NCBI GenBank assembly: GCA_023266055.1
Contig: JAHFRW010000002.1
Span: 63,069 to 127,068, forward strand
DNA length: 64,000 bases
From: Gammaproteobacteria bacterium
GTDB taxonomy: Bacteria > Pseudomonadota > Gammaproteobacteria > Ga0077554 > Ga007554
Reading direction: 5' to 3'
The translations under genes were made by a program, and so were the position numbers. Numbering within the stretch: the stretch's first letter is position 1; every line of letters starts with the position of its first letter. Of the stretch, positions 1 to 64,000 are shown piece after piece. A model generated the notes under the pieces. That model saw only the letters and a program-made list of their open reading frames with translations, made no database searches and was not told the origin of the DNA.

Positions 1-2
1 TG

Positions 3-755
3 CCGGAGTCGCTGCTTGAATCCGAACTATTTGGTTATGCGAAAGGTGCTTTTACCGGCGCTACCAAAAATCACAAGGGTTTATTTGAGGCGGCCGACAG
101 AGGCACCTTGTTCCTGGATGAAATAGGTGACATGCCGCTGGCATTCCAGGCCAAACTGTTGCGGGTATTGCAGGAGCGTGTGGTGCGTCCGGTGGGCTCT
201 ACGCAAGGCGTGCCGATAGATGTGCGTGTTATCTCGGCGTCTCACCGCAATCTCGAAGAGCAGATGGCCAAGGGCGATTTCCGTGAGGATTTATATTACC
301 GGCTGAATGTCGTGACCCTGGAATTACCCGCATTGGCGCAACGGCGTGAAGATATACCGCTGCTTGCGACGCGTTTTCTTGCTCATCTGGCAGATAAAAA
401 TAAAAAGAATCTGGAAGGTTTTTCCTCTGAAGCCATGGAGCTGTTGGTCATTGCGCCGTGGCCGGGAAATGTTCGGCAGCTTCTCAATGTAGTCGAGCAG
501 ATGGTCGCCCTGTCTACGTCGCCGATTGTTCCCGCAAAACTGGTGCAAAAAGCATTGCGCGAGAAATCTTCGGATATCCCGTCGTTGGTGGAAGCCAAGG
601 GGCGCTTTGAGCGGGAATATCTTGCCCAGCTTCTGCAAATTACAAATGGTAATGTGACGCAGGCGGCTCGTCTGGCCAAGCGCAACCGTACTGAATTTTA
701 CAAATTACTGCATCGTCACCATCTTGATCCTGCCTTGTTTAAATCTGCTTCATAA
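3..755 (+). CDS. Sigma54-dependent response regulator (NtrC/GlrR-like), 5' truncated by window start
   Basis: In-frame reading from base 3 gives [45 protein letters not shown] (GAFTGA loop, Walker B), then a Fis-type HTH C-terminus. Confidence 0.9.
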
Positions 756-814
756 TCTCGCCCGTTTTTGTTGATCCACGCCAGCCTCTCAGGCTGGAAT
801 CAGTGATATGACGT

Positions 815-858
815 AATGAGGTTTAAGCGTCTCTTTTTTGAGACACTTAAACCTCATT
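815..858. terminator. Long hairpin (19-bp arms, one mismatch, T6 loop) downstream of the response regulator
   Basis: aatgaggtttaagcgtctc-tttttt-gagacacttaaacctcatt. Confidence 0.5.
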
Positions 859-1217
859 AAAATCATGTGGATACCTTTGGCTCCCGAAATTGCGTTTCAA
901 TATGGCAACGCCTGCTGGTCGTTTCGTGGCCATAAATGCTGGTTTTTTGCCATGGCATAGTCTTAAAATCATATTAAATTATTGATATTTAATAATTTAA
1001 TATTTATTGGCACGACACTTGCTTTAATGTAAACAGCTAGGGAGTTTTTATTATCCAGGGATTGGATTTTGTTTACTTGCATGTAAGTGGGATCGTGCTT
1101 TCCCTAAGGAAGGGGTTTTATTTGTCACCCCTCCAGAGGGGGGTGGTGAATAGGGTTATAAGTTACGAGGATGATGTGATGGATAGAGCACTTTTTCGGA
1201 AAAAAAGGAATTTACTT

Positions 1218-1508
1218 ATGTACCATAAAGAAAACGTATTTTTGAACTGGATATTGGTTGGGTTGTTAATTGTTTCTGGTGCCGCTTTTGCTCAAGGTGT
1301 TATGGGTGATGGCAAGGATGCAACACCTGATTTTGCCAAGCTCGATATTGATGCTGATGGTTTTGTAACAGCCGCCGAAGCCCGGCAAGCCTCAGGGCTC
1401 TCCGAGATGTTTGGAAGTGTGGACAGTAACAGTGATGGCAAGCTGGATGCTGGTGAATATGCCGAGTATCAGGCGCAGGTAAAAAGCGGCGCATCTTCGA
1501 GCCATTGA
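1218..1508 (+). CDS. Small secreted EF-hand protein
   Basis: Signal peptide plus two EF-hand loops (DIDADGFVTAAE, DSNSDGKLDAGE); ATG at 1218 fits the signal peptide better than the ORF-track start at 1062. Confidence 0.75.
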   Translation: MYHKENVFLNWILVGLLIVSGAAFAQGVMGDGKDATPDFAKLDIDADGFVTAAEARQASGLSEMFGSVDSNSDGKLDAGEYAEYQAQVKSGASSSH

Positions 1509-1621
1509 GGATATTGCAGTAACTAAAAGTTTCCCTGCCTTTTTTCAAGCGTATCTTTGCTTGAAAATCTGGCTGCTCTTTTCAGAGCGGCATAGGCAGG
1601 CCCGGTGTTTTACCCCCCTTG

Positions 1622-1648
1622 TGCGGCTGAATAAGCCGCATTTTTTTT
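1622..1648 (+). terminator. Rho-independent terminator
   Basis: tgcggct-gaata-agccgca followed by T8. Confidence 0.8.
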
Positions 1649-1858
1649 GCCTGTTCTTAATGAGGGCGGGGGAGATCGGGCGTTACCCTTGATGTATATT
1701 CATGATAGTATTACCCTCTTTGCCAGAGAAAGTTCGGGTAATTTCGTCCTGATGTTTTCAGGCTGACATAAGACGAAGCGCATGGCCCTGTAATGTTACG
1801 TGTGTTTTCATCATTCGGTGTGTGAACCTAGATGGCGTCATGTTAATAGTATTGAAGA

Positions 1859-2326
1859 ATGGTGGGGAGCCCTCTGGCGGTGTATCAATTTCAATGGCCT
1901 GTACGGGTTTACTACGAAGATACTGATAGCGGTGGTGTGGTCTACTATGCTAATTATCTGAAATTCATGGAGCGGGCGCGCAGTGAGTGGTTGCGTAGCC
2001 TGGGTGTGGAACAAGATGCTCTGCTGGCCCGCGAAGGCGTGATTTTTGCGGTTCGGTCGGCGCACCTGGAGTATCTGAAGCCGGCACATTTCAATGATCT
2101 ACTGTCCGTGAGCGTCATTGTTGAGCAGTGGGGGCGCGCCAGTATCACTTTTGAGCAGCAGGTGGTGCGATCTGCCACGCCACCTGTCCGCCATGACAAT
2201 GACCGGGAACCCCTGTTATGTTGTACCGGGCGTGTTAAAATCGCTTGTCTGGATAGCAGTACCTTGCGCGCTCGTCCTATCCCGTCTACTATCCGCACAA
2301 GAATTTCTGTTGGAGATGTTTCGTGA
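1859..2326 (+). CDS. ybgC: Tol-Pal system-associated acyl-CoA thioesterase
   Basis: 4HBT hotdog protein (VYYEDTDSGGVVYYANYLKFMERAR), first gene of the tol-pal cluster. Confidence 0.92.
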   Translation: MVGSPLAVYQFQWPVRVYYEDTDSGGVVYYANYLKFMERARSEWLRSLGVEQDALLAREGVIFAVRSAHLEYLKPAHFNDLLSVSVIVEQWGRASITFEQQVVRSATPPVRHDNDREPLLCCTGRVKIACLDSSTLRARPIPSTIRTRISVGDVS

Positions 2327-3006
2327 CTGCTGATTTATCGTTGTTGCACCTGGTTGTTAATGCCAGCGTGTTAGTGCAGCTGGTGATGTTGTTATTGCTG
2401 GTAATATCCGTGGTGTCATGGAGCATGATTTTTCGCAAATGGGCCGCGATGAAAAATGCCCGTCGGGCGGCGGTTGAGTTTGAAACACGGTTCTGGTCAG
2501 GCAGTGATTTAAACAGCCTGTATCGCGAAGTGACCCAAAAACAGGGAGCCTTGTCGGGCCTGGAAGGCATTTTTGGAGCGGGTTTCAAGGAGTTTGCACA
2601 ATTACGTAAACAGTCGAGTGCTGATCCGATGGCTGTGCTGGAAGGGTCTCAGCGCGCCATGCGTGTGGCGCTGAGTCGCGAGATTGACGTGCTGGAAACA
2701 CATTTGCCGTTTCTTGCGACCGTCGGTTCCACCAGTCCTTATATCGGTCTGTTTGGCACCGTGTGGGGGATCATGAATTCATTCCGTGGCTTGGGTAACG
2801 TGCATCAGGCAACGCTGGCGATGGTCGCTCCCGGTATTGCCGAGGCGCTGATCGCGACGGCCATGGGGCTGTTTGCGGCGATACCGGCAGTGATTGCCTA
2901 TAATCGTTACAATAATGATGTGGAGCGCCTGATTAATCGTTATGAAACCTTTCTTGATGAATTTTCTACGCTCTTGCAGCGGCATGCTCATCAGGCTGTG
3001 GGATAG
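2323..3006 (+). CDS. tolQ: Tol-Pal system protein TolQ
   Basis: MotA/TolQ/ExbB family, GTVWGIMNSF motif, synteny. Confidence 0.96.
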   Translation: MTADLSLLHLVVNASVLVQLVMLLLLVISVVSWSMIFRKWAAMKNARRAAVEFETRFWSGSDLNSLYREVTQKQGALSGLEGIFGAGFKEFAQLRKQSSADPMAVLEGSQRAMRVALSREIDVLETHLPFLATVGSTSPYIGLFGTVWGIMNSFRGLGNVHQATLAMVAPGIAEALIATAMGLFAAIPAVIAYNRYNNDVERLINRYETFLDEFSTLLQRHAHQAVG

Positions 3007-3082
3007 TGCGCATGTTGAGTGAACTGTACAGGCATTCTCCGGCGCGATCATTGCGCGCATTTATAACATACCCAGGTTAGCC

Positions 3083-3517
3083 ATGGCACGCCCCCGTATC
3101 CGCAAGCGCCCCATGGCTGAAATCAACGTCGTGCCCTACATTGATGTTATGTTGGTGCTGTTGGTTATTTTCATGATTACGGCACCTTTGCTCACGCAGG
3201 GTGTCAAAGTGGAGTTGCCCAGGGCAGATGCCGCGCCGGTGGAAAATGAAAACGAGGAGCCCCTGATCGTTACCATAGATGCTGCGGGAAATTATCATTT
3301 GAACATTGGCGATGATAACCGCAAAGGGGTTGAAGCTGAGGTGTTAAAAAAACGGGTTTCTATCGTGTTGCGGCGTAAACCCGGGACGCAGGTGCTGGTG
3401 CGGGGTGACAAGGATGTGAATTACGGTAAAGTCATTACGGCCATGGCGCTGCTGAAGCAGGCGGGTGTAGAAAGTGTGGGGCTGGTAACCGAACCTGCAG
3501 ATAAAGTAACCCGATAA
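3083..3517 (+). CDS. tolR: Tol-Pal system protein TolR
   Basis: MAEINVVPYIDVMLVLLVIFM, ExbD/TolR family. Confidence 0.96.
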   Translation: MARPRIRKRPMAEINVVPYIDVMLVLLVIFMITAPLLTQGVKVELPRADAAPVENENEEPLIVTIDAAGNYHLNIGDDNRKGVEAEVLKKRVSIVLRRKPGTQVLVRGDKDVNYGKVITAMALLKQAGVESVGLVTEPADKVTR

Positions 3518-3519
3518 TC

Positions 3520-4425
3520 ATGCATGGTTATACCCGCATGACTACAAAGGAATCTTCGAGTTCGCACGTACCCAATTTACGTGCGGTAGGCTATGCAGTG
3601 CTGGTGCATGTGGCATTAATTGCGTTGCTGGTAGTGAGCCTGGACTGGGCACCTAAAGTGACCTCCAAACCCCCGATGCAGGTCATGCAGGCCGTGGTCA
3701 TGGATGAACCGCAGTTGCTGCGTGCTTCAGCTAAAAAAGAGCCTGACCCACGCCCGCAGGAGCAGGAACGATTACAGGCACAGAAAGAACAACAGCGTCG
3801 TGAGGAACAAAAACAGCAGGAGCGTGTCCAACAGCAGGCCGAGGAAAAAGAGCAGCAAAAACGGACTATTGCCGGGCAGGAAGTGCTCAAGAAGCAGCAG
3901 GCCCTGCGTCAGGAAAACCTGAAAAAAGAGCAGGAAGTGCGGGAAAAGCAGGCGGCACAGGAAAAAAAGGACAAACAGACCGCCGAGCTGGAGGCAAAAC
4001 GTAAAGCCGAGGCAGAGCATCAGGCGGAACAAAAGCGCCGTGCCGAAAACAAGCGTCGTATTGAAGCGGAAGAAGACGCCTTGCAGGAACAGCTTGCGGC
4101 AGAGCAGCAACGTCGTGATAGTGAGCGTGAAAGAGCAGCAAAAACAGCGCTGGCTAAATTCAGCATACTCATCAAGCAAAAAGTAGAGCGCAACTGGTTG
4201 CGTCCACAAACGGCGCGCCAGGGGATGTCATGCAAAGTGCTGGTGCGTTTGACTGCCAAGGGTGAAGTATTGCTGGCGCGCGTGGTAGAAAGCAGCGGTG
4301 ACACTGCCTATGATCGGTCAGTGGAAGCGGCCGTATATAAAGCTTCACCGTTGCCGTTGCCTCCGGACGTGACGTTATTTGATTATTTTCGTGAAATTAA
4401 TTTTGTATTCAAACCCGAAGAGTAA
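3520..4425 (+). CDS. tolA: Cell envelope integrity protein TolA
   Basis: N-terminal TM, long charged helical region, TonB-like C-terminal domain. Confidence 0.94.
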   Translation: MHGYTRMTTKESSSSHVPNLRAVGYAVLVHVALIALLVVSLDWAPKVTSKPPMQVMQAVVMDEPQLLRASAKKEPDPRPQEQERLQAQKEQQRREEQKQQERVQQQAEEKEQQKRTIAGQEVLKKQQALRQENLKKEQEVREKQAAQEKKDKQTAELEAKRKAEAEHQAEQKRRAENKRRIEAEEDALQEQLAAEQQRRDSERERAAKTALAKFSILIKQKVERNWLRPQTARQGMSCKVLVRLTAKGEVLLARVVESSGDTAYDRSVEAAVYKASPLPLPPDVTLFDYFREINFVFKPEE

Positions 4426-4428
4426 GGC

Positions 4429-5736
4429 ATGATATTGCGGAAAATAACACTGTTGTTTTTGTTGCTGGGCATGGTGTTGACGCACCCCGCCCGCAGCGCG
4501 CTGACGATTGAAATTACCGGGGGTACGGAAGGCGCTCAACCGATTGCGATTGTGCCGTTTGGCTGGGACGGCGGAGGTGGATTGCCGGCGGATGTTGCCG
4601 AGATTATTGCTGCTGATTTGCATCGTAGCGGTCATTTTGCCCCATTGCCCAAAGAGGATTTGATTTCGCAGCCGCATGAAGGGCCGCGCATTAATTTTGC
4701 GGACTGGCGAGCGTTGGGTACGCCTAATATTGTGGTGGGTAAAATACGCCCCTCAGGCGGTGGTTATATGGTGCAGTTTCAATTATTTGATGTCTTCAAG
4801 GGCGTTCAGCTGACGGGTTACAGTATTGCGTCGAATGCTCAGGAGTTGCGCCGTACGGCCCATCAAATCAGTGATCTGATTTATGAAACGCTTACCGGGC
4901 AGCCCGGTGCGTTCGCAACTCGGATCGCGTACGTTACCGAGACCCAAGTGGGAGGGAAGAGCCGTTATTCATTGTACGTGGCGGATGCGGATGGCTACAA
5001 TCCGATTCCTGTACTGCATTCTCCTGCGCCCTTGATGTCGCCCAGCTGGTCGCCGGATGGCAAGCAATTAGCCTATGTGTCGTTTGAGCGTCATCGCTCT
5101 GAAATCTATATTCATGACCTTGCCACGCGGCAGCGTGATCTGGTGGCTTCTTCGCAGGGCCTCAATAGTGCGCCGGCATGGTCGCAGGATGGGCGGCGCA
5201 TGGCATTGGTGTTATCCAAGGACGGCAATCCCGAGATTTATATTTTAAATATAAAAGACAAGACATTGTATCGAGTCACAAACAACCCGGCGATTGATAC
5301 TGAACCTTCCTGGATGCCGGGGGGTACCCAATTGGTATTTACTTCAGATCGTGGGGGTAAGCCCCAGATTTATCAGGTTTCTGTTAATGGTGGAAAATCG
5401 AAACGCCTCACATTTGAGGGGGACTATAACGCGCATGGCGTCGTGTCGCCGGATGGGCGCTTCCTGACCATGGTGACTGGGCAGGGGAGTCGTTTCCGTA
5501 TTGCAGTTCAAAATCTAAGCAACAACGAGTTGCGTATTTTAACCGATACGCGGCTTGATGAGTCCCCGAGTTTCGCCCCCAACGGTGCTATAATTGTGTA
5601 TGCTACCGAGGTGGGTAATCGGGGGGTATTGGCAATGGTGTCTCTGGACGGCGCTGTGCGTCAGCGCCTCACTCAGACAGAAGGGGATGCGCGCGAGCCT
5701 GCGTGGGGGCCGCAGACCCATCGTATTAAACCGTAA
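4429..5736 (+). CDS. tolB: Tol-Pal system beta-propeller protein TolB
   Basis: PD40 repeats (SPSWSPDGKQLAYVS), synteny. Confidence 0.96.
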   Translation: MILRKITLLFLLLGMVLTHPARSALTIEITGGTEGAQPIAIVPFGWDGGGGLPADVAEIIAADLHRSGHFAPLPKEDLISQPHEGPRINFADWRALGTPNIVVGKIRPSGGGYMVQFQLFDVFKGVQLTGYSIASNAQELRRTAHQISDLIYETLTGQPGAFATRIAYVTETQVGGKSRYSLYVADADGYNPIPVLHSPAPLMSPSWSPDGKQLAYVSFERHRSEIYIHDLATRQRDLVASSQGLNSAPAWSQDGRRMALVLSKDGNPEIYILNIKDKTLYRVTNNPAIDTEPSWMPGGTQLVFTSDRGGKPQIYQVSVNGGKSKRLTFEGDYNAHGVVSPDGRFLTMVTGQGSRFRIAVQNLSNNELRILTDTRLDESPSFAPNGAIIVYATEVGNRGVLAMVSLDGAVRQRLTQTEGDAREPAWGPQTHRIKP

Positions 5737-5772
5737 TTAATTAAAATGTAAAAAATAAAGGAGCATGTTTTT

Positions 5773-6336
5773 ATGAAGCGTTATATGAACTTATTAATGG
5801 TTTTGGTTCCTGTAGCCGTGCTGGCGGGGTGTTCATCAACAAAAGTGGCAGAAAAACCCGCACCGGTAGAAGATCGTACCGCCGCTGTAGCCACTACAAA
5901 ACCCTCTGCACCAGTAACTTCGGGTGTTGAGGTGCTTGCGGCACCTGACAAGGGGAATTTTTCAGGAGATGCAGTGGTTGATCCGATGAAGGATGCCACA
6001 GGCCTGCTCGGCAAAAAAGTCGTTTACTTCAAGTTTGATAGCAGTGAGATTCTTGACGATGGTCTTGCCATTGTTGATGCACACGCTGCCCATATGATTA
6101 AAAACACCAAGCTCTCGATAACGCTGGAAGGCCATGCTGATGAGCGTGGTTCACGTGAGTATAATCTTGCGCTGGGTGAAAACCGCGCCAAATCGGTCCA
6201 GCAATTGATGCAGCTTCGCGGTGTACCCGCCAGCCGAATCAGTGTTGTCAGTTTTGGTGAGGAACGTGCAATCGATATGGGACATGACGAGTCCGCATGG
6301 GCCAAAAATCGTCGCGTTGAACTGGTTTACAAGTAA
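5773..6336 (+). CDS. pal: Peptidoglycan-associated lipoprotein Pal
   Basis: Lipobox LAGC, OmpA-like domain (LEGHADERGSREYNLALGENRA). Confidence 0.96.
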   Translation: MKRYMNLLMVLVPVAVLAGCSSTKVAEKPAPVEDRTAAVATTKPSAPVTSGVEVLAAPDKGNFSGDAVVDPMKDATGLLGKKVVYFKFDSSEILDDGLAIVDAHAAHMIKNTKLSITLEGHADERGSREYNLALGENRAKSVQQLMQLRGVPASRISVVSFGEERAIDMGHDESAWAKNRRVELVYK

Positions 6337-6353
6337 CGAGAATTAAAATAATC

Positions 6354-7262
6354 GTGATGCGGGGGTGGCAGGTTTATGTAGGTGTGATGGTGCTGGCGGC
6401 AGCCAATTTGAGCCTGACTACGTTGGCTCATGGTGCTGCCCCGGTGGTCAATCCACCTTCTTCCATTGTGTCGGTTGCACCGCCGCCAGCCGCGCCTGAT
6501 AAGGTGGCGACGCTTGAAGCGCGTGTTGCCAAGCTCGAGTTGTTGCTGCAAAGTCAGGTGTTGGCGGATATGCTGGTGCAATTGACAAAATTGCAGGAAG
6601 AAACGCAACGTCTGAACGGTGTTGCTGAACTGCATGCACATGAAATAGACGGTATTAATAAGCGTCAGCGTGATGCTTATCTCGATATTGACCGTCGTCT
6701 ACGAGAGGTCGAGAAGGGATTGGCCGCCAGAGAGGCATCGCCTCGTGTCGATTCCGATATGGAAAAGGGGGCGGTGTTATCGGTTCCTTCGGGCACGCCG
6801 GCGGTGGTGGCCTCGCCACCGCAGGCGTCTGCGTCGGCAAAAGGTTCAGCGCCTGCCATCAAGGCGCTGGATGTTCCGCGGGAGCAGGTCATGTATCAGC
6901 GGGCGCTGGATGCCCTGAAGGCAGGTCGTCATGATCAGGCCATTACCGATTTTCAGGAGTTTCTGGTTCAGTATGGCAAGAGTGATTTTGCCAGTAATGC
7001 GTACTATTGGTTAGGTGAAGCCAATTATGCGACACGTCGCTATGAGGCGGCGGCAACGCATTTCAGGAAAATCATTGAAGCGTATCCGGACAGCAATAAA
7101 ATTGCCGATTCCAGACTGAAACTGGGATTTACCCATTATGAAATGGGAGAGCGCGAGCAGGCACGCAAAATATTAAATGAGGTTGTTTCACTCTATCCTA
7201 ATACCCGGGCGGCCCAATTGGCGAACGAGCGTTTGCAGAAGATAAAAAGCGACAGTAGATAA
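6354..7262 (+). CDS. cpoB: Cell division coordinator CpoB (YbgF), TPR protein
   Basis: N-terminal coiled coil plus C-terminal TPRs (QRALDALKAGRHDQAITDFQEFL), directly after pal. Confidence 0.92.
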   Translation: MMRGWQVYVGVMVLAAANLSLTTLAHGAAPVVNPPSSIVSVAPPPAAPDKVATLEARVAKLELLLQSQVLADMLVQLTKLQEETQRLNGVAELHAHEIDGINKRQRDAYLDIDRRLREVEKGLAAREASPRVDSDMEKGAVLSVPSGTPAVVASPPQASASAKGSAPAIKALDVPREQVMYQRALDALKAGRHDQAITDFQEFLVQYGKSDFASNAYYWLGEANYATRRYEAAATHFRKIIEAYPDSNKIADSRLKLGFTHYEMGEREQARKILNEVVSLYPNTRAAQLANERLQKIKSDSR

Positions 7263-7282
7263 ATTTTCGTGCGCTGTGCCTC

Positions 7283-8014
7283 GTGTGCAGTTGTACTAAT
7301 GGCGTGACAATGCACCCCGTACCTCATCAGACAGCCATGCCGGACGCCGGGCAACCCCTGCAATCAAAAAGCCAGACAAGCCTGCGTATCACGGAAATAT
7401 TTTATTCGCTGCAAGGCGAAACGCGCACGGTCGGGTTACCTACGGTATTTGTGCGCCTGACAGGTTGTCCTCTGCGTTGCCAGTATTGTGACACGGCATA
7501 TGCATTTCAGGGTGGGCAATCCATGTCGTTGCCAGAGGTGCTCTCCCAGGTGGCGGGCTACGCACCGCATTATGTCACGGTTACCGGTGGCGAGCCGCTG
7601 GCACAAAAAGCCTGTCTGCATTTATTGAGTGCGCTGTGTGACGCAGGATATGAAGTATCACTTGAAACCAGTGGTGCTCTGGATGTGTCAGCGGTGGACG
7701 CACGCGTTATCAAGGTGGTGGATCTTAAAACACCCGATTCCGGTGAGTCAGATAAAAATCTGTATGATAATGTTGAGCATCTTGCGCAACACGATCAGGT
7801 GAAGTTTGTGTTATGTAGTCGGGAAGATTATCTGTGGGCCAAGGACATTATGGCACGTTATAATCTGGTTACCCGCTGTGAAATCCTGTTTTCACCCAGC
7901 CATCAACAGATGACCGCTACCCTGTTGGCAGACTGGATTCTCCAGGATCGTCTACCCGTACGTTTACAGATTCAGCTGCATAAATATCTGTGGGGTAATA
8001 CGCCTGGCAAGTAG
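7283..8014 (+). CDS. queE: 7-carboxy-7-deazaguanine synthase
   Basis: Radical SAM CPLRCQYCDTAYAF; next to queC. Confidence 0.93.
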   Translation: MCSCTNGVTMHPVPHQTAMPDAGQPLQSKSQTSLRITEIFYSLQGETRTVGLPTVFVRLTGCPLRCQYCDTAYAFQGGQSMSLPEVLSQVAGYAPHYVTVTGGEPLAQKACLHLLSALCDAGYEVSLETSGALDVSAVDARVIKVVDLKTPDSGESDKNLYDNVEHLAQHDQVKFVLCSREDYLWAKDIMARYNLVTRCEILFSPSHQQMTATLLADWILQDRLPVRLQIQLHKYLWGNTPGK

Positions 8015-8035
8015 TGGCGGATACAGATACAAAAG

Positions 8036-8749
8036 ATGAAACAGCCAGAACCGCAAATAAGACAATCACAACAGAAAGCCGTGGTATTAGTCTCCGGGGG
8101 ACTCGATTCGGCGACCATTTTGGCGTTGGCTCATTCTCAGGGTTTTGTTTGCCATGCATTGAGCTTTGATTATGGTCAGCGCCATCGTGCTGAACTGGTG
8201 GCCGCCGCAGCGCTTGCAAAGACATTGGGCGCGATCGAGTACAAGACGATAACGCTGGATCTGGCGGGCATAGGTGGTTCGGCACTGACTGACGCTTCAA
8301 TTGCCGTGCCTGAACTGCCTACAGAAGGCATTCCCGTGACCTATGTGCCGGCACGGAATACCGTGTTTCTGGCATTGGCATTGGGATGGGCTGAGGTATT
8401 GCAGGCAAACAATATTTTTATTGGCGTTAACGCGGTGGATTACTCGGGTTATCCGGATTGCCGGCCGGAATATATCGCTGCATTTCAAGCGTTGGCTAAT
8501 CTGGCGACCCGGGCAGGTGTGGAGGGCCAGCCCATTACGATTCAAACACCGTTGTTATCACTGTCCAAGGCCGAGATTATTAAGGAAGGACTTCGTTTAG
8601 GGGTGAATTACAGTTTAACAGTATCATGTTATGCCGCTGACGATCAGGGGCGTGCATGCGGGGTGTGTGACGCCTGCCGTCTGCGGAGAGCGGGCTTCCA
8701 GGCGGCGGGGTTAGCCGATCCTACCCGTTATCGCTCATCGGATTCCTGA
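8036..8749 (+). CDS. queC: 7-cyano-7-deazaguanine synthase
   Basis: [18 protein letters not shown]-loop and C-terminal Cys cluster. Confidence 0.95.
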
Positions 8750-8871
8750 TTTTTCACTTTAAACGGTAGTCGAGCGGTCACAATGGCGGTATAATAATGC
8801 CGCTTCAATCGATACGGTAGACGAGCCCTTGTGGGTTATCTCGCCGTTATCAAGTCAGTTTTTTCTCTCAT

Positions 8872-8947
8872 GGGCCGTTAGCTCAGTCGGTAGAGCAGCG
8901 GACTTTTAATCCGTTGGTCGCTGGTTCGACCCCAGCACGGCCCACCA
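8872..8947 (+). tRNA. tRNA-Lys (UUU)
   Basis: 76-nt cloverleaf, acceptor gggccgt/acggccc, anticodon loop CTTTTAA, encoded CCA. Confidence 0.97.
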
Positions 8948-9021
8948 ATCAAATCACACCTCTGGCCAGATATCCTGTCCGATGTGGATGATTCTCACGC
9001 ATGGCGGGTATCCCTGTCATT

Positions 9022-10632
9022 TTACAACGACTGATGTTTACTCCATTTTTTGATCTGCTCACATAGCGTTTGAGCCGATACCAAAGGTTGGGTTACTGTA
9101 ATCGTCAATACGCGTGCCATTTCTGCAGCAGTGAGTGGCTCGTGGTGGGCAAGCTGATGTTCCAGTACCTCAAGATCGGCATCCGATGCATCATGGCCGT
9201 CACGCATGCGTTGGATAATACGGGTGCGTAATACGGCTTCAGGTGCCTGAAAATCAAGAATGATAAAGGGTATCTTCATGTTATCAGCAAGGCGATGAAA
9301 TAATTCGCGTTGTTCCTGCGTCAGGAAAGCGGCATCAATGATGACCGGATAGCCCGATTGGATCACGGTATGTGCAAGATCAGCCAGATAAGCATAGGTG
9401 CGTTGGCTGGCAGCGGTGGTGTACAGACCCCTGTTAATGCTGGGTGATGAACGTGCTTGCAGTGGAAGATGAGCTATCCGTTTGCGTTCGATGTCCGAGC
9501 GCAGGCGAATGGCGCCCAGTGATTCAAGTAATAACTGAGTACATGTGGTTTTTCCTGACCCCGACAGGCCATGGGTGATGATCAGGGGCGTGCCATGGCG
9601 CTGTGTATAATGTTCGGCCAGGTTGACGTAATTTTTGTATTGCTGGTAAGCGATGGGTTGCTGAGCCGGGTTAACCTGTACCTGTACCTGTTGCGTTATG
9701 CGTATACAGGCTACCTTGGCACGCACCAGGGCGCGATATACTTGATAGTAACGTAATACCTGTAGTCCGGCGTAATCTCCGGTGAGTTGTAAATAAGCAT
9801 TCAGAAAGCGCCATGCCAGTGCCTGGTGAGTGTGGCTATCGAGATCCATGGTCAGAAAAGTGATTTCACTGATGACGTCTATCCAGCGCAGATTTTCGTT
9901 GAATTCCAGGCAATCAAACAGGATGATGCTGCCTTGCAGCAACGCCATGTTTCCCAAATGCATATCGCCATGACACTCCCGAATGAAGTGATTATTTTTT
10001 CGCGATTGGAAGATGGATTCATGCCGATGGAATTCGGCCTCACTCCAGATACGTAGTTGCTCGAGCTGGTTAATATCGAGCGTGGTCGTCAGGTGTGGCT
10101 GGATTTGTGAAAAATTTTCCATGACGGGTTGATGGATTTTTGCAGGTAGTCCATACAGGGAGTCTGGTTCTGCAATGGCGATGCTATCGTGAAACACCGA
10201 CACAATTTCAGCAAGCTGATCAATATGTGTTGATAGTAGCCGCCCCTGGGCGACCATGTGATCCAGCTGCGCTTGTTGTGAAAACTGCTGCATTTTCACG
10301 GCGTATTCGATCGGTGCGCCTGAGCCGCCGAGCATGGGGCTATTTTCATTGCCAGTGATGGTAATCACCCCAAGGTATATATGTGGCGCGAGGCGTCGAT
10401 TCAGACGTAATTCCTCGGTGCAATAGTAATGGCGTTTTTCAAGTGTTGAAAAATCCAGAAAGCCCAGGTTCAGGGGTTTTTTTATTTTGTAGGCATATTG
10501 CCCGGTTAGTAATACCCATGAAATATGGGTTTCGATAATTTCAAAACCCTGTACAGGGTGGTTATATAACGCAGGATTTTGCAATGCGTACAGAAGCGTA
10601 GTCGTGGTGGCGGAATCCGTGGTATTCATCAA
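9022..10632 (-). CDS. Fusion of aminoglycoside-phosphotransferase-like domain and P-loop kinase (COG2187/COG0645 type)
   Basis: CHGDMHLGNMALL phosphotransferase motif and THGLSGSGKTTCTQLLLE Walker A; ATG at 10629 overlaps the upstream small ORF's stop. Confidence 0.85.
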   Translation of the reverse strand: MMNTTDSATTTTLLYALQNPALYNHPVQGFEIIETHISWVLLTGQYAYKIKKPLNLGFLDFSTLEKRHYYCTEELRLNRRLAPHIYLGVITITGNENSPMLGGSGAPIEYAVKMQQFSQQAQLDHMVAQGRLLSTHIDQLAEIVSVFHDSIAIAEPDSLYGLPAKIHQPVMENFSQIQPHLTTTLDINQLEQLRIWSEAEFHRHESIFQSRKNNHFIRECHGDMHLGNMALLQGSIILFDCLEFNENLRWIDVISEITFLTMDLDSHTHQALAWRFLNAYLQLTGDYAGLQVLRYYQVYRALVRAKVACIRITQQVQVQVNPAQQPIAYQQYKNYVNLAEHYTQRHGTPLIITHGLSGSGKTTCTQLLLESLGAIRLRSDIERKRIAHLPLQARSSPSINRGLYTTAASQRTYAYLADLAHTVIQSGYPVIIDAAFLTQEQRELFHRLADNMKIPFIILDFQAPEAVLRTRIIQRMRDGHDASDADLEVLEHQLAHHEPLTAAEMARVLTITVTQPLVSAQTLCEQIKKWSKHQSL

Positions 10633-10787
10633 CGGTGGCGCGGAGAATCGGCTCTTAATCTGTTTTTGGCGCGATGACGCAAGGTTTTATAGATGACAGC
10701 GGATGTGACTAATAATCCCATGATGGTTATCCCTGCGAAGGCCAATGGAAACTGCTCAATGATTTTTTGAATTTTCTCAAGATTCAT
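10629..10787 (-). CDS. 52-aa single-pass membrane protein, not in the supplied ORF track
   Basis: Manual translation MNLEKIQKIIEQFPLAFAGITIMGLLVTSAVIYKTLRHRAKNRLRADSPRHR*; 4-nt ATGA overlap with the downstream CDS. Confidence 0.65.
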   Translation of the reverse strand: MNLEKIQKIIEQFPLAFAGITIMGLLVTSAVIYKTLRHRAKNRLRADSPRHR

Positions 10788-10802
10788 GCTGTGCTCGGAC
10801 TG

Positions 10803-13031
10803 TCAGGAACTATGTAGTTTTTTCCGGCAGGTTTCCTGTAACTTATGCCATAGATCACCGTAAAAATTTTTAACTATACGCAGTAGTGTCAACATGGATT
10901 TAAAAAAGCTGTCGGGATGATAGCCGGGATTGTTCCAGGCATCGACACGTCCAAACAAATGCCAGTTCAACCATCGTTCCTGAGGTAAAGTCAGGGACAC
11001 AAAGCTTACTGTCACAATATTCCCTGTGCAGTTTACCACATGAACTTCGATGGGTATTTGTTCGGGGGTAGCGATGCCAGTGAATGCCAATGCCTCGGCA
11101 TCGTGGATGTTCAATGTGAGGATATCGCCTTCCTGAACATGGGCGAACTGAAATTTTTCCGGTATGGAAATGCGCATGCCATGTAGTGAGGCATCTTCCA
11201 TTCGAACGGGTACGAGTTGGTTGTGAATGCACAGCGTGGCGGGTAAATGCAGCTCGGTAATACGGGGTGATGCGCGGCGCTGGGGGCGTTCCCAGGCAGT
11301 GGCGACGGCTACCGAGAGAATCAGGATGTTGTATAGGTTCCAGAACATATTCAATAAAATGGCACTGATCCATTCGTCTGATCCAAACACCAGTCGCCAT
11401 ATGGCAATGCCATTGGCAATCCAGGCGATACTCAGGAAGATTAAAAAGGGACGGGCGATCGCTAGATCATAAAATCCTTGATCCAGGAGTTGCCCTTTGG
11501 GGGTGACTTTAAATGTGCCCCGTTTGGGACCGAATAATGTCACGAGTGTTGGCTTTAAAATGTACCACGATGTAACGGTTTCATACACATCACCCCAGAA
11601 GGTATGACGATATTGTCCGTACAGTCGTGACGTAATGATTTGTGTCATTAAGAGATAAGGTAGCGCATAGGCGAGAATCATGGCGGCGGGCGCATGAATT
11701 GCCTGCAAGTCAAACACCAGAAATGTAATAGGGGTGATAAAAAATACCAGTCGCGGCAGGGCGCTAAGATAAAACAAATATCCGGCAATATAGCTCAGAT
11801 TTTGTGCGGCACTCATACCTTTTTGCCAGAGCCCTTCGCAGCGTAGCATTTGAATGGTACCTTGCGCCCAGCGTATGCGTTGCTGGAGTAGATCCGCCAG
11901 TGTTTCAGTGCTGTAACCTGCCGAGAGGCGACGATTCAGATAAGCACTGCGCCAGCCACGGCGATGCAGTTTTTGGCTGGTGTGTGCATCTTCAGTAATG
12001 GTTTCTATGGCAACACCGCCAATTTCTTCCAGTGCCTGACGGCGCAAAACTGCAGAAGAGCCACAGAAGAATGCCGCATTCCATAAGTCCTTGCCGTCCT
12101 GAATGGCGCCATGAAAGATATCGCCTTCCTGTGGCACCTTGCGGTGTATGTTGAGGTTACGATCAAAGGGGTCGGGAAAAAAGAAATGATGCGGTGTTTG
12201 CACAAGAAACAAGCGTTCATCACGTAGAAATCCTCCCACGGTTTCTAGCAGAAAATTGCGTGTGGGGCGAAAGTCCGCATCAAAAAGTGCAATGAGTTCA
12301 CTGCTCGTAACGTTCAATGCAGCATTAATATTACCAGCCTTGGCATGCTGGTTATGATCGCGGCTGAAGTAGCCGACACCCAGTTCCATACACAGATCAC
12401 GAAAATCTTCACGGCGACTGTCATCCAGCAAATATATATTTAATTTGTGGGCAGGCCATAACATATTTTGTGCTGCGATTAATGTGGGGCGTACCACGTC
12501 CAGGGGTTCATTATAGCTGGGAATAAAAACGTCAATGGTAGGCCATGCAGTCTGGTCATCCGGCAAGGGTGTGGCTGGGCGTTGCAATGGCCACGTCATT
12601 AAGCCGGAATTAAGAAGGCCTACGGCAATGCCTTGTGCTTCGGCGATAAGCAGTCCCACCACAACGATTAAATCCCAGTCTGGGGATAAGTCAACGGTGT
12701 TGGTGACGCGCCAATAAAAATATCGCAGAGTCAGTACTGTGCCTATTAATATCAGTGCAATAGTGGCAAGCCGCCCCGTTGTGGAATACAGTAATATGGA
12801 AAATACGATCAGTCCACTGGCAAACATCCATTGCGCGGAGGTAGATAAAGGCGCAGATACAGCGAAATACAGTGTAGTGACAATGAATAAATAAACGGGC
12901 AGGTTCAGCCAGAGTGAGGCAGGTGCCTTGAGCCACGCGACAAGATGGTACTTCAAAAAGGAATGTGTGTAGGCAAGCAGAGTAGTGCGCATCAGACGTT
13001 TTTTTAAATGCTCCCAAGGAAGGCAGTGCAA
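10803..13031 (-). CDS. bcsA: Cellulose synthase catalytic subunit-like glycosyltransferase (BcsA type, PilZ domain)
   Basis: DDS, FDADFRP, FFCGSSAVLRR, TEDAHTSQKLHRRGW, QQRIRW; PilZ region RPQRRASPR...DASLHGMRI; multiple TMs. Confidence 0.92.
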   Translation of the reverse strand: MHCLPWEHLKKRLMRTTLLAYTHSFLKYHLVAWLKAPASLWLNLPVYLFIVTTLYFAVSAPLSTSAQWMFASGLIVFSILLYSTTGRLATIALILIGTVLTLRYFYWRVTNTVDLSPDWDLIVVVGLLIAEAQGIAVGLLNSGLMTWPLQRPATPLPDDQTAWPTIDVFIPSYNEPLDVVRPTLIAAQNMLWPAHKLNIYLLDDSRREDFRDLCMELGVGYFSRDHNQHAKAGNINAALNVTSSELIALFDADFRPTRNFLLETVGGFLRDERLFLVQTPHHFFFPDPFDRNLNIHRKVPQEGDIFHGAIQDGKDLWNAAFFCGSSAVLRRQALEEIGGVAIETITEDAHTSQKLHRRGWRSAYLNRRLSAGYSTETLADLLQQRIRWAQGTIQMLRCEGLWQKGMSAAQNLSYIAGYLFYLSALPRLVFFITPITFLVFDLQAIHAPAAMILAYALPYLLMTQIITSRLYGQYRHTFWGDVYETVTSWYILKPTLVTLFGPKRGTFKVTPKGQLLDQGFYDLAIARPFLIFLSIAWIANGIAIWRLVFGSDEWISAILLNMFWNLYNILILSVAVATAWERPQRRASPRITELHLPATLCIHNQLVPVRMEDASLHGMRISIPEKFQFAHVQEGDILTLNIHDAEALAFTGIATPEQIPIEVHVVNCTGNIVTVSFVSLTLPQERWLNWHLFGRVDAWNNPGYHPDSFFKSMLTLLRIVKNFYGDLWHKLQETCRKKLHSS

Positions 13032-13040
13032 AGGATGTTC

Positions 13041-14234
13041 TTAAGGTTCATTGAATAAATCTCTTCCAATTTCAGGGCGTGGTGGAGTGAATGCAGGATG
13101 GTTGGCATTATTGAACCAGTGGCGCAGATAGATTTGTAGCGTATGCTCGGTAAAGGTGCTGACACGATTGAGCGTAGCGGATAAACCGAGGCTGCTATTT
13201 TTACTGAATGAGTATTCTCCGCTCATGCGACCGCCGCCCCCCCATTGCCGGCTGGCAGATGATCCTGATGTCTGATTACCCAATGATGAATCCAGAGGGA
13301 ACCAGAGTGCATTATCTTCACGTACTCTCTGCCAGCCAATATCCGCTTGTATGAAATAACTGAAACTATTATGGCGACCTTCCATGCTGGTGCTGACACT
13401 CATGCGTCTAAAGGTTTGCGGACTGAAATAGCCACCCTGGCCCAGAGTAAATAGCGATTGATTATGATCATAGCCAAATGCAGTGAGATTGGTTGCCACG
13501 ACAACGGTCGCAGCAGGGTGCGTAATGGGTAGATGATAGCTGCCAAAACTCCCTTCCCAATTGCGGTTGCTGGCTACATGGTGTCCGTTGAATCGGCTCA
13601 CACCGCCCCCTGCATACAGTCCCCAGCCTGTAAAACCGGCAGACCAGGCCAGGCGTAATCGTGATTGACGTATTCCACCCCATAGCAATCCGGTCGCCGG
13701 ATCGTGTGTTCCTGCATAAGACAGAACGCTATCTGTCACTGCACGGTGCTCCATGCCGATCCTGAATTGCTGAATACCACTATTGTGTCGCCAGAATATT
13801 GCACCTGTTATATCGTCTATCGCAAAACCCAGGGGGGTTGTACCCAATTGCAGATGCAGATTACGGGTGGGCATCACGGCCAGTTGTAGCGCGGTACCTT
13901 GGGCTTCCTGTTCGGGAATGGCTCGTGTACCTGACGTGGGTGTTGTGCCAAATCGCGCATCAAGCGCAGGGCGGCCCGCGTTGAGTGTAGTAGGCGTTAT
14001 TCCCAGCCGTATCTGGCTCTCCTGCCATGCCGGCAGGGTGGTGCTTATGTCAAAGATATTTTCGTCAAGGCGGCTTAATCCGGTATCACCGGTACGGGCA
14101 CGCAGCTGATACGCTGCAATGGTGAGCACCTTGATTTCTTTGGTGTTGGGTGGGATCTGGGCGATAGCGTAGCCTGACACTGGACTGATCAATGCAATGA
14201 GGAGGATGCGAATAAAAGGCGCCGTCGGTGGCAT
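13041..14234 (-). CDS. BcsC C-terminal-domain-like outer-membrane barrel protein without TPR region
   Basis: Signal peptide, then BcsC_C-like sequence (RARTGDTGLSRLDENIFDI, TPTTLNAGRP, RAVTDSVLSYAGTHDPATGLLWGGIRQSRLRL); 397 aa only; 9 bp upstream of bcsA. Confidence 0.8.
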   Translation of the reverse strand: MPPTAPFIRILLIALISPVSGYAIAQIPPNTKEIKVLTIAAYQLRARTGDTGLSRLDENIFDISTTLPAWQESQIRLGITPTTLNAGRPALDARFGTTPTSGTRAIPEQEAQGTALQLAVMPTRNLHLQLGTTPLGFAIDDITGAIFWRHNSGIQQFRIGMEHRAVTDSVLSYAGTHDPATGLLWGGIRQSRLRLAWSAGFTGWGLYAGGGVSRFNGHHVASNRNWEGSFGSYHLPITHPAATVVVATNLTAFGYDHNQSLFTLGQGGYFSPQTFRRMSVSTSMEGRHNSFSYFIQADIGWQRVREDNALWFPLDSSLGNQTSGSSASRQWGGGGRMSGEYSFSKNSSLGLSATLNRVSTFTEHTLQIYLRHWFNNANHPAFTPPRPEIGRDLFNEP

Positions 14235-14517
14235 GTGTTTATCGTCCCTGATGTGCTGCCCGAAACACGGCGTATGTTCGGTGTTCAGGCCGCTTTTTGA
14301 ACATTATAACATTGTGAATACTAATTCTGTATTAAGTATTAGAATGATCTTATGAATCTAATGGCGATATCAAGAAATGCGCCCGACGTAAAAAAATCAA
14401 CATAAAAATCAACATCTTATGTTTTATCTGAATATTTGTATATAATTAAACTCTAATATATAATTATGTGCTGGACGTAGATCAAGTTCACTTGATGCCG
14501 CATTGAGGAAATGACTT

Positions 14518-15561
14518 ATGCCAAAAGTTTCAATCATGCCCATCTTGGGGGCGTTATGTTTCTTTCAGATCACGTTTGCTGCTGAAGCACCGCTCGCGGT
14601 AACCGAGGTGCAATATCGTACTGTTGCGGGCCAACAATTATTTGATGCGCTGATTGAGCCCGTCAAGCAATCTGTAGTGGCATCCCAGGTGAACAGTCGT
14701 ATTCGTGAAATCACGGTGGACGTGGATGACCGTGTATCCAGGGACCAGGTTCTGGTGCGCTTGCTGGATACCGAGTTGCAAGCACGTCTGGAGCACGGGC
14801 AGGCTGGAATGAGCGAGGCGCACGCACGCCACAAAGAAGCACAGCAAGACTTTGAGCGCATTAAAAGCATCTATGAAAAACGCTTGATTGCCAAAGTCGA
14901 AATGGATCGTGCAACCGCGATGCTGAACTCGGCGCAGGCACGGCTGGAGGCGGCTCGGGCACGTGTTACAGAGGAGCATGAACTCGTTGGGTATACCGTA
15001 ATAAAAGCACCTTACGCGGGTGTTATCGTGCAGCGACATGCCGAAGCAGGTGAAATGGTGCGACCAGGACAACCGTTGCTGACGTTGCAGGCGCTGGACA
15101 GGTTAAGGGTCTTGATTGATGTGCCGCAAACATTTATCAGGACCGTGCGCACCCAGGGTCGTGCGCATATCTTGATTCCAGGGCAAGGCCGCTCTGTGGA
15201 AGTAACCCCCCTGACGATTTTTCCCCATGCCGATACATTGACACATACAGTGAAAGTACGTGCTGATCTGCCTGTCGGACACGCTGGTATTTATTCTGGC
15301 ATGCTGGTGAAAGCGGCATTTTCCCAGGACAAGGCACAGCGCATGCAAGTGCCGCACAGCACCGTGGTACATCGCAGTGAAATGACGGGTGTGTATGTGG
15401 TTGGCAAGGATGGGCGTGTGAGTTTGCGCCAGATTCGTATCGGACAAATATATGATGATGGCATGGTCGAAATATTAGCGGGGCTTGATGTGGGCGAGCG
15501 TGTTGCCCTCGACCCGGTACGTGCCACCGCGTCGCTGAAACAGCAACGCATGAATCAATAA
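14518..15561 (+). CDS. RND efflux periplasmic adaptor (membrane fusion protein)
   Basis: Signal peptide, HlyD/barrel-sandwich and coiled coil (YTVIKAPYAGVIVQRHAEAGEMV). Confidence 0.9.
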   Translation: MPKVSIMPILGALCFFQITFAAEAPLAVTEVQYRTVAGQQLFDALIEPVKQSVVASQVNSRIREITVDVDDRVSRDQVLVRLLDTELQARLEHGQAGMSEAHARHKEAQQDFERIKSIYEKRLIAKVEMDRATAMLNSAQARLEAARARVTEEHELVGYTVIKAPYAGVIVQRHAEAGEMVRPGQPLLTLQALDRLRVLIDVPQTFIRTVRTQGRAHILIPGQGRSVEVTPLTIFPHADTLTHTVKVRADLPVGHAGIYSGMLVKAAFSQDKAQRMQVPHSTVVHRSEMTGVYVVGKDGRVSLRQIRIGQIYDDGMVEILAGLDVGERVALDPVRATASLKQQRMNQ

Positions 15562-18500
15562 TGAGCGAGCGTATGGGTGTATCCGGCACGATCGCCAAAA
15601 AATTTCTCCATTCACAGATCACGCCTCTGCTGGCGCTGGTGGGATTATTGCTGGGCTTTTTCGCTGTGCTGGTAACGCCACGTGAAGAGGAGCCACAGAT
15701 TGCGGTCACTTTTGCCAATGTTTTTGTGGCCTTTCCTGGTGCGACGGCCAAAGAAATCGAATCACTGATCAGTACTCCCGGTGAACAAATACTATCGGAA
15801 ATCGAGGGTGTTAAACACATTTATTCAGTTTCTCAACCCGGCCGTGCGGTTCTTACTGTCGAATTTGAAGTGGGTGAGGATCGTACCCAATCTATTGTGC
15901 GTCTGTACAACGCCATTTATTCCAATCAGGATTGGCTGCCCGCGCATCTGGGAGTGAGCCAACCCATTATCAAGCCAATGGGTATGGATGATGTTCCCAT
16001 CGTTGCATTGACACTCTGGACCGATGATCAAACACGGGGTGGACACGAACTGCAGCGTGTGGCACATGCCATTGAGGCCGAGTTGAAACGCGTACCGGGT
16101 ACACGTGATATTTATACTATTGGTGGACCAGATCGTGTAGTGCATGTCGAACTTGATATCAAGCGTATGACGGGCTACGGTATTGCATTTGATGATTTAC
16201 GTGATGCGCTTGTTGCAGCCAATGTTTCTCGTGATGCCGGTGCATTGATAGAAAACAATCATGAAATCACTGTGCGGGCAGGCACATTCCTTGCCCACAG
16301 CGAAGACATTGCCGGGTTGGTTGTCGGGATGCGCAATGATACCCCGGTGTATTTGCGTGATGTAGCACACATAGCAGCAGGCGCTGATCAGCCTGAGCAG
16401 TACGTAACGTTTGGTGTTGGCGCTGCCGCTGCCGATAAGGGCATTACCCTGAGAGGTGATGCGCCCGCAGTCACCGTCGCCATTGCAAAAAAACCGGGGA
16501 CCAATGCGGTTGCCATTGCCGAGCAGGTAATCGATCGATTTGAACAGATTCAGGGTACGGTGGTTCCTGAAGGTATTCATGCCACGGTGACGCGTAATTA
16601 TGGCGCCACCGCCAACGATAAGGCCATGACGCTGATCAGTAAACTGGTATTCGCCACTGCATTGGTAGTGGTGCTGGTAGGTTTTACATTGGGTTGGCGC
16701 GAGGCGTTCATTGTGGGCAGCGCAGTGGTTATCACGCTGGCGATTACCTTGTTTGCCTCCTGGGCGTGGGGATTCACGCTTAATCGCGTTTCATTGTTTG
16801 CATTGATTTTTTCCATTGGAATCCTGGTTGATGATGCGATTGTAGTGGTTGAAAATATTCATCGTCATCAGCAGATGAGCGACAAAAATCTGCTTGAGGT
16901 GATTCCGCTGGCAGTAGACGAAGTCGGTAGTCCGACGATTTTGGCGACATTTACCGTGATTGCTGCATTGCTGCCAATGGCCTTTGTGTCAGGCATGATG
17001 GGCCCTTACATGAGTCCTATTCCTATCAATGCCAGCATGGGTATGTTGATTTCTCTTGCAGTAGCGTTTGTGGTGACACCGTGGCTGACCTATAAAGTAT
17101 TACGTAATGCCAGGCATATTAATGCAGATGAGACGAGTCCAAAAGAACAGAATAATGGCCGCTTGTATCGCGGATTTAAAAAATATATAGGCCTGTTTCT
17201 GAATGGTGATGCGGGTCGATCCCGGCGCTGGGGGTTGTTCGGTGTCATTATGCTATTGATTGTCATTTCTGCTAGTCTGGTTATGGTCAAATGGGTGGTG
17301 TTAAAAATGTTGCCCTTTGATAATAAATCGGAATTCCAGGTGGTTGTAGATATGCCGGAAGGCACTACGGTGGAGCAAACGGCGCGAGTATTGGGTGAGC
17401 TGGGTATCTATCTTTCTACGGTGCCGGAAGTGACAGATTATCAGACCTATACCGGCACGGCATCGCCGATTAATTTTAATGGCCTGGTGCGTCAATATTA
17501 CCTGCGCAAAGGTGCCAATGTGGGTGATATACAGGTGAATCTGGTTGATAGAAAAAAACGTGATCGTAAAAGCCATGATATTGCGGCATCAGTGCGTGCA
17601 CCGCTTCAGGCCATTGGTCTTCGTTTCAACGCCAATGTTAAAATTGTTGAAGTCCCTCCCGGCCCACCAGTACAAGCACCTTTGGTGGCTGAAATTTACG
17701 GTATTGATTATTCAGGCCAGAGGCGTGTTGCCCAGGAAGTGCGAAAAATATTTGAGAGCACCGCTGAAGTGGTGGATGTAGATGATAGTGTCGAGACAGA
17801 AGCACCCCATTTGATACTGCAGATTGATCGCCAAAAGGCAGCAATGCTCGGTGTTTCCCAGCAACGTGTGGTGACGGCATTGAGTGCCGCGTTAGGGGGG
17901 GAGGATAGCAGCTATCTTCATGACAACAACGCTAAATACGCAGTGCCGATTCGGTTGGAACTGCCTGTTGCGGACAAAGCATCGGTAGTGTCGTTATTGC
18001 AGATGAGGGTGCGTAGCCAACAAGGTGTATTAATACCCTTGTCTGAAATCGTTACGGTACAACAGAGCCACCGCGAATATGCCATTTATCACAAGGATTT
18101 GTTGCCGGTGGTATTCGTGACAGGCGATGCCGCAGGAAAGCTCGATAGCCCATTGTATGGCATGTTTGATATTCGTGGTCAGCTGAATGATAAGCCCATG
18201 CAGAATGGTGAAAAACTTGTGCAGCATCTGCTTGAGCAGCCTGCCAATCCTTATCAATATGAGTTGAAGTGGGATGGCGAATGGCAGATTACCTATGATA
18301 CTTTTCGTGACATGGGTATTGCTTATGCTGTTGGCCTGATCTTTATATATCTGCTGGTGGTTGCACAGTTTCGTTCCTACCTGGTGCCATTGATTATCAT
18401 GGCACCGATTCCACTGACCATTGTGGGTGTGATGCCCGGTCATGCCTTGCTGGGCGCACCTTTTACAGCCACCTCCATGATTGGCATGATCGCTCTGGCG

Positions 18501-18791
18501 GGTATCATCGTGCGGAATTCAATCCTGCTGGTGGATTTTATCAATATCGAGGTGGCACGAGGTGTGGCGTTTGATGAAGCGGTTATCCGCGCCGGTAGTG
18601 TGCGCGCCAAGCCTATTGTATTAACTGCACTGGCGGCCATGCTTGGGGCATTATTTATTCTGGATGACCCTATTTTTAATGGCCTGGCTATTTCATTGAT
18701 CTTCGGTATTATGATATCCACGCTGCTGACATTGGTAGTGATACCTGTGATGTATTACGCATTCATGCGTAACAGAATAGGGAGCTTTTGA
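15561..18791 (+). CDS. RND efflux pump permease (AcrB/AcrD/AcrF superfamily)
   Basis: 1076 aa, FALIFSIGILVDDAIVVVENIHRH; start overlaps adaptor stop. Confidence 0.93.
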   Translation: MSERMGVSGTIAKKFLHSQITPLLALVGLLLGFFAVLVTPREEEPQIAVTFANVFVAFPGATAKEIESLISTPGEQILSEIEGVKHIYSVSQPGRAVLTVEFEVGEDRTQSIVRLYNAIYSNQDWLPAHLGVSQPIIKPMGMDDVPIVALTLWTDDQTRGGHELQRVAHAIEAELKRVPGTRDIYTIGGPDRVVHVELDIKRMTGYGIAFDDLRDALVAANVSRDAGALIENNHEITVRAGTFLAHSEDIAGLVVGMRNDTPVYLRDVAHIAAGADQPEQYVTFGVGAAAADKGITLRGDAPAVTVAIAKKPGTNAVAIAEQVIDRFEQIQGTVVPEGIHATVTRNYGATANDKAMTLISKLVFATALVVVLVGFTLGWREAFIVGSAVVITLAITLFASWAWGFTLNRVSLFALIFSIGILVDDAIVVVENIHRHQQMSDKNLLEVIPLAVDEVGSPTILATFTVIAALLPMAFVSGMMGPYMSPIPINASMGMLISLAVAFVVTPWLTYKVLRNARHINADETSPKEQNNGRLYRGFKKYIGLFLNGDAGRSRRWGLFGVIMLLIVISASLVMVKWVVLKMLPFDNKSEFQVVVDMPEGTTVEQTARVLGELGIYLSTVPEVTDYQTYTGTASPINFNGLVRQYYLRKGANVGDIQVNLVDRKKRDRKSHDIAASVRAPLQAIGLRFNANVKIVEVPPGPPVQAPLVAEIYGIDYSGQRRVAQEVRKIFESTAEVVDVDDSVETEAPHLILQIDRQKAAMLGVSQQRVVTALSAALGGEDSSYLHDNNAKYAVPIRLELPVADKASVVSLLQMRVRSQQGVLIPLSEIVTVQQSHREYAIYHKDLLPVVFVTGDAAGKLDSPLYGMFDIRGQLNDKPMQNGEKLVQHLLEQPANPYQYELKWDGEWQITYDTFRDMGIAYAVGLIFIYLLVVAQFRSYLVPLIIMAPIPLTIVGVMPGHALLGAPFTATSMIGMIALAGIIVRNSILLVDFINIEVARGVAFDEAVIRAGSVRAKPIVLTALAAMLGALFILDDPIFNGLAISLIFGIMISTLLTLVVIPVMYYAFMRNRIGSF

Positions 18792-18836
18792 TATGTCAGG
18801 GTTTCCTTAAATAATATTGCACCGGAATGAAGGGCG

Positions 18837-20204
18837 CTATTGATTTTTTGTGTACTTTGCTGCCAGCCATACCAATACCAGCACGGGTACACCCACCAGT
18901 GCTGTACCCGTGAAGAAGCTTGCCCAGCCATAAGCGTCGACAAACTCGCCCGAAAATCCGGCGATGAATTTTGGTAATAACAACATCACCGATGTAAATA
19001 ATGCATATTGGGTGGCAGAGTAAGTCTGATTGGTGAGGCTGGAGAGATAGGCGATAAATGCGCTGGACGCGATTCCGGCGGAGAGGTTATCTGCCGAAAT
19101 GGTGAACACCAAGGCGCTGACATCGTGTCCACGTCCTGCCAGCCATACAAACAGCAGGTTAGTGGCCGCTGAGAGAGCCGCACCCAACATCAGCGTGCGC
19201 ATGATGCCCATTCGCATCGTCAACACGCCCCCTAACGCTGCACCGACGATAGTCATGATGACACCATACACTTTGGACACGGTGGCCACTTCATCTTTGG
19301 TGAAGCCCATTTCCTGATAAAACGGATTGCTCATTACACCCATGACCACATCGGAAATGCGGTACACCGCGATCAGGGCGAGAATCAATGCAGCTTGCCA
19401 TTTAAAACGCTGGATGAAGTCTATAAAAGGGGACAGTACCGCACCATAAAACCATGCCGTGGCATTCAATACGCCACCCGACAAGCCCGCCGCCGCGAAG
19501 CGTTCGCGTGCATGGGCTTCGTGTTCGTTAATAGTGGTGGATATTTTTTTTTCCGGCTCACGAATGATCAGGGTGGTCAGTATGCCGATGAGCATGAGCC
19601 CTGCCATGATGGTGTATGCCACCTGCCAGGGGCGGAAGTCATAAGTGGTTTCAGACGGATCGAAACTTGCCGCAATCCATAATGCGCCGGCACCTGCGGT
19701 GATCATTGCGATACGGTAACCGGCAAGATAAGTCGCCGCCATGGCGCCTTGTTTTTCAGTCTCGACGGCTTCTATACGATAGGCATCGAGCGCAATATCC
19801 TGGGTGGCTGATGCAAATGCCACTGCCAGTGCAAACCATATTGTATACGTTAGATCCAGCGCTGGATCAGTATTCGCCATGCCCAGCAAGGCTGCTGCAA
19901 TACATATCTGGGATATCAGTAACCACGCACGACGACGTCCCAGACGTGCTGTCAGAATTGGCAAATTGAGCCGATCCACCAGCGGTGACCATAAGAATTT
20001 GAAGCCATACGCCAATCCTACCCAGCTTAAATGGCCAATGGTCGCACGTGCAATGCCTGCTTCCGATAGCCAGAACGAGAGTGTGCCGAGTACAAGTAAT
20101 AGGGGTAATCCGGCAGAGAAGCCGAGAAACAGCATGCCAATGACGCGTGGGTGACCATAGACCTTGAAGGCATCGAGCCAACGTGGGGTTGTGCTGTTAC
20201 TCAT
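18837..20204 (-). CDS. ampG: AmpG-family muropeptide MFS transporter
   Basis: FSAGLPLLLVLGTLSFWLSEAGI and 12-TM pattern; start chosen at MSNSTTPRW (20204). Confidence 0.85.
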   Translation of the reverse strand: MSNSTTPRWLDAFKVYGHPRVIGMLFLGFSAGLPLLLVLGTLSFWLSEAGIARATIGHLSWVGLAYGFKFLWSPLVDRLNLPILTARLGRRRAWLLISQICIAAALLGMANTDPALDLTYTIWFALAVAFASATQDIALDAYRIEAVETEKQGAMAATYLAGYRIAMITAGAGALWIAASFDPSETTYDFRPWQVAYTIMAGLMLIGILTTLIIREPEKKISTTINEHEAHARERFAAAGLSGGVLNATAWFYGAVLSPFIDFIQRFKWQAALILALIAVYRISDVVMGVMSNPFYQEMGFTKDEVATVSKVYGVIMTIVGAALGGVLTMRMGIMRTLMLGAALSAATNLLFVWLAGRGHDVSALVFTISADNLSAGIASSAFIAYLSSLTNQTYSATQYALFTSVMLLLPKFIAGFSGEFVDAYGWASFFTGTALVGVPVLVLVWLAAKYTKNQ

Positions 20205-20594
20205 GAATCTCTCATGTGGTTGGCTGACAGCGATATGGCAGGCGACAGCGTCCAATGGTTGTTTATGGTCAGAATAAAGGCACTAACAATGAGTTCCCGT
20301 GCCACCCTGCGGTGGTTGGCGCATACCTGTAAATAGTTGTTCATGGGGTGTGATGCGAGCAAGAAAAAATCATTCCCCGATTATCTCATATCTGTGCCGC
20401 AGGCGCACAAGAGCCGGTTTAATATCTTACTGAAGGGTATGTTGCAACGTTAAAGATGGCCTCAAAATGCTCACATATGCCGTGTATGTTCCGCTTTTTC
20501 GGCTACTGTTACCTTGTACGGCATCGCTGTGGGATGGCTGCCTGGGGTAGGCAACGGTCTTTTTGGGTGATCAGAGGGCCGTGAAGTTAAGAAT

Positions 20595-20630
20595 ACAGGC
20601 GGTTGAAAGCGGTTACTTTCAACCGCCTGT
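20595..20630. terminator. Perfect 15-bp hairpin downstream of the Met/His-rich protein gene
   Basis: acaggcggttgaaag-cggtta-ctttcaaccgcctgt; no clear U-tract. Confidence 0.45.
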
Positions 20631-20639
20631 TGTGTGAAA

Positions 20640-20993
20640 TTACATCTTGTCTTTTTTCATTTCATGGCCAGGCATACCTTTATGCATTTCCTTCATGTCT
20701 TTCCATTTTTCAGCCATTTCATCTTCTTTTTTCATGATTTCGTCAAGACGCGTGATCATTTGGCCTAATTTCTGTTTTTCAGCAGCGCTGGGCTGGTGGT
20801 TGATATCCTTGAGGATAATCATGACTTCCTTTAGCATGCCTTTGACTTCTTTCATGGTCTGGTGATGCTCTTTCATCATCGCATGGCGGTCGGTTTTGCC
20901 ATGATCCATCATGTTTTTATCGTCAGCATGGGCTGTGCCCATAACAAGAGCGCTGGTTAAGGTAATGGTACTCAGTAGCTGTGATATCTTCAT
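20640..20993 (-). CDS. Small exported Met/His/Lys-rich protein
   Basis: Signal peptide MKISQLLSTITLTSALVMGTAHA then DDKNMMDHGKTDRHAMMKEHHQTMKE...MHKGMPGHEMKKDKM. Confidence 0.7.
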   Translation of the reverse strand: MKISQLLSTITLTSALVMGTAHADDKNMMDHGKTDRHAMMKEHHQTMKEVKGMLKEVMIILKDINHQPSAAEKQKLGQMITRLDEIMKKEDEMAEKWKDMKEMHKGMPGHEMKKDKM

Positions 20994-21379
20994 AAACGGT
21001 ACTCTCCTTGTGATGCGAAACATGCAGAGATTTTAAAATATAGACCTCATTGCAGTGAACGTCAAGGTGCGAACAAGGGGGTATTGGAACGCAGGATTTG
21101 TGCGTATCTCAAATGAATGCACGCCGATTTTATTGTTCCACCGTTTTATGGCAACACGCAATAGGTGGAGAGTTGATCTTGTGTTTCAGGCAGGCTATCA
21201 AAGGTTATGGTGCGAGTATCGCCAGCATGGATGCGCCAAGGTGTAACCATACGGTGGGCGCAATGTTTTTAATGCTTGACCAAGCCCTCATGGTATCTGA
21301 CACCTAATATAGACTACAAACGGGCCTGGTAACACTTTCGTTAAAAATATTCAGGAATCCTGTGTATTCGTCCTGGGCA

Positions 21380-21579
21380 CCCGCCAGGGAGAGCGAGGTG
21401 AAAGCGAGCAGTGGCGGGCAAGCGCCGGATAGCCGAGATTCCCTGTTTTGTCGGCATGTGTGCGCTAGCGCACGCAAAGTGTGTCGCCGGGTGCAGTCAT
21501 TATTGGGAACGGGGATATCCCAAAATGGTTCACGAGTACGGCGACACCCTTTTTTGTAATGGGTGTCGGGTTGTTTTTT
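21380..21579 (+). promoter_or_regulatory. Putative structured leader RNA/attenuator upstream of trpF
   Basis: Several nested hairpins; gtgtcgccg (21481-21489) pairs with cggcgacac (21539-21547), which overlaps the left arm of hairpin cgacaccc/gggtgtcg (21542-21568) followed by a T-rich tract. Confidence 0.45.
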
Positions 21580-21720
21580 GTAAATACCTGAAAAATTTAC
21601 AGGAACCTGGGGGGTTTCTGTGTGATGGCCCCAAACCAAAGGTCTGATGGACAGAACCGGGGATTTGTTGTGCTTTTGTACTTCCGTCAGCCCTGTGGGT
21701 CTGTTAATCTTCTTATCCTT

Positions 21721-22422
21721 ATGAATCCGATGCCTTTTGCCAACATTTCAGCCACCGCCAAAATTTCAGGTGATGAAGGCGGCACGCGTGTTAAAATCTG
21801 TGGTCTTACTCGGCGGGACGATGCTCTGACGGCACTCAGCCTCGGGGCAGATGCGCTTGGGCTGGTATTTTATGCCGCAAGTCCACGGGCGGTGACCATT
21901 GCCCAGGCGCAGGAAGTGGTGCGCGGGCTGCCGCCGCATGTAACGGTCGTGGGATTGTTTGTCAATGCTGCGGCGTCAGAAATACAGATGATTCTCGACA
22001 ACGTGCGCGTTGATTTGTTGCAGTTTCATGGTGATGAAACCGCACAGGAGTGTGCCGGATACAGGGTTCCGTATATTAAGGCGGTGCGTATGCGGGAAGG
22101 TGTGGATCTATTTGAGATTGAAAGAGTCTATGGTAGTGCCAGTGGTTTGCTGCTGGATACATACCAAGACGGTATGGCGGGAGGAACCGGTGCCGTCTTT
22201 GATTGGGCACGGGTGCCCGCATCCGTCACCAAAAGACTGATGAAGCCAATTATTCTGGCGGGGGGATTAACCCCTGGTAATGTGGCCGGAGCCATTAAAC
22301 AAGTGCGACCCTATGCGGTGGATGTGAGCGGTGGGGTCGAATCAGCCAAGGGTATTAAAGATGCAGCGAAAATGGCTGCATTCATACAAGGTGTGAATAG
22401 TGTCAAAATTAACGATTCCTGA
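21721..22422 (+). CDS. trpF: Phosphoribosylanthranilate isomerase
   Basis: [30 protein letters not shown]; start at MNPMPF rather than 21622. Confidence 0.94.
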
Positions 22423-23638
22423 CGACGTATCAATGGCCGCCGTTTCCGGTGCTCTGCCTGATGCTAATGGCCATTTCGGTCCTTATGGCGGGCGCTTTGT
22501 AGCGGAAACCCTGATGGGGCCGCTGGAAGAGCTGCGTCTTGCGTATGAACATTTTCGTAATGACGCCGGGTTCATGGCGGAGTTTGATCAGGATCTGGCG
22601 CAATTTGTCGGACGCCCTTCACCCCTGTACCACGCCGAGCGCTGGAGCCAAAAACTCGGTGGCGCGCAAATCTATCTGAAGCGAGAAGATCTCAATCACA
22701 CCGGCGCACATAAAATCAATAACACCATTGGACAGGGCTTGCTGGCACGGCACATGGGCAAGCGGCGCGTGATCGCCGAAACCGGTGCCGGGCAACACGG
22801 TGTTGCCACCGCTACGGTGGCTGCACGAATGGGCATGGAATGCGTGGTGTATATGGGTTCGGAGGATATCAAGCGTCAGGCGATTAATGTATTTCGCATG
22901 AAGCTGCTGGGTGCCACGGTCGTGCCCGTGGAGTCAGGTTCCAGAACACTTAAAGACGCGCTCAATGAAGCGATGCGTGATTGGGTGACTAACGTTGACA
23001 GCACATTCTATATTATCGGCACCGTCGCCGGGCCCCATCCGTACCCTGCCATGGTACGTGATTTTCAGGCGATTATCGGACGTGAAGCACGCGCGCAAAT
23101 TCTTGAACAGGCGGGTCGTTTGCCGGACGCGCTGGTGGCATGTGTAGGGGGAGGTTCCAATGCCATTGGTCTGTTCTATCCTTTCCTTAAGGATGCCAGC
23201 GTCGCGATGTATGGTGTTGAAGCTTCAGGTGAGGGTATTGAAACGGGGCGTCATGCGGCCACTTTATGTGCGGGGCGACCTGGTGTGTTGCATGGTAATC
23301 GCACTTACCTGATCGAAGATGCGGATGGCCAGATTATCGAAACCCATTCCATCTCGGCGGGGCTTGACTATCCGGGGGTGGGCCCGGAACACGCGTGGCT
23401 TAAAGACGTGAAACGCGCCACCTATGTACCGATTACGGATACCGAAGCACTTGCTGCTTTCCATGAGTTGACGCGTACCGAGGGTATTATACCGGCGCTG
23501 GAATCCAGTCACGCGCTGGCCTATGCTACCAAGCTCGCACCTGCGCTGGATAAAGACCAAATCATTATTGTTAATCTTTCCGGGCGGGGTGACAAGGACA
23601 TTCATACCGTTGCGGCGCGTGAAGGAATTACCGTATGA
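22400..23638 (+). CDS. trpB: Tryptophan synthase beta chain
   Basis: [27 protein letters not shown]. Confidence 0.97.
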
Positions 23639-24453
23639 GCCGTATCACAAGTTGTTTCGACGCGTTGCGCCGGAACAAGCGCAAAGCTCTTATCCCTTAT
23701 ATCACTGCGGGTGATCCGCAGCCGGATATCACGGTTCACTTAATGCACGCAATGGTGGCGGCAGGCGCGGATATTATCGAGTTGGGCGTGCCGTTTTCCG
23801 ACCCCATGGCGGAGGGGCCGACAATCCAGCAGGCCTGCGAGCGTGCTTTGAAGTATCATGTCAGCCTGCGCAATGTGATGGGCATGGCTCGCGAATTCCG
23901 TACGCAAAACGATCACACTCCCGTGGTGCTTATGGGTTACCTTAATCCAATTGAGGTGATGGGCTATGCCGAGTTTGCCCGTGCGGCGGATGAGGCGGGC
24001 GTAGACGGTGTGTTGACCGTCGATCTGCCACCCGAGGAAGCGGAAGCATTGGTGATGGAGTTGCGCCCCCGCAATATAGATACTATCTTCCTCCTTGCGC
24101 CGACCAGTTCCTCTGAACGCATCGCCCGGATTTGTGCGATGTCCAGTGGATTCGTCTATTATGTTTCACTCAAGGGCGTGACCGGTGTGGCAAGTATTGA
24201 TGTATCGGCAGTGGAAACCAAATTGCAACAGATCCGCGCACTCACTGATCTCCCCATTGCGGTCGGGTTCGGTATCAAGGATGCCGTATCCGCGACACAA
24301 GTGGCTGCCGTGGCCGATGCCGTGGTTATCGGTAGCGCGCTGGTGAAAAAGGTCGGCGAATTCGCCGCACAGCCGGAAAAGATTGCAGAAGAAGTGGCAT
24401 CGCTCGTCAAGGAAATGCGCGTTGCAATGGATGGCGTCCCCTTACCAAAATGA
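23635..24453 (+). CDS. trpA: Tryptophan synthase alpha chain
   Basis: [17 protein letters not shown]. Confidence 0.97.
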
Positions 24454-24480
24454 TAACTACTCAATAATGGCGACGACTCA

Positions 24481-25353
24481 ATGAGCTGGTTTGGAAAATT
24501 AATCCCCTCAAAAATCAGGACGGACGCACGTCAAAAGAAATCGATCCCCGAAGGGTTATGGACGAAGTGCGTGGCATGCAGTGCAGTATTGTACCGTGCT
24601 GAAGTGGAACGTAACCTGGAAGTGTGTCCGAAATGCGCGCATCACATGCGTATTGGTGCGCGTAAACGACTGAACTGCTTTTTGGATCCTGAGCCGCGCA
24701 GTGAGATTGCCAAAGAACTGACCCCCGTTGATATTCTCAAGTTTCGTGACAGCAAAAAATACCGCGACCGACTTTCTCTGGCTACCAAGGAAACCGGTGA
24801 AAAAGATGCGTTAATCGTCATGCAGGGTCAGGTCAAGGGTTTACCTGTCGTGGTGTGTGCCTTTGAGTTTGGTTTCATGGGTGGCTCCATGGGCGCAGTG
24901 GTAGGTGAGCGTTTTGTGCGTGCGGTGAATACTGCAACTGAACATAACATTCCGCTAATCTGTTTTTCTGCCAGTGGTGGCGCACGCATGCAGGAGGCGC
25001 TGTTTTCGTTAATGCAAATGGCCAAGACCAGTGCCGCGCTGGCACGCTTGAGCAAGCAGGGTATACCCTATATTTCGGTGATGACCGATCCTACCATGGG
25101 TGGTGTCTCTGCAAGCTTTGCCATGCTGGGTGATCTTAATATTGCTGAGCCCAACGCGTTGATCGGCTTTGCCGGGCCGCGGGTGATTGAGCAAACCGTA
25201 CGCCAGACACTCCCTGAAGGTTTTCAGCGCAGTGAATTTCTGCTGCAACATGGCGCCATTGACATCATTATGGATCGTCGTGAAATGCGTGATCGGATTG
25301 CTTCGCTATTGGCGATATTGACGCGTCAGACATTGCCTGTCCAGGTTGATTAA
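24481..25353 (+). CDS. accD: Acetyl-CoA carboxylase carboxyltransferase subunit beta
   Basis: N-terminal zinc ribbon [28 protein letters not shown], carboxyltransferase domain. Confidence 0.97.
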
Positions 25354-26635
25354 GGTCAGTGTTGCTCCCTTAAATAATATGCGTTTTGATACACTCGATG
25401 AATGGTTAGCCTGGCAGGAAACGCTACACCCTTCTGCGATTGATCTGGGCCTGGAACGCATACGTCCAGTGCTCGAACGTCTGGCTCTCGAACGGCCAAG
25501 TACGATTGTCACGGTGGGTGGTACCAATGGCAAGGGGTCGAGCGTAGCGATGCTTGATGCCATATTGTGTGCAGCAGGTTATCGTGTAGGCGCCTATACC
25601 TCACCGCATTTATTGCGCTATAACGAGCGTGTTTGCGTGGGTGGTGTGGCGGTAGATGACGCCACCTTATGTGCTGCCTTCGAACGTGTTGATCAGGCGC
25701 GGCAGAATACCTCACTGACTTATTTTGAATTTGGCACCCTCGCCGCATTTTCCATTTTCAGTGCTGCACATCTTGATGTTGTTATTCTTGAAGTGGGTAT
25801 GGGTGGGCGGCTTGATGCGGTAAACCTGTGGGACGCTGATGTGGCGCTGGTGACCACCATTGGTATTGATCATACCGCTTGGTTGGGTGATACACGTGAA
25901 GACATTGCTTTTGAAAAAGCCGGTATTTTCCGTGCTGGACGACCCGCGGTGTGTGGTGACGCTGAGCCACCTCATACTCTGCTACAACATGCTGATGCAA
26001 CAGGTGCGCCGCTGTATCGTTTTGGGCGGGATTTTGGATTTGCCACAGAGGGTACGGCGTGGTCGTGGTGGAGTGTGACACAGCGTCGTTATGCTCTGCC
26101 GCATCCAGCGTTGCGTGGCCCCTTTCAATTGCAGAACGCTGCCGGTGTATTGATGGTACTGGAACTGTTGGTACAGCGTTTCCCTGTGGGCCAGGGTGAT
26201 ATTCGTCAGGGACTCAGTGCCGTGCAGTTAGCAGGACGATTTCAGGTATTGCCGGGCATGCCATTGCGTATTCTGGACGTGGCGCACAATCCGCATGGCG
26301 CGCAGGTGCTGGCGCACAGTCTGCGCGGTCAGATTAATCAGGGTCAAACCTGTGCCGTCATGTCGATGCTGGCTGACAAGGATATTGATGGTGTGATCAC
26401 CGCCATGCGTGATGTTATTGACGTGTGGCATATCGCCGGGTTGAACGTGCCGCGTGGTGTATCGGGTGAGTATCTTGCCGAACGTCTGCGGGCGGCAGGC
26501 ATCGTTTCAGTGCATATTCATGCCAATGTTACGGCCGCGTATCAACAGGCGGTGGTCAGTGCGCAGTCTTTGGATCGGGTCGTAGTGTTTGGTTCGTTCT
26601 ATACCGTGGCTGAGGTGCTTGGGGCGGCGGTATAA
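25346..26635 (+). CDS. folC: Bifunctional folylpolyglutamate/dihydrofolate synthase
   Basis: [20 protein letters not shown], Mur ligase fold; start could be the ATG at 25379. Confidence 0.93.
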
Positions 26636-26928
26636 TGGCTGTTGATCTCATCAATGATGCGCGCCTGAAAACCTTCCGGCAGATTGATGAGTTGCATCAT
26701 TGTGTCAAGGGCAGTGCTTTTCGTGTATTTAAGCAACAGCAGGCGCAATGGAGAGAAGGCGAACATTTTTATTGTATTGACTCACGCACCGAGCCGGTGC
26801 TTTTTGAGCAATTGCAGCGCAGTGGCAGATTGTATGATTCTACGGTTAATGCGGTGTTGATTGTTGAGGTGGCTTATCAAGTCATGGCGCAAATTCTTGC
26901 GCACACTTATGATATGAAAAGTGTTTAG
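26635..26928 (+). CDS. Hypothetical protein (97 aa) between folC and dedD
   Basis: Starts at the folC stop; collinear with the operon. Confidence 0.6.
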   Translation: MAVDLINDARLKTFRQIDELHHCVKGSAFRVFKQQQAQWREGEHFYCIDSRTEPVLFEQLQRSGRLYDSTVNAVLIVEVAYQVMAQILAHTYDMKSV

Positions 26929-26939
26929 TACATTCAAAT

Positions 26940-27572
26940 ATGGTTGAGAAGAAAATGGAAAAGAGCCAATTAAGGCAACGTCTTATCGGTGCATTGGTGC
27001 TGGTGGCACTGGTAGCAATGATTGTGCCGTTTTTTCTGGGCAACCCGCCGGACAGTCCGTCGGAACAAATCGCCAGTATTCCTCCGGCACCGGAACAGAT
27101 TCCCGGGGCAGATATACCGATTGAGGAAGGGACGGCGGAAATACCGGTTGACGGGGTAACGCCTGATACCGTGATCGACGCGGCTACTCCACCATTACCT
27201 GTGGCACCCGCGAAGCATGAGGACACGTCCAGTGTTGCGCCATCCACGATAAAACCGCCTGTGCCTGCACCAAAACCTCTGCCAGCACCTGCTGCACGAC
27301 CGTCGGTGAATGAGACGCCCGATCGACAGAGCGCCGGACCTGCGGCGTGGGTGGTACAGTTAGGGAGCTTTTCCAACGAACAGAATGCCTGGGCATTGCG
27401 TGACAAATTACGTAACAAAGGGTATCGCGCTTTTGTCGAACGCGTTTCTGAAGGTAGTAATATTGTGATTCGTGTACGCATTGGCCCGGAGTTACAGCGT
27501 GCCAAGGCAGAGGCGGTGCAGCAGAAGCTGGAAAAGGAGATGAAGCTTAAAGGGATTGTGATGTCCAGGTAA
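26940..27572 (+). CDS. dedD: SPOR-domain protein (DedD-like)
   Basis: N-terminal TM, Pro-rich linker, C-terminal SPOR (WVVQLGSFSNEQNAWALRDKL), follows folC. Confidence 0.85.
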   Translation: MVEKKMEKSQLRQRLIGALVLVALVAMIVPFFLGNPPDSPSEQIASIPPAPEQIPGADIPIEEGTAEIPVDGVTPDTVIDAATPPLPVAPAKHEDTSSVAPSTIKPPVPAPKPLPAPAARPSVNETPDRQSAGPAAWVVQLGSFSNEQNAWALRDKLRNKGYRAFVERVSEGSNIVIRVRIGPELQRAKAEAVQQKLEKEMKLKGIVMSR

Positions 27573-27622
27573 ATGTGCCATACACAGCGTGTAACTTAAG
27601 GTGTTTCACGTTTCAGCCAGAC

Positions 27623-27655
27623 AAAAAAGGGGCGGTTTGTACCGCCCCTTTTTCG
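27623..27655. terminator. Bidirectional terminator between dedD and rhlE-like gene
   Basis: aaaaaaggggcggt-ttgt-accgccccttttt. Confidence 0.85.
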
Positions 27656-27673
27656 TTGGCACAACCCTATTCT

Positions 27674-29251
<1,578 letters not shown>

Positions 29252-29663
29252 AATAGTATCCTCTTCCGCTGGCCACCGCGGAATTTAAAAGTGAAACAAC
29301 AATATACAGACAGGGGCGGAAACCGCTGTGGCTGGGGGCGACCGCGCTGGAAGTATCAATAAGGCAAACCGCCACCAACCAGGAGAATACTGCGAGTACA
29401 GCAGGAGAGGTTAGGGACGACACGGTGTCAATGCTTCTGTGACACGCCGCACACTATACACAGGAATGTTAGGAAAGGCTAATGAATTTTCAACATATTT
29501 ATAGGGATATTTGTTAAATGTATAATTTATATATAATTTTATTTTTTGATGGGCTAGGAGCACTATTAGTGGCGGGGTAATCTACCGAATATTATCATGA
29601 TTATCCCGTTTAAATGCCGGGAGTGTACCCCGTGCCCAGATCCGCTGTGCTTTCCTGTGCTGA

Positions 29664-29846
29664 TTAATATCTCAAGATGGTCTGGTTCAGGTTGATTTTG
29701 ACGATTTCTCTCTGACTAGGGGTACCTTGAATCCCATGCTCCCGGTTTGATACATATAATACCCCATCAGGCCCAAACGTCATGGCACTTGGCATATCCA
29801 GGCCTGTGGTAATAAACATTTGGGCACCATCAATGATTAAGCCGTG
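29664..29846 (-). pseudogene. C-terminal fragment of an NHL/PQQ-type beta-propeller protein
   Basis: Only GLIIDGAQMFITTGLDMPSAMTFGPDGVLYVSNREHGIQGTPSQREIVKINL remains, with no signal peptide or upstream repeats. Confidence 0.5.
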
Positions 29847-29861
29847 AGACACGGCATGGCT

Positions 29862-30133
29862 ATGAAAGAAATATGCACTTCTGTAGAGAAATGCCCTGTT
29901 GAAATTGCGATAACCGTGGTGGGTGGAAAATGGAAGCTGTTTATCATTGCGCATTTTTCGAATGCATACACATCGGTTTGGAGAGCTAAAAAGGAAAATT
30001 CCCGTATTAGTGAGAGAATGCTGGTACGGGAGTGACGTGATCTGGAACGTAACGGGATTGTTTCGCGCAAAATTTATCCAGAAATACCGCTCTGCAAGTG
30101 CCTTTGTAACAGAAAGTTTTAAAAAAGATAATT
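29862..30133 (+). pseudogene. Degraded HxlR-family transcriptional regulator
   Basis: HxlR-like MKEICTSVEKCPVEIAITVVGGKWKLFII in one frame, RFGELKRKIPVLV in another, then RDLERNGIVSRKIYPEIP after an in-frame TGA. Confidence 0.7.
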
Positions 30134-30476
30134 AACCGGATATGACTGTAATACAGCGCTCCTGTCCTATGGGTGCGTGCCCACGATTGACTACTTTTAT
30201 ACACAGCGTATGGGTGCCTGCGGGTAAGGGGTCGAGACTGAAGCTGCTTTTCAGCTTGCGCAAAATGCCCGCCTCCTTGTCATTGACGTAAATGTGAGCA
30301 TGATCACCGTTGGGGTTAGGCGTGACGTCATAAATGACATTCACGGGGTCACTGGCTTTGACTTTTTCTCCATCGGTGGGTGAGGTAATTTTTACATGGG
30401 CATCAGCGGCCAGTGTATTGGCACCGCATAGAGCAATACTGAATGCGGCTACAGTACGAATCAGTGTGTGGCGCAT
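30132..30476 (-). CDS. Periplasmic DUF4399/DUF6130-like protein
   Basis: Signal peptide; VKITSPTDGEKVKASDPVNVIYDVTPNPNGDHAHIYVND. Confidence 0.65.
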   Translation of the reverse strand: MRHTLIRTVAAFSIALCGANTLAADAHVKITSPTDGEKVKASDPVNVIYDVTPNPNGDHAHIYVNDKEAGILRKLKSSFSLDPLPAGTHTLCIKVVNRGHAPIGQERCITVISG

Positions 30477-30698
30477 GATGAAATACCTCCACTATATATT
30501 TAGCGTTCTGGTTTTGACGAGTAAGGAGCGGCCTGGATAAAATAACCCACCGAAACCCTAGCACATTGACAGGGTAGATGTGAAGGGAGTTTTCGGTGTG
30601 GGCGCAATAAATTTTTGATGGATAAGGCGGCAGGATATCTTATACTGAATAAATATAACCAGAATAGCAGGGCATATACACGGTACAAGCGAGGATAG

Positions 30699-31871
30699 AT
30701 GCGGCACATTAAACGTAAACTTGGCATGTCATGCTGGATTTGGGCGGCGTCTCTGGTCATGGTGAGTGGTGTGGGAATGGCGCAAAACCCGTTGCGGGGC
30801 ACGACCGGGCAGCCGCGTTTGGCGCATGTTCCGCTTCAGCCGAGAACCGGAGGATGTTCGCAATGTCATCAGGATCGGGTGCGTCTCATTTCCAGTACCG
30901 TGATGGTGCATGAGTGCTTGACCTGTCATAGTGCCGGATTGCCGCAAGGGGTGCCAAATGGGCTGCAGCACGCAGCACAACGTACTCGGAAACATGCCAA
31001 TACTGCGGGAGCTGAAATACCAGAAACTGCTGCTGTACCGGACAAAGCGGCGGCAGAAACGGTTTTTCCCGAAGCACAAGGGCAGGGACCGGGCATGAAT
31101 GTGTCCATGTACTACGCGCAGACCCGCATCGGTGCCGCACCCAATGAGATGATCAAAATTCCTGCAGGTGAGTTTATTCGTGGTAGCGACCAGCGTATGT
31201 CAGATGAAGGGCCGCAACATAAAGTGTGGCTGGATGACTTTTACATTGATAAGTATGAAGTGACTAATCTGCAATACAAGCAGTTTATTGACACGACACA
31301 CCGTAAATCGCCCGATCACTTTGAAAATCGCACTTTCCCGGAAGGTAAGGCTGATCATCCCGTGACGTTTGTAACATGGCATGATGCCAAGGCGTATTGT
31401 GAAGCAGCAGACAAGCGTCTTCCCTCTGATCAGGAATGGGAAAAAGCTGCACGTGGCACGGATGGCCGTACGTATCCCTGGGGCGATGTTTTTGATATCA
31501 ACAAGGTGAACAGTCCGGTGCGCTGGGGTACTTTAAAGTTGCAAGGTGATACTACACCCGTGGGGGCGTTTGACGGCGGCGTGAGTCCGTATGGCGTCCA
31601 TGATATGTCGGGAAATGTGTGGGAGTGGACGGATTCCTGGTATTTACCTTATCCAGGTAATACTAAAATAACGGAAAACTACGGCGAAAAATACAAGACC
31701 CTCAAGGGGGGGTCATGGTGGGATTGTTCGTTCTACAAATGCGGTATTTCCGCGCCCGTATACAACCGTTCGTTTTTTATGAGAACGACCAAAAACAAAA
31801 GCTTTGGATTCAGGTGTGCGAAAAACGTTACACCCGTATCCGCCATACCTGCAATAAGGGAATCTTTATGA
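30699..31871 (+). CDS. FGE/SUMF1-family protein with N-terminal di-CxxCH segment
   Basis: CSQCH (30855-30869) and CLTCH (30915-30929); FGE-sulfatase domain MIKIPAGEFIRGSD...SGNVWEWTDSW...GGSWWDCSFYKC...FGFRCAK. Confidence 0.85.
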   Translation: MRHIKRKLGMSCWIWAASLVMVSGVGMAQNPLRGTTGQPRLAHVPLQPRTGGCSQCHQDRVRLISSTVMVHECLTCHSAGLPQGVPNGLQHAAQRTRKHANTAGAEIPETAAVPDKAAAETVFPEAQGQGPGMNVSMYYAQTRIGAAPNEMIKIPAGEFIRGSDQRMSDEGPQHKVWLDDFYIDKYEVTNLQYKQFIDTTHRKSPDHFENRTFPEGKADHPVTFVTWHDAKAYCEAADKRLPSDQEWEKAARGTDGRTYPWGDVFDINKVNSPVRWGTLKLQGDTTPVGAFDGGVSPYGVHDMSGNVWEWTDSWYLPYPGNTKITENYGEKYKTLKGGSWWDCSFYKCGISAPVYNRSFFMRTTKNKSFGFRCAKNVTPVSAIPAIRESL

Positions 31872-32809
31872 GACGTTTTAAGTTAATGGTTGCCATGGCA
31901 TTATGCATGCCAATGCTGTCAGCTGCTGCTGGTGATAATCATGTGTCTGCGGATGCCGACATGGCGAAGATTGAGGCCGGTGATTTTACCATGGGCAGCA
32001 ACAAGGTTGATCGCTCGAAAAAGGTGGGTGAATTTGGTGCGGCCAAACCGTGGTATCAGGATGAGCATCCGGAACATAAAGTTAAGCTCAATGCGTTTAT
32101 GCTTGACAAGTACGAAGTAACGAATAGCCAATACAGGGAGTTCATGGCGAAAAATAATGTACCGCCTCCTGATCGCTGGATGGAAACCGGCTACATCATC
32201 AGCATGAAAAAAGACAAGTTGTTGGCATTGGACGTGGAAGAGTTACGCAAGGCTGCGGTCAAGGTATTCCATCTTGACATGGATACCCGCGCCATGAGCA
32301 AGGAAGATCTGCTTAAGGAAATTGATAAAAAATTTATTACGATTGATAAATTACCCGTCACTACGGTGTCATGGCATGATGCTGACGCCTATTGTAAATG
32401 GCGGAACAAGCGCCTGCCAACAGAAGCGGAATGGGAAAAAGCCGCACGTGGTACCAAGGCGCTGGAATTTCCCTGGGGAGAAGAATGGCAGGCCGGTCTT
32501 TCTAATACTGGCGAAGAGTCCTGGGAATATGGTGCCGCGCCTGTCGGTTCATACAAGACGGATAAATCCCCTTATGATGTCTATGACATGGCTGGAAACG
32601 TACGTGAATGGGTGGCGGACTGGTACAAACCGTATCCGGGTGCTGTTTACAAAAGTCCTGATTTTGGTGAAAAACATAAGGTGGTACGTGGCGCGGGATC
32701 GGGTGGTCAGGGTCATTATGCGCTGAGCCTGTTTCAGCGTACGGCCTACCGTGGTTACCTTGACCCGAGTACCCGCTATACTGATGTGGGCTTTCGCTGT
32801 GCGCGATAG
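31868..32809 (+). CDS. FGE/SUMF1-family exported protein (second paralogue)
   Basis: Signal peptide, then MAKIEAGDFTMGSNK...DMAGNVREWVADW...DVGFRCAR; start at 31868, not 31715. Confidence 0.87.
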   Translation: MRRFKLMVAMALCMPMLSAAAGDNHVSADADMAKIEAGDFTMGSNKVDRSKKVGEFGAAKPWYQDEHPEHKVKLNAFMLDKYEVTNSQYREFMAKNNVPPPDRWMETGYIISMKKDKLLALDVEELRKAAVKVFHLDMDTRAMSKEDLLKEIDKKFITIDKLPVTTVSWHDADAYCKWRNKRLPTEAEWEKAARGTKALEFPWGEEWQAGLSNTGEESWEYGAAPVGSYKTDKSPYDVYDMAGNVREWVADWYKPYPGAVYKSPDFGEKHKVVRGAGSGGQGHYALSLFQRTAYRGYLDPSTRYTDVGFRCAR

Positions 32810-32857
32810 AAGGCAGGTTTGTTGTGTCTCGTATGGTGTGATAAGGCCTATGTAGTA

Positions 32858-33505
32858 ATGGGCAGGGAATGTGTAGTGCTTTTGCACGGATTGGGTCGAA
32901 CCAGCAGGTCGATGCGTTCATTGCAACGCAGTCTGGAAAATAACGAATTTTGTGTGTGTAATAAAAATTACCCATCCACAAAGAAATCCGTTGAAGAATT
33001 GTCGCATGTGGTAGGCGAAGCTATCGCGCAATGTGCCCTAAAAAATGCAACTCCCATCCATTTCGTTACACACTCGCTTGGGGGTATTTTGATCCGGCAT
33101 TATTTTCAAAATCATAGCTCACAGAATATTGGCAGGGTGGTTATGCTGGGGCCGCCGAATCATGGTAGTGAAATTGTGGATCGTTGCCGCAACAAATGGT
33201 GGTTTAAGCTGGCTACTGGCCCATCAGGTCAGGAGCTTGGTACTGAAGCAATCAGCATCCCTAATTCACTGAAACATATTAATCTTGAAGTGGGAGTTAT
33301 TGCAGGTCGAAAGAGTAGCGACCCGTGGTTTTCACCTTTTTTTACAGGTGAAAACGATGGCAAAGTATCGGTGGCCAGCGCCAGATTGGAAGGTATGAAA
33401 GATTTTTTGGTGGTCGATAGTGGTCACACTTTCATGGTAAATTCCAAAGAAGCCTGCCGGCAGACGGTAATGTTTCTGAAAACAGGAAAATTTGAGAAGA
33501 CCTAG
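32858..33505 (+). CDS. Alpha/beta-hydrolase (lipase-like)
   Basis: VVLLHGLGRTSRSM, nucleophile elbow THSLGG. Confidence 0.8.
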   Translation: MGRECVVLLHGLGRTSRSMRSLQRSLENNEFCVCNKNYPSTKKSVEELSHVVGEAIAQCALKNATPIHFVTHSLGGILIRHYFQNHSSQNIGRVVMLGPPNHGSEIVDRCRNKWWFKLATGPSGQELGTEAISIPNSLKHINLEVGVIAGRKSSDPWFSPFFTGENDGKVSVASARLEGMKDFLVVDSGHTFMVNSKEACRQTVMFLKTGKFEKT

Positions 33506-36420
33506 CGTGCCTGTAATGATAGCGGTACGGTCACTACTGTGCCCGCGTCTGTCCGGGTGTCGACGTCGAGCAGAAAAACGCGTTCGGCATCAACCTTGAT
33601 TGTACCCTCAATCAAGGCAGCGGCAATGGCCTGGGCGCGTTCCTGTGCCAGCGTGCGAAGCTCATCATCACTCACGGTCATTGCCGCCAATAGTTGTGTC
33701 TCTGCTGCCCTGGCAGCATTTTCCTGAATTTGTTGTGATGTGAGTGTTTCACCCGGGGCGGGTGGTGGCAGCAATGTTGTGGCGGCGGTGCCGTAGACAG
33801 TGAGATAGACGGCATGGATTTTTTGCGTTCGTGACTCACCCGGTTGCGCTGTCAGACGCTGTTCCAGTGCGGCAGCAGCGATGGCATTGGCGTCGGCGGG
33901 GCTGGCTGTGCCGCGCACTTCCAGTGCCAGTGCAGGACGTTGTGCGAGCGCCTGTGCCAGCTTGCCAAGTTTTTCCAGCTCTTCCGTGCTGAGTGCGGTT
34001 TTACCTGGAATGAAGCTGACCTGATTGGCGCCTTCTTCGCTGCCCCCCATGAGCGATGCCAGTGCCCGAAACGGCGCGGTCGCGAGCTTGACAATGATGT
34101 TCTTGAGTGCCATCCATACAATGCGACCGTAATGAAAATCAGGGTCATCAATACGTCCGCTGATCGGCAGGTCGAGGTCGATTACCCCGTTAGTATCTTT
34201 GAGGATCGCGATTGCCAGCCGTACGGGTAATCCGGTGGCATCAGGGCTCTCAACTTTTTCTCCAAGCTGCAATTGATCAATAACGATTTTGTTTTCACCC
34301 TGCAACATTTTTTTTGATAACAGATAATGCAGCTCGACATTGAGTTTGCCCTTGTCTATCTTGTAGCCGGCAAATTTTCCGGAATAAGGTGTGAAAGCCG
34401 TTGTCTCAATCCCGCGAAAATTGAATGCCAGGTCAGTAAAGGCATCGTTGCTGAGCGGGTTGATTTTCCCCCTGATAGTGGCTGGAGCATACCGATCAAC
34501 CTTGCCTTGTAGCTCAACGTCGGCGCGCGCCAGTTCTTTTGATGATAAACCGTGGATTGTGCCATTAAGCTGCTGAATACCTGTGTTGAAATTTGGTTTG
34601 ATGGATTGATCACCGAAATTAAGTGTCCCGTCGGTGATGCGTACCTGATCTATCGTTGTCAGTGATGTGGCTTTTTTTTCGTCTATGGGCGTTGTTGTCG
34701 CCATTTGTTCAGATGCAGTCTGTGAGGGTGGTGAAAAAATATGACTTAGGTTGGTGATGGAATCAGGAGTAATAATAAAGCGCAGGTAAGGTTTTGTGAA
34801 TGCCAATTCCTTCATCGTCAGACGTGCGGTGTGGTTGTCGTATGACAACCCATTGATGGCAAGCTGTTCCCAGAGTATAAAGTCTTCATTGCGCAGGATA
34901 TCAACAGCATGCAGTTTCTGGATGGCGGCATCACCGGAAAATTTTATGGCAGGCACGTCATTTTCTGTAACAAAATCCATATGACCCGTGACATTGAGTT
35001 CGCCATTACGTAACTGCAGTTGGGCTGCATGCTGTACATAGGGTTGAATATCCGTGAGGTCAAAGGACGTCAGCGTCAGGTTGAGATTTCCACCGGGGGG
35101 TGATAGGGTCAACTCGCCATGCAGTTCTGCATGGCCACGGGTATTGATGCCCGTTTCCAGCAACAGGGCAACAGGTTTTTCACTGCCGAATGCAAGGTTT
35201 TTCAGATTCATGTTGAATGGTGTCAAGTGCCAGTGAGCAGAGGGCATCGTAGTACGATCTTCCAGTTGCAACGAGGCGGTTTGCAGTTGCGTATTGTTCA
35301 AGGTGATCTGCCATGGGGGAGATGGTTTTTCGGATTTCGCAGACGCATTGACTGCCAGCGGTTCTCTGGTGAATAATTCACGCAGATCAAGTTGGCCGTC
35401 AGTTTCACGCGCGGCGCGTAGTCGCACATCTTTTGCGGTGATATCCGTAATGGCCACGGTATGGTGCTGCCAGTCCAGGTTCAATCCGCTGACATCAAGA
35501 CGTGGCAGTACCAGCACGGGTTCAGTTGCGCCTCGGCGTAGCAGTTGCAAGTCACGCAATGTCATGTTCATGCCATCAAGCCGGAATTGTGGTTCGGCAG
35601 CACCCAGATTCATCAAATAATGGGAACTAATGTCTATCAGGCCATGCTCAAGATTGAACTTGAACCCCGCGCCTGCAAGTGCCCATATTGTTTCGGTGCG
35701 AATATTTCCCAATCGCAGGGTGCCTTCGGAGCGGAACGGTGTCACCTGAAGCGAGCCCTGCCAGGCGAGCGTTTCTCCAAGATCCGTTGCCACAGTCAAT
35801 TGATAATTTCCCGCGACATTGCGGCGAGTGGTGAAGTCGCGTAACGAAAAATTGAGTGTGGCGATGTTGGTACGAAAGGGGGTGGGCCGTGACAAATCTT
35901 CAAAGTCGATGCTTCCTCGCGTGACTTCCAGTGATTGAATCACCACCACGGGGGGTGGGTTATTATTTGCGGATGTTGAATTGGCAGGCATGATGTCCTG
36001 GAAGTTTATGCGTCCCCTACGATCAATCGCGATGATTGCCCGTGGTGCCTGGAGGCGAATCGTATTGAAGACATAGGCGCGATGCCAGAGTGAGCCAAGA
36101 GAGAAATTGATATAAATTTCCTCAAATCTGGCCAGTGGCTGGTCAGCCGTGCCAATTTCCAGGCCGCCTAATGTGGCGGATAGCGTGAGTGGATTGATTT
36201 TCAGTACGGCTAAGGTAACCGGGCGATGGGTTGCCGTCGAAAGTGCTTCGGTCAGTGTATTGTGAAGCAACCATGGTAGCAGCAGGAAGCCAAAGGCGAC
36301 ATAAGCAGAAAACAGGCCTGTTACAAGCAATATTCTCTTGCGCCAGCGTCTGGAGAGTTGTGTTATTTTGATCATTAGCGGTGTTTCACTATCGCCAGTC
36401 ACTAACAAATTATCTCCCAT
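33502..36420 (-). CDS. DUF748 (AsmA-like) envelope protein
   Basis: N-terminal TM, long AsmA-like repeat region, DUF748-type motifs. Confidence 0.82.
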   Translation of the reverse strand: MGDNLLVTGDSETPLMIKITQLSRRWRKRILLVTGLFSAYVAFGFLLLPWLLHNTLTEALSTATHRPVTLAVLKINPLTLSATLGGLEIGTADQPLARFEEIYINFSLGSLWHRAYVFNTIRLQAPRAIIAIDRRGRINFQDIMPANSTSANNNPPPVVVIQSLEVTRGSIDFEDLSRPTPFRTNIATLNFSLRDFTTRRNVAGNYQLTVATDLGETLAWQGSLQVTPFRSEGTLRLGNIRTETIWALAGAGFKFNLEHGLIDISSHYLMNLGAAEPQFRLDGMNMTLRDLQLLRRGATEPVLVLPRLDVSGLNLDWQHHTVAITDITAKDVRLRAARETDGQLDLRELFTREPLAVNASAKSEKPSPPWQITLNNTQLQTASLQLEDRTTMPSAHWHLTPFNMNLKNLAFGSEKPVALLLETGINTRGHAELHGELTLSPPGGNLNLTLTSFDLTDIQPYVQHAAQLQLRNGELNVTGHMDFVTENDVPAIKFSGDAAIQKLHAVDILRNEDFILWEQLAINGLSYDNHTARLTMKELAFTKPYLRFIITPDSITNLSHIFSPPSQTASEQMATTTPIDEKKATSLTTIDQVRITDGTLNFGDQSIKPNFNTGIQQLNGTIHGLSSKELARADVELQGKVDRYAPATIRGKINPLSNDAFTDLAFNFRGIETTAFTPYSGKFAGYKIDKGKLNVELHYLLSKKMLQGENKIVIDQLQLGEKVESPDATGLPVRLAIAILKDTNGVIDLDLPISGRIDDPDFHYGRIVWMALKNIIVKLATAPFRALASLMGGSEEGANQVSFIPGKTALSTEELEKLGKLAQALAQRPALALEVRGTASPADANAIAAAALEQRLTAQPGESRTQKIHAVYLTVYGTAATTLLPPPAPGETLTSQQIQENAARAAETQLLAAMTVSDDELRTLAQERAQAIAAALIEGTIKVDAERVFLLDVDTRTDAGTVVTVPLSLQAR

Positions 36421-36684
36421 GTTACGTGGGGATGTTACCTATTGTGAGGTTTGACGGTGTGCCTGAACGATTCTGTAACAGGATCAGGGATATGTATTTC
36501 CCCGTGTATCCCTGTCGACGGCGCGGTGGAATAATGTCCATGTGATGGTGCCTATGAAAATATGGCAGTATCACATACACTAGACGATAAAAACAGGCTC
36601 ATACGTCGAAAAAACCTGACAATGCTACAATGGCACCGCACTCTGCGTGCGGTGAAAAAAGGGAGGCGGTGAAGAAAGGTTCCT

Positions 36685-37542
36685 ATGAAAACACCCTCAA
36701 GAATTGAATCGCTGGTTGAAGAAGGCTTGGTTGATTCCGTTATCCGTCAGTTGATGAGCGGCAAGGAGGCTATGGTTTATGTGGTGCGTTGCGGGAATGA
36801 TATCCGTTGCGCCAAGGTGTACAAGGAAGCCAATAAACGCGGTTTTCGCCAGAACGTCAACTACACCGAAGGCCGCAAGGTAAGGAACAGCCGTCGTGCT
36901 CGTGCCATGGAAAAGGGTAGTCGTCATGGCCGCAAGACACAGGAGGAAGCCTGGCAAAGTGCGGAAGTGGATGCGCTGTACCGTCTTGCGGCGGCGGGTG
37001 TGCGGGTTCCGAAACCCTATAATTTTCTTGATGGCGTATTATTGATGGAGTTGGTGACTGACGATCGTGGTGATGTCGCTCCACGACTCAACGATCTGGT
37101 ATTAACCGCAGAGCAGGCACGCCAGTACCATCACATCCTGATTACCCAGGTGGTACTCATGCTGTGCGCCGGGATTATCCATGGCGATTTGTCTGAATAT
37201 AATGTGCTGGTCAGTAGTCATGGCCCTGTGATCATCGACCTGCCCCAGGCAGTTGATGCGGCCGGTAATAACAATGCCTGCCGTATGCTTTTGCGCGATG
37301 TCAATAATCTGGCTACCTACTTTGGTCAGTTTGTCCCCGATTTGCTCTCCACCGACTATGGTATGGAGATATGGTCACTCTACGAGAATGGTGACCTGCA
37401 TCCCGGTGTGGAATTAACGGGACGTTTTGATCGCAATGAAAAACTGGCAGATGTAAACAATATCATGCGTGAAATCGACGCTGTCATCAAGGAAGAGGCG
37501 GCACGCCAACTTTACCGGCAGGAAATGAAGGATAGGCAATAG
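36685..37542 (+). CDS. RIO1-family serine protein kinase
   Basis: SGKEAMVYVVRCGNDIRCAKVYKEANKRGF, IIHGDLSEYNVLV, VIIDLPQAVD. Confidence 0.92.
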   Translation: MKTPSRIESLVEEGLVDSVIRQLMSGKEAMVYVVRCGNDIRCAKVYKEANKRGFRQNVNYTEGRKVRNSRRARAMEKGSRHGRKTQEEAWQSAEVDALYRLAAAGVRVPKPYNFLDGVLLMELVTDDRGDVAPRLNDLVLTAEQARQYHHILITQVVLMLCAGIIHGDLSEYNVLVSSHGPVIIDLPQAVDAAGNNNACRMLLRDVNNLATYFGQFVPDLLSTDYGMEIWSLYENGDLHPGVELTGRFDRNEKLADVNNIMREIDAVIKEEAARQLYRQEMKDRQ

Positions 37543-37547
37543 CGGTT

Positions 37548-38363
37548 CTAGCTTTTTACGGCCAATATCCCGTCACCATGCAGTTCCGCGATAAAACCCG
37601 CGTGCCGCAGGCGGGTTGCCACTTCATTGGGTACGTCACGGCCGCTGGTTAATTTATTTGGGTTGCCAGTGTAATGAAACAGCTTGCCTTTGCGTTTCAG
37701 CACTCTGGCAAGCTGATCATAAAAAACCTGAGAATAGAGTTCGCCAGCGATACCAAAACGCGGTGGGTCATGCAGAATTGCATCGACCGAGTCGCTGGAT
37801 AAGAATGTCACCTGCTCGTTGATGTCACCCCGCGTCAAATGCAAAATGTCATTGGTGGTCGGTGACCAGGGATTTAGGCCCCGCAACCAGACTACATCGG
37901 CATTTTTTTCGTAAGAAAGCACTTGCCTGGCGTGACCCTGTATGCACCATGCCGCAAAATAACCAAGGCCACCGCAAGTATCCAGAATTATTTTGCCGCG
38001 TGGCTGAATCAGGTCAACCTTGTGCTCGGCATCCATGTAGGGTGAAATGTGTGCTGTGGGCAGCATCTTGATACCATCAATCTCAAAGGTGGGTGGTCCC
38101 CAGGGTGTTGGCACCAGCTTGATCAATGATGTTGTATAACGTGATACGGGTTGAAATGACCCCTCCGTCCAGTGATAAATGGTTCTGTCGTTGCAGCGTT
38201 CGAGATAAGGGAATAATTGATCCTGCCAGACCCAGCCTGCGGCGTCCAGGGTAATTATTGTTGTCGACCGTCCCAGGTCCAGTGAGCATTCAACATTCGG
38301 TACGCCTGCGGTGCACGCTGCACGGAATATGTCGTGTTCCTTCAGCGTCATCAGGGGTCCCAT
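37548..38363 (-). CDS. Class I SAM-dependent methyltransferase-like protein
   Basis: KIILDTCGGLGYFAAWCIQ and DAILHDPPRFG. Confidence 0.75.
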   Translation of the reverse strand: MGPLMTLKEHDIFRAACTAGVPNVECSLDLGRSTTIITLDAAGWVWQDQLFPYLERCNDRTIYHWTEGSFQPVSRYTTSLIKLVPTPWGPPTFEIDGIKMLPTAHISPYMDAEHKVDLIQPRGKIILDTCGGLGYFAAWCIQGHARQVLSYEKNADVVWLRGLNPWSPTTNDILHLTRGDINEQVTFLSSDSVDAILHDPPRFGIAGELYSQVFYDQLARVLKRKGKLFHYTGNPNKLTSGRDVPNEVATRLRHAGFIAELHGDGILAVKS

Positions 38364-38413
38364 TCAGGCCTGATCTCGCCGGATATTTGTGAGACGTTGT
38401 TGCATCCTGTTCT

Positions 38414-38692
38414 TCAAAGTTGTTTTCCGGCTAATGTAGGTATCTTGTCAGTGCGGGTTTCCACTTTCAAATAACTTATCAGCCGGGCACAACCGTCGTG
38501 ATGCAGCACATTATGTATTTTCTCGACTGCTGCCAAAATCTCTCCCAATTCGCCTTCAATATTAGTGCCTGAAGCATGAGTTTCAACAATAAAGTCATAT
38601 TTCTGAAGCAGGGCTACAACACGGGTAATCTCCTGCCGGACAGAAATGCTGCTGCCAATAGGGATGATCTGTAATTCAGCAGTGGCTTTCAT
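38414..38692 (-). CDS. Thiamine-binding/MTH1187 family protein
   Basis: LQIIPIGSSISVRQEITRVVALLQKYDFIVETHASGTNIEGEL. Confidence 0.8.
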   Translation of the reverse strand: MKATAELQIIPIGSSISVRQEITRVVALLQKYDFIVETHASGTNIEGELGEILAAVEKIHNVLHHDGCARLISYLKVETRTDKIPTLAGKQL

Positions 38693-38708
38693 TGCAATAT
38701 TCTCGCAG

Positions 38709-40085
38709 TTAATCGGGTGACTGATTTGTTAAATCCGGTTTGGATAAGATTAGTAGCCAGAGATAGCCCACGACACCTGCCAGCAGTGAGGCGAACAGGA
38801 TACCGGTCTTGGCCATCAACAATAGTTCAGGTTGGCCGAGAAAGGCCAGTTCGGCAATGAAGATCGACATGGTGAAACCGATACCCCCTACCAGTGAGAC
38901 ACCAAATATTTGGCGCATATTGGTACCCTGTGGCAGTGTACAGATGCCGATCTTGATGGCCACCCAGGAAAAACCAGCGATACCGATGACCTTGCCAACA
39001 ATCAGGCCCATCATTACTCCGAGAGTGACAGGATGACTCAATACCGTGCTCAAACCATCGAACTGGATCGGGATGCCTGCATTAGCCAGTGCAAATAACG
39101 GGATGATCAGGAAGGCGACGGGCATATGCATGCTGTGTTCCAGGCGTTGCAATGGCGTCTCAACCATGTGTACACCACGTTCCAGTGTTTGCAGAATCGA
39201 TTTCTGGGTTTCGTTTTGCATGATGCTCTGGCCAGGTTGATGACTGGCATCAAAGCGATCCAGCAGTTTACGGATATGCTGGCTGAAGCGTGCCGGTTCG
39301 TATTTGGGGCGTGCGGGAATAATCAGTGCGGTTAACACGCCAGCCAGCGTGGCATGAATGCCGGATTTGAGCATTGCCAGCCATAACAATAGGCCAAAGA
39401 GAAAATACGGTAACGGTTTGCGGATGCCAAATAAGTTACAGGCAATCAGTATTATCAATAGGGCACCTGCAATGCCCAGGGCATCGAAGTTAATCTGTTC
39501 AGTGTAAAACAGGGCGATGACCAGCACGCCGCCCAGATCGTCGACAATCGCTAACGCTACCAGAAACGTTAATAAGGACTTGGGGATACGATTGCCCAGA
39601 AGTACCAGTACGCCAACAGCAAAGGCAATGTCGGTGGCCATGGGGATGCCCCAACCCATAATACCTTCACCCCCCAGATTAAAGCTGGTAAAGATCAGTG
39701 CCGGGGTAACCATGCCTCCAATAGCGGCAATGATCGGCAGAGCCGCCTGGCGCGGCTCGGCTAACTCACCCACCAGAATTTCACGCTTGATTTCCAGGCC
39801 TACAACGAAAAAAAACAGTGCCATCAGGCCATCATTGATCCAGTGATGCAGGGTATTTTCCAGATGCCAGTCACCGACACTGAAGCCGATGGAGGTATGC
39901 AGGATGTGTTGATAGCTTTCAGCGAGAAAAGAATTGGCGATGATCAGCGCTGCCAAGGCGCATGCCATCAGGAGCAAGCCACTGGTCGCTTCGTCGTGAA
40001 TGAATTCCTCGAAGGGTGTAACGATCTTGTCGAAGGTTTTTTCCCAGGGGGCGTTAAGTTGTTCGGGTTTGTGCTGGTCTGCCAC
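38709..40085 (-). CDS. nhaA: Na+/H+ antiporter NhaA
   Basis: VGLEIKREILVGELAEPRQAALPIIAAIGGM, ATDIAFAVGVL, VDDLGGVLVIALFYT. Confidence 0.95.
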   Translation of the reverse strand: MADQHKPEQLNAPWEKTFDKIVTPFEEFIHDEATSGLLLMACALAALIIANSFLAESYQHILHTSIGFSVGDWHLENTLHHWINDGLMALFFFVVGLEIKREILVGELAEPRQAALPIIAAIGGMVTPALIFTSFNLGGEGIMGWGIPMATDIAFAVGVLVLLGNRIPKSLLTFLVALAIVDDLGGVLVIALFYTEQINFDALGIAGALLIILIACNLFGIRKPLPYFLFGLLLWLAMLKSGIHATLAGVLTALIIPARPKYEPARFSQHIRKLLDRFDASHQPGQSIMQNETQKSILQTLERGVHMVETPLQRLEHSMHMPVAFLIIPLFALANAGIPIQFDGLSTVLSHPVTLGVMMGLIVGKVIGIAGFSWVAIKIGICTLPQGTNMRQIFGVSLVGGIGFTMSIFIAELAFLGQPELLLMAKTGILFASLLAGVVGYLWLLILSKPDLTNQSPD

Positions 40086-40194
40086 GGCGTTGTTATTAAT
40101 CCTTGTTATATAAGGGTTTTAAATGCTACATCTATATATTATAACATGATTGGTTGCAGCTTATTTATGCAAACCAGTGCGGAATTACCAGAAA

Positions 40195-41058
40195 TTAATC
40201 CTTGGCTGGTTTTAGCCAGTGTTTGAAGTGTGGTGGTAAAGGGGTAATGGCACCCGTGGTTGACCATTGGTGCATTGTTGCCAAGGCCGTGATGTTTTCA
40301 ATTCGATTCCCGGTGTGTGGATGGCTGCTGAAAAATTCGGGAGGTTGAAGACCATTCTTATGGGCGGTTTCGAGAATTTCAAATAGTGTGTTGGCGCCCA
40401 CCACATGTCCATAGATTCGAGCCAGAGCAGTCATTGCGGCTTCATCGGATTCCTGTTCCTGCTCGCGGCTGAATTTAAGTGTGGTGAGCAGGCCGGTTTC
40501 GCCCAATACATTACTGATAATGCTGCCACCTATCGCTGTGTTGACAGCTGCGATGGCAGTGCCGGTGATGACGGTACGCCCCAGTGTCTTGATGGGATGA
40601 CGATATTTGATATGCGCAATCTCGTGCGCCATGACCATGGCTAGTGTATTTTCATCAGGTATTTTTTCCAGTAAACCACGAAAGAAAAATACATGGCCAC
40701 CCAGTGTTGCAAAGGCATTGACGGTGTCGGTCTCGACATAATGCATGATAATGGTCATTTCATCGGGGAGTTTCTGTGCCTTGGTGATGCGGTCAGCCAG
40801 TGATTGCAGGTAGCGGGTCATGTCGACATGGCTTGGTGATGTGCTGTCTGGCTTTATTTTGCTTGCAAAGGCATCAGCTATTTTCTGCTCAGCACTGAAA
40901 GGTACGAGGGGCGTCAGTAAATGGGCCGCTAAACTGAGCGCAACTATCGTAACAATAATAAATAACAAAACACCCAATAATAGAAAAGAAAATTCCTTGA
41001 GTGGATTTTCCTTGCTAGTGTTGATGCCTTCTGGTGGTTGAATCTGTTTGTATTCCAG
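40195..41058 (-). CDS. M48-family metallopeptidase; probable CTG start at 41058
   Basis: HEIAHIKYRH (HExxH); reading extends upstream of the tracked TTG start as xEYKQIQPPEGINTSKENPLKEFSF; AAGGA 8 nt before CTG. Confidence 0.8.
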   Translation of the reverse strand: MEYKQIQPPEGINTSKENPLKEFSFLLLGVLLFIIVTIVALSLAAHLLTPLVPFSAEQKIADAFASKIKPDSTSPSHVDMTRYLQSLADRITKAQKLPDEMTIIMHYVETDTVNAFATLGGHVFFFRGLLEKIPDENTLAMVMAHEIAHIKYRHPIKTLGRTVITGTAIAAVNTAIGGSIISNVLGETGLLTTLKFSREQEQESDEAAMTALARIYGHVVGANTLFEILETAHKNGLQPPEFFSSHPHTGNRIENITALATMHQWSTTGAITPLPPHFKHWLKPAKD

Positions 41059-41060
41059 CG

Positions 41061-41528
41061 TTACGTTCCTTGTGTTATCGGGTCAACAGAGATGATGGCA
41101 GTGCCATAGGCCAGTACTTCAACGGAGCCGATATTGTTATTGCGTCCCTTGGAAATACTGGCTGTTTCTATTTTGACGTTGAACACCATGTTGGCACCCA
41201 GGGCTTCAGCCTGTTCTTTCATGCGTAATATCGCTTCACGGCGGGCACGGTCGAGCAGGCTTTCATAGCTATTGATTCGGCCGCCTACCAGGCTGCGCAG
41301 TGTAGCCATCACCTGTTTGAAGTAGTCGATGGAAATGACCACATTGCCCATTACCAGTGTTGTTCTTTGATTCGTAATAGACGACGGTGGAAAGCGCAGC
41401 ACTATGGCCGGTATCCGGTTGAGGACGGTTTCCCGGGCGATAATCGATTTGTAGTGGCGTGTTTCGGCATAACGGCCAAAACCATAACCCAGTATGAGTA
41501 ATACGGAAAATATAATCAGATCGATCAT
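41061..41528 (-). CDS. YbjQ/UPF0145-like membrane-anchored protein
   Basis: N-terminal TM, RINSYESLLDRARREAILRMKEQAEALGANMVFNVKIET. Confidence 0.75.
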   Translation of the reverse strand: MIDLIIFSVLLILGYGFGRYAETRHYKSIIARETVLNRIPAIVLRFPPSSITNQRTTLVMGNVVISIDYFKQVMATLRSLVGGRINSYESLLDRARREAILRMKEQAEALGANMVFNVKIETASISKGRNNNIGSVEVLAYGTAIISVDPITQGT

Positions 41529-41848
41529 GACGGCGTGTCCAGTATTACGGCTGTGCCATAGGCATATAGCTCGGCGGCGCCCTGGGTGACTGACGAAGTG
41601 GAAAAGCGAATGTTCAGCACGGCATTGGCCCCTGCTGCCCGGGCCTGCTGCACCATGCGTTCAACGGCTTCGTCACGAGATTCCTGTAGCAGTTCGGTAT
41701 ACGCTTTCAGTTCACCGCCAAAAATATTCTTGAGTCCGGCCATAATGTCTCGTCCCACATGTTTGGCGCGCACGGAATTACCCTGTACAAGCCCCAGATG
41801 TTGGATCACATTTCTGCCAGGTACGGTTTCCAGATTGGTGAGCAGCAT
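41525..41848 (-). CDS. YbjQ/UPF0145 heavy-metal-binding domain protein
   Basis: GGELKAYTELLQESRDEAVERMVQQARAAGANAVLNIRF. Confidence 0.85.
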   Translation of the reverse strand: MLLTNLETVPGRNVIQHLGLVQGNSVRAKHVGRDIMAGLKNIFGGELKAYTELLQESRDEAVERMVQQARAAGANAVLNIRFSTSSVTQGAAELYAYGTAVILDTPS

Positions 41849-41987
41849 ATTTTTCCTTCATGTTTTTTTAAAATATAGGGCACAGGGATATAACGGTTAT
41901 CAAGGAAATATTCTGCACTATAACATGGCGAATGTGTAATTTTTTTCGGACATGCAGGCGTGACGGCGGGCGGAGGTTTTATGAATC

Positions 41988-44900
41988 CTAATGGCGTGTA
42001 CGCCTGAAACACAGGATAGTCGCCAGCAGCTGCAGCAGCAGAAATGCTGGATCAATCGTGCCACCACCTCCGCCCGATGCGGGTGCTGCAAGGGTGCTGG
42101 AACTGGTTATCCGGATGAGTTGTCCGGGATCCTTGATCACATGGTTAGCTAGACCATCGGTGTCGTTGGGGCCTCCATCCTGCAAGGTAAGCTGGATGCA
42201 GTAATGGCCTGCCGTGAGTCCGGGGGTGAAGTTCTGACTGCCTGGGGGTGGACATTCGCCAGGAGCGCCAGGAGCAGATGTGAGCGCATTGTTGGTGTCG
42301 ATTACAAAATCACGCCAGCCGCTGACAGGGTCATATTTGCGATAACGAGCGTTGCCGGGAATGGGCCCGAGTTGTGGAATTACTACGCGCACCGATTGTC
42401 CGGCGTATGGTAATTGTGCGACTTCGAAATCGAAATAGCCACCACTGTTGGGCACGGTATCCTGTGCTGAAGCGCTGCCTGGTTTGCCTTCACCGCCACC
42501 GTAAGCGGCAATTTCGGCCACGCTGACCTTGGCGCCCTTGGCGCCTGCGGCAAAGGCGACTTCACCGAGGCGCAGTAATAATCCTGGTTCAGTTCGCATG
42601 ACATAACCGCCTGTTGCCGGGAGTAGTACCAGTTCGTTACTGCTTAAGGTATCGATGTCCAGGTAGTCGGGGATGCCATCTCCATCACTGTCCTGGTACG
42701 ATTCAATATCATCGGGGATGCCGTCACCGTCGCTATCGACGGCATTCGACAGTACGGGTGCAGCGTAGGCTACCTGCAGCAGTAGATCGACACTGGTTGC
42801 CAGAGCGGGTGTGCCACTGTCAGTAACGGTGAGTCGCACGTTGTAGAAACCGGCCGTCAATGCAGCAGGACTGAAAACGAACGTGGCAGGGTTGCCGTCG
42901 TTGATATCAATCAGACCGGGATTGCTGGCGCTCCAGTTATAACCATGAGTGTCACCCGGATTAGGATCGGTGACACTCGCAGTGACTGTGATCTGGCCGT
43001 TGCCGGTGACGGTCAGACGTGTTCCTGTGCCATTCTGCGTGGATGCCAGTGTTACCCGTGGCGCACGGTTGCTTTCCATGATGGTAATGTGGTGTGTGGT
43101 ACGCATTCCAGCAACGGCGTTTATAGGTGTACCCAGGGTGAATATTACGGTTTCAGCGGGCTCGGCCACGGCGTCACTGACTACATTGAAGGTAATGCCG
43201 CCGGCTGTGCCGGAATTGATTACAATATTACCGCTGACAGCATTATGATCACCGGGGTTGGTGGCCGTGCCGCTCACGGTATAAGGCAGGGTGACTGGAT
43301 AGCTGCTGGCCGCCTCGCTTAATATCGCTGTGACCGTGACCGTGGTCCCTTCACCCACGATCTGGTCGAGTGCGAAATTGACCATGGGAATACGGGGTTG
43401 GTCGTCGTCGGTGATGACGACGGTGGCCGCGCCGGGTTTGTCAACAATATAATCTGAAGCGCCCGCCAGCGTCACAATGATGGTTTCGTCGGATTCGATG
43501 GTTGCATCCGGAATAGTGCCAATAGCGATGGTTGCGCTGCTGCTGCCTGCGGGAATGTTGACTGTACCCGTTAAGGTATAGTAATCCACACCCCGTGTGG
43601 CGGTGCCGCCCGTGCCATAGAAGACGGTAAGCGCTGCGGCTGTCGATCCACTGCGGGTGACGGTCAGGAGTCCTGGGGTGGTGCTACCTTCCGTTACACG
43701 GGCACGAGTAGCGACGACATTAACCTTGGTCAGACTGTCGTCATCAAGATTGGTGACGGATACATCTGCCACTGCCATACCGCTGTATTGCGTATCAGCA
43801 CTGATCGCTGCCGAAGTGATGATGGTGTAAGCCACATTGCCGTCGATCAATGCGTCATCCACGCCGACGACGGTAACAGTCTGTGCCACACTCCAATTGG
43901 AAGGTGTAAACGTTAAGCTGCTGGCCGTAACCTGCCCTTCGGCGGTATTGCTGCTGGATATATTGATGGTCACGTTGGCGCTGGGTTGGCTGCCCAGCAT
44001 CATGGAGAAATTATCGGCCTTGCCGGCTTCGCTGGTCACCAGTCCGATAGTCGGGAACACAGAGACAGAAGCAATATCATCATCGGTGATGGTCACAATG
44101 GTATTGCCGGGTGCCCCCGCCGTGTAGCCGCCACCGTTGGTCACAGTTATGTTTATCGTTCTGCCGGGTTTGGCAATGCTGTCATTAATGGGAATGATGG
44201 ACTCGGTGACGCTGGCGCTGCCGGTGGGGATTACTGCACTGCCGCTTAGTGCCATGTAATCGACACCAGCGACGGCGGTGCCGCTCACGTTGTAATTCAC
44301 GGTGAGATCAGCGGTGATTTCACCACTGCGGGTAAAGGTAACACTGCCAAGGCCAATCTCACTGGTACTGACGCCTGTAATGGTTACCACTTGTGGTACA
44401 TCATTATCGAGGTTGGTAACCAGAACATCAGCGGGATCCTGCCCATTGTAAGCGTTGTCGGCACTCACCACAGGTGCCAGTATTATGGCGTATGCAATGA
44501 TGCCATCGACCACGGCATCATTGACGCCGGTTACCGTGACCGTTTGTGTCTGGCGCCAATTGACCTGATCAAATACCAGACTTGTCGGGGATACCGTGCC
44601 TTCATTGGTATTACTGCTAGAGAGGTTGATGGTCACGGTTGCTGTCGGCGGGCTAGTTAATGCCACGGTGAATGTGGCCGTGCCGCCTGACTCACTGGTG
44701 ATAAGACCTGCGGTAGGAGTAACGGTGAAGCCTGGGGTCTGGGTCTGGCTCAGGAAGAAGAAAACGCCACCCCGGTTCAACAAGTCATAGTATCGCGAGG
44801 CTACATAGATATCAGGATAAGTATCGCCGTTGACATCACCGACGGTGCCCACATCGTAACCCATGTTGCCACTCGTCTGACTGCCCTGATAATTCCAGAT

Positions 44901-47900
44901 GGGAGTGGTTACGATACCGCTGGATGATCCGGGGTAAATGAATGCCGCGCCTCTGGAGTTATAGGCGGGGGCGCCAATGATGACATCACTATAGCCATCC
45001 TTGTTAAGATCTCCTGCGGTGTTGACTTGCCAGCCAAAATTGGCGCCCACAACATTGCTCTCGATTTTGCCGTTGTTCTCACTATTGGCGCGTACAATGC
45101 CATCCCCGGCGCCCGCCACAAGCAGGCCAGTGGCCGAACCATGGAACATGAAAATCGCCCCTTCACCTGATTGGCCATTGGTGAAGTAAGGTGCGCCAAT
45201 AATAATGTCATCATAGGCATCGTTATTGACACGTCCCGCCTGGGCTACAGCGTAGCCGAACTGGGAACTGGCGACATCACTTTCTGCCTTCCAATTGGCA
45301 TCGATGGGGTGGGCGATGCCATCGGCACCGGCATCGTTGAAGCCGGCTGCTGATCCGTAGAAGACGTAAACCTTGCCTTCAATACTTTGGCCATTGGTGT
45401 GTCGTGGCACCCCAATGATCAGGTCATCATAAGCATCGCCATTGACGTTGGCGACGGCCAGGCCATGGTCCAGGCCAGTGTAGCCGCTGGAGACATCACT
45501 TTCGAATAACCAGGCTGCATTCGCAAGTGTCGCAGTGGGAGCACCGGGCAGGCCGGCGGCGGAATTGAAGAATACATAGACACGCCCTTCAAAGCTCTGG
45601 TCGTTGGTTGCGTAAGGTGCCGCGATAGCGATATCACGATAACCATTGCCATCGAAATCACCGCTTCGCGCGATGGCATTTCCGAACAAACTGCCGGATA
45701 CACCGGACACTTTCCAGTTTGCATCGGAAGGAAGACCGATACCATCACTATTGGCATCGGGCAAACCGCTGGCACTGCCGTAATAAACGTAAACTGTAGG
45801 CGCCGCCCCAGAGGGCGCGCCAACGGCAATGTCTTCACAGCCGTCTCCATTGACATCGCCGAGACCGACAACCTGTGTACCGAAATTAGTGGCGGTTAAA
45901 CTGTCACGACCGATCCAGTTTGCCGTAGTCGAATAACCAGTCACCGTGCCGTAATAGACACGAATCTCACCATAGTTGAGATTGCCTGCCCCAATAATCA
46001 AATCGGGTCGACCGTCACAATTAACGTCGGCCTTGGTAACGACGTTGCCGAAATTTGAAGAATCGATATTGTTCTGCAGAATGGTGAGTTTTTGGTTGTT
46101 ATCCATGTTGGTTACTGACACATCCGCTGCATTGACATTATTGTAGTTAAGGTCGGTGCTGATGGCCGGTGCGGTGATTATGGTATAGGATTGCGAACCG
46201 TCAATTTTGGTATCATCGATGCCGGTAATAGTGATGAGTGCGCTGCGAGTACCGCCAGGTGAAAAATTAACGGAGCTCGGCGACGGCATCCCTTCTCCAG
46301 AATTACTGCTGGAGAGATTGACCGTGACGTTGGCGCTGGGGGCAGCGCCCAGATTGAGAGTGAAGGTGGCCTGTCCACCATTTTCGGTGGTTACCAACCC
46401 GGTGCCGGGCATGACAGTGATGGTGTAACCGTCGTTGTCCAGATTGCTCATGGCGATGTCATTGGGGTTAACGCCGTTGAAATTAGTATCAGCACTGGAG
46501 AAGGTTGAAGTCACAATATTGTAATTGACCGTGCCGTCCACGACAGAGTCATTGATGCCAAAAACAGTGCCGTTTTGAGGAATATTCCAGTTGCTGGCAT
46601 CGAAAGTCATGGATGAGGGGCTGACAAAGCCTTCATTGATATTGTCACTGGATAACATGAACGTGACGCTGGCGCTGGGTTTGGCAGTCAACGCAATGGT
46701 GATCGGTGCAAAGCCACCGGATTCACTGGTGACATAACCGTAGGTTGCAGTGACAATGATATTTGCTACATCATTGTCGTTATTGGTAACGGCCACATCG
46801 GCAGGGTTCATGCCACTGTACTTGGGATCGACGCTGACTGCGGATGCCGTGATTATTGTGTATGAAATATTGCCGTCGATGATGACATCGTCAACGCCTG
46901 TGACCGTCACGGTCTGGGTGGTATTCCAGTTGCTGCTATTGAATGTGAGAGCGCTGGGGCTGATAGTGCCTTCGTTGGTATTGCTGCTGGAGATACCGAT
47001 GGCAACATTGGCAATAGGCTGAGTGTTCAATCTCACGGTAAAGGTGGCGACACCACCCGACTCGCTGGTGACCAACCCTGACGTGGGGCTAACGGTGATA
47101 CCAGCAGTATCGTTGTCGGTGTTGATCAGAGAGACGTCGCTGGGATTGACAAAATTAAATGCTGGGTCCGTACTTTTGGTGGCAGTGGTGATGATGCTGT
47201 AGGCAACATCATCATCATCGATTAGATCATCCACGCCGGTGACCGTTACGATTTGTGGTGTGTTCCAGTTGGCGCTGGTGAAAGTGAGAGATGCAGGTGA
47301 AACCGTGCCCTCTGCGGGATTGGAGCTGTAAAGGTTGAAGCTGACATTGGCATTCGGTGCGCTGGTGAGTACTACGCTAAACGTTGCTGTCCCGCCTGTT
47401 TCGGTCGTGGTTAGCCCACTGGTCGGACTAACGGAGATATTGCCACTGCCGCTGGTGGCATATGTCACACCAACGTCTTCCAGTGTCGGTGTAGCACTGC
47501 CGTCTGAAACCAGTGTCACCTTGTACTGTAACCATTGATCGTTCAGACTGTCGCGTAGAGCATCGGCCAGTGTGGTACAGCTGACAGCAGTCGTTCCGGA
47601 ACAGCCGCCGGCATAGGTGTTGGTGGAGCTCCAATAGCTGTTTGCTGTACTGTCGGTTCCCACCCAGGTACCCCATGTGCCAGGGGCTCCAGCATTATTC
47701 GTCGCGGTGCGAATTTGCACGCGTACTTCTGTTCCGATGGGTAAGGTCTGTGTCCATGCCAGTCCATCAAGGAGATTGTTGAGGCTGGTGCTGTTGTAGG
47801 CGGATGAAATCAATGAGGCGGAGTAGGCATAGCGCGAATAATTAACCGTGACATCCTGCAGTACGGGTGTCACGGTATTATCTGCGGTTGTCAGATTTGC

Positions 47901-50711
47901 CCGGTATTGCACATAACGATTAATCCCCAGCGCTGAAATATTACCGCCATTGGCAATACCCGTTTGCCATGCTGTCCAGCTTCCATCCGGAGAGGGAGTA
48001 TTCCCGGCGCGTACATCGAGAGTCATCGCGGTACTGACGGGTGTGGTCGCTGTGTAGCCGAGAGTTGTGTATCCGACATGTGGCCCTGCATCTATCACTG
48101 AAGATGTGAACAGGCCTGATGCGGTATAGGTACCTAAAGCAACTACCTTGAACGCGGCGGCGGAGAGGTAGGCATAACGGCCTCGTGGGTAAACACCGCT
48201 TACATTTGTTTCATGGGATGCGACCAGTACTGGCAATGTAGGGTTTGAGATGTCAAACACCTTGAGTGAGTTGTCGGCGATATACGCATATCCATCTTCC
48301 ACAAAAATATCACCACCAGCATTAACCTCATTGGTGATGCTCACTAGCACGGGAGTAGCTGGATTGGTTATGTCGATGATTTTAAGGCCTGTTCCTGTTA
48401 TGTAGGCGTAATTTCCGCGCACAAAAATGCCGTATGTCGTACCGGGATACGTCGTTATCAGGGTGGGAGCCGCTGGATTGCTGATGTTAATTATTGCCAG
48501 ACCGGATGTGCCATCGGCAACATAAGCTGTGTTACCCGATACGAAGACGCGACTCGCCGTGCCGGGTGTTGCCAAGCTTCCTGCCAATGTGGGTGCATTG
48601 GGGTTCGACACGTTAATAATTTGCAGGCCACTATTTATCCAGTCTGCCACATACGCGTAATTTCCTGATACATGGACGCCCTGTGCCCAGCTTGGTGTAT
48701 TATAGGTGCCAAGCTTGACGGGGGCGGCTGGATTAGAGATATTGATAATAATCAATCCGGCATCGGCAGCGGCTACATAAGCATAATTTCCGGAAACATA
48801 AGTATCAAGAGCGATGGCATTAGTCGGTGTAGTCGCCGTTGATGAAGGTGCCGCGGGATTGGAAATGTTGACAATCTGATGAACAGAAGATGAATTTCCT
48901 GAGTTATCCGCCAGATAGGCGTAATTCCCGTCGACATGGAGATTATAGGTTGGATAGGTTGCCACAAGGCTGCCAACAGTTGATGGGCTGAAGTTAAGCT
49001 TAAGCGTCACGCTAGCTGCATTGTCGCTGCCGGTGATGGCCACATTGGAGCCCAATGCATAGTTGTTATAGTTAATCGTCAATTGCATCAAGGACGCAGT
49101 CACAGCATTATTGGTGGTTGAAAAATTGGCGCGATACTGCACATAACGTCGAGTTCCCAGCGCTGAAATATCGCCACCGGTTGCGATATTATTCTGCCAG
49201 GCCGTCCAGCTTCCATCAGGTGTGGCGGTATTGCCAGCGCGTATGTCAATGGTCAGCGTGGTGTTGGTGGGTATTGTTGTTATATAACCCAGTGTAGTGA
49301 AACCCTGATTGGAGATGGTATCTATCGCTGCTGATGTCAGTGTACCAGACGTCGTGTAGGTGCTTGTACCACTATTGATATAACCGTAGGTATATCCCCA
49401 GAAATCGGATTGCCCCATCATAAAATCGAGATCGCCATCACCATCCAGATCGGCCAGGGCAGGTGCTGAATAGGAGCCGAGACCGCTTTTGTTCCAGGCT
49501 GTATTTGCTGTCCAGATCGGTGCTGTTGTGCTGCCGGTGTTTTGGTAGCCATAAACAATCCCACCGGAATTGTTGCCTATCAACAAATCAAAATCACCAT
49601 CGCCATCAATATCGGCCAGTGCAGGTACGGCAAAAGCGCCAGTATCCGGGGTATTCCAGGCCGCATTCGCGACCCAAACAGGTGCTGCTGTCGTGCCATC
49701 ATTTCGGTATCCATAGCTGATGCCTCCGGAATCACCGATCATAAGATCGAGATCGCCATCACCGTCCAGATCCGCCAGTGTTGGTGAAGCATAATATCCC
49801 AGGGCTGTATCGGGTATGCTCCAGGCAGGTTTCGCACTCCACACAGGTGAGTATTTGGTTCCGGTGTTTTCGTAACCGTACACACCTCCATTGTATTCCC
49901 CAATCATGAGATCGAGATCACCATCGCCATCCAGATCAGCCAGTGTGGGCGATGCGTACGATCCAACAGAGGGTACATTCCATAAACTTTGTGTGGTCCA
50001 TACTGGTGAGGTTGAGCTGCCAATATTTTTGTAGGCGTAGGTGATCCCGTTATTTGCACCTACTATCATGTCCAAATCACCGTCGTTATCCAGATCTGCT
50101 AACGCTGGTTTCACCAGATTGTTGACTCCCGCACCCAGGCTGTTGAGAGGGCTGCTGGGGTTCCATGCAGCATTCGCAGCCCAGGATGGTGTGTGGGAGG
50201 CGAAACGTAATCTGACAGTACCACTGCTGACAGAGATGCCATTGAGTGTAGCGCCAGAGGAGAAATCTCTATCGGAGTCATGAATGCGTGAGATGTTTCT
50301 GGACAGTGCGAAATCACTGTCGGACGTATGGGTGCGCGAATCAGGTACAGTGCCCAGTTGCAAATCGGCACCGCCGTTAACCACGGCAATATTGGCATCT
50401 TTGCTTGAATAAGCCGTCCAGCCTGTCTGATGGGTTGGGTCGGTGGCGACACACTCGGTTCCCGTCCACTGGCCACCGACTGAGCTACACGCAGTGGTAT
50501 CGGCAGGGGCACCGCTGTTCCAGTTGGTTTGGGTGAACGTTGCGGCCAGCGCGGCGAACATTGGTAATACGGCGAGTGCCCACAACGTGCGTCGAGAAGC
50601 CAGACGTATCCTGTGGCGCAGGTGTCCAGCCATACCAACGAGGAACGCTGGTTTTTTCAGAAACGAAAAGATATCTCGCTTTGCCACACCCAGGTACCTC
50701 TGTTGTTGCAA
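41988..50711 (-). CDS. Giant multi-repeat exported surface protein: FG-GAP/VCBS, LVIVD, ~113-aa Ser/Thr-rich modules, Calx-beta, TSP3-like, GlyGly-CTERM-like tail
   Basis: 2907-codon ORF; likely real start ATG at 50633 (MAGHLRHRIRLASRRTLWALAVLPMFAALAATFT); C-terminus SGGGGGTIDPAFLLLQLLATILCFRRTRH. Confidence 0.9.
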   Translation of the reverse strand: MQQQRYLGVAKRDIFSFLKKPAFLVGMAGHLRHRIRLASRRTLWALAVLPMFAALAATFTQTNWNSGAPADTTACSSVGGQWTGTECVATDPTHQTGWTAYSSKDANIAVVNGGADLQLGTVPDSRTHTSDSDFALSRNISRIHDSDRDFSSGATLNGISVSSGTVRLRFASHTPSWAANAAWNPSSPLNSLGAGVNNLVKPALADLDNDGDLDMIVGANNGITYAYKNIGSSTSPVWTTQSLWNVPSVGSYASPTLADLDGDGDLDLMIGEYNGGVYGYENTGTKYSPVWSAKPAWSIPDTALGYYASPTLADLDGDGDLDLMIGDSGGISYGYRNDGTTAAPVWVANAAWNTPDTGAFAVPALADIDGDGDFDLLIGNNSGGIVYGYQNTGSTTAPIWTANTAWNKSGLGSYSAPALADLDGDGDLDFMMGQSDFWGYTYGYINSGTSTYTTSGTLTSAAIDTISNQGFTTLGYITTIPTNTTLTIDIRAGNTATPDGSWTAWQNNIATGGDISALGTRRYVQYRANFSTTNNAVTASLMQLTINYNNYALGSNVAITGSDNAASVTLKLNFSPSTVGSLVATYPTYNLHVDGNYAYLADNSGNSSSVHQIVNISNPAAPSSTATTPTNAIALDTYVSGNYAYVAAADAGLIIINISNPAAPVKLGTYNTPSWAQGVHVSGNYAYVADWINSGLQIINVSNPNAPTLAGSLATPGTASRVFVSGNTAYVADGTSGLAIINISNPAAPTLITTYPGTTYGIFVRGNYAYITGTGLKIIDITNPATPVLVSITNEVNAGGDIFVEDGYAYIADNSLKVFDISNPTLPVLVASHETNVSGVYPRGRYAYLSAAAFKVVALGTYTASGLFTSSVIDAGPHVGYTTLGYTATTPVSTAMTLDVRAGNTPSPDGSWTAWQTGIANGGNISALGINRYVQYRANLTTADNTVTPVLQDVTVNYSRYAYSASLISSAYNSTSLNNLLDGLAWTQTLPIGTEVRVQIRTATNNAGAPGTWGTWVGTDSTANSYWSSTNTYAGGCSGTTAVSCTTLADALRDSLNDQWLQYKVTLVSDGSATPTLEDVGVTYATSGSGNISVSPTSGLTTTETGGTATFSVVLTSAPNANVSFNLYSSNPAEGTVSPASLTFTSANWNTPQIVTVTGVDDLIDDDDVAYSIITTATKSTDPAFNFVNPSDVSLINTDNDTAGITVSPTSGLVTSESGGVATFTVRLNTQPIANVAIGISSSNTNEGTISPSALTFNSSNWNTTQTVTVTGVDDVIIDGNISYTIITASAVSVDPKYSGMNPADVAVTNNDNDVANIIVTATYGYVTSESGGFAPITIALTAKPSASVTFMLSSDNINEGFVSPSSMTFDASNWNIPQNGTVFGINDSVVDGTVNYNIVTSTFSSADTNFNGVNPNDIAMSNLDNDGYTITVMPGTGLVTTENGGQATFTLNLGAAPSANVTVNLSSSNSGEGMPSPSSVNFSPGGTRSALITITGIDDTKIDGSQSYTIITAPAISTDLNYNNVNAADVSVTNMDNNQKLTILQNNIDSSNFGNVVTKADVNCDGRPDLIIGAGNLNYGEIRVYYGTVTGYSTTANWIGRDSLTATNFGTQVVGLGDVNGDGCEDIAVGAPSGAAPTVYVYYGSASGLPDANSDGIGLPSDANWKVSGVSGSLFGNAIARSGDFDGNGYRDIAIAAPYATNDQSFEGRVYVFFNSAAGLPGAPTATLANAAWLFESDVSSGYTGLDHGLAVANVNGDAYDDLIIGVPRHTNGQSIEGKVYVFYGSAAGFNDAGADGIAHPIDANWKAESDVASSQFGYAVAQAGRVNNDAYDDIIIGAPYFTNGQSGEGAIFMFHGSATGLLVAGAGDGIVRANSENNGKIESNVVGANFGWQVNTAGDLNKDGYSDVIIGAPAYNSRGAAFIYPGSSSGIVTTPIWNYQGSQTSGNMGYDVGTVGDVNGDTYPDIYVASRYYDLLNRGGVFFFLSQTQTPGFTVTPTAGLITSESGGTATFTVALTSPPTATVTINLSSSNTNEGTVSPTSLVFDQVNWRQTQTVTVTGVNDAVVDGIIAYAIILAPVVSADNAYNGQDPADVLVTNLDNDVPQVVTITGVSTSEIGLGSVTFTRSGEITADLTVNYNVSGTAVAGVDYMALSGSAVIPTGSASVTESIIPINDSIAKPGRTINITVTNGGGYTAGAPGNTIVTITDDDIASVSVFPTIGLVTSEAGKADNFSMMLGSQPSANVTINISSSNTAEGQVTASSLTFTPSNWSVAQTVTVVGVDDALIDGNVAYTIITSAAISADTQYSGMAVADVSVTNLDDDSLTKVNVVATRARVTEGSTTPGLLTVTRSGSTAAALTVFYGTGGTATRGVDYYTLTGTVNIPAGSSSATIAIGTIPDATIESDETIIVTLAGASDYIVDKPGAATVVITDDDQPRIPMVNFALDQIVGEGTTVTVTAILSEAASSYPVTLPYTVSGTATNPGDHNAVSGNIVINSGTAGGITFNVVSDAVAEPAETVIFTLGTPINAVAGMRTTHHITIMESNRAPRVTLASTQNGTGTRLTVTGNGQITVTASVTDPNPGDTHGYNWSASNPGLIDINDGNPATFVFSPAALTAGFYNVRLTVTDSGTPALATSVDLLLQVAYAAPVLSNAVDSDGDGIPDDIESYQDSDGDGIPDYLDIDTLSSNELVLLPATGGYVMRTEPGLLLRLGEVAFAAGAKGAKVSVAEIAAYGGGEGKPGSASAQDTVPNSGGYFDFEVAQLPYAGQSVRVVIPQLGPIPGNARYRKYDPVSGWRDFVIDTNNALTSAPGAPGECPPPGSQNFTPGLTAGHYCIQLTLQDGGPNDTDGLANHVIKDPGQLIRITSSSTLAAPASGGGGGTIDPAFLLLQLLATILCFRRTRH
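46080..47440 (-). repeat. Four tandem ~113-aa protein modules inside the giant gene (two more near 44390-44730 and 43730-44080)
   Basis: Repeating xxVxPTxGLVTSESGGxATFTVxLxxxPxANVxxxxSSSNxxEGxxSPxxLxFxxxNWxxxQTVTVTGVDD. Confidence 0.85.
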
Positions 50712-50909
50712 ATTCCTTCCCTGGTGGCGTTATCGTGTTCGTCATCCTGTCATTACCATCTACTGTATAGGAACAGTAGGTAGTATTATTGTTAGCGGCC
50801 AAATTCTGGCTTACTGTAGAGTTTCCTTCTCCTTGCCGATACCCATAACATGGCTATAGTTATTGCCTTTTGCTTCCCGGTTTAACCGGGCACGTCGAAA
50901 TCTCCTGGG

Positions 50910-51767
50910 ATGCTGAGCGTGACAAAACTATATAATATTATAATTCTGTTGATGTTCACGGTGGCGGTGGGAGCTCCGTCACGGGCTGAGGCGGAATTTG
51001 CTCTCAATTTCACTCCCATCAACGCAGGAGCCGGTATTACCACCACTTCCGTGTTAGGCTGCAGCTCGGCCGGAGGACAAACTCCTTTTCTGATGGCGGC
51101 TCCTGGTAGCTGCAATATCAATACGCCGGAAATCGTTACCGATCCCAGTACCGGTCTGAACTACTATCATATGATCGTCGGCAGCGTCGCCGAGGGGTTT
51201 ATCCAGGAATCGTTTATTCAGACCGGTGTGATTGCAGGCACCATTTTGAGTTGTGCCGGAAACAGTTGCAGCACGAATCTCAATAATAGGGATCCGTTGG
51301 GCGGTACAGGCTTATATTACACGGGTAGTGGCGCCTCAAATCCTCGTGGCACCATTATCCGCCAGATTATCTCGGATGGTGAGATTGTCATGGAATTTTT
51401 GAAAGACAAATACGATCGAAAACCCTTGATCACGCAAAGCATCATCACTTCGGGAATGTTCGCCACATTTCGCATCGACATGCGTAACAGTACATACAGC
51501 GACATGAATACTCCTGGTGTGATCACGAATACCTTTTCTTTCTCTGATCCTTTTGCCGGGTCGTTTGACATGGCGCGAGATGCACCGAATGCTCATGTTA
51601 CTGGTGGTCGGTATACCTATACCAATGGTGCGGGGAACGGTGGTTCACAAGGTACTTATAACTATGTGGAAGGGGGTGGTGGAATTACTACTTCCGACTG
51701 GACTGGTTTCATGGACAGGCAGGATGCGCGTAACATCTGGACATTTCCTACATACAAACCGCAATAA
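50910..51767 (+). CDS. Secreted hypothetical protein (285 aa), divergent from the giant gene
   Basis: N-terminal signal peptide (LYNIIILLMFTVAVGAPSRAEA); no family recognised. Confidence 0.65.
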   Translation: MLSVTKLYNIIILLMFTVAVGAPSRAEAEFALNFTPINAGAGITTTSVLGCSSAGGQTPFLMAAPGSCNINTPEIVTDPSTGLNYYHMIVGSVAEGFIQESFIQTGVIAGTILSCAGNSCSTNLNNRDPLGGTGLYYTGSGASNPRGTIIRQIISDGEIVMEFLKDKYDRKPLITQSIITSGMFATFRIDMRNSTYSDMNTPGVITNTFSFSDPFAGSFDMARDAPNAHVTGGRYTYTNGAGNGGSQGTYNYVEGGGGITTSDWTGFMDRQDARNIWTFPTYKPQ

Positions 51768-52041
51768 TCTATTCGCAGGGTTTCTCTGGTCATTTCGCTA
51801 ATTAATGAATACATGAATGTGTATTTTATGTTGTGAAATTCATTTTAAGGGATCAGGATATCTGGCGTGATAATCGGATAAGTATGGTTGTTTTTAGTTA
51901 TATGCGTGTGATCGCTTCAGTTTTCGTGGCAGATGTGAAATCGGTGTTGGCAATGATAATGCCGCTCTATGGCATGGTTTTCCTGCACGGTAGTTACAAT
52001 TTATTACGGAGTGGTGGATGGTCTATTGTGCGGAATCAATT

Positions 52042-52596
52042 TCAAAGCCGGTGGCGCAGCCAGAAGGGTTGATAAAAGGGATATCGATAATATGGATGCC
52101 AGTGATCATGGAAGAATGGGTCGTGCAGAAAGGGGTCATAGATGATGGTGGGTGAGGGTGGTGATGGTTCCCACAGAAAATATGATTCAGCATGTACCAC
52201 CGGAAAGACATAGGAAAAATCACCAATCAGTCGGGTGACAGGTTTTTCAAGCATACCCGTCACCGTCAGTAGCCGCCCCTTGGCATAAACCACTGGGTCA
52301 ACGAAACCGTCGACTCTGGCCAGGAAACGTCCTTCACTCGTACCTTTTTCCCTGGGTCTGCCGTCATATTCGAGGTGGCGGGTGACAATCTCAATCCATG
52401 ATTCTGACGCGCGGTTTTCGACGGTTGTGATGGTTCCGCCCCAGCGTATATGGGCGCCAATTAACCGCTCGGGGTTGGCGCGGACTTCGCTCATGCCCGG
52501 GGCGCCGGGTGGGGCGTTACGTATGGCGCTGGGGACCGTGCTGGCGCAGCCCGTCAACAGTCCGCCAAATAGTACGAAAGTTAAGAATACGTTCAT
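52042..52596 (-). CDS. Slp/YeaY-family outer-membrane lipoprotein
   Basis: Lipobox LLTGC; VRANPERLIGAHIRWGGTITTVEN; start at 52596. Confidence 0.87.
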   Translation of the reverse strand: MNVFLTFVLFGGLLTGCASTVPSAIRNAPPGAPGMSEVRANPERLIGAHIRWGGTITTVENRASESWIEIVTRHLEYDGRPREKGTSEGRFLARVDGFVDPVVYAKGRLLTVTGMLEKPVTRLIGDFSYVFPVVHAESYFLWEPSPPSPTIIYDPFLHDPFFHDHWHPYYRYPFYQPFWLRHRL

Positions 52597-52837
52597 GATG
52601 CCCTCACCATCTAATTTTTCTGTCACCTGGCTATTATAGACCGGCGGACACCCGATTAATTTAGTGTGCAACGAAAATCTGTGCAATGTTTCACCGCCAT
52701 ACCCATTCGAGGCATTAAAATCAGGGCAGTGATCAACATGCCATGGTTTTATGTGTGTGTCGTGTGATAAAAACGAGGTTCCTTTGACCTGGGATTGCCG
52801 CATGGCATAATATAAGGATATTTATAGGTTTCCGTCG

Positions 52838-53539
52838 TTGGGAGGCATTCGTGAGCCACAGGAAAAGTGTAGCGTGACAGAAAAATATCCTGAGAAAGTG
52901 ATTAATACCCCGGAGCGTAGCAATGTATCGGGTCGCTCCAGCAGTAGCAGTTTTACACGTGAAGGCAGTCTTGGCCGGCAGAGTGGACGTCGGCGCCGTA
53001 TGAGTCAACGGCTGCTCCTGGCAATTGGTCTTGGGCTGGCCTTGGCGGTGCTTATTATTGAAAGTATCTTGTCGGGTACGCGCATCATTAATTTAAGCAA
53101 GGAAAATAACGTGTTACGCAGTGAACTGCTTGATGCGAAGGCTGAGTTGAGCAGGTTGTTGCCGGAATTAAAGCAGGCGCGCCGCGATTTGAAGGGAATG
53201 ATACAGGAGCGCATGCCGCACCTTCGTGTCCTTGAGCCTGATAAAGTGTTGACGGTGAACGATGGTTATGTAAAGAACATCATGTTTTCCGTACTCAAGG
53301 TTAATGCCGAAAAAAAGTACGAATATAAGCTGGTCATGGAAAATAAAACCCAGTTTTTAGTGCGGCCCCAGGTTCAGATTTTCGTTTTCAACAGCCACGG
53401 GGTGCAGATCGGAATGGCGGAAACCAATGATCGTTTAGAGTTGATACCAGGTGAAAGCCGTTCGCGATCTTCCGATATCCGGCTTTTTATCAAGGATGAG
53501 CCGCATTATTTTTTCATTCATATCGCCAAGGAATCGTAA
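52838..53539 (+). CDS. Single-TM coiled-coil hypothetical protein
   Basis: Basic N-terminus, TM RLLLAIGLGLALAVLIIESIL, coiled coil, beta-rich C-terminus. Confidence 0.6.
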   Translation: MGGIREPQEKCSVTEKYPEKVINTPERSNVSGRSSSSSFTREGSLGRQSGRRRRMSQRLLLAIGLGLALAVLIIESILSGTRIINLSKENNVLRSELLDAKAELSRLLPELKQARRDLKGMIQERMPHLRVLEPDKVLTVNDGYVKNIMFSVLKVNAEKKYEYKLVMENKTQFLVRPQVQIFVFNSHGVQIGMAETNDRLELIPGESRSRSSDIRLFIKDEPHYFFIHIAKES

Positions 53540-53770
53540 AGACCGACAAGCGGCCTCTATGGTTTTTTGTGTCAGCAAGACTTCAGCAGTCGGTGTGTTC
53601 CTGTTTTTGTAAAACTGCGTAAAATTTGGTAAAATGATGGTTTTTCAGTGCCTAATGTCTGGGTGTCGGGGGCGAGTGCTGCCAACACGTTGCCGCAATA
53701 CCGTTTTTAATTAAGATTTTGATATTGTTTATTTTTTATAGGTGTGCGAAGGTGATTTCTTGCAGTGCAG

Positions 53771-54313
53771 ATGGATGTGGTGGTGGGTCGCAATGACGCG
53801 GCAGACTTGCATATGAATTGGGTTGATATTTCCATCTTTGTCATCATCAGTCTTTCAGTGCTGGTGGGTGTGGTGCGCGGTTTTGTTCGTGAGGCGTTGT
53901 CGTTATTGGTGTGGGCGCTGGCTTTCTGGGTTGCGCTGGAGTACACGCCAAAACTTGCGGGTCTTTTTGCCGATACCATAACGGCATCTTCACCACGACT
54001 TGTAATATCCTTTGCCGTTCTTTTTTTAGCGACCCTTATTCTGGGTGGGGTCACTGGCTATATTATTAACAAGCTGGTGCGAAAAACCAGTTTAAGTAGC
54101 CTGGATCGTTCCATTGGCATGTTTTTTGGTCTGGCACGAGGTGTGGTCGTTACTGTTGTATTGGTGATGCTGATAAATGTCACGCCTCTGGCACATGCAC
54201 CGTGGTGGGATGCATCGATATTTGTCGATTACTTTCAAATATTACTGACATGGGTCGGTGATGTGTTACCGCACGGTGGTGCGCGCAGTTTTATTGAAAG
54301 AGTCAAGGGCTAG
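53771..54313 (+). CDS. cvpA: CvpA family protein
   Basis: DISIFVIISLSVLVGVVRGFVREALSLLVWALAFW; precedes purF. Confidence 0.92.
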   Translation: MDVVVGRNDAADLHMNWVDISIFVIISLSVLVGVVRGFVREALSLLVWALAFWVALEYTPKLAGLFADTITASSPRLVISFAVLFLATLILGGVTGYIINKLVRKTSLSSLDRSIGMFFGLARGVVVTVVLVMLINVTPLAHAPWWDASIFVDYFQILLTWVGDVLPHGGARSFIERVKG

Positions 54314-54355
54314 TGGTTTTGGAATTATTCTGACTCATAACGGTAGGTAACTCTC

Positions 54356-55873
54356 ATGTGTGCCATTATTGGTATCATCGCTGGCAGCAGCGTTAATCAG
54401 TCCCTGTATGATGGACTTACCGTACTACAACATCGCGGCCAGGATGCCGCGGGTATCGTTACCTGCGATGCTACAGGCAAGTTTTATTTGCGCAAGGATA
54501 ATGGCCTGGTGCGCGATGTGTTCCGCTCCCGTCATATGATGAATTTACGCGGTAATATGGGTATTGGGCATACACGTTACCCAACCGCAGGGCGTTCCAG
54601 CTCTGCTGAGGCGCAACCTTTTTATGTCAATTCACCGTTTGGCATCGCGCTTGCGCATAATGGCAACCTTACCAATGCCGCGCAGCTCAAACAGGAAATC
54701 TTTATTGAAGATCGTCGCCACATCAATACCGACTCTGATACGGAAATTCTCCTCAACATTTTTGCACATGAATTGCAGGCACAGGGTAAACTCAAAATAA
54801 GTGAGCGTGACATCTTCAATGCAGTAGCAGGCGTGCATCGTCGTTGTCGTGGCAGTTATGCTGTCGTGGTGCTGATTGTCGGTTACGGGATTGTCGGTTT
54901 TCGTGACCCTTATGGCATACGCCCGGTGGTATTTGGCAAACGCGATGCGGATACCGGTACGGAATATATGATTGCCTCTGAAAGTGTTGCGCTGGATTCC
55001 CTGGGGTTTGCACGGATTCGCGATATTGCGCCCGGCGAGGCCGTTGCCATTGATATGCAGGGTACGCTGCATACCCAGCAATGTGCGGATAATGCGGTGT
55101 ATAACCCCTGTATTTTTGAGTACGTCTATCTCGCGCGTCCCGATTCGATTATTGATGATGTATCAGTATATAAGGCACGCTTGCGCATGGGCGATAAACT
55201 CGCTGACAAAATTCTACGCGAATGGCCGGATCATGACATTGACGTAGTGATCCCCATCCCCGATACCAGTCGTACGTCGGCGCTGCAACTTGCCAATCGT
55301 CTTGATGTGAAATACCGTGAAGGATTTATTAAAAATCGTTACATTGGCCGTACTTTCATCATGCCTGGGCAGAAGCAGCGTAAAAAATCCGTTCGCCAAA
55401 AGCTGAATCCGATTGCGCTTGAGTTCAGGCGTAAAAATGTGTTGCTGGTTGATGATTCAATTGTACGCGGCACTACCTCCGAACAAATCATTCAAATGGC
55501 GCGTGAAGCGGGTGCCCGCAAGGTTTATTTTGCTTCTGCCTCACCGCCGGTACGTTACCCTAACGTTTATGGTATCGATATGCCTACGGCTGCTGAATTG
55601 ATCGCTCACGGCAGAAGCGACGCTGAAGTTGCAACAGCCATCGGCGCGGATCGTTTGGTGTTTCAGGATCTTGCCGATCTGATTGAGTCTGTGCGTAAAG
55701 GGAACTCGCGGCTGGAGCGTTTCGACACATCGGTATTTACCGGAGAATACGTGACGGGTGATGTGACTCAGGACTATCTCGACCATCTTGACCAGCGTCG
55801 TAATGATTTGAATAAAGTGGCAGAAATGCGCAACGCTGAAGCGTCGATGATTGATTTGTATAATGCTACCTGA
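54356..55873 (+). CDS. purF: Amidophosphoribosyltransferase
   Basis: [10 protein letters not shown]...[27 protein letters not shown]. Confidence 0.97.
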
Positions 55874-55911
55874 GCGCAGGCCATGTATTATCTGCGCCCT
55901 ATGGTTTTTTT
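55874..55911 (+). terminator. Terminator-like hairpin after purF
   Basis: gcgcag...ctgcgc followed after a short spacer by T7. Confidence 0.5.
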
Positions 55912-55946
55912 GACAAAGGGCCGATTATGTGTGTAATATAATGCTG

Positions 55947-55999
55947 TTGCGCCGATTTGATTCAGCTTGCGGGCGCGTAATAAATGCAGCTAAAGAGGG
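55947..55999 (+). promoter_or_regulatory. SAM-II riboswitch aptamer upstream of metZ
   Basis: TTGCGCCGATTTGATTCAGCTTGCGGGCGCGTAATAAATGCAGCTAAAGAGGG closely parallels the SAM-II pattern (P1 gcgcc/ggcgc, then gATAAATGyAGCTAAAxAGGG); T7 tract about 30 nt downstream. Confidence 0.85.
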
Positions 56000-56098
56000 C
56001 AACCTGCTTTGACAAATGCTGCGAGCGGGTTTTTTTATGCCTGAAATTCGGTATTTTAACCCTCTGATATTCAGACAGGTTTAGAAAGGAATAGTGCT

Positions 56099-57301
56099 AT
56101 GCCACATGAGTTTGACGAATACGGTTTTGATACATTGGCAGTGCGTGCTGGTCAGGTGCGTACCAATGAATGCGAGCAATCCGAGCCGATTTTTACCACT
56201 GCTAGCTATATTTTTGGCAGTGCTGCCGAAGCGGCCGCGCGTTTTTCGGGGAACTCGCCGGGTAATATTTATTCACGTTTTACCAATCCCACCGTGCGTA
56301 ACTTTGAACAACGTCTTGCGGCGCTGGAAGGGGGCGAGCGTTGTGTTGCGACGGCTTCCGGCATGGCGGCGATTACCACCACCTGCATGGGCTTGTTGAA
56401 GGCCGGGGATCATCTTGTCGCATCACGCAGCGTATTTGGCCCTACCGTACTGTTGTTCAGTAATATTCTGGCGCGTTTTGGTATTGAGACCACGTTTGTG
56501 TCTCTGGCTGATGTGTCGGCGTGGGAGCAGGCGATACGCCCCAATACCAAATTACTATTTCTTGAAACACCTTCGAATCCGTTAATGGAGCTTGGCGATA
56601 TCACTGCCGTGGCTGCGGTTGCGCATCGCCATGGCTGTCTGTTGGCGGTAGACAATTGTTTTTGTACTCCGGCTTTGCAAAAGCCTCTGGCGTTGGGCGC
56701 AGATATTGTCGTGCATTCAGCAACCAAATTTATTGATGGACAGGGGCGTTGTATAGGAGGTGCCATTGTGGGCAGCGAGACGGTAGTGGGAGGGGGCATT
56801 TATAATTTCCTGCGCACGGCCGGGCCGAGTATGAGCCCATTTAATGCCTGGGTGTTTTTAAAGGGGCTGGAAACTTTGCGTCTGCGCATGCAGGCGCATT
56901 GCGCCAGCGCCCTTTATCTGGCGCAATGGCTGGAGCAGCAGCCTGTCGTGGCCAGGGTAAACTATCCGGGGCTTGTGTCGCATCCGCAACATGCGTTGGC
57001 AGCACGTCAGCAATCAGGGTTTGGTGGAGTATTGTCTTTTGAGGTGAAAGGTGGGCGCGATGCTGCGTGGGCATTGATTGATGCCACCCGAATGATATCC
57101 ATCACTGCTAACCTGGGCGACAGCAAGAGCACCATTACTCACCCGGCAACGACCACGCATGGTCGTATCACCGCCGAAGCCCGTGTACAGTCCGGGATTA
57201 CCGAGGGATTGGTGCGTGTGGCCGTGGGACTGGAAGAGGTGGTTGATTTGCAGGCTGATTTGCAGCGCGGTTTGAACGCGGCAGCGCATCTGAAGTCATA
57301 A
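56099..57301 (+). CDS. metZ: O-succinylhomoserine sulfhydrylase
   Basis: Cys/Met metabolism PLP family; YSRFTNPTVRNFEQRLAALEG, VHSATKFIDGQGR; follows purF. Confidence 0.92.
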   Translation: MPHEFDEYGFDTLAVRAGQVRTNECEQSEPIFTTASYIFGSAAEAAARFSGNSPGNIYSRFTNPTVRNFEQRLAALEGGERCVATASGMAAITTTCMGLLKAGDHLVASRSVFGPTVLLFSNILARFGIETTFVSLADVSAWEQAIRPNTKLLFLETPSNPLMELGDITAVAAVAHRHGCLLAVDNCFCTPALQKPLALGADIVVHSATKFIDGQGRCIGGAIVGSETVVGGGIYNFLRTAGPSMSPFNAWVFLKGLETLRLRMQAHCASALYLAQWLEQQPVVARVNYPGLVSHPQHALAARQQSGFGGVLSFEVKGGRDAAWALIDATRMISITANLGDSKSTITHPATTTHGRITAEARVQSGITEGLVRVAVGLEEVVDLQADLQRGLNAAAHLKS

Positions 57302-57343
57302 TGCGCTACAATGGATGATTAACGGTTCGACAAAGGTGGAATT

Positions 57344-57964
57344 GTGTCATCGCTGAACAGAAAGTCATCCATTACATTATATTCACGTGGCGTATGCGCA
57401 TTTTCGCATCGTGTGCGCCTGGCGCTGGCCGAGAAAAACATTGCTGCCGAAATTATTGATGTAGGTGACGATCATTTACCGGAAGATCTGCTGGATCTGA
57501 ACCCTTATAATACTCTGCCAACCATGGTTGAGCGTGATCTGGTGTTGTATAGCTCAAACATCATTATGGAATATGTTGAGGAGCGTTATCCGCACCCGCC
57601 ATTGATGCCTGTGGATCCGATGGCACGAGCACGTACCCGCACCTACCTGTATCGCATGGATCATGATTGGTATAGCCTGCTGGGTGATCTTCAGGGTGAT
57701 GATGCCGGGAAAGCGGACAGTGCACGCAGGACGATACGTGATGGCTTAACCCTGCTGGCCCCGGTATTTGCCCAGAAATCCTTTTTTATGAGTAGCGAGA
57801 TATCCCTGGTGGATTGCAGTCTGGCGGCATTGTTGTGGCGTTTGCCCGTGTTTGGTATTGAATTGCCTGCTCAGGCCAAATCATTATTACAATACGCAGA
57901 CCGCATGTTTGCCCGCGAAGGGTTTCGCGCCAGCCTGTCATTTGCCGAGCGCTCCATGAGATAA
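57344..57964 (+). CDS. sspA: Stringent starvation protein A
   Basis: GST-like fold (LYSRGVCAFSHRVRLALAEKNI), followed by sspB. Confidence 0.94.
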   Translation: MSSLNRKSSITLYSRGVCAFSHRVRLALAEKNIAAEIIDVGDDHLPEDLLDLNPYNTLPTMVERDLVLYSSNIIMEYVEERYPHPPLMPVDPMARARTRTYLYRMDHDWYSLLGDLQGDDAGKADSARRTIRDGLTLLAPVFAQKSFFMSSEISLVDCSLAALLWRLPVFGIELPAQAKSLLQYADRMFAREGFRASLSFAERSMR

Positions 57965-57968
57965 ACTG

Positions 57969-58358
57969 ATGAATTCGAGCCGACCTTATTTAATTCGTGG
58001 TATTTATGAGTGGATTGTCGATAACGGCTGTACACCGTATCTTCTGGTGGATACACAATCTCCTGAAGTGGTCGTGCCGATGCAGTTTATTGAAAATTCC
58101 AGAATCATTTTGAACATTGCACCGATGGCGGTACAGGCGCTTGCCTTGGGTAACGACGCGGTTAGTTTTAGCGCACGTTTTGGCGGTACGCCGATGAATG
58201 TTGTGGTGCCAGTGAGCGCCGTGCTGGCAGTGTATGCCAGGGAGAATGGTAAAGGCATGGTGTTTAGTGAAGATGATGGTGGTGATCACCCGACAGGGAA
58301 TTCGCCTGTGCCTACATCCGAAAAGTCACGCCGCCCGACATTAACGGTAGTCAAGTAA
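57969..58358 (+). CDS. sspB: ClpXP adaptor protein SspB
   Basis: RPYLIRGIYEWIVDNGCTPYLLVD, downstream of sspA. Confidence 0.94.
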   Translation: MNSSRPYLIRGIYEWIVDNGCTPYLLVDTQSPEVVVPMQFIENSRIILNIAPMAVQALALGNDAVSFSARFGGTPMNVVVPVSAVLAVYARENGKGMVFSEDDGGDHPTGNSPVPTSEKSRRPTLTVVK

Positions 58359-58364
58359 GCCCGG

Positions 58365-58562
58365 CTATTTTCTGCCGCGTCGCCGCTGAATCACATCCCA
58401 TGCCATGGCGCCTATGACAAGTGCGCCAATACTCACTGCAATGCCCATGACAAGGTATTCGGTTTCCTCGCTGACCAGACCACCAATCATCATATGCACT
58501 ACATATGACCACAATACCATTGAGCTGATGGCGATAAATCCATAAATCAAAATTTCTTTCAT
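58365..58562 (-). CDS. Small two-TM hypothetical protein (65 aa)
   Basis: Two hydrophobic stretches; preceded by a purine-rich RBS region. Confidence 0.5.
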   Translation of the reverse strand: MKEILIYGFIAISSMVLWSYVVHMMIGGLVSEETEYLVMGIAVSIGALVIGAMAWDVIQRRRGRK

Positions 58563-58638
58563 GCTGAAACTCTCTTAAAGTGGTCACACACGGTGTTTAT
58601 ATATCATAACAAGACGTATACATATTTTTGTGAGTCCA

Positions 58639-59985
58639 TTATAAGACTTTGATAAATACCTTTGATTTGCGTTGATAGTTATACAGATGCTGGCGCTGTA
58701 CGGGTAAATCTTCGATTTTAGCGGGGCTGAAGCCGCGTTCACGAAACCAGTGTGTCGCATGTGTGGTGAGTGCAAACAGATGACCTATGCCCTGCTGTTT
58801 GGCGTGGTGTTCAAGCGCATTTAACAACGCTTCGCCCCGGCCACCATCGCGGTAGGCCGGATGTACGGCCAGACAGGCCAGTTCACCCACACTTTCTTTT
58901 TTAAAAGGGTAGAGTGCCGCGCAGGCGGTGATCATGCCATCCCGTTCCATTACCATGAAATAGTCAATCTCGGTTTCAAGGCGCTCACGTGAGCGGCGCA
59001 CCAGCGCTCCCTCGGTCTCCAGCGGTTCAATCAACCCTAAAATCCCTCCCACATCGTCAATGGTGGCCTTGCGCATGTTTTCATACTGATCGGCAGTGAT
59101 AAGCGTGCCAATGCCATCCCGTGTAAATAGCTCCAGCAGCAACGCGCCATCAATGTGACGATCTATCAGGTGCGCCCGCCGTACGCCCTGGCGGCAGGCT
59201 TGCACGGCATGCATCACATACTGTGCTATTTCCCGGTGCGCTTTGTTGCTTTCATTGTCAATGGGCGCTCGTTGAGCGGCAAGCCATTGCTCGGCTTCTC
59301 CAAGAGTGAGTTGCCGCATCAGATCCTTGTCGGCATCGAACAATCCGCGATCTTCTACCAGGCACAATAATTTGTCCGCATTCAGGGCGATGGCAGTGGC
59401 GGTTGCTACCTCCAGCGCCGTCAGGTTAAATGTCTCACCCGTAGGTGAATAACCCAGGGGTGAAAGCAGCACAATTGCGCCATCATCGAGGCGTTGTTTA
59501 ATGGCTTCCGCGTCAACACGGCGCACTTCACCCGTATAGCAATAGTCAATGCCATCGCGGATGCCGACGGGTTTGGCGGTGACGAAATTGCCCGACGCCA
59601 CACGAATGCCCGCACCTGCCATGGGTGAGTTCGCCAAGCCCATGGACAGAAGCGCCTCGATTTCTATGCGTAATGTACCGACGGCTTCTTTCACTACGGT
59701 CAGCGCTGCGTCGTCGGTAATACGTAATTCCTTCACATAGTGAATGGCAGCATTACGTTCCGTCAGTCGTTGCTCAATCTGTGGGCGTGCGCCATGCGCC
59801 AGTACCAGACGTGCGCCCAGGCTATTGAGCAGGGCAATGTCATGTATCAGATGGGCAAACTGGTCATCCGCCACGGCTTCTCCGCTGAACATGATGACAA
59901 ACGTGCGGCCACGAAAGGCATTGATGTAGGGCGACGAACTGCGGAACCAGGTAACGAATTGTGCTTCGTCAAATATGTTGGGCAC
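58639..59985 (-). CDS. argA: Amino-acid N-acetyltransferase (N-acetylglutamate synthase)
   Basis: N-terminal amino-acid kinase-like domain plus C-terminal GNAT (CLAVHPAYRDGGRGEALLNALE). Confidence 0.95.
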   Translation of the reverse strand: MPNIFDEAQFVTWFRSSSPYINAFRGRTFVIMFSGEAVADDQFAHLIHDIALLNSLGARLVLAHGARPQIEQRLTERNAAIHYVKELRITDDAALTVVKEAVGTLRIEIEALLSMGLANSPMAGAGIRVASGNFVTAKPVGIRDGIDYCYTGEVRRVDAEAIKQRLDDGAIVLLSPLGYSPTGETFNLTALEVATATAIALNADKLLCLVEDRGLFDADKDLMRQLTLGEAEQWLAAQRAPIDNESNKAHREIAQYVMHAVQACRQGVRRAHLIDRHIDGALLLELFTRDGIGTLITADQYENMRKATIDDVGGILGLIEPLETEGALVRRSRERLETEIDYFMVMERDGMITACAALYPFKKESVGELACLAVHPAYRDGGRGEALLNALEHHAKQQGIGHLFALTTHATHWFRERGFSPAKIEDLPVQRQHLYNYQRKSKVFIKVL

Positions 59986-60290
59986 GGGTTTTTACTGCCT
60001 TATCTAAAGTGAGTGAGCATCAAGGGTTCAGTGGGCACAACTAACCCGCTGATTTTGGACTATTAAGCCTAGTCGTGGCAACCCATCTCTGGTATTGGTG
60101 GCTTGGTTGGTCTTGTTGACGGGTAATTCCATTACATTTTAAGTGGGTTATATGATTGAAAAGATGAGTTTTTCAGTCAAAAATATTTGTTTTAGGGCTT
60201 GTCAGATACCCCACTATTTTGCTATGGTTTTTTGGCCGAACGTAGATTTGGTTTTTGATAAACAAACGCGACCGAGAGAGGAGATGTTTT

Positions 60291-60413
60291 GTGAATAAAT
60301 TAAAAGATGCATGCCAGAATGACTGGTTGATTGTGATGTACATTGCCGTTGTGATTTTTAGCTTATTGGCACTGGGCATGAAGGGGTTGGCTCATTATCC
60401 ATTGGGGCACTAA
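60291..60413 (+). CDS. 40-aa single-TM protein (GTG start), not in ORF track
   Basis: VNKLKDACQNDWLIVMYIAVVIFSLLALGMKGLAHYPLGH*; upstream GAGAGAGGAG RBS; paralogous to 60661-60783. Confidence 0.65.
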   Translation: MNKLKDACQNDWLIVMYIAVVIFSLLALGMKGLAHYPLGH

Positions 60414-60439
60414 AAGCACCGGGAGCCCCGTTTGTAATT

Positions 60440-60477
60440 AAAAAAAGGATCGAGGAGACTGCTTCGATCCTTTTTTT
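60440..60477. terminator. Rho-independent terminator between the two small membrane-protein genes
   Basis: aaaaaaaggatcga-loop-tcgatccttttttt. Confidence 0.85.
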
Positions 60478-60660
60478 ACGCCTGTTATTTTTCCTGCCCC
60501 TGCCTGATCAATGCTGCTGTGCACAATCCCTTGGTAATAAAGCGGTTAAAAGATCTTGAAGTTTACATGGTTATTATGTATAAAGAAGCGGATATGGCCA
60601 CATTTTATTTGTGGTTAATATCCTACTTAACCCGTCAACATTTATATCAAGGAGCTCGCC

Positions 60661-60783
60661 ATGAATAACCATAAACCGCATACCAACGATGATTATATTG
60701 TGCCTGTTGTCATAGCCGCTGTTGTTTTCTTTTTACTATGGATGGGGATGAATGTATTGGCTCATTATCCGGTGGGCCAATAA
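60661..60783 (+). CDS. 40-aa single-TM protein, paralogue, not in ORF track
   Basis: MNNHKPHTNDDYIVPVVIAAVVFFLLWMGMNVLAHYPVGQ*; AAGGAG RBS at about -10. Confidence 0.7.
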   Translation: MNNHKPHTNDDYIVPVVIAAVVFFLLWMGMNVLAHYPVGQ

Positions 60784-60827
60784 TAATGTAATGTTGATAT
60801 CCGGTACGGGCATGCTCCCGGCGTTAT

Positions 60828-61715
60828 TTACCAGAGCGGCTGTTCGGCATCGCTGGATTCACTCTCTCTCGGGTTATCACTCAGGGAGTGGGGAAATAAT
60901 ATTTCCTGCTCCCCTTTTTTTACAGGATCAGGAAAAGAGGGAGCCATTTCGCGCTGTTTTTCAAGATTCCTGAAATCCCACAGGCGTTTGTCCATCAATT
61001 GGCTGGGTTGTACGCGGCCCAGTGCGTGGAGCATATTGCTGGGAATTTTGGGGTTTTCCCTGGCGAGATCCTGCACCAGTCTTTTCGTACGTTGACGCGC
61101 CAGATTTTCCTGGGAGCCGCATAAATTACAGGGGATGATCGGAAATTCCCGTTCCTTGGCGTATTCGATGATATCTTTTTCCTGACAATAGGCGAGTGGC
61201 CGTACCACGATATGGCGTTTATTGTCGGTGAGCAATTTGGGTGGCATGGAGCGTATTTCACCGTTGTACATGATGGACATCAGCAGGCTATGAATCATGT
61301 CGTCGCGATGATGTCCGAGCGCGATTTTGGTATGGCCATGGGTCTCGGCATATTTGTAAATATTGCCGCGTCGTAACCGTGAACAGAGTGAGCAATAGGT
61401 GCCACCTTCCACTGTTTTATCAATCACGATGGAGTAGGTGTCTTTCTTTAGAATTTCATAGGGAATTTTCTGATGTTCCAGCCAGCCGCGCATGTGGCTG
61501 TCATTCCAGCCGGGTTGTGATTGGTCGAGTGTGAAGGCAAAAATCTCGAATTTGTTGTTGGAGTGCATGCGTAACAGACGCAATATCGACAACAGGGTAT
61601 AGGAGTCCTTGCCTCCCGACAGGCATACCATGACTCGGTCACCCGTCTGGATCATATTGTAGTCGGCAATGGCTTTGCCGACATAATGCAATAACTTCTT
61701 TTCTACTTTAGACAA
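60828..61715 (-). CDS. ttcA: tRNA 2-thiocytidine biosynthesis protein TtcA
   Basis: [15 protein letters not shown]-loop; [18 protein letters not shown]. Confidence 0.95.
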
Positions 61716-63249
61716 CAGACTTCCCCTGTAATGGTTTGCGTGTATAGCGGTGTTTTACGCCCGCCGGAAAATATGTGGTATCACCCGCCGCTAATAAGGT
61801 AACGTCAGGATGTTGATATTCGGCAGGTACATAATGGGTAAATTCACTGTTCAGGCGTAATAATTGGGTGTGTATCGACGTCGCAATTACATCGCGTTTT
61901 TCAGGTGAGCTATTTACATTCGGCAGCAATTCTACCGTCACGTGCAGCCGTTTGTTCTGGTCCGCCTGTTCTTTTACTTCAAGCACAAATTTACCTGTTA
62001 CCCACTCTGTAATCACGGGTTGCTCCAGTCCCACCGTAATATTTTCCGGATAGATGTTTGCGCCGAAATACGACACTGTGAAATCCGCGCGACCAAAGAG
62101 ATACACAAAGGGCAGGGCGTAATCATCGTGTTGTAACGACGCTGTATTCGTTTCATCGGAGAGCGGATTACCCGGCCATTCCCGTACAAGATTCAGCATC
62201 GTTTCGTAAGGAATAATCCCACCCTGGTCGGCGATATGATAGCGCACCAACGGCACGCCATTATCTCCCGTAACGACCAGCGTGCCTTCATGCACTTCAA
62301 AAAAACGGCTGAGGGGATCATACTGCAATAATGTGGGCAGGCGCGACTCACCAAACAATGCCCGCGCCGCTGCCGGGGTGCGCGCAAAAAAGCGTCGCAA
62401 CGTAATGCTTAAAGGTGTTTCATTGCCCAGGACGCCAGCATCTGCTGTACCGTACAGTGATGCCGTGTCATGGGCGGGAGTATGCGCTCCGCCCCGTTCA
62501 CATACCAGGCTGCGCCACTCCTCGCTGAACACCTCGCCCGCGTATATCATTTTTATGGAATAATCGGACCACGCAATGCCTTGAGCGATGCCGGTGTCAA
62601 TCACATCCTTAATGAAGGGTGGATAACCGATCAATACTGTTTGCTCAAAGTGCGGTGCAAGTTCGGTGACCGCGCGATAGATTTCCGCCTTGTTGTTGCC
62701 CGGCGTTACCACGCTCAGCGCATAGCCTTTTTGGGCCAGATAGCGGCAGCAGGTTGCGGTATACATGCCGCCTACCCAGGTGCCCAATGCAAAACAGATC
62801 ACCGCCAGTGTGCTGCGCTGGGTGTTGCCGGGCGCCGCATGGAAACTGCTGAATACCTGCTCAAAGCGTGCCGCAACATCCAGTTCGTGAGTCAGGGCGC
62901 GTGGCCAGAACAAAGGTGTGCCGGTGGATCCCGACGACACTGCCACCATCTCACACTCTGCCAGCCGTCCGTGACGGCAGCGGGGGGGCAGGGGATAGGC
63001 GCGCATGTAATTGGCTTTTGTCATCAGAGGTAGCGCTTGAAAAGCGGCGAAATCCTGAATTCCGGCAGCATCAATGCCCTGTTTTTGCAGGAAATCCCGG
63101 TAAGCGGGCACCTCGGTTGCGGCCGCATGAAAAAGTGCCAGGACATGCGCCTCCGCAGAGATCGTCCGATGGCGCGACAGGGTAGTTGCCAGTGGACGCT
63201 CGAAAAAGGTTTGCAGGGCGGTTTGCGTGGATTGCGCAAGGTCAGGCAT
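61708..63249 (-). CDS. Phenylacetate-CoA ligase-like (PaaK-family) adenylate-forming enzyme
   Basis: [40 protein letters not shown]. Confidence 0.82.
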
Positions 63250-63302
63250 GGATTAATCCCATCTTTGTTGAACCCCTATCATAATGGTTTTCCTCAAGGT
63301 TG

Positions 63303-63331
63303 TTGACACATTCTGTTAAGCAAATCATAAT
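63303..63331 (+). promoter_or_regulatory. Sigma70 promoter of the tRNA-tuf operon
   Basis: TTGACA-N17-CATAAT, about 20 bp before tRNA-Tyr. Confidence 0.75.
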
Positions 63332-63350
63332 AGCCGACTTATATCCTTGT

Positions 63351-63435
<85 letters not shown>

Positions 63436-63467
63436 CCGGTCTGGAACAATGTAGGAGTTATGCTAGG

Positions 63468-63541
63468 GCGGGTGTAGTTCAATGGTAGAACTTCAGCCTT
63501 CCAAGCTGATAGCGTGGGTTCGATTCCCATCACCCGCTCCA
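63468..63541 (+). tRNA. tRNA-Gly (UCC)
   Basis: 74-nt cloverleaf gcgggtg...cacccgctcca, anticodon TCC. Confidence 0.97.
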
Positions 63542-63611
63542 TTATATATATGCTCTATTAAGTACATATATATGTTTGGCAGGGTGGTTGTTTGCAAAAT
63601 TAGGGAGCGCT

Positions 63612-63687
<76 letters not shown>

Positions 63688-63866
63688 TAAACTTGAAGGA
63701 GCCCCTAGGTTCTCCGGATTGTTGGTAGTGTAGTTCAGGTCGGTAGGAATTTCTGAAAAGGTTCATTAATTATCCACGAGCAGGGATGAAAAACGAACAT
63801 TTTCAGAGGCTCTTGGTGTTTTTGCTTAAGATGTAAGCTAAGTCTGTTTGTGTAGAAATAATTTAA

Positions 63867-64000
<134 letters not shown>

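Follow-up and report, generated by a model that had tools for sequence, protein, structure and literature searches.

In vitro, BcsA together with the C-terminal tail of BcsB suffices for cellulose synthesis (PMC11470070, citing Omadjela 2013), and only the transmembrane anchor and the amphipathic helix of BcsB seem to be needed for catalysis (PMC6740014). The E. coli complex has the tail of a single BcsB copy lodged in a groove of BcsA transmembrane helices 1-3 (PMC11470070), and its secretion path, which spans the envelope, consists of the complete BcsB crown together with the TPRs of BcsC (PMC11379886). The DNA considered here, a window of 64,000 nucleotides (the whole stretch that was analysed) from a gammaproteobacterial draft genome (G000; 2.7 Mb, 94.6% complete), carries a locus resembling the Rhodobacter BcsA-BcsB core in its in vitro minimal form, with a PilZ-containing BcsA and a putative BcsB amphipathic helix and tail anchor. 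The Rhodobacter minimal form is a laboratory truncation, whereas the window has an apparently natural, stand-alone gene without the periplasmic BcsB domains. The GTDB order of the organism, Ga0077554, has been given the name Siderophiliales; among its members is 'Candidatus Siderophilus nitratireducens', an iron oxidiser from groundwater that reduces nitrate (PMC10993476).

Other described systems share parts of this arrangement. Gammaproteobacterial bcsABZC operons (the E. coli type II core, and that of the sister genus represented by G003) have homologues of the same BcsA, BcsC barrel and BcsZ, but in the window genome full BcsB and the BcsC TPRs are missing, bcsZ is unlinked, and BcsA falls outside the G003 clade. 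The closest BcsA clade is that of the BcsA-BcsB fusion synthases (G016, G081, G268, G278, G370), whose C-terminus carries a tail anchor of the same type; they keep the whole of BcsB, whereas the window keeps a separate tail only. The cyanobacterial type IV system (XcsA-HlyD-TolC, PMC12430437) likewise has a PilZ-BcsA without full bcsB, but employs an HlyD adaptor and a TolC-like pore in the places taken in the window by a tail of BcsB type and the barrel of BcsC. In alginate export, too, the barrel protein (AlgE) contains no TPR domain, although it has a dedicated TPR partner, AlgK; no such partner is linked to the window locus. No description of a natural tail-only BcsB was found in the open-access literature, and the new element appears to be a BcsB pared down to its membrane tail rather than simply absent. 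The reading that we favour, with reasonable though not strong confidence, is a naturally minimised Bcs system, activated by a tail anchor and provided with a TPR-less pore.

The locus, its synthase and its barrel

Four close open reading frames, all on the minus strand, make up the locus as the first-pass annotation had described it (Table 1). The tail gene occupies the usual place of bcsB, directly after bcsA, and begins 15 bases past the bcsA stop. Its own stop codon shares bases with the kinase start codon (overlap motifs TGATG / ATGA), which suggests that the two are translationally coupled, and the kinase fusion is probably cotranscribed with the tail gene; the APH match of the fusion (Pfam, E 0.035) is below the cut-off. 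An assembly artefact was set aside, as the same locus is present in two MAGs with separate assemblies and, in the window genome, is well within its contig.

Table 1. Features of the bcs-like locus (window positions)
Feature	Position	Strand	Description
TPR-less BcsC, 397 aa	13041..14234	-	signal-peptide-like N-terminus and complete BCSC_C outer-membrane barrel
bcsA, processive GT2 cellulose synthase with PilZ, 742 aa	10803..13031	-	TIGR03030 and PF07238
Putative BcsB-type tail anchor, 52 aa	10629..10787	-	amphipathic helix, transmembrane helix, basic C-terminus
Phosphotransferase-like and AAA_33 P-loop kinase fusion	9022..10632	-	AAA_33 E 6.2e-37

The synthase was correctly recognised at first pass as a BcsA with all catalytic motifs and a PilZ region. 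It scores 721 bits against the NCBIfam model TIGR03030, above the curated cut-off of 699.1 for the GT2/transmembrane core, its C-terminus matches PilZ (PF07238, E 2.9e-10), and E. coli BcsA structures match it at E about 6e-162. The DxD, TED, QxxRW and FxVTxKG motifs can be read in the sequence, as can the PilZ motifs RxxxR (RASPR) and DxSxxG (DASLHG). Translation probably begins at the ATG at 12992, the place where the open reading frame of the congener (G001) starts; the two BcsA proteins are 81% identical. In a BcsA tree, the window protein groups within a clade that is rich in BcsA-BcsB fusions, and not with the G003 BcsA (support 98/98). Family membership suggests that the product is cellulose. 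With 24 GGDEF matches in the genome, c-di-GMP would be available in principle.

The 397-residue protein covers positions 2-336 of the 336 in the PF05420 profile (E 3.1e-71) and matches no other Pfam family, in agreement with the prediction of a BcsC barrel made from the letters alone. About 54 residues, likely including a signal peptide, precede the match, and they contain no TPRs; an N-terminal periplasmic TPR array is absent from the protein, which scores 113 against a cut-off of 858 with the NF008520 model. The reading frame is closed by a stop 23 codons before the ATG (up to which 420 codons are open), and beyond the barrel gene a divergent efflux gene starts at 14518; together these make a missed TPR domain impossible. 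Sequence comparison with solved structures retrieved as relatives only BcsC entries of E. coli type, among them the barrel of PDB 6tzk (E 7.6e-18). An AlphaFold2 model of the barrel from a two-sequence alignment reached a pLDDT of 26. Compared with the congener, the barrel gene has a dN/dS of about 0.09. No close relatives of the barrel occur in the plasmid and phage collections, where the best identities are about 23-36%, and these collections gave no pointer to a tail-only system.

The 52-residue reading frame and the BcsB C-terminus

The first-pass annotation reported no BcsB. This holds for the family as such, with no PF03170 match genome-wide, but the resemblance of the 52-residue frame to the BcsB tail anchor had gone unrecognised. 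Among 18,950 NCBIfam models, four of the five that match the window tail at E<=10 are BcsB models (best E 7e-4), and the four BcsB models matched by the congener's copy, all at their extreme C-terminus, are its only matches at that threshold; both copies match the BcsB models only at roughly the last 40 positions (about 43). The window score of 17.7 is far below the curated BcsB cut-off of 945, and the frame is too short for the carbohydrate-binding and flavodoxin-like domains of periplasmic BcsB, which are absent; it is not classed as a member of the BcsB family (PF03170 or the NCBIfam BcsB models). In a profile alignment with hhalign, residues 5-47 matched the C-terminus of BcsB collinearly, at columns 715-757 of the 762 in a profile of 12 BcsB sequences (P 1.1e-4). 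The 12 BcsB C-termini, from related families, share the layout of the tail frame: an amphipathic helix, a turn that often contains proline, a transmembrane helix and a basic end. The N-terminal helix is amphipathic in both tail copies (p about 0.02 each).

A BcsB-tail HMM, built without the window and congener sequences, was run on 13,252 short six-frame reading frames, and among distinct hits the congener copy ranked first and the window copy third. The window score is weak (10 bits) and was equalled by 9 of 1000 segment-wise shuffles, so that this HMM by itself would not be decisive, and the proposed identity draws on several weak tests that agree. In sum, a BcsB-type amphipathic helix and transmembrane tail anchor appears to follow bcsA, with scores that are weak but specific and collinear, and the 52-residue protein is quite likely a remnant of the BcsB C-terminus. 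The copies (52 and 53 residues) are 65% identical; between the two genes pS is 0.90 (saturated), pN is 0.20, and 32 of 57 differences fall at third positions, which indicates from sequence comparison that the frame is a real, constrained gene under strong purifying selection.

A further alternative is a small membrane protein without kinship to BcsB, of the BcsF kind for example, with a BcsA that works without any part of BcsB, as in cyanobacterial type IV systems with HlyD-like adaptors. Short transmembrane helices do match one another easily, as the roughly 1% of shuffles reaching the HMM score illustrates; a membrane-fusion protein gene (14518-15561) is the divergent neighbour, and BcsA-like genes adjoin HlyD genes in two genomes of the same family. 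Nevertheless, neither tail copy matches BcsF (PF11120) or any other Pfam family at E<=1, so the BcsF identity was dropped, and both match BcsB C-termini specifically. Next after the neighbouring fusion protein gene comes one for an RND pump, the two forming an ordinary efflux unit, for which reason this adaptor was also set aside as a BcsB substitute; moreover, the window BcsA lies in the BcsB-using clade and not in the HlyD-linked one. An unrelated protein is thus judged unlikely, and the remnant of a BcsB tail is retained as the preferred identity.

In the two genomes just mentioned, G002 (L023:475-3776) and G004 (L024:6120-9358), a BcsA-like synthase is directly coupled to a gene for an HlyD-type adaptor, and neither genome has a BcsB or BcsC family match. 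Their layout, which thus occurs within the same genus and family, resembles cyanobacterial type IV and differs from that of the window locus.

Partners in the genome and distribution among relatives

Family search found no PF03170 protein in the window draft genome or in the congener, an absence that is not absolute, both genomes being drafts, but on which two separately assembled, nearly complete genomes agree. One PF05420 protein is present in the window genome, so a second bcsC is not found either. Of the two outcomes that would have refuted the early proposal of a reduced gene set, a complete bcsB/bcsC elsewhere in the genome and a barrel protein not matched by PF05420, neither was observed in this draft. 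That proposal had also listed bcsZ as not visible and had allowed for partners elsewhere. No bcsZ lies in the locus, but a GH8/BcsZ-type gene lies off it, on contig C81 (34185-35132, minus strand) beside cusBA (L096:8955-10385), and the congener has its own orphan bcsZ beside cusBA (C35; L097:9081-10343). The partner found elsewhere is thus bcsZ; bcsB and a clear BcsC-type TPR protein were not found.

The missing bridge, though not the tail anchor, is disputed by an alternative with which the tail-anchor reading is compatible, namely that the same reduced synthase relies on a TPR or other periplasmic scaffold encoded elsewhere in place of the BcsB crown and BcsC TPRs, much as AlgE is served by the separate AlgK, the pathway being dispersed and not minimal. 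We regard this as possible, if less probable than the favoured reading. The bcsZ gene is already dispersed, and there are TPR proteins with weak likeness to the BcsC TPRs, one of PrsT type on contig C76 and a 917-residue protein with TPRs and a barrel on C67 (apparent counterpart on C31 of the congener). Set against these, the best match in the window genome to a BcsC TPR-region query reaches only E 1e-6, and is the PrsT-type protein itself (TIGR02917, 555 bits; PEP-CTERM/exosortase system), and no TPR gene is linked to the bcs locus. The counterparts of about 910 residues (C67, L139:463-3216; C31, L137:469-3180) have N-terminal TPRs and a C-terminal barrel-like stretch that is not PF05420, and could be polysaccharide porins.

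The proposed minimised system has so far a narrow distribution, being known from two draft MAGs of one genus. In the congener (contig LNFF01000008.1) the order barrel, bcsA, 53-residue frame and kinase is the same, the barrel gene starting 21 bases from the contig end. Among the roughly 760 genomes of the survey, no further case of this arrangement was seen; the class and phylum samples are thin per family, and this rarity speaks for the survey only. Strong BCSC_C matches occur in 15 of 369 class-sample genomes, all of which except the window genome also have PF03170, and a frame shorter than 700 residues that matches the whole barrel occurs only in the window genome; the other short frame (G073, 192 residues) has a partial match in a fragmented genome. 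The phylum sample, with matches in 49 of 399 genomes, gave the same sole full-length case and a 482-residue frame with a partial match (G608). A BcsA scan of the genome contig collection returned the congener only, and nothing was returned from viral contigs. The class does contain BcsA-like genes (31-37% identity) that are not accompanied by BcsB.

Proposed mechanism and origin

The favoured reading starts from the gene content and its conservation, the homology of barrel and BcsA, and the failure to detect BcsB. Controlled through c-di-GMP and PilZ, BcsA would polymerise the glucan and pass it across the inner membrane. The 52-residue protein, as all that is left of BcsB, would sit in the groove against BcsA transmembrane helices 1-3, stabilising the synthase, and we infer that it activates BcsA. 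The BcsB carbohydrate-binding and flavodoxin-like domains and the BcsC TPR scaffold would have been lost, the remaining barrel serving as exit pore; with BcsC reduced to its barrel, the canonical complex probably does not connect the synthase to the pore. The chain would cross the periplasm either without coupling, stray chains being trimmed by the orphan BcsZ, or by way of a scaffold encoded elsewhere. A streamlined, c-di-GMP-regulated beta-glucan exporter devoid of BcsB periplasmic domains and TPRs, one of the options raised at first pass, accords with these findings and would be common to both species.

It is more tentative that the system makes and exports cellulose with no dedicated periplasmic bridge, which may well be so but falls somewhat short of an even chance. 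Similar caution applies to the general notion that polymerisation can be separated from envelope bridging, with a stand-alone tail-anchor microprotein activating BcsA and a TPR-less barrel exporting the chain without crown or scaffold; on the comparisons made here it is a plausible notion, held with less than even confidence. If true, a natural system with the catalytic tail and barrel only would show which Bcs parts a cell needs, would give structural biologists and engineers a compact set of three genes to work with, and would make the passage of glucan across the periplasm directly testable.

As to origin, the sister genus has a normal bcsA-bcsB-bcsZ-bcsC operon just downstream of cusB-cusA (G003), and the orphan bcsZ of the window genome and congener follows the cus genes after two small genes. 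It is by far closest to the G003 bcsZ (about 394-399 bits, against 280 for the next). The simplest history would be that an ancestral bcsABC was lost, leaving bcsZ behind, and that a second, fusion-type system was reduced to BcsA, tail and barrel. Derivation of the tail by loss of the middle of a BcsA-BcsB fusion is plausible, because the window BcsA belongs to the fusion-rich clade. Since the older operon was apparently lost except for bcsZ, this lineage has shed cellulose genes before, and the present locus might likewise be the decaying remnant of an operon with no cellulose output. This we consider highly improbable: dN/dS between window and congener is low in all three long genes, tail pN is well below pS, the catalytic motifs are intact, and gene order is kept in two species. 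A functional, minimised system thus remains the preferred reading.

Some further observations concern neighbouring genes and sequences. The GH8 motif YDAIR of some relatives, which we take to hold the catalytic base, is YNAIR in the BcsZ-type proteins of G000, G001, G003 and G187, and their enzyme activity is putative. The congener's bcs locus is adjoined (L021:4272-6411) by a gene for a PEP-CTERM protein and one for EpsL, a predicted exosortase-linked polysaccharide outer-membrane protein that scores above the TIGR03014 cut-off. Elsewhere in the window, a 2907-residue frame (41988-50711, minus strand) with LVIVD, FG-GAP and Calx-beta repeats probably encodes a giant surface or secreted protein.
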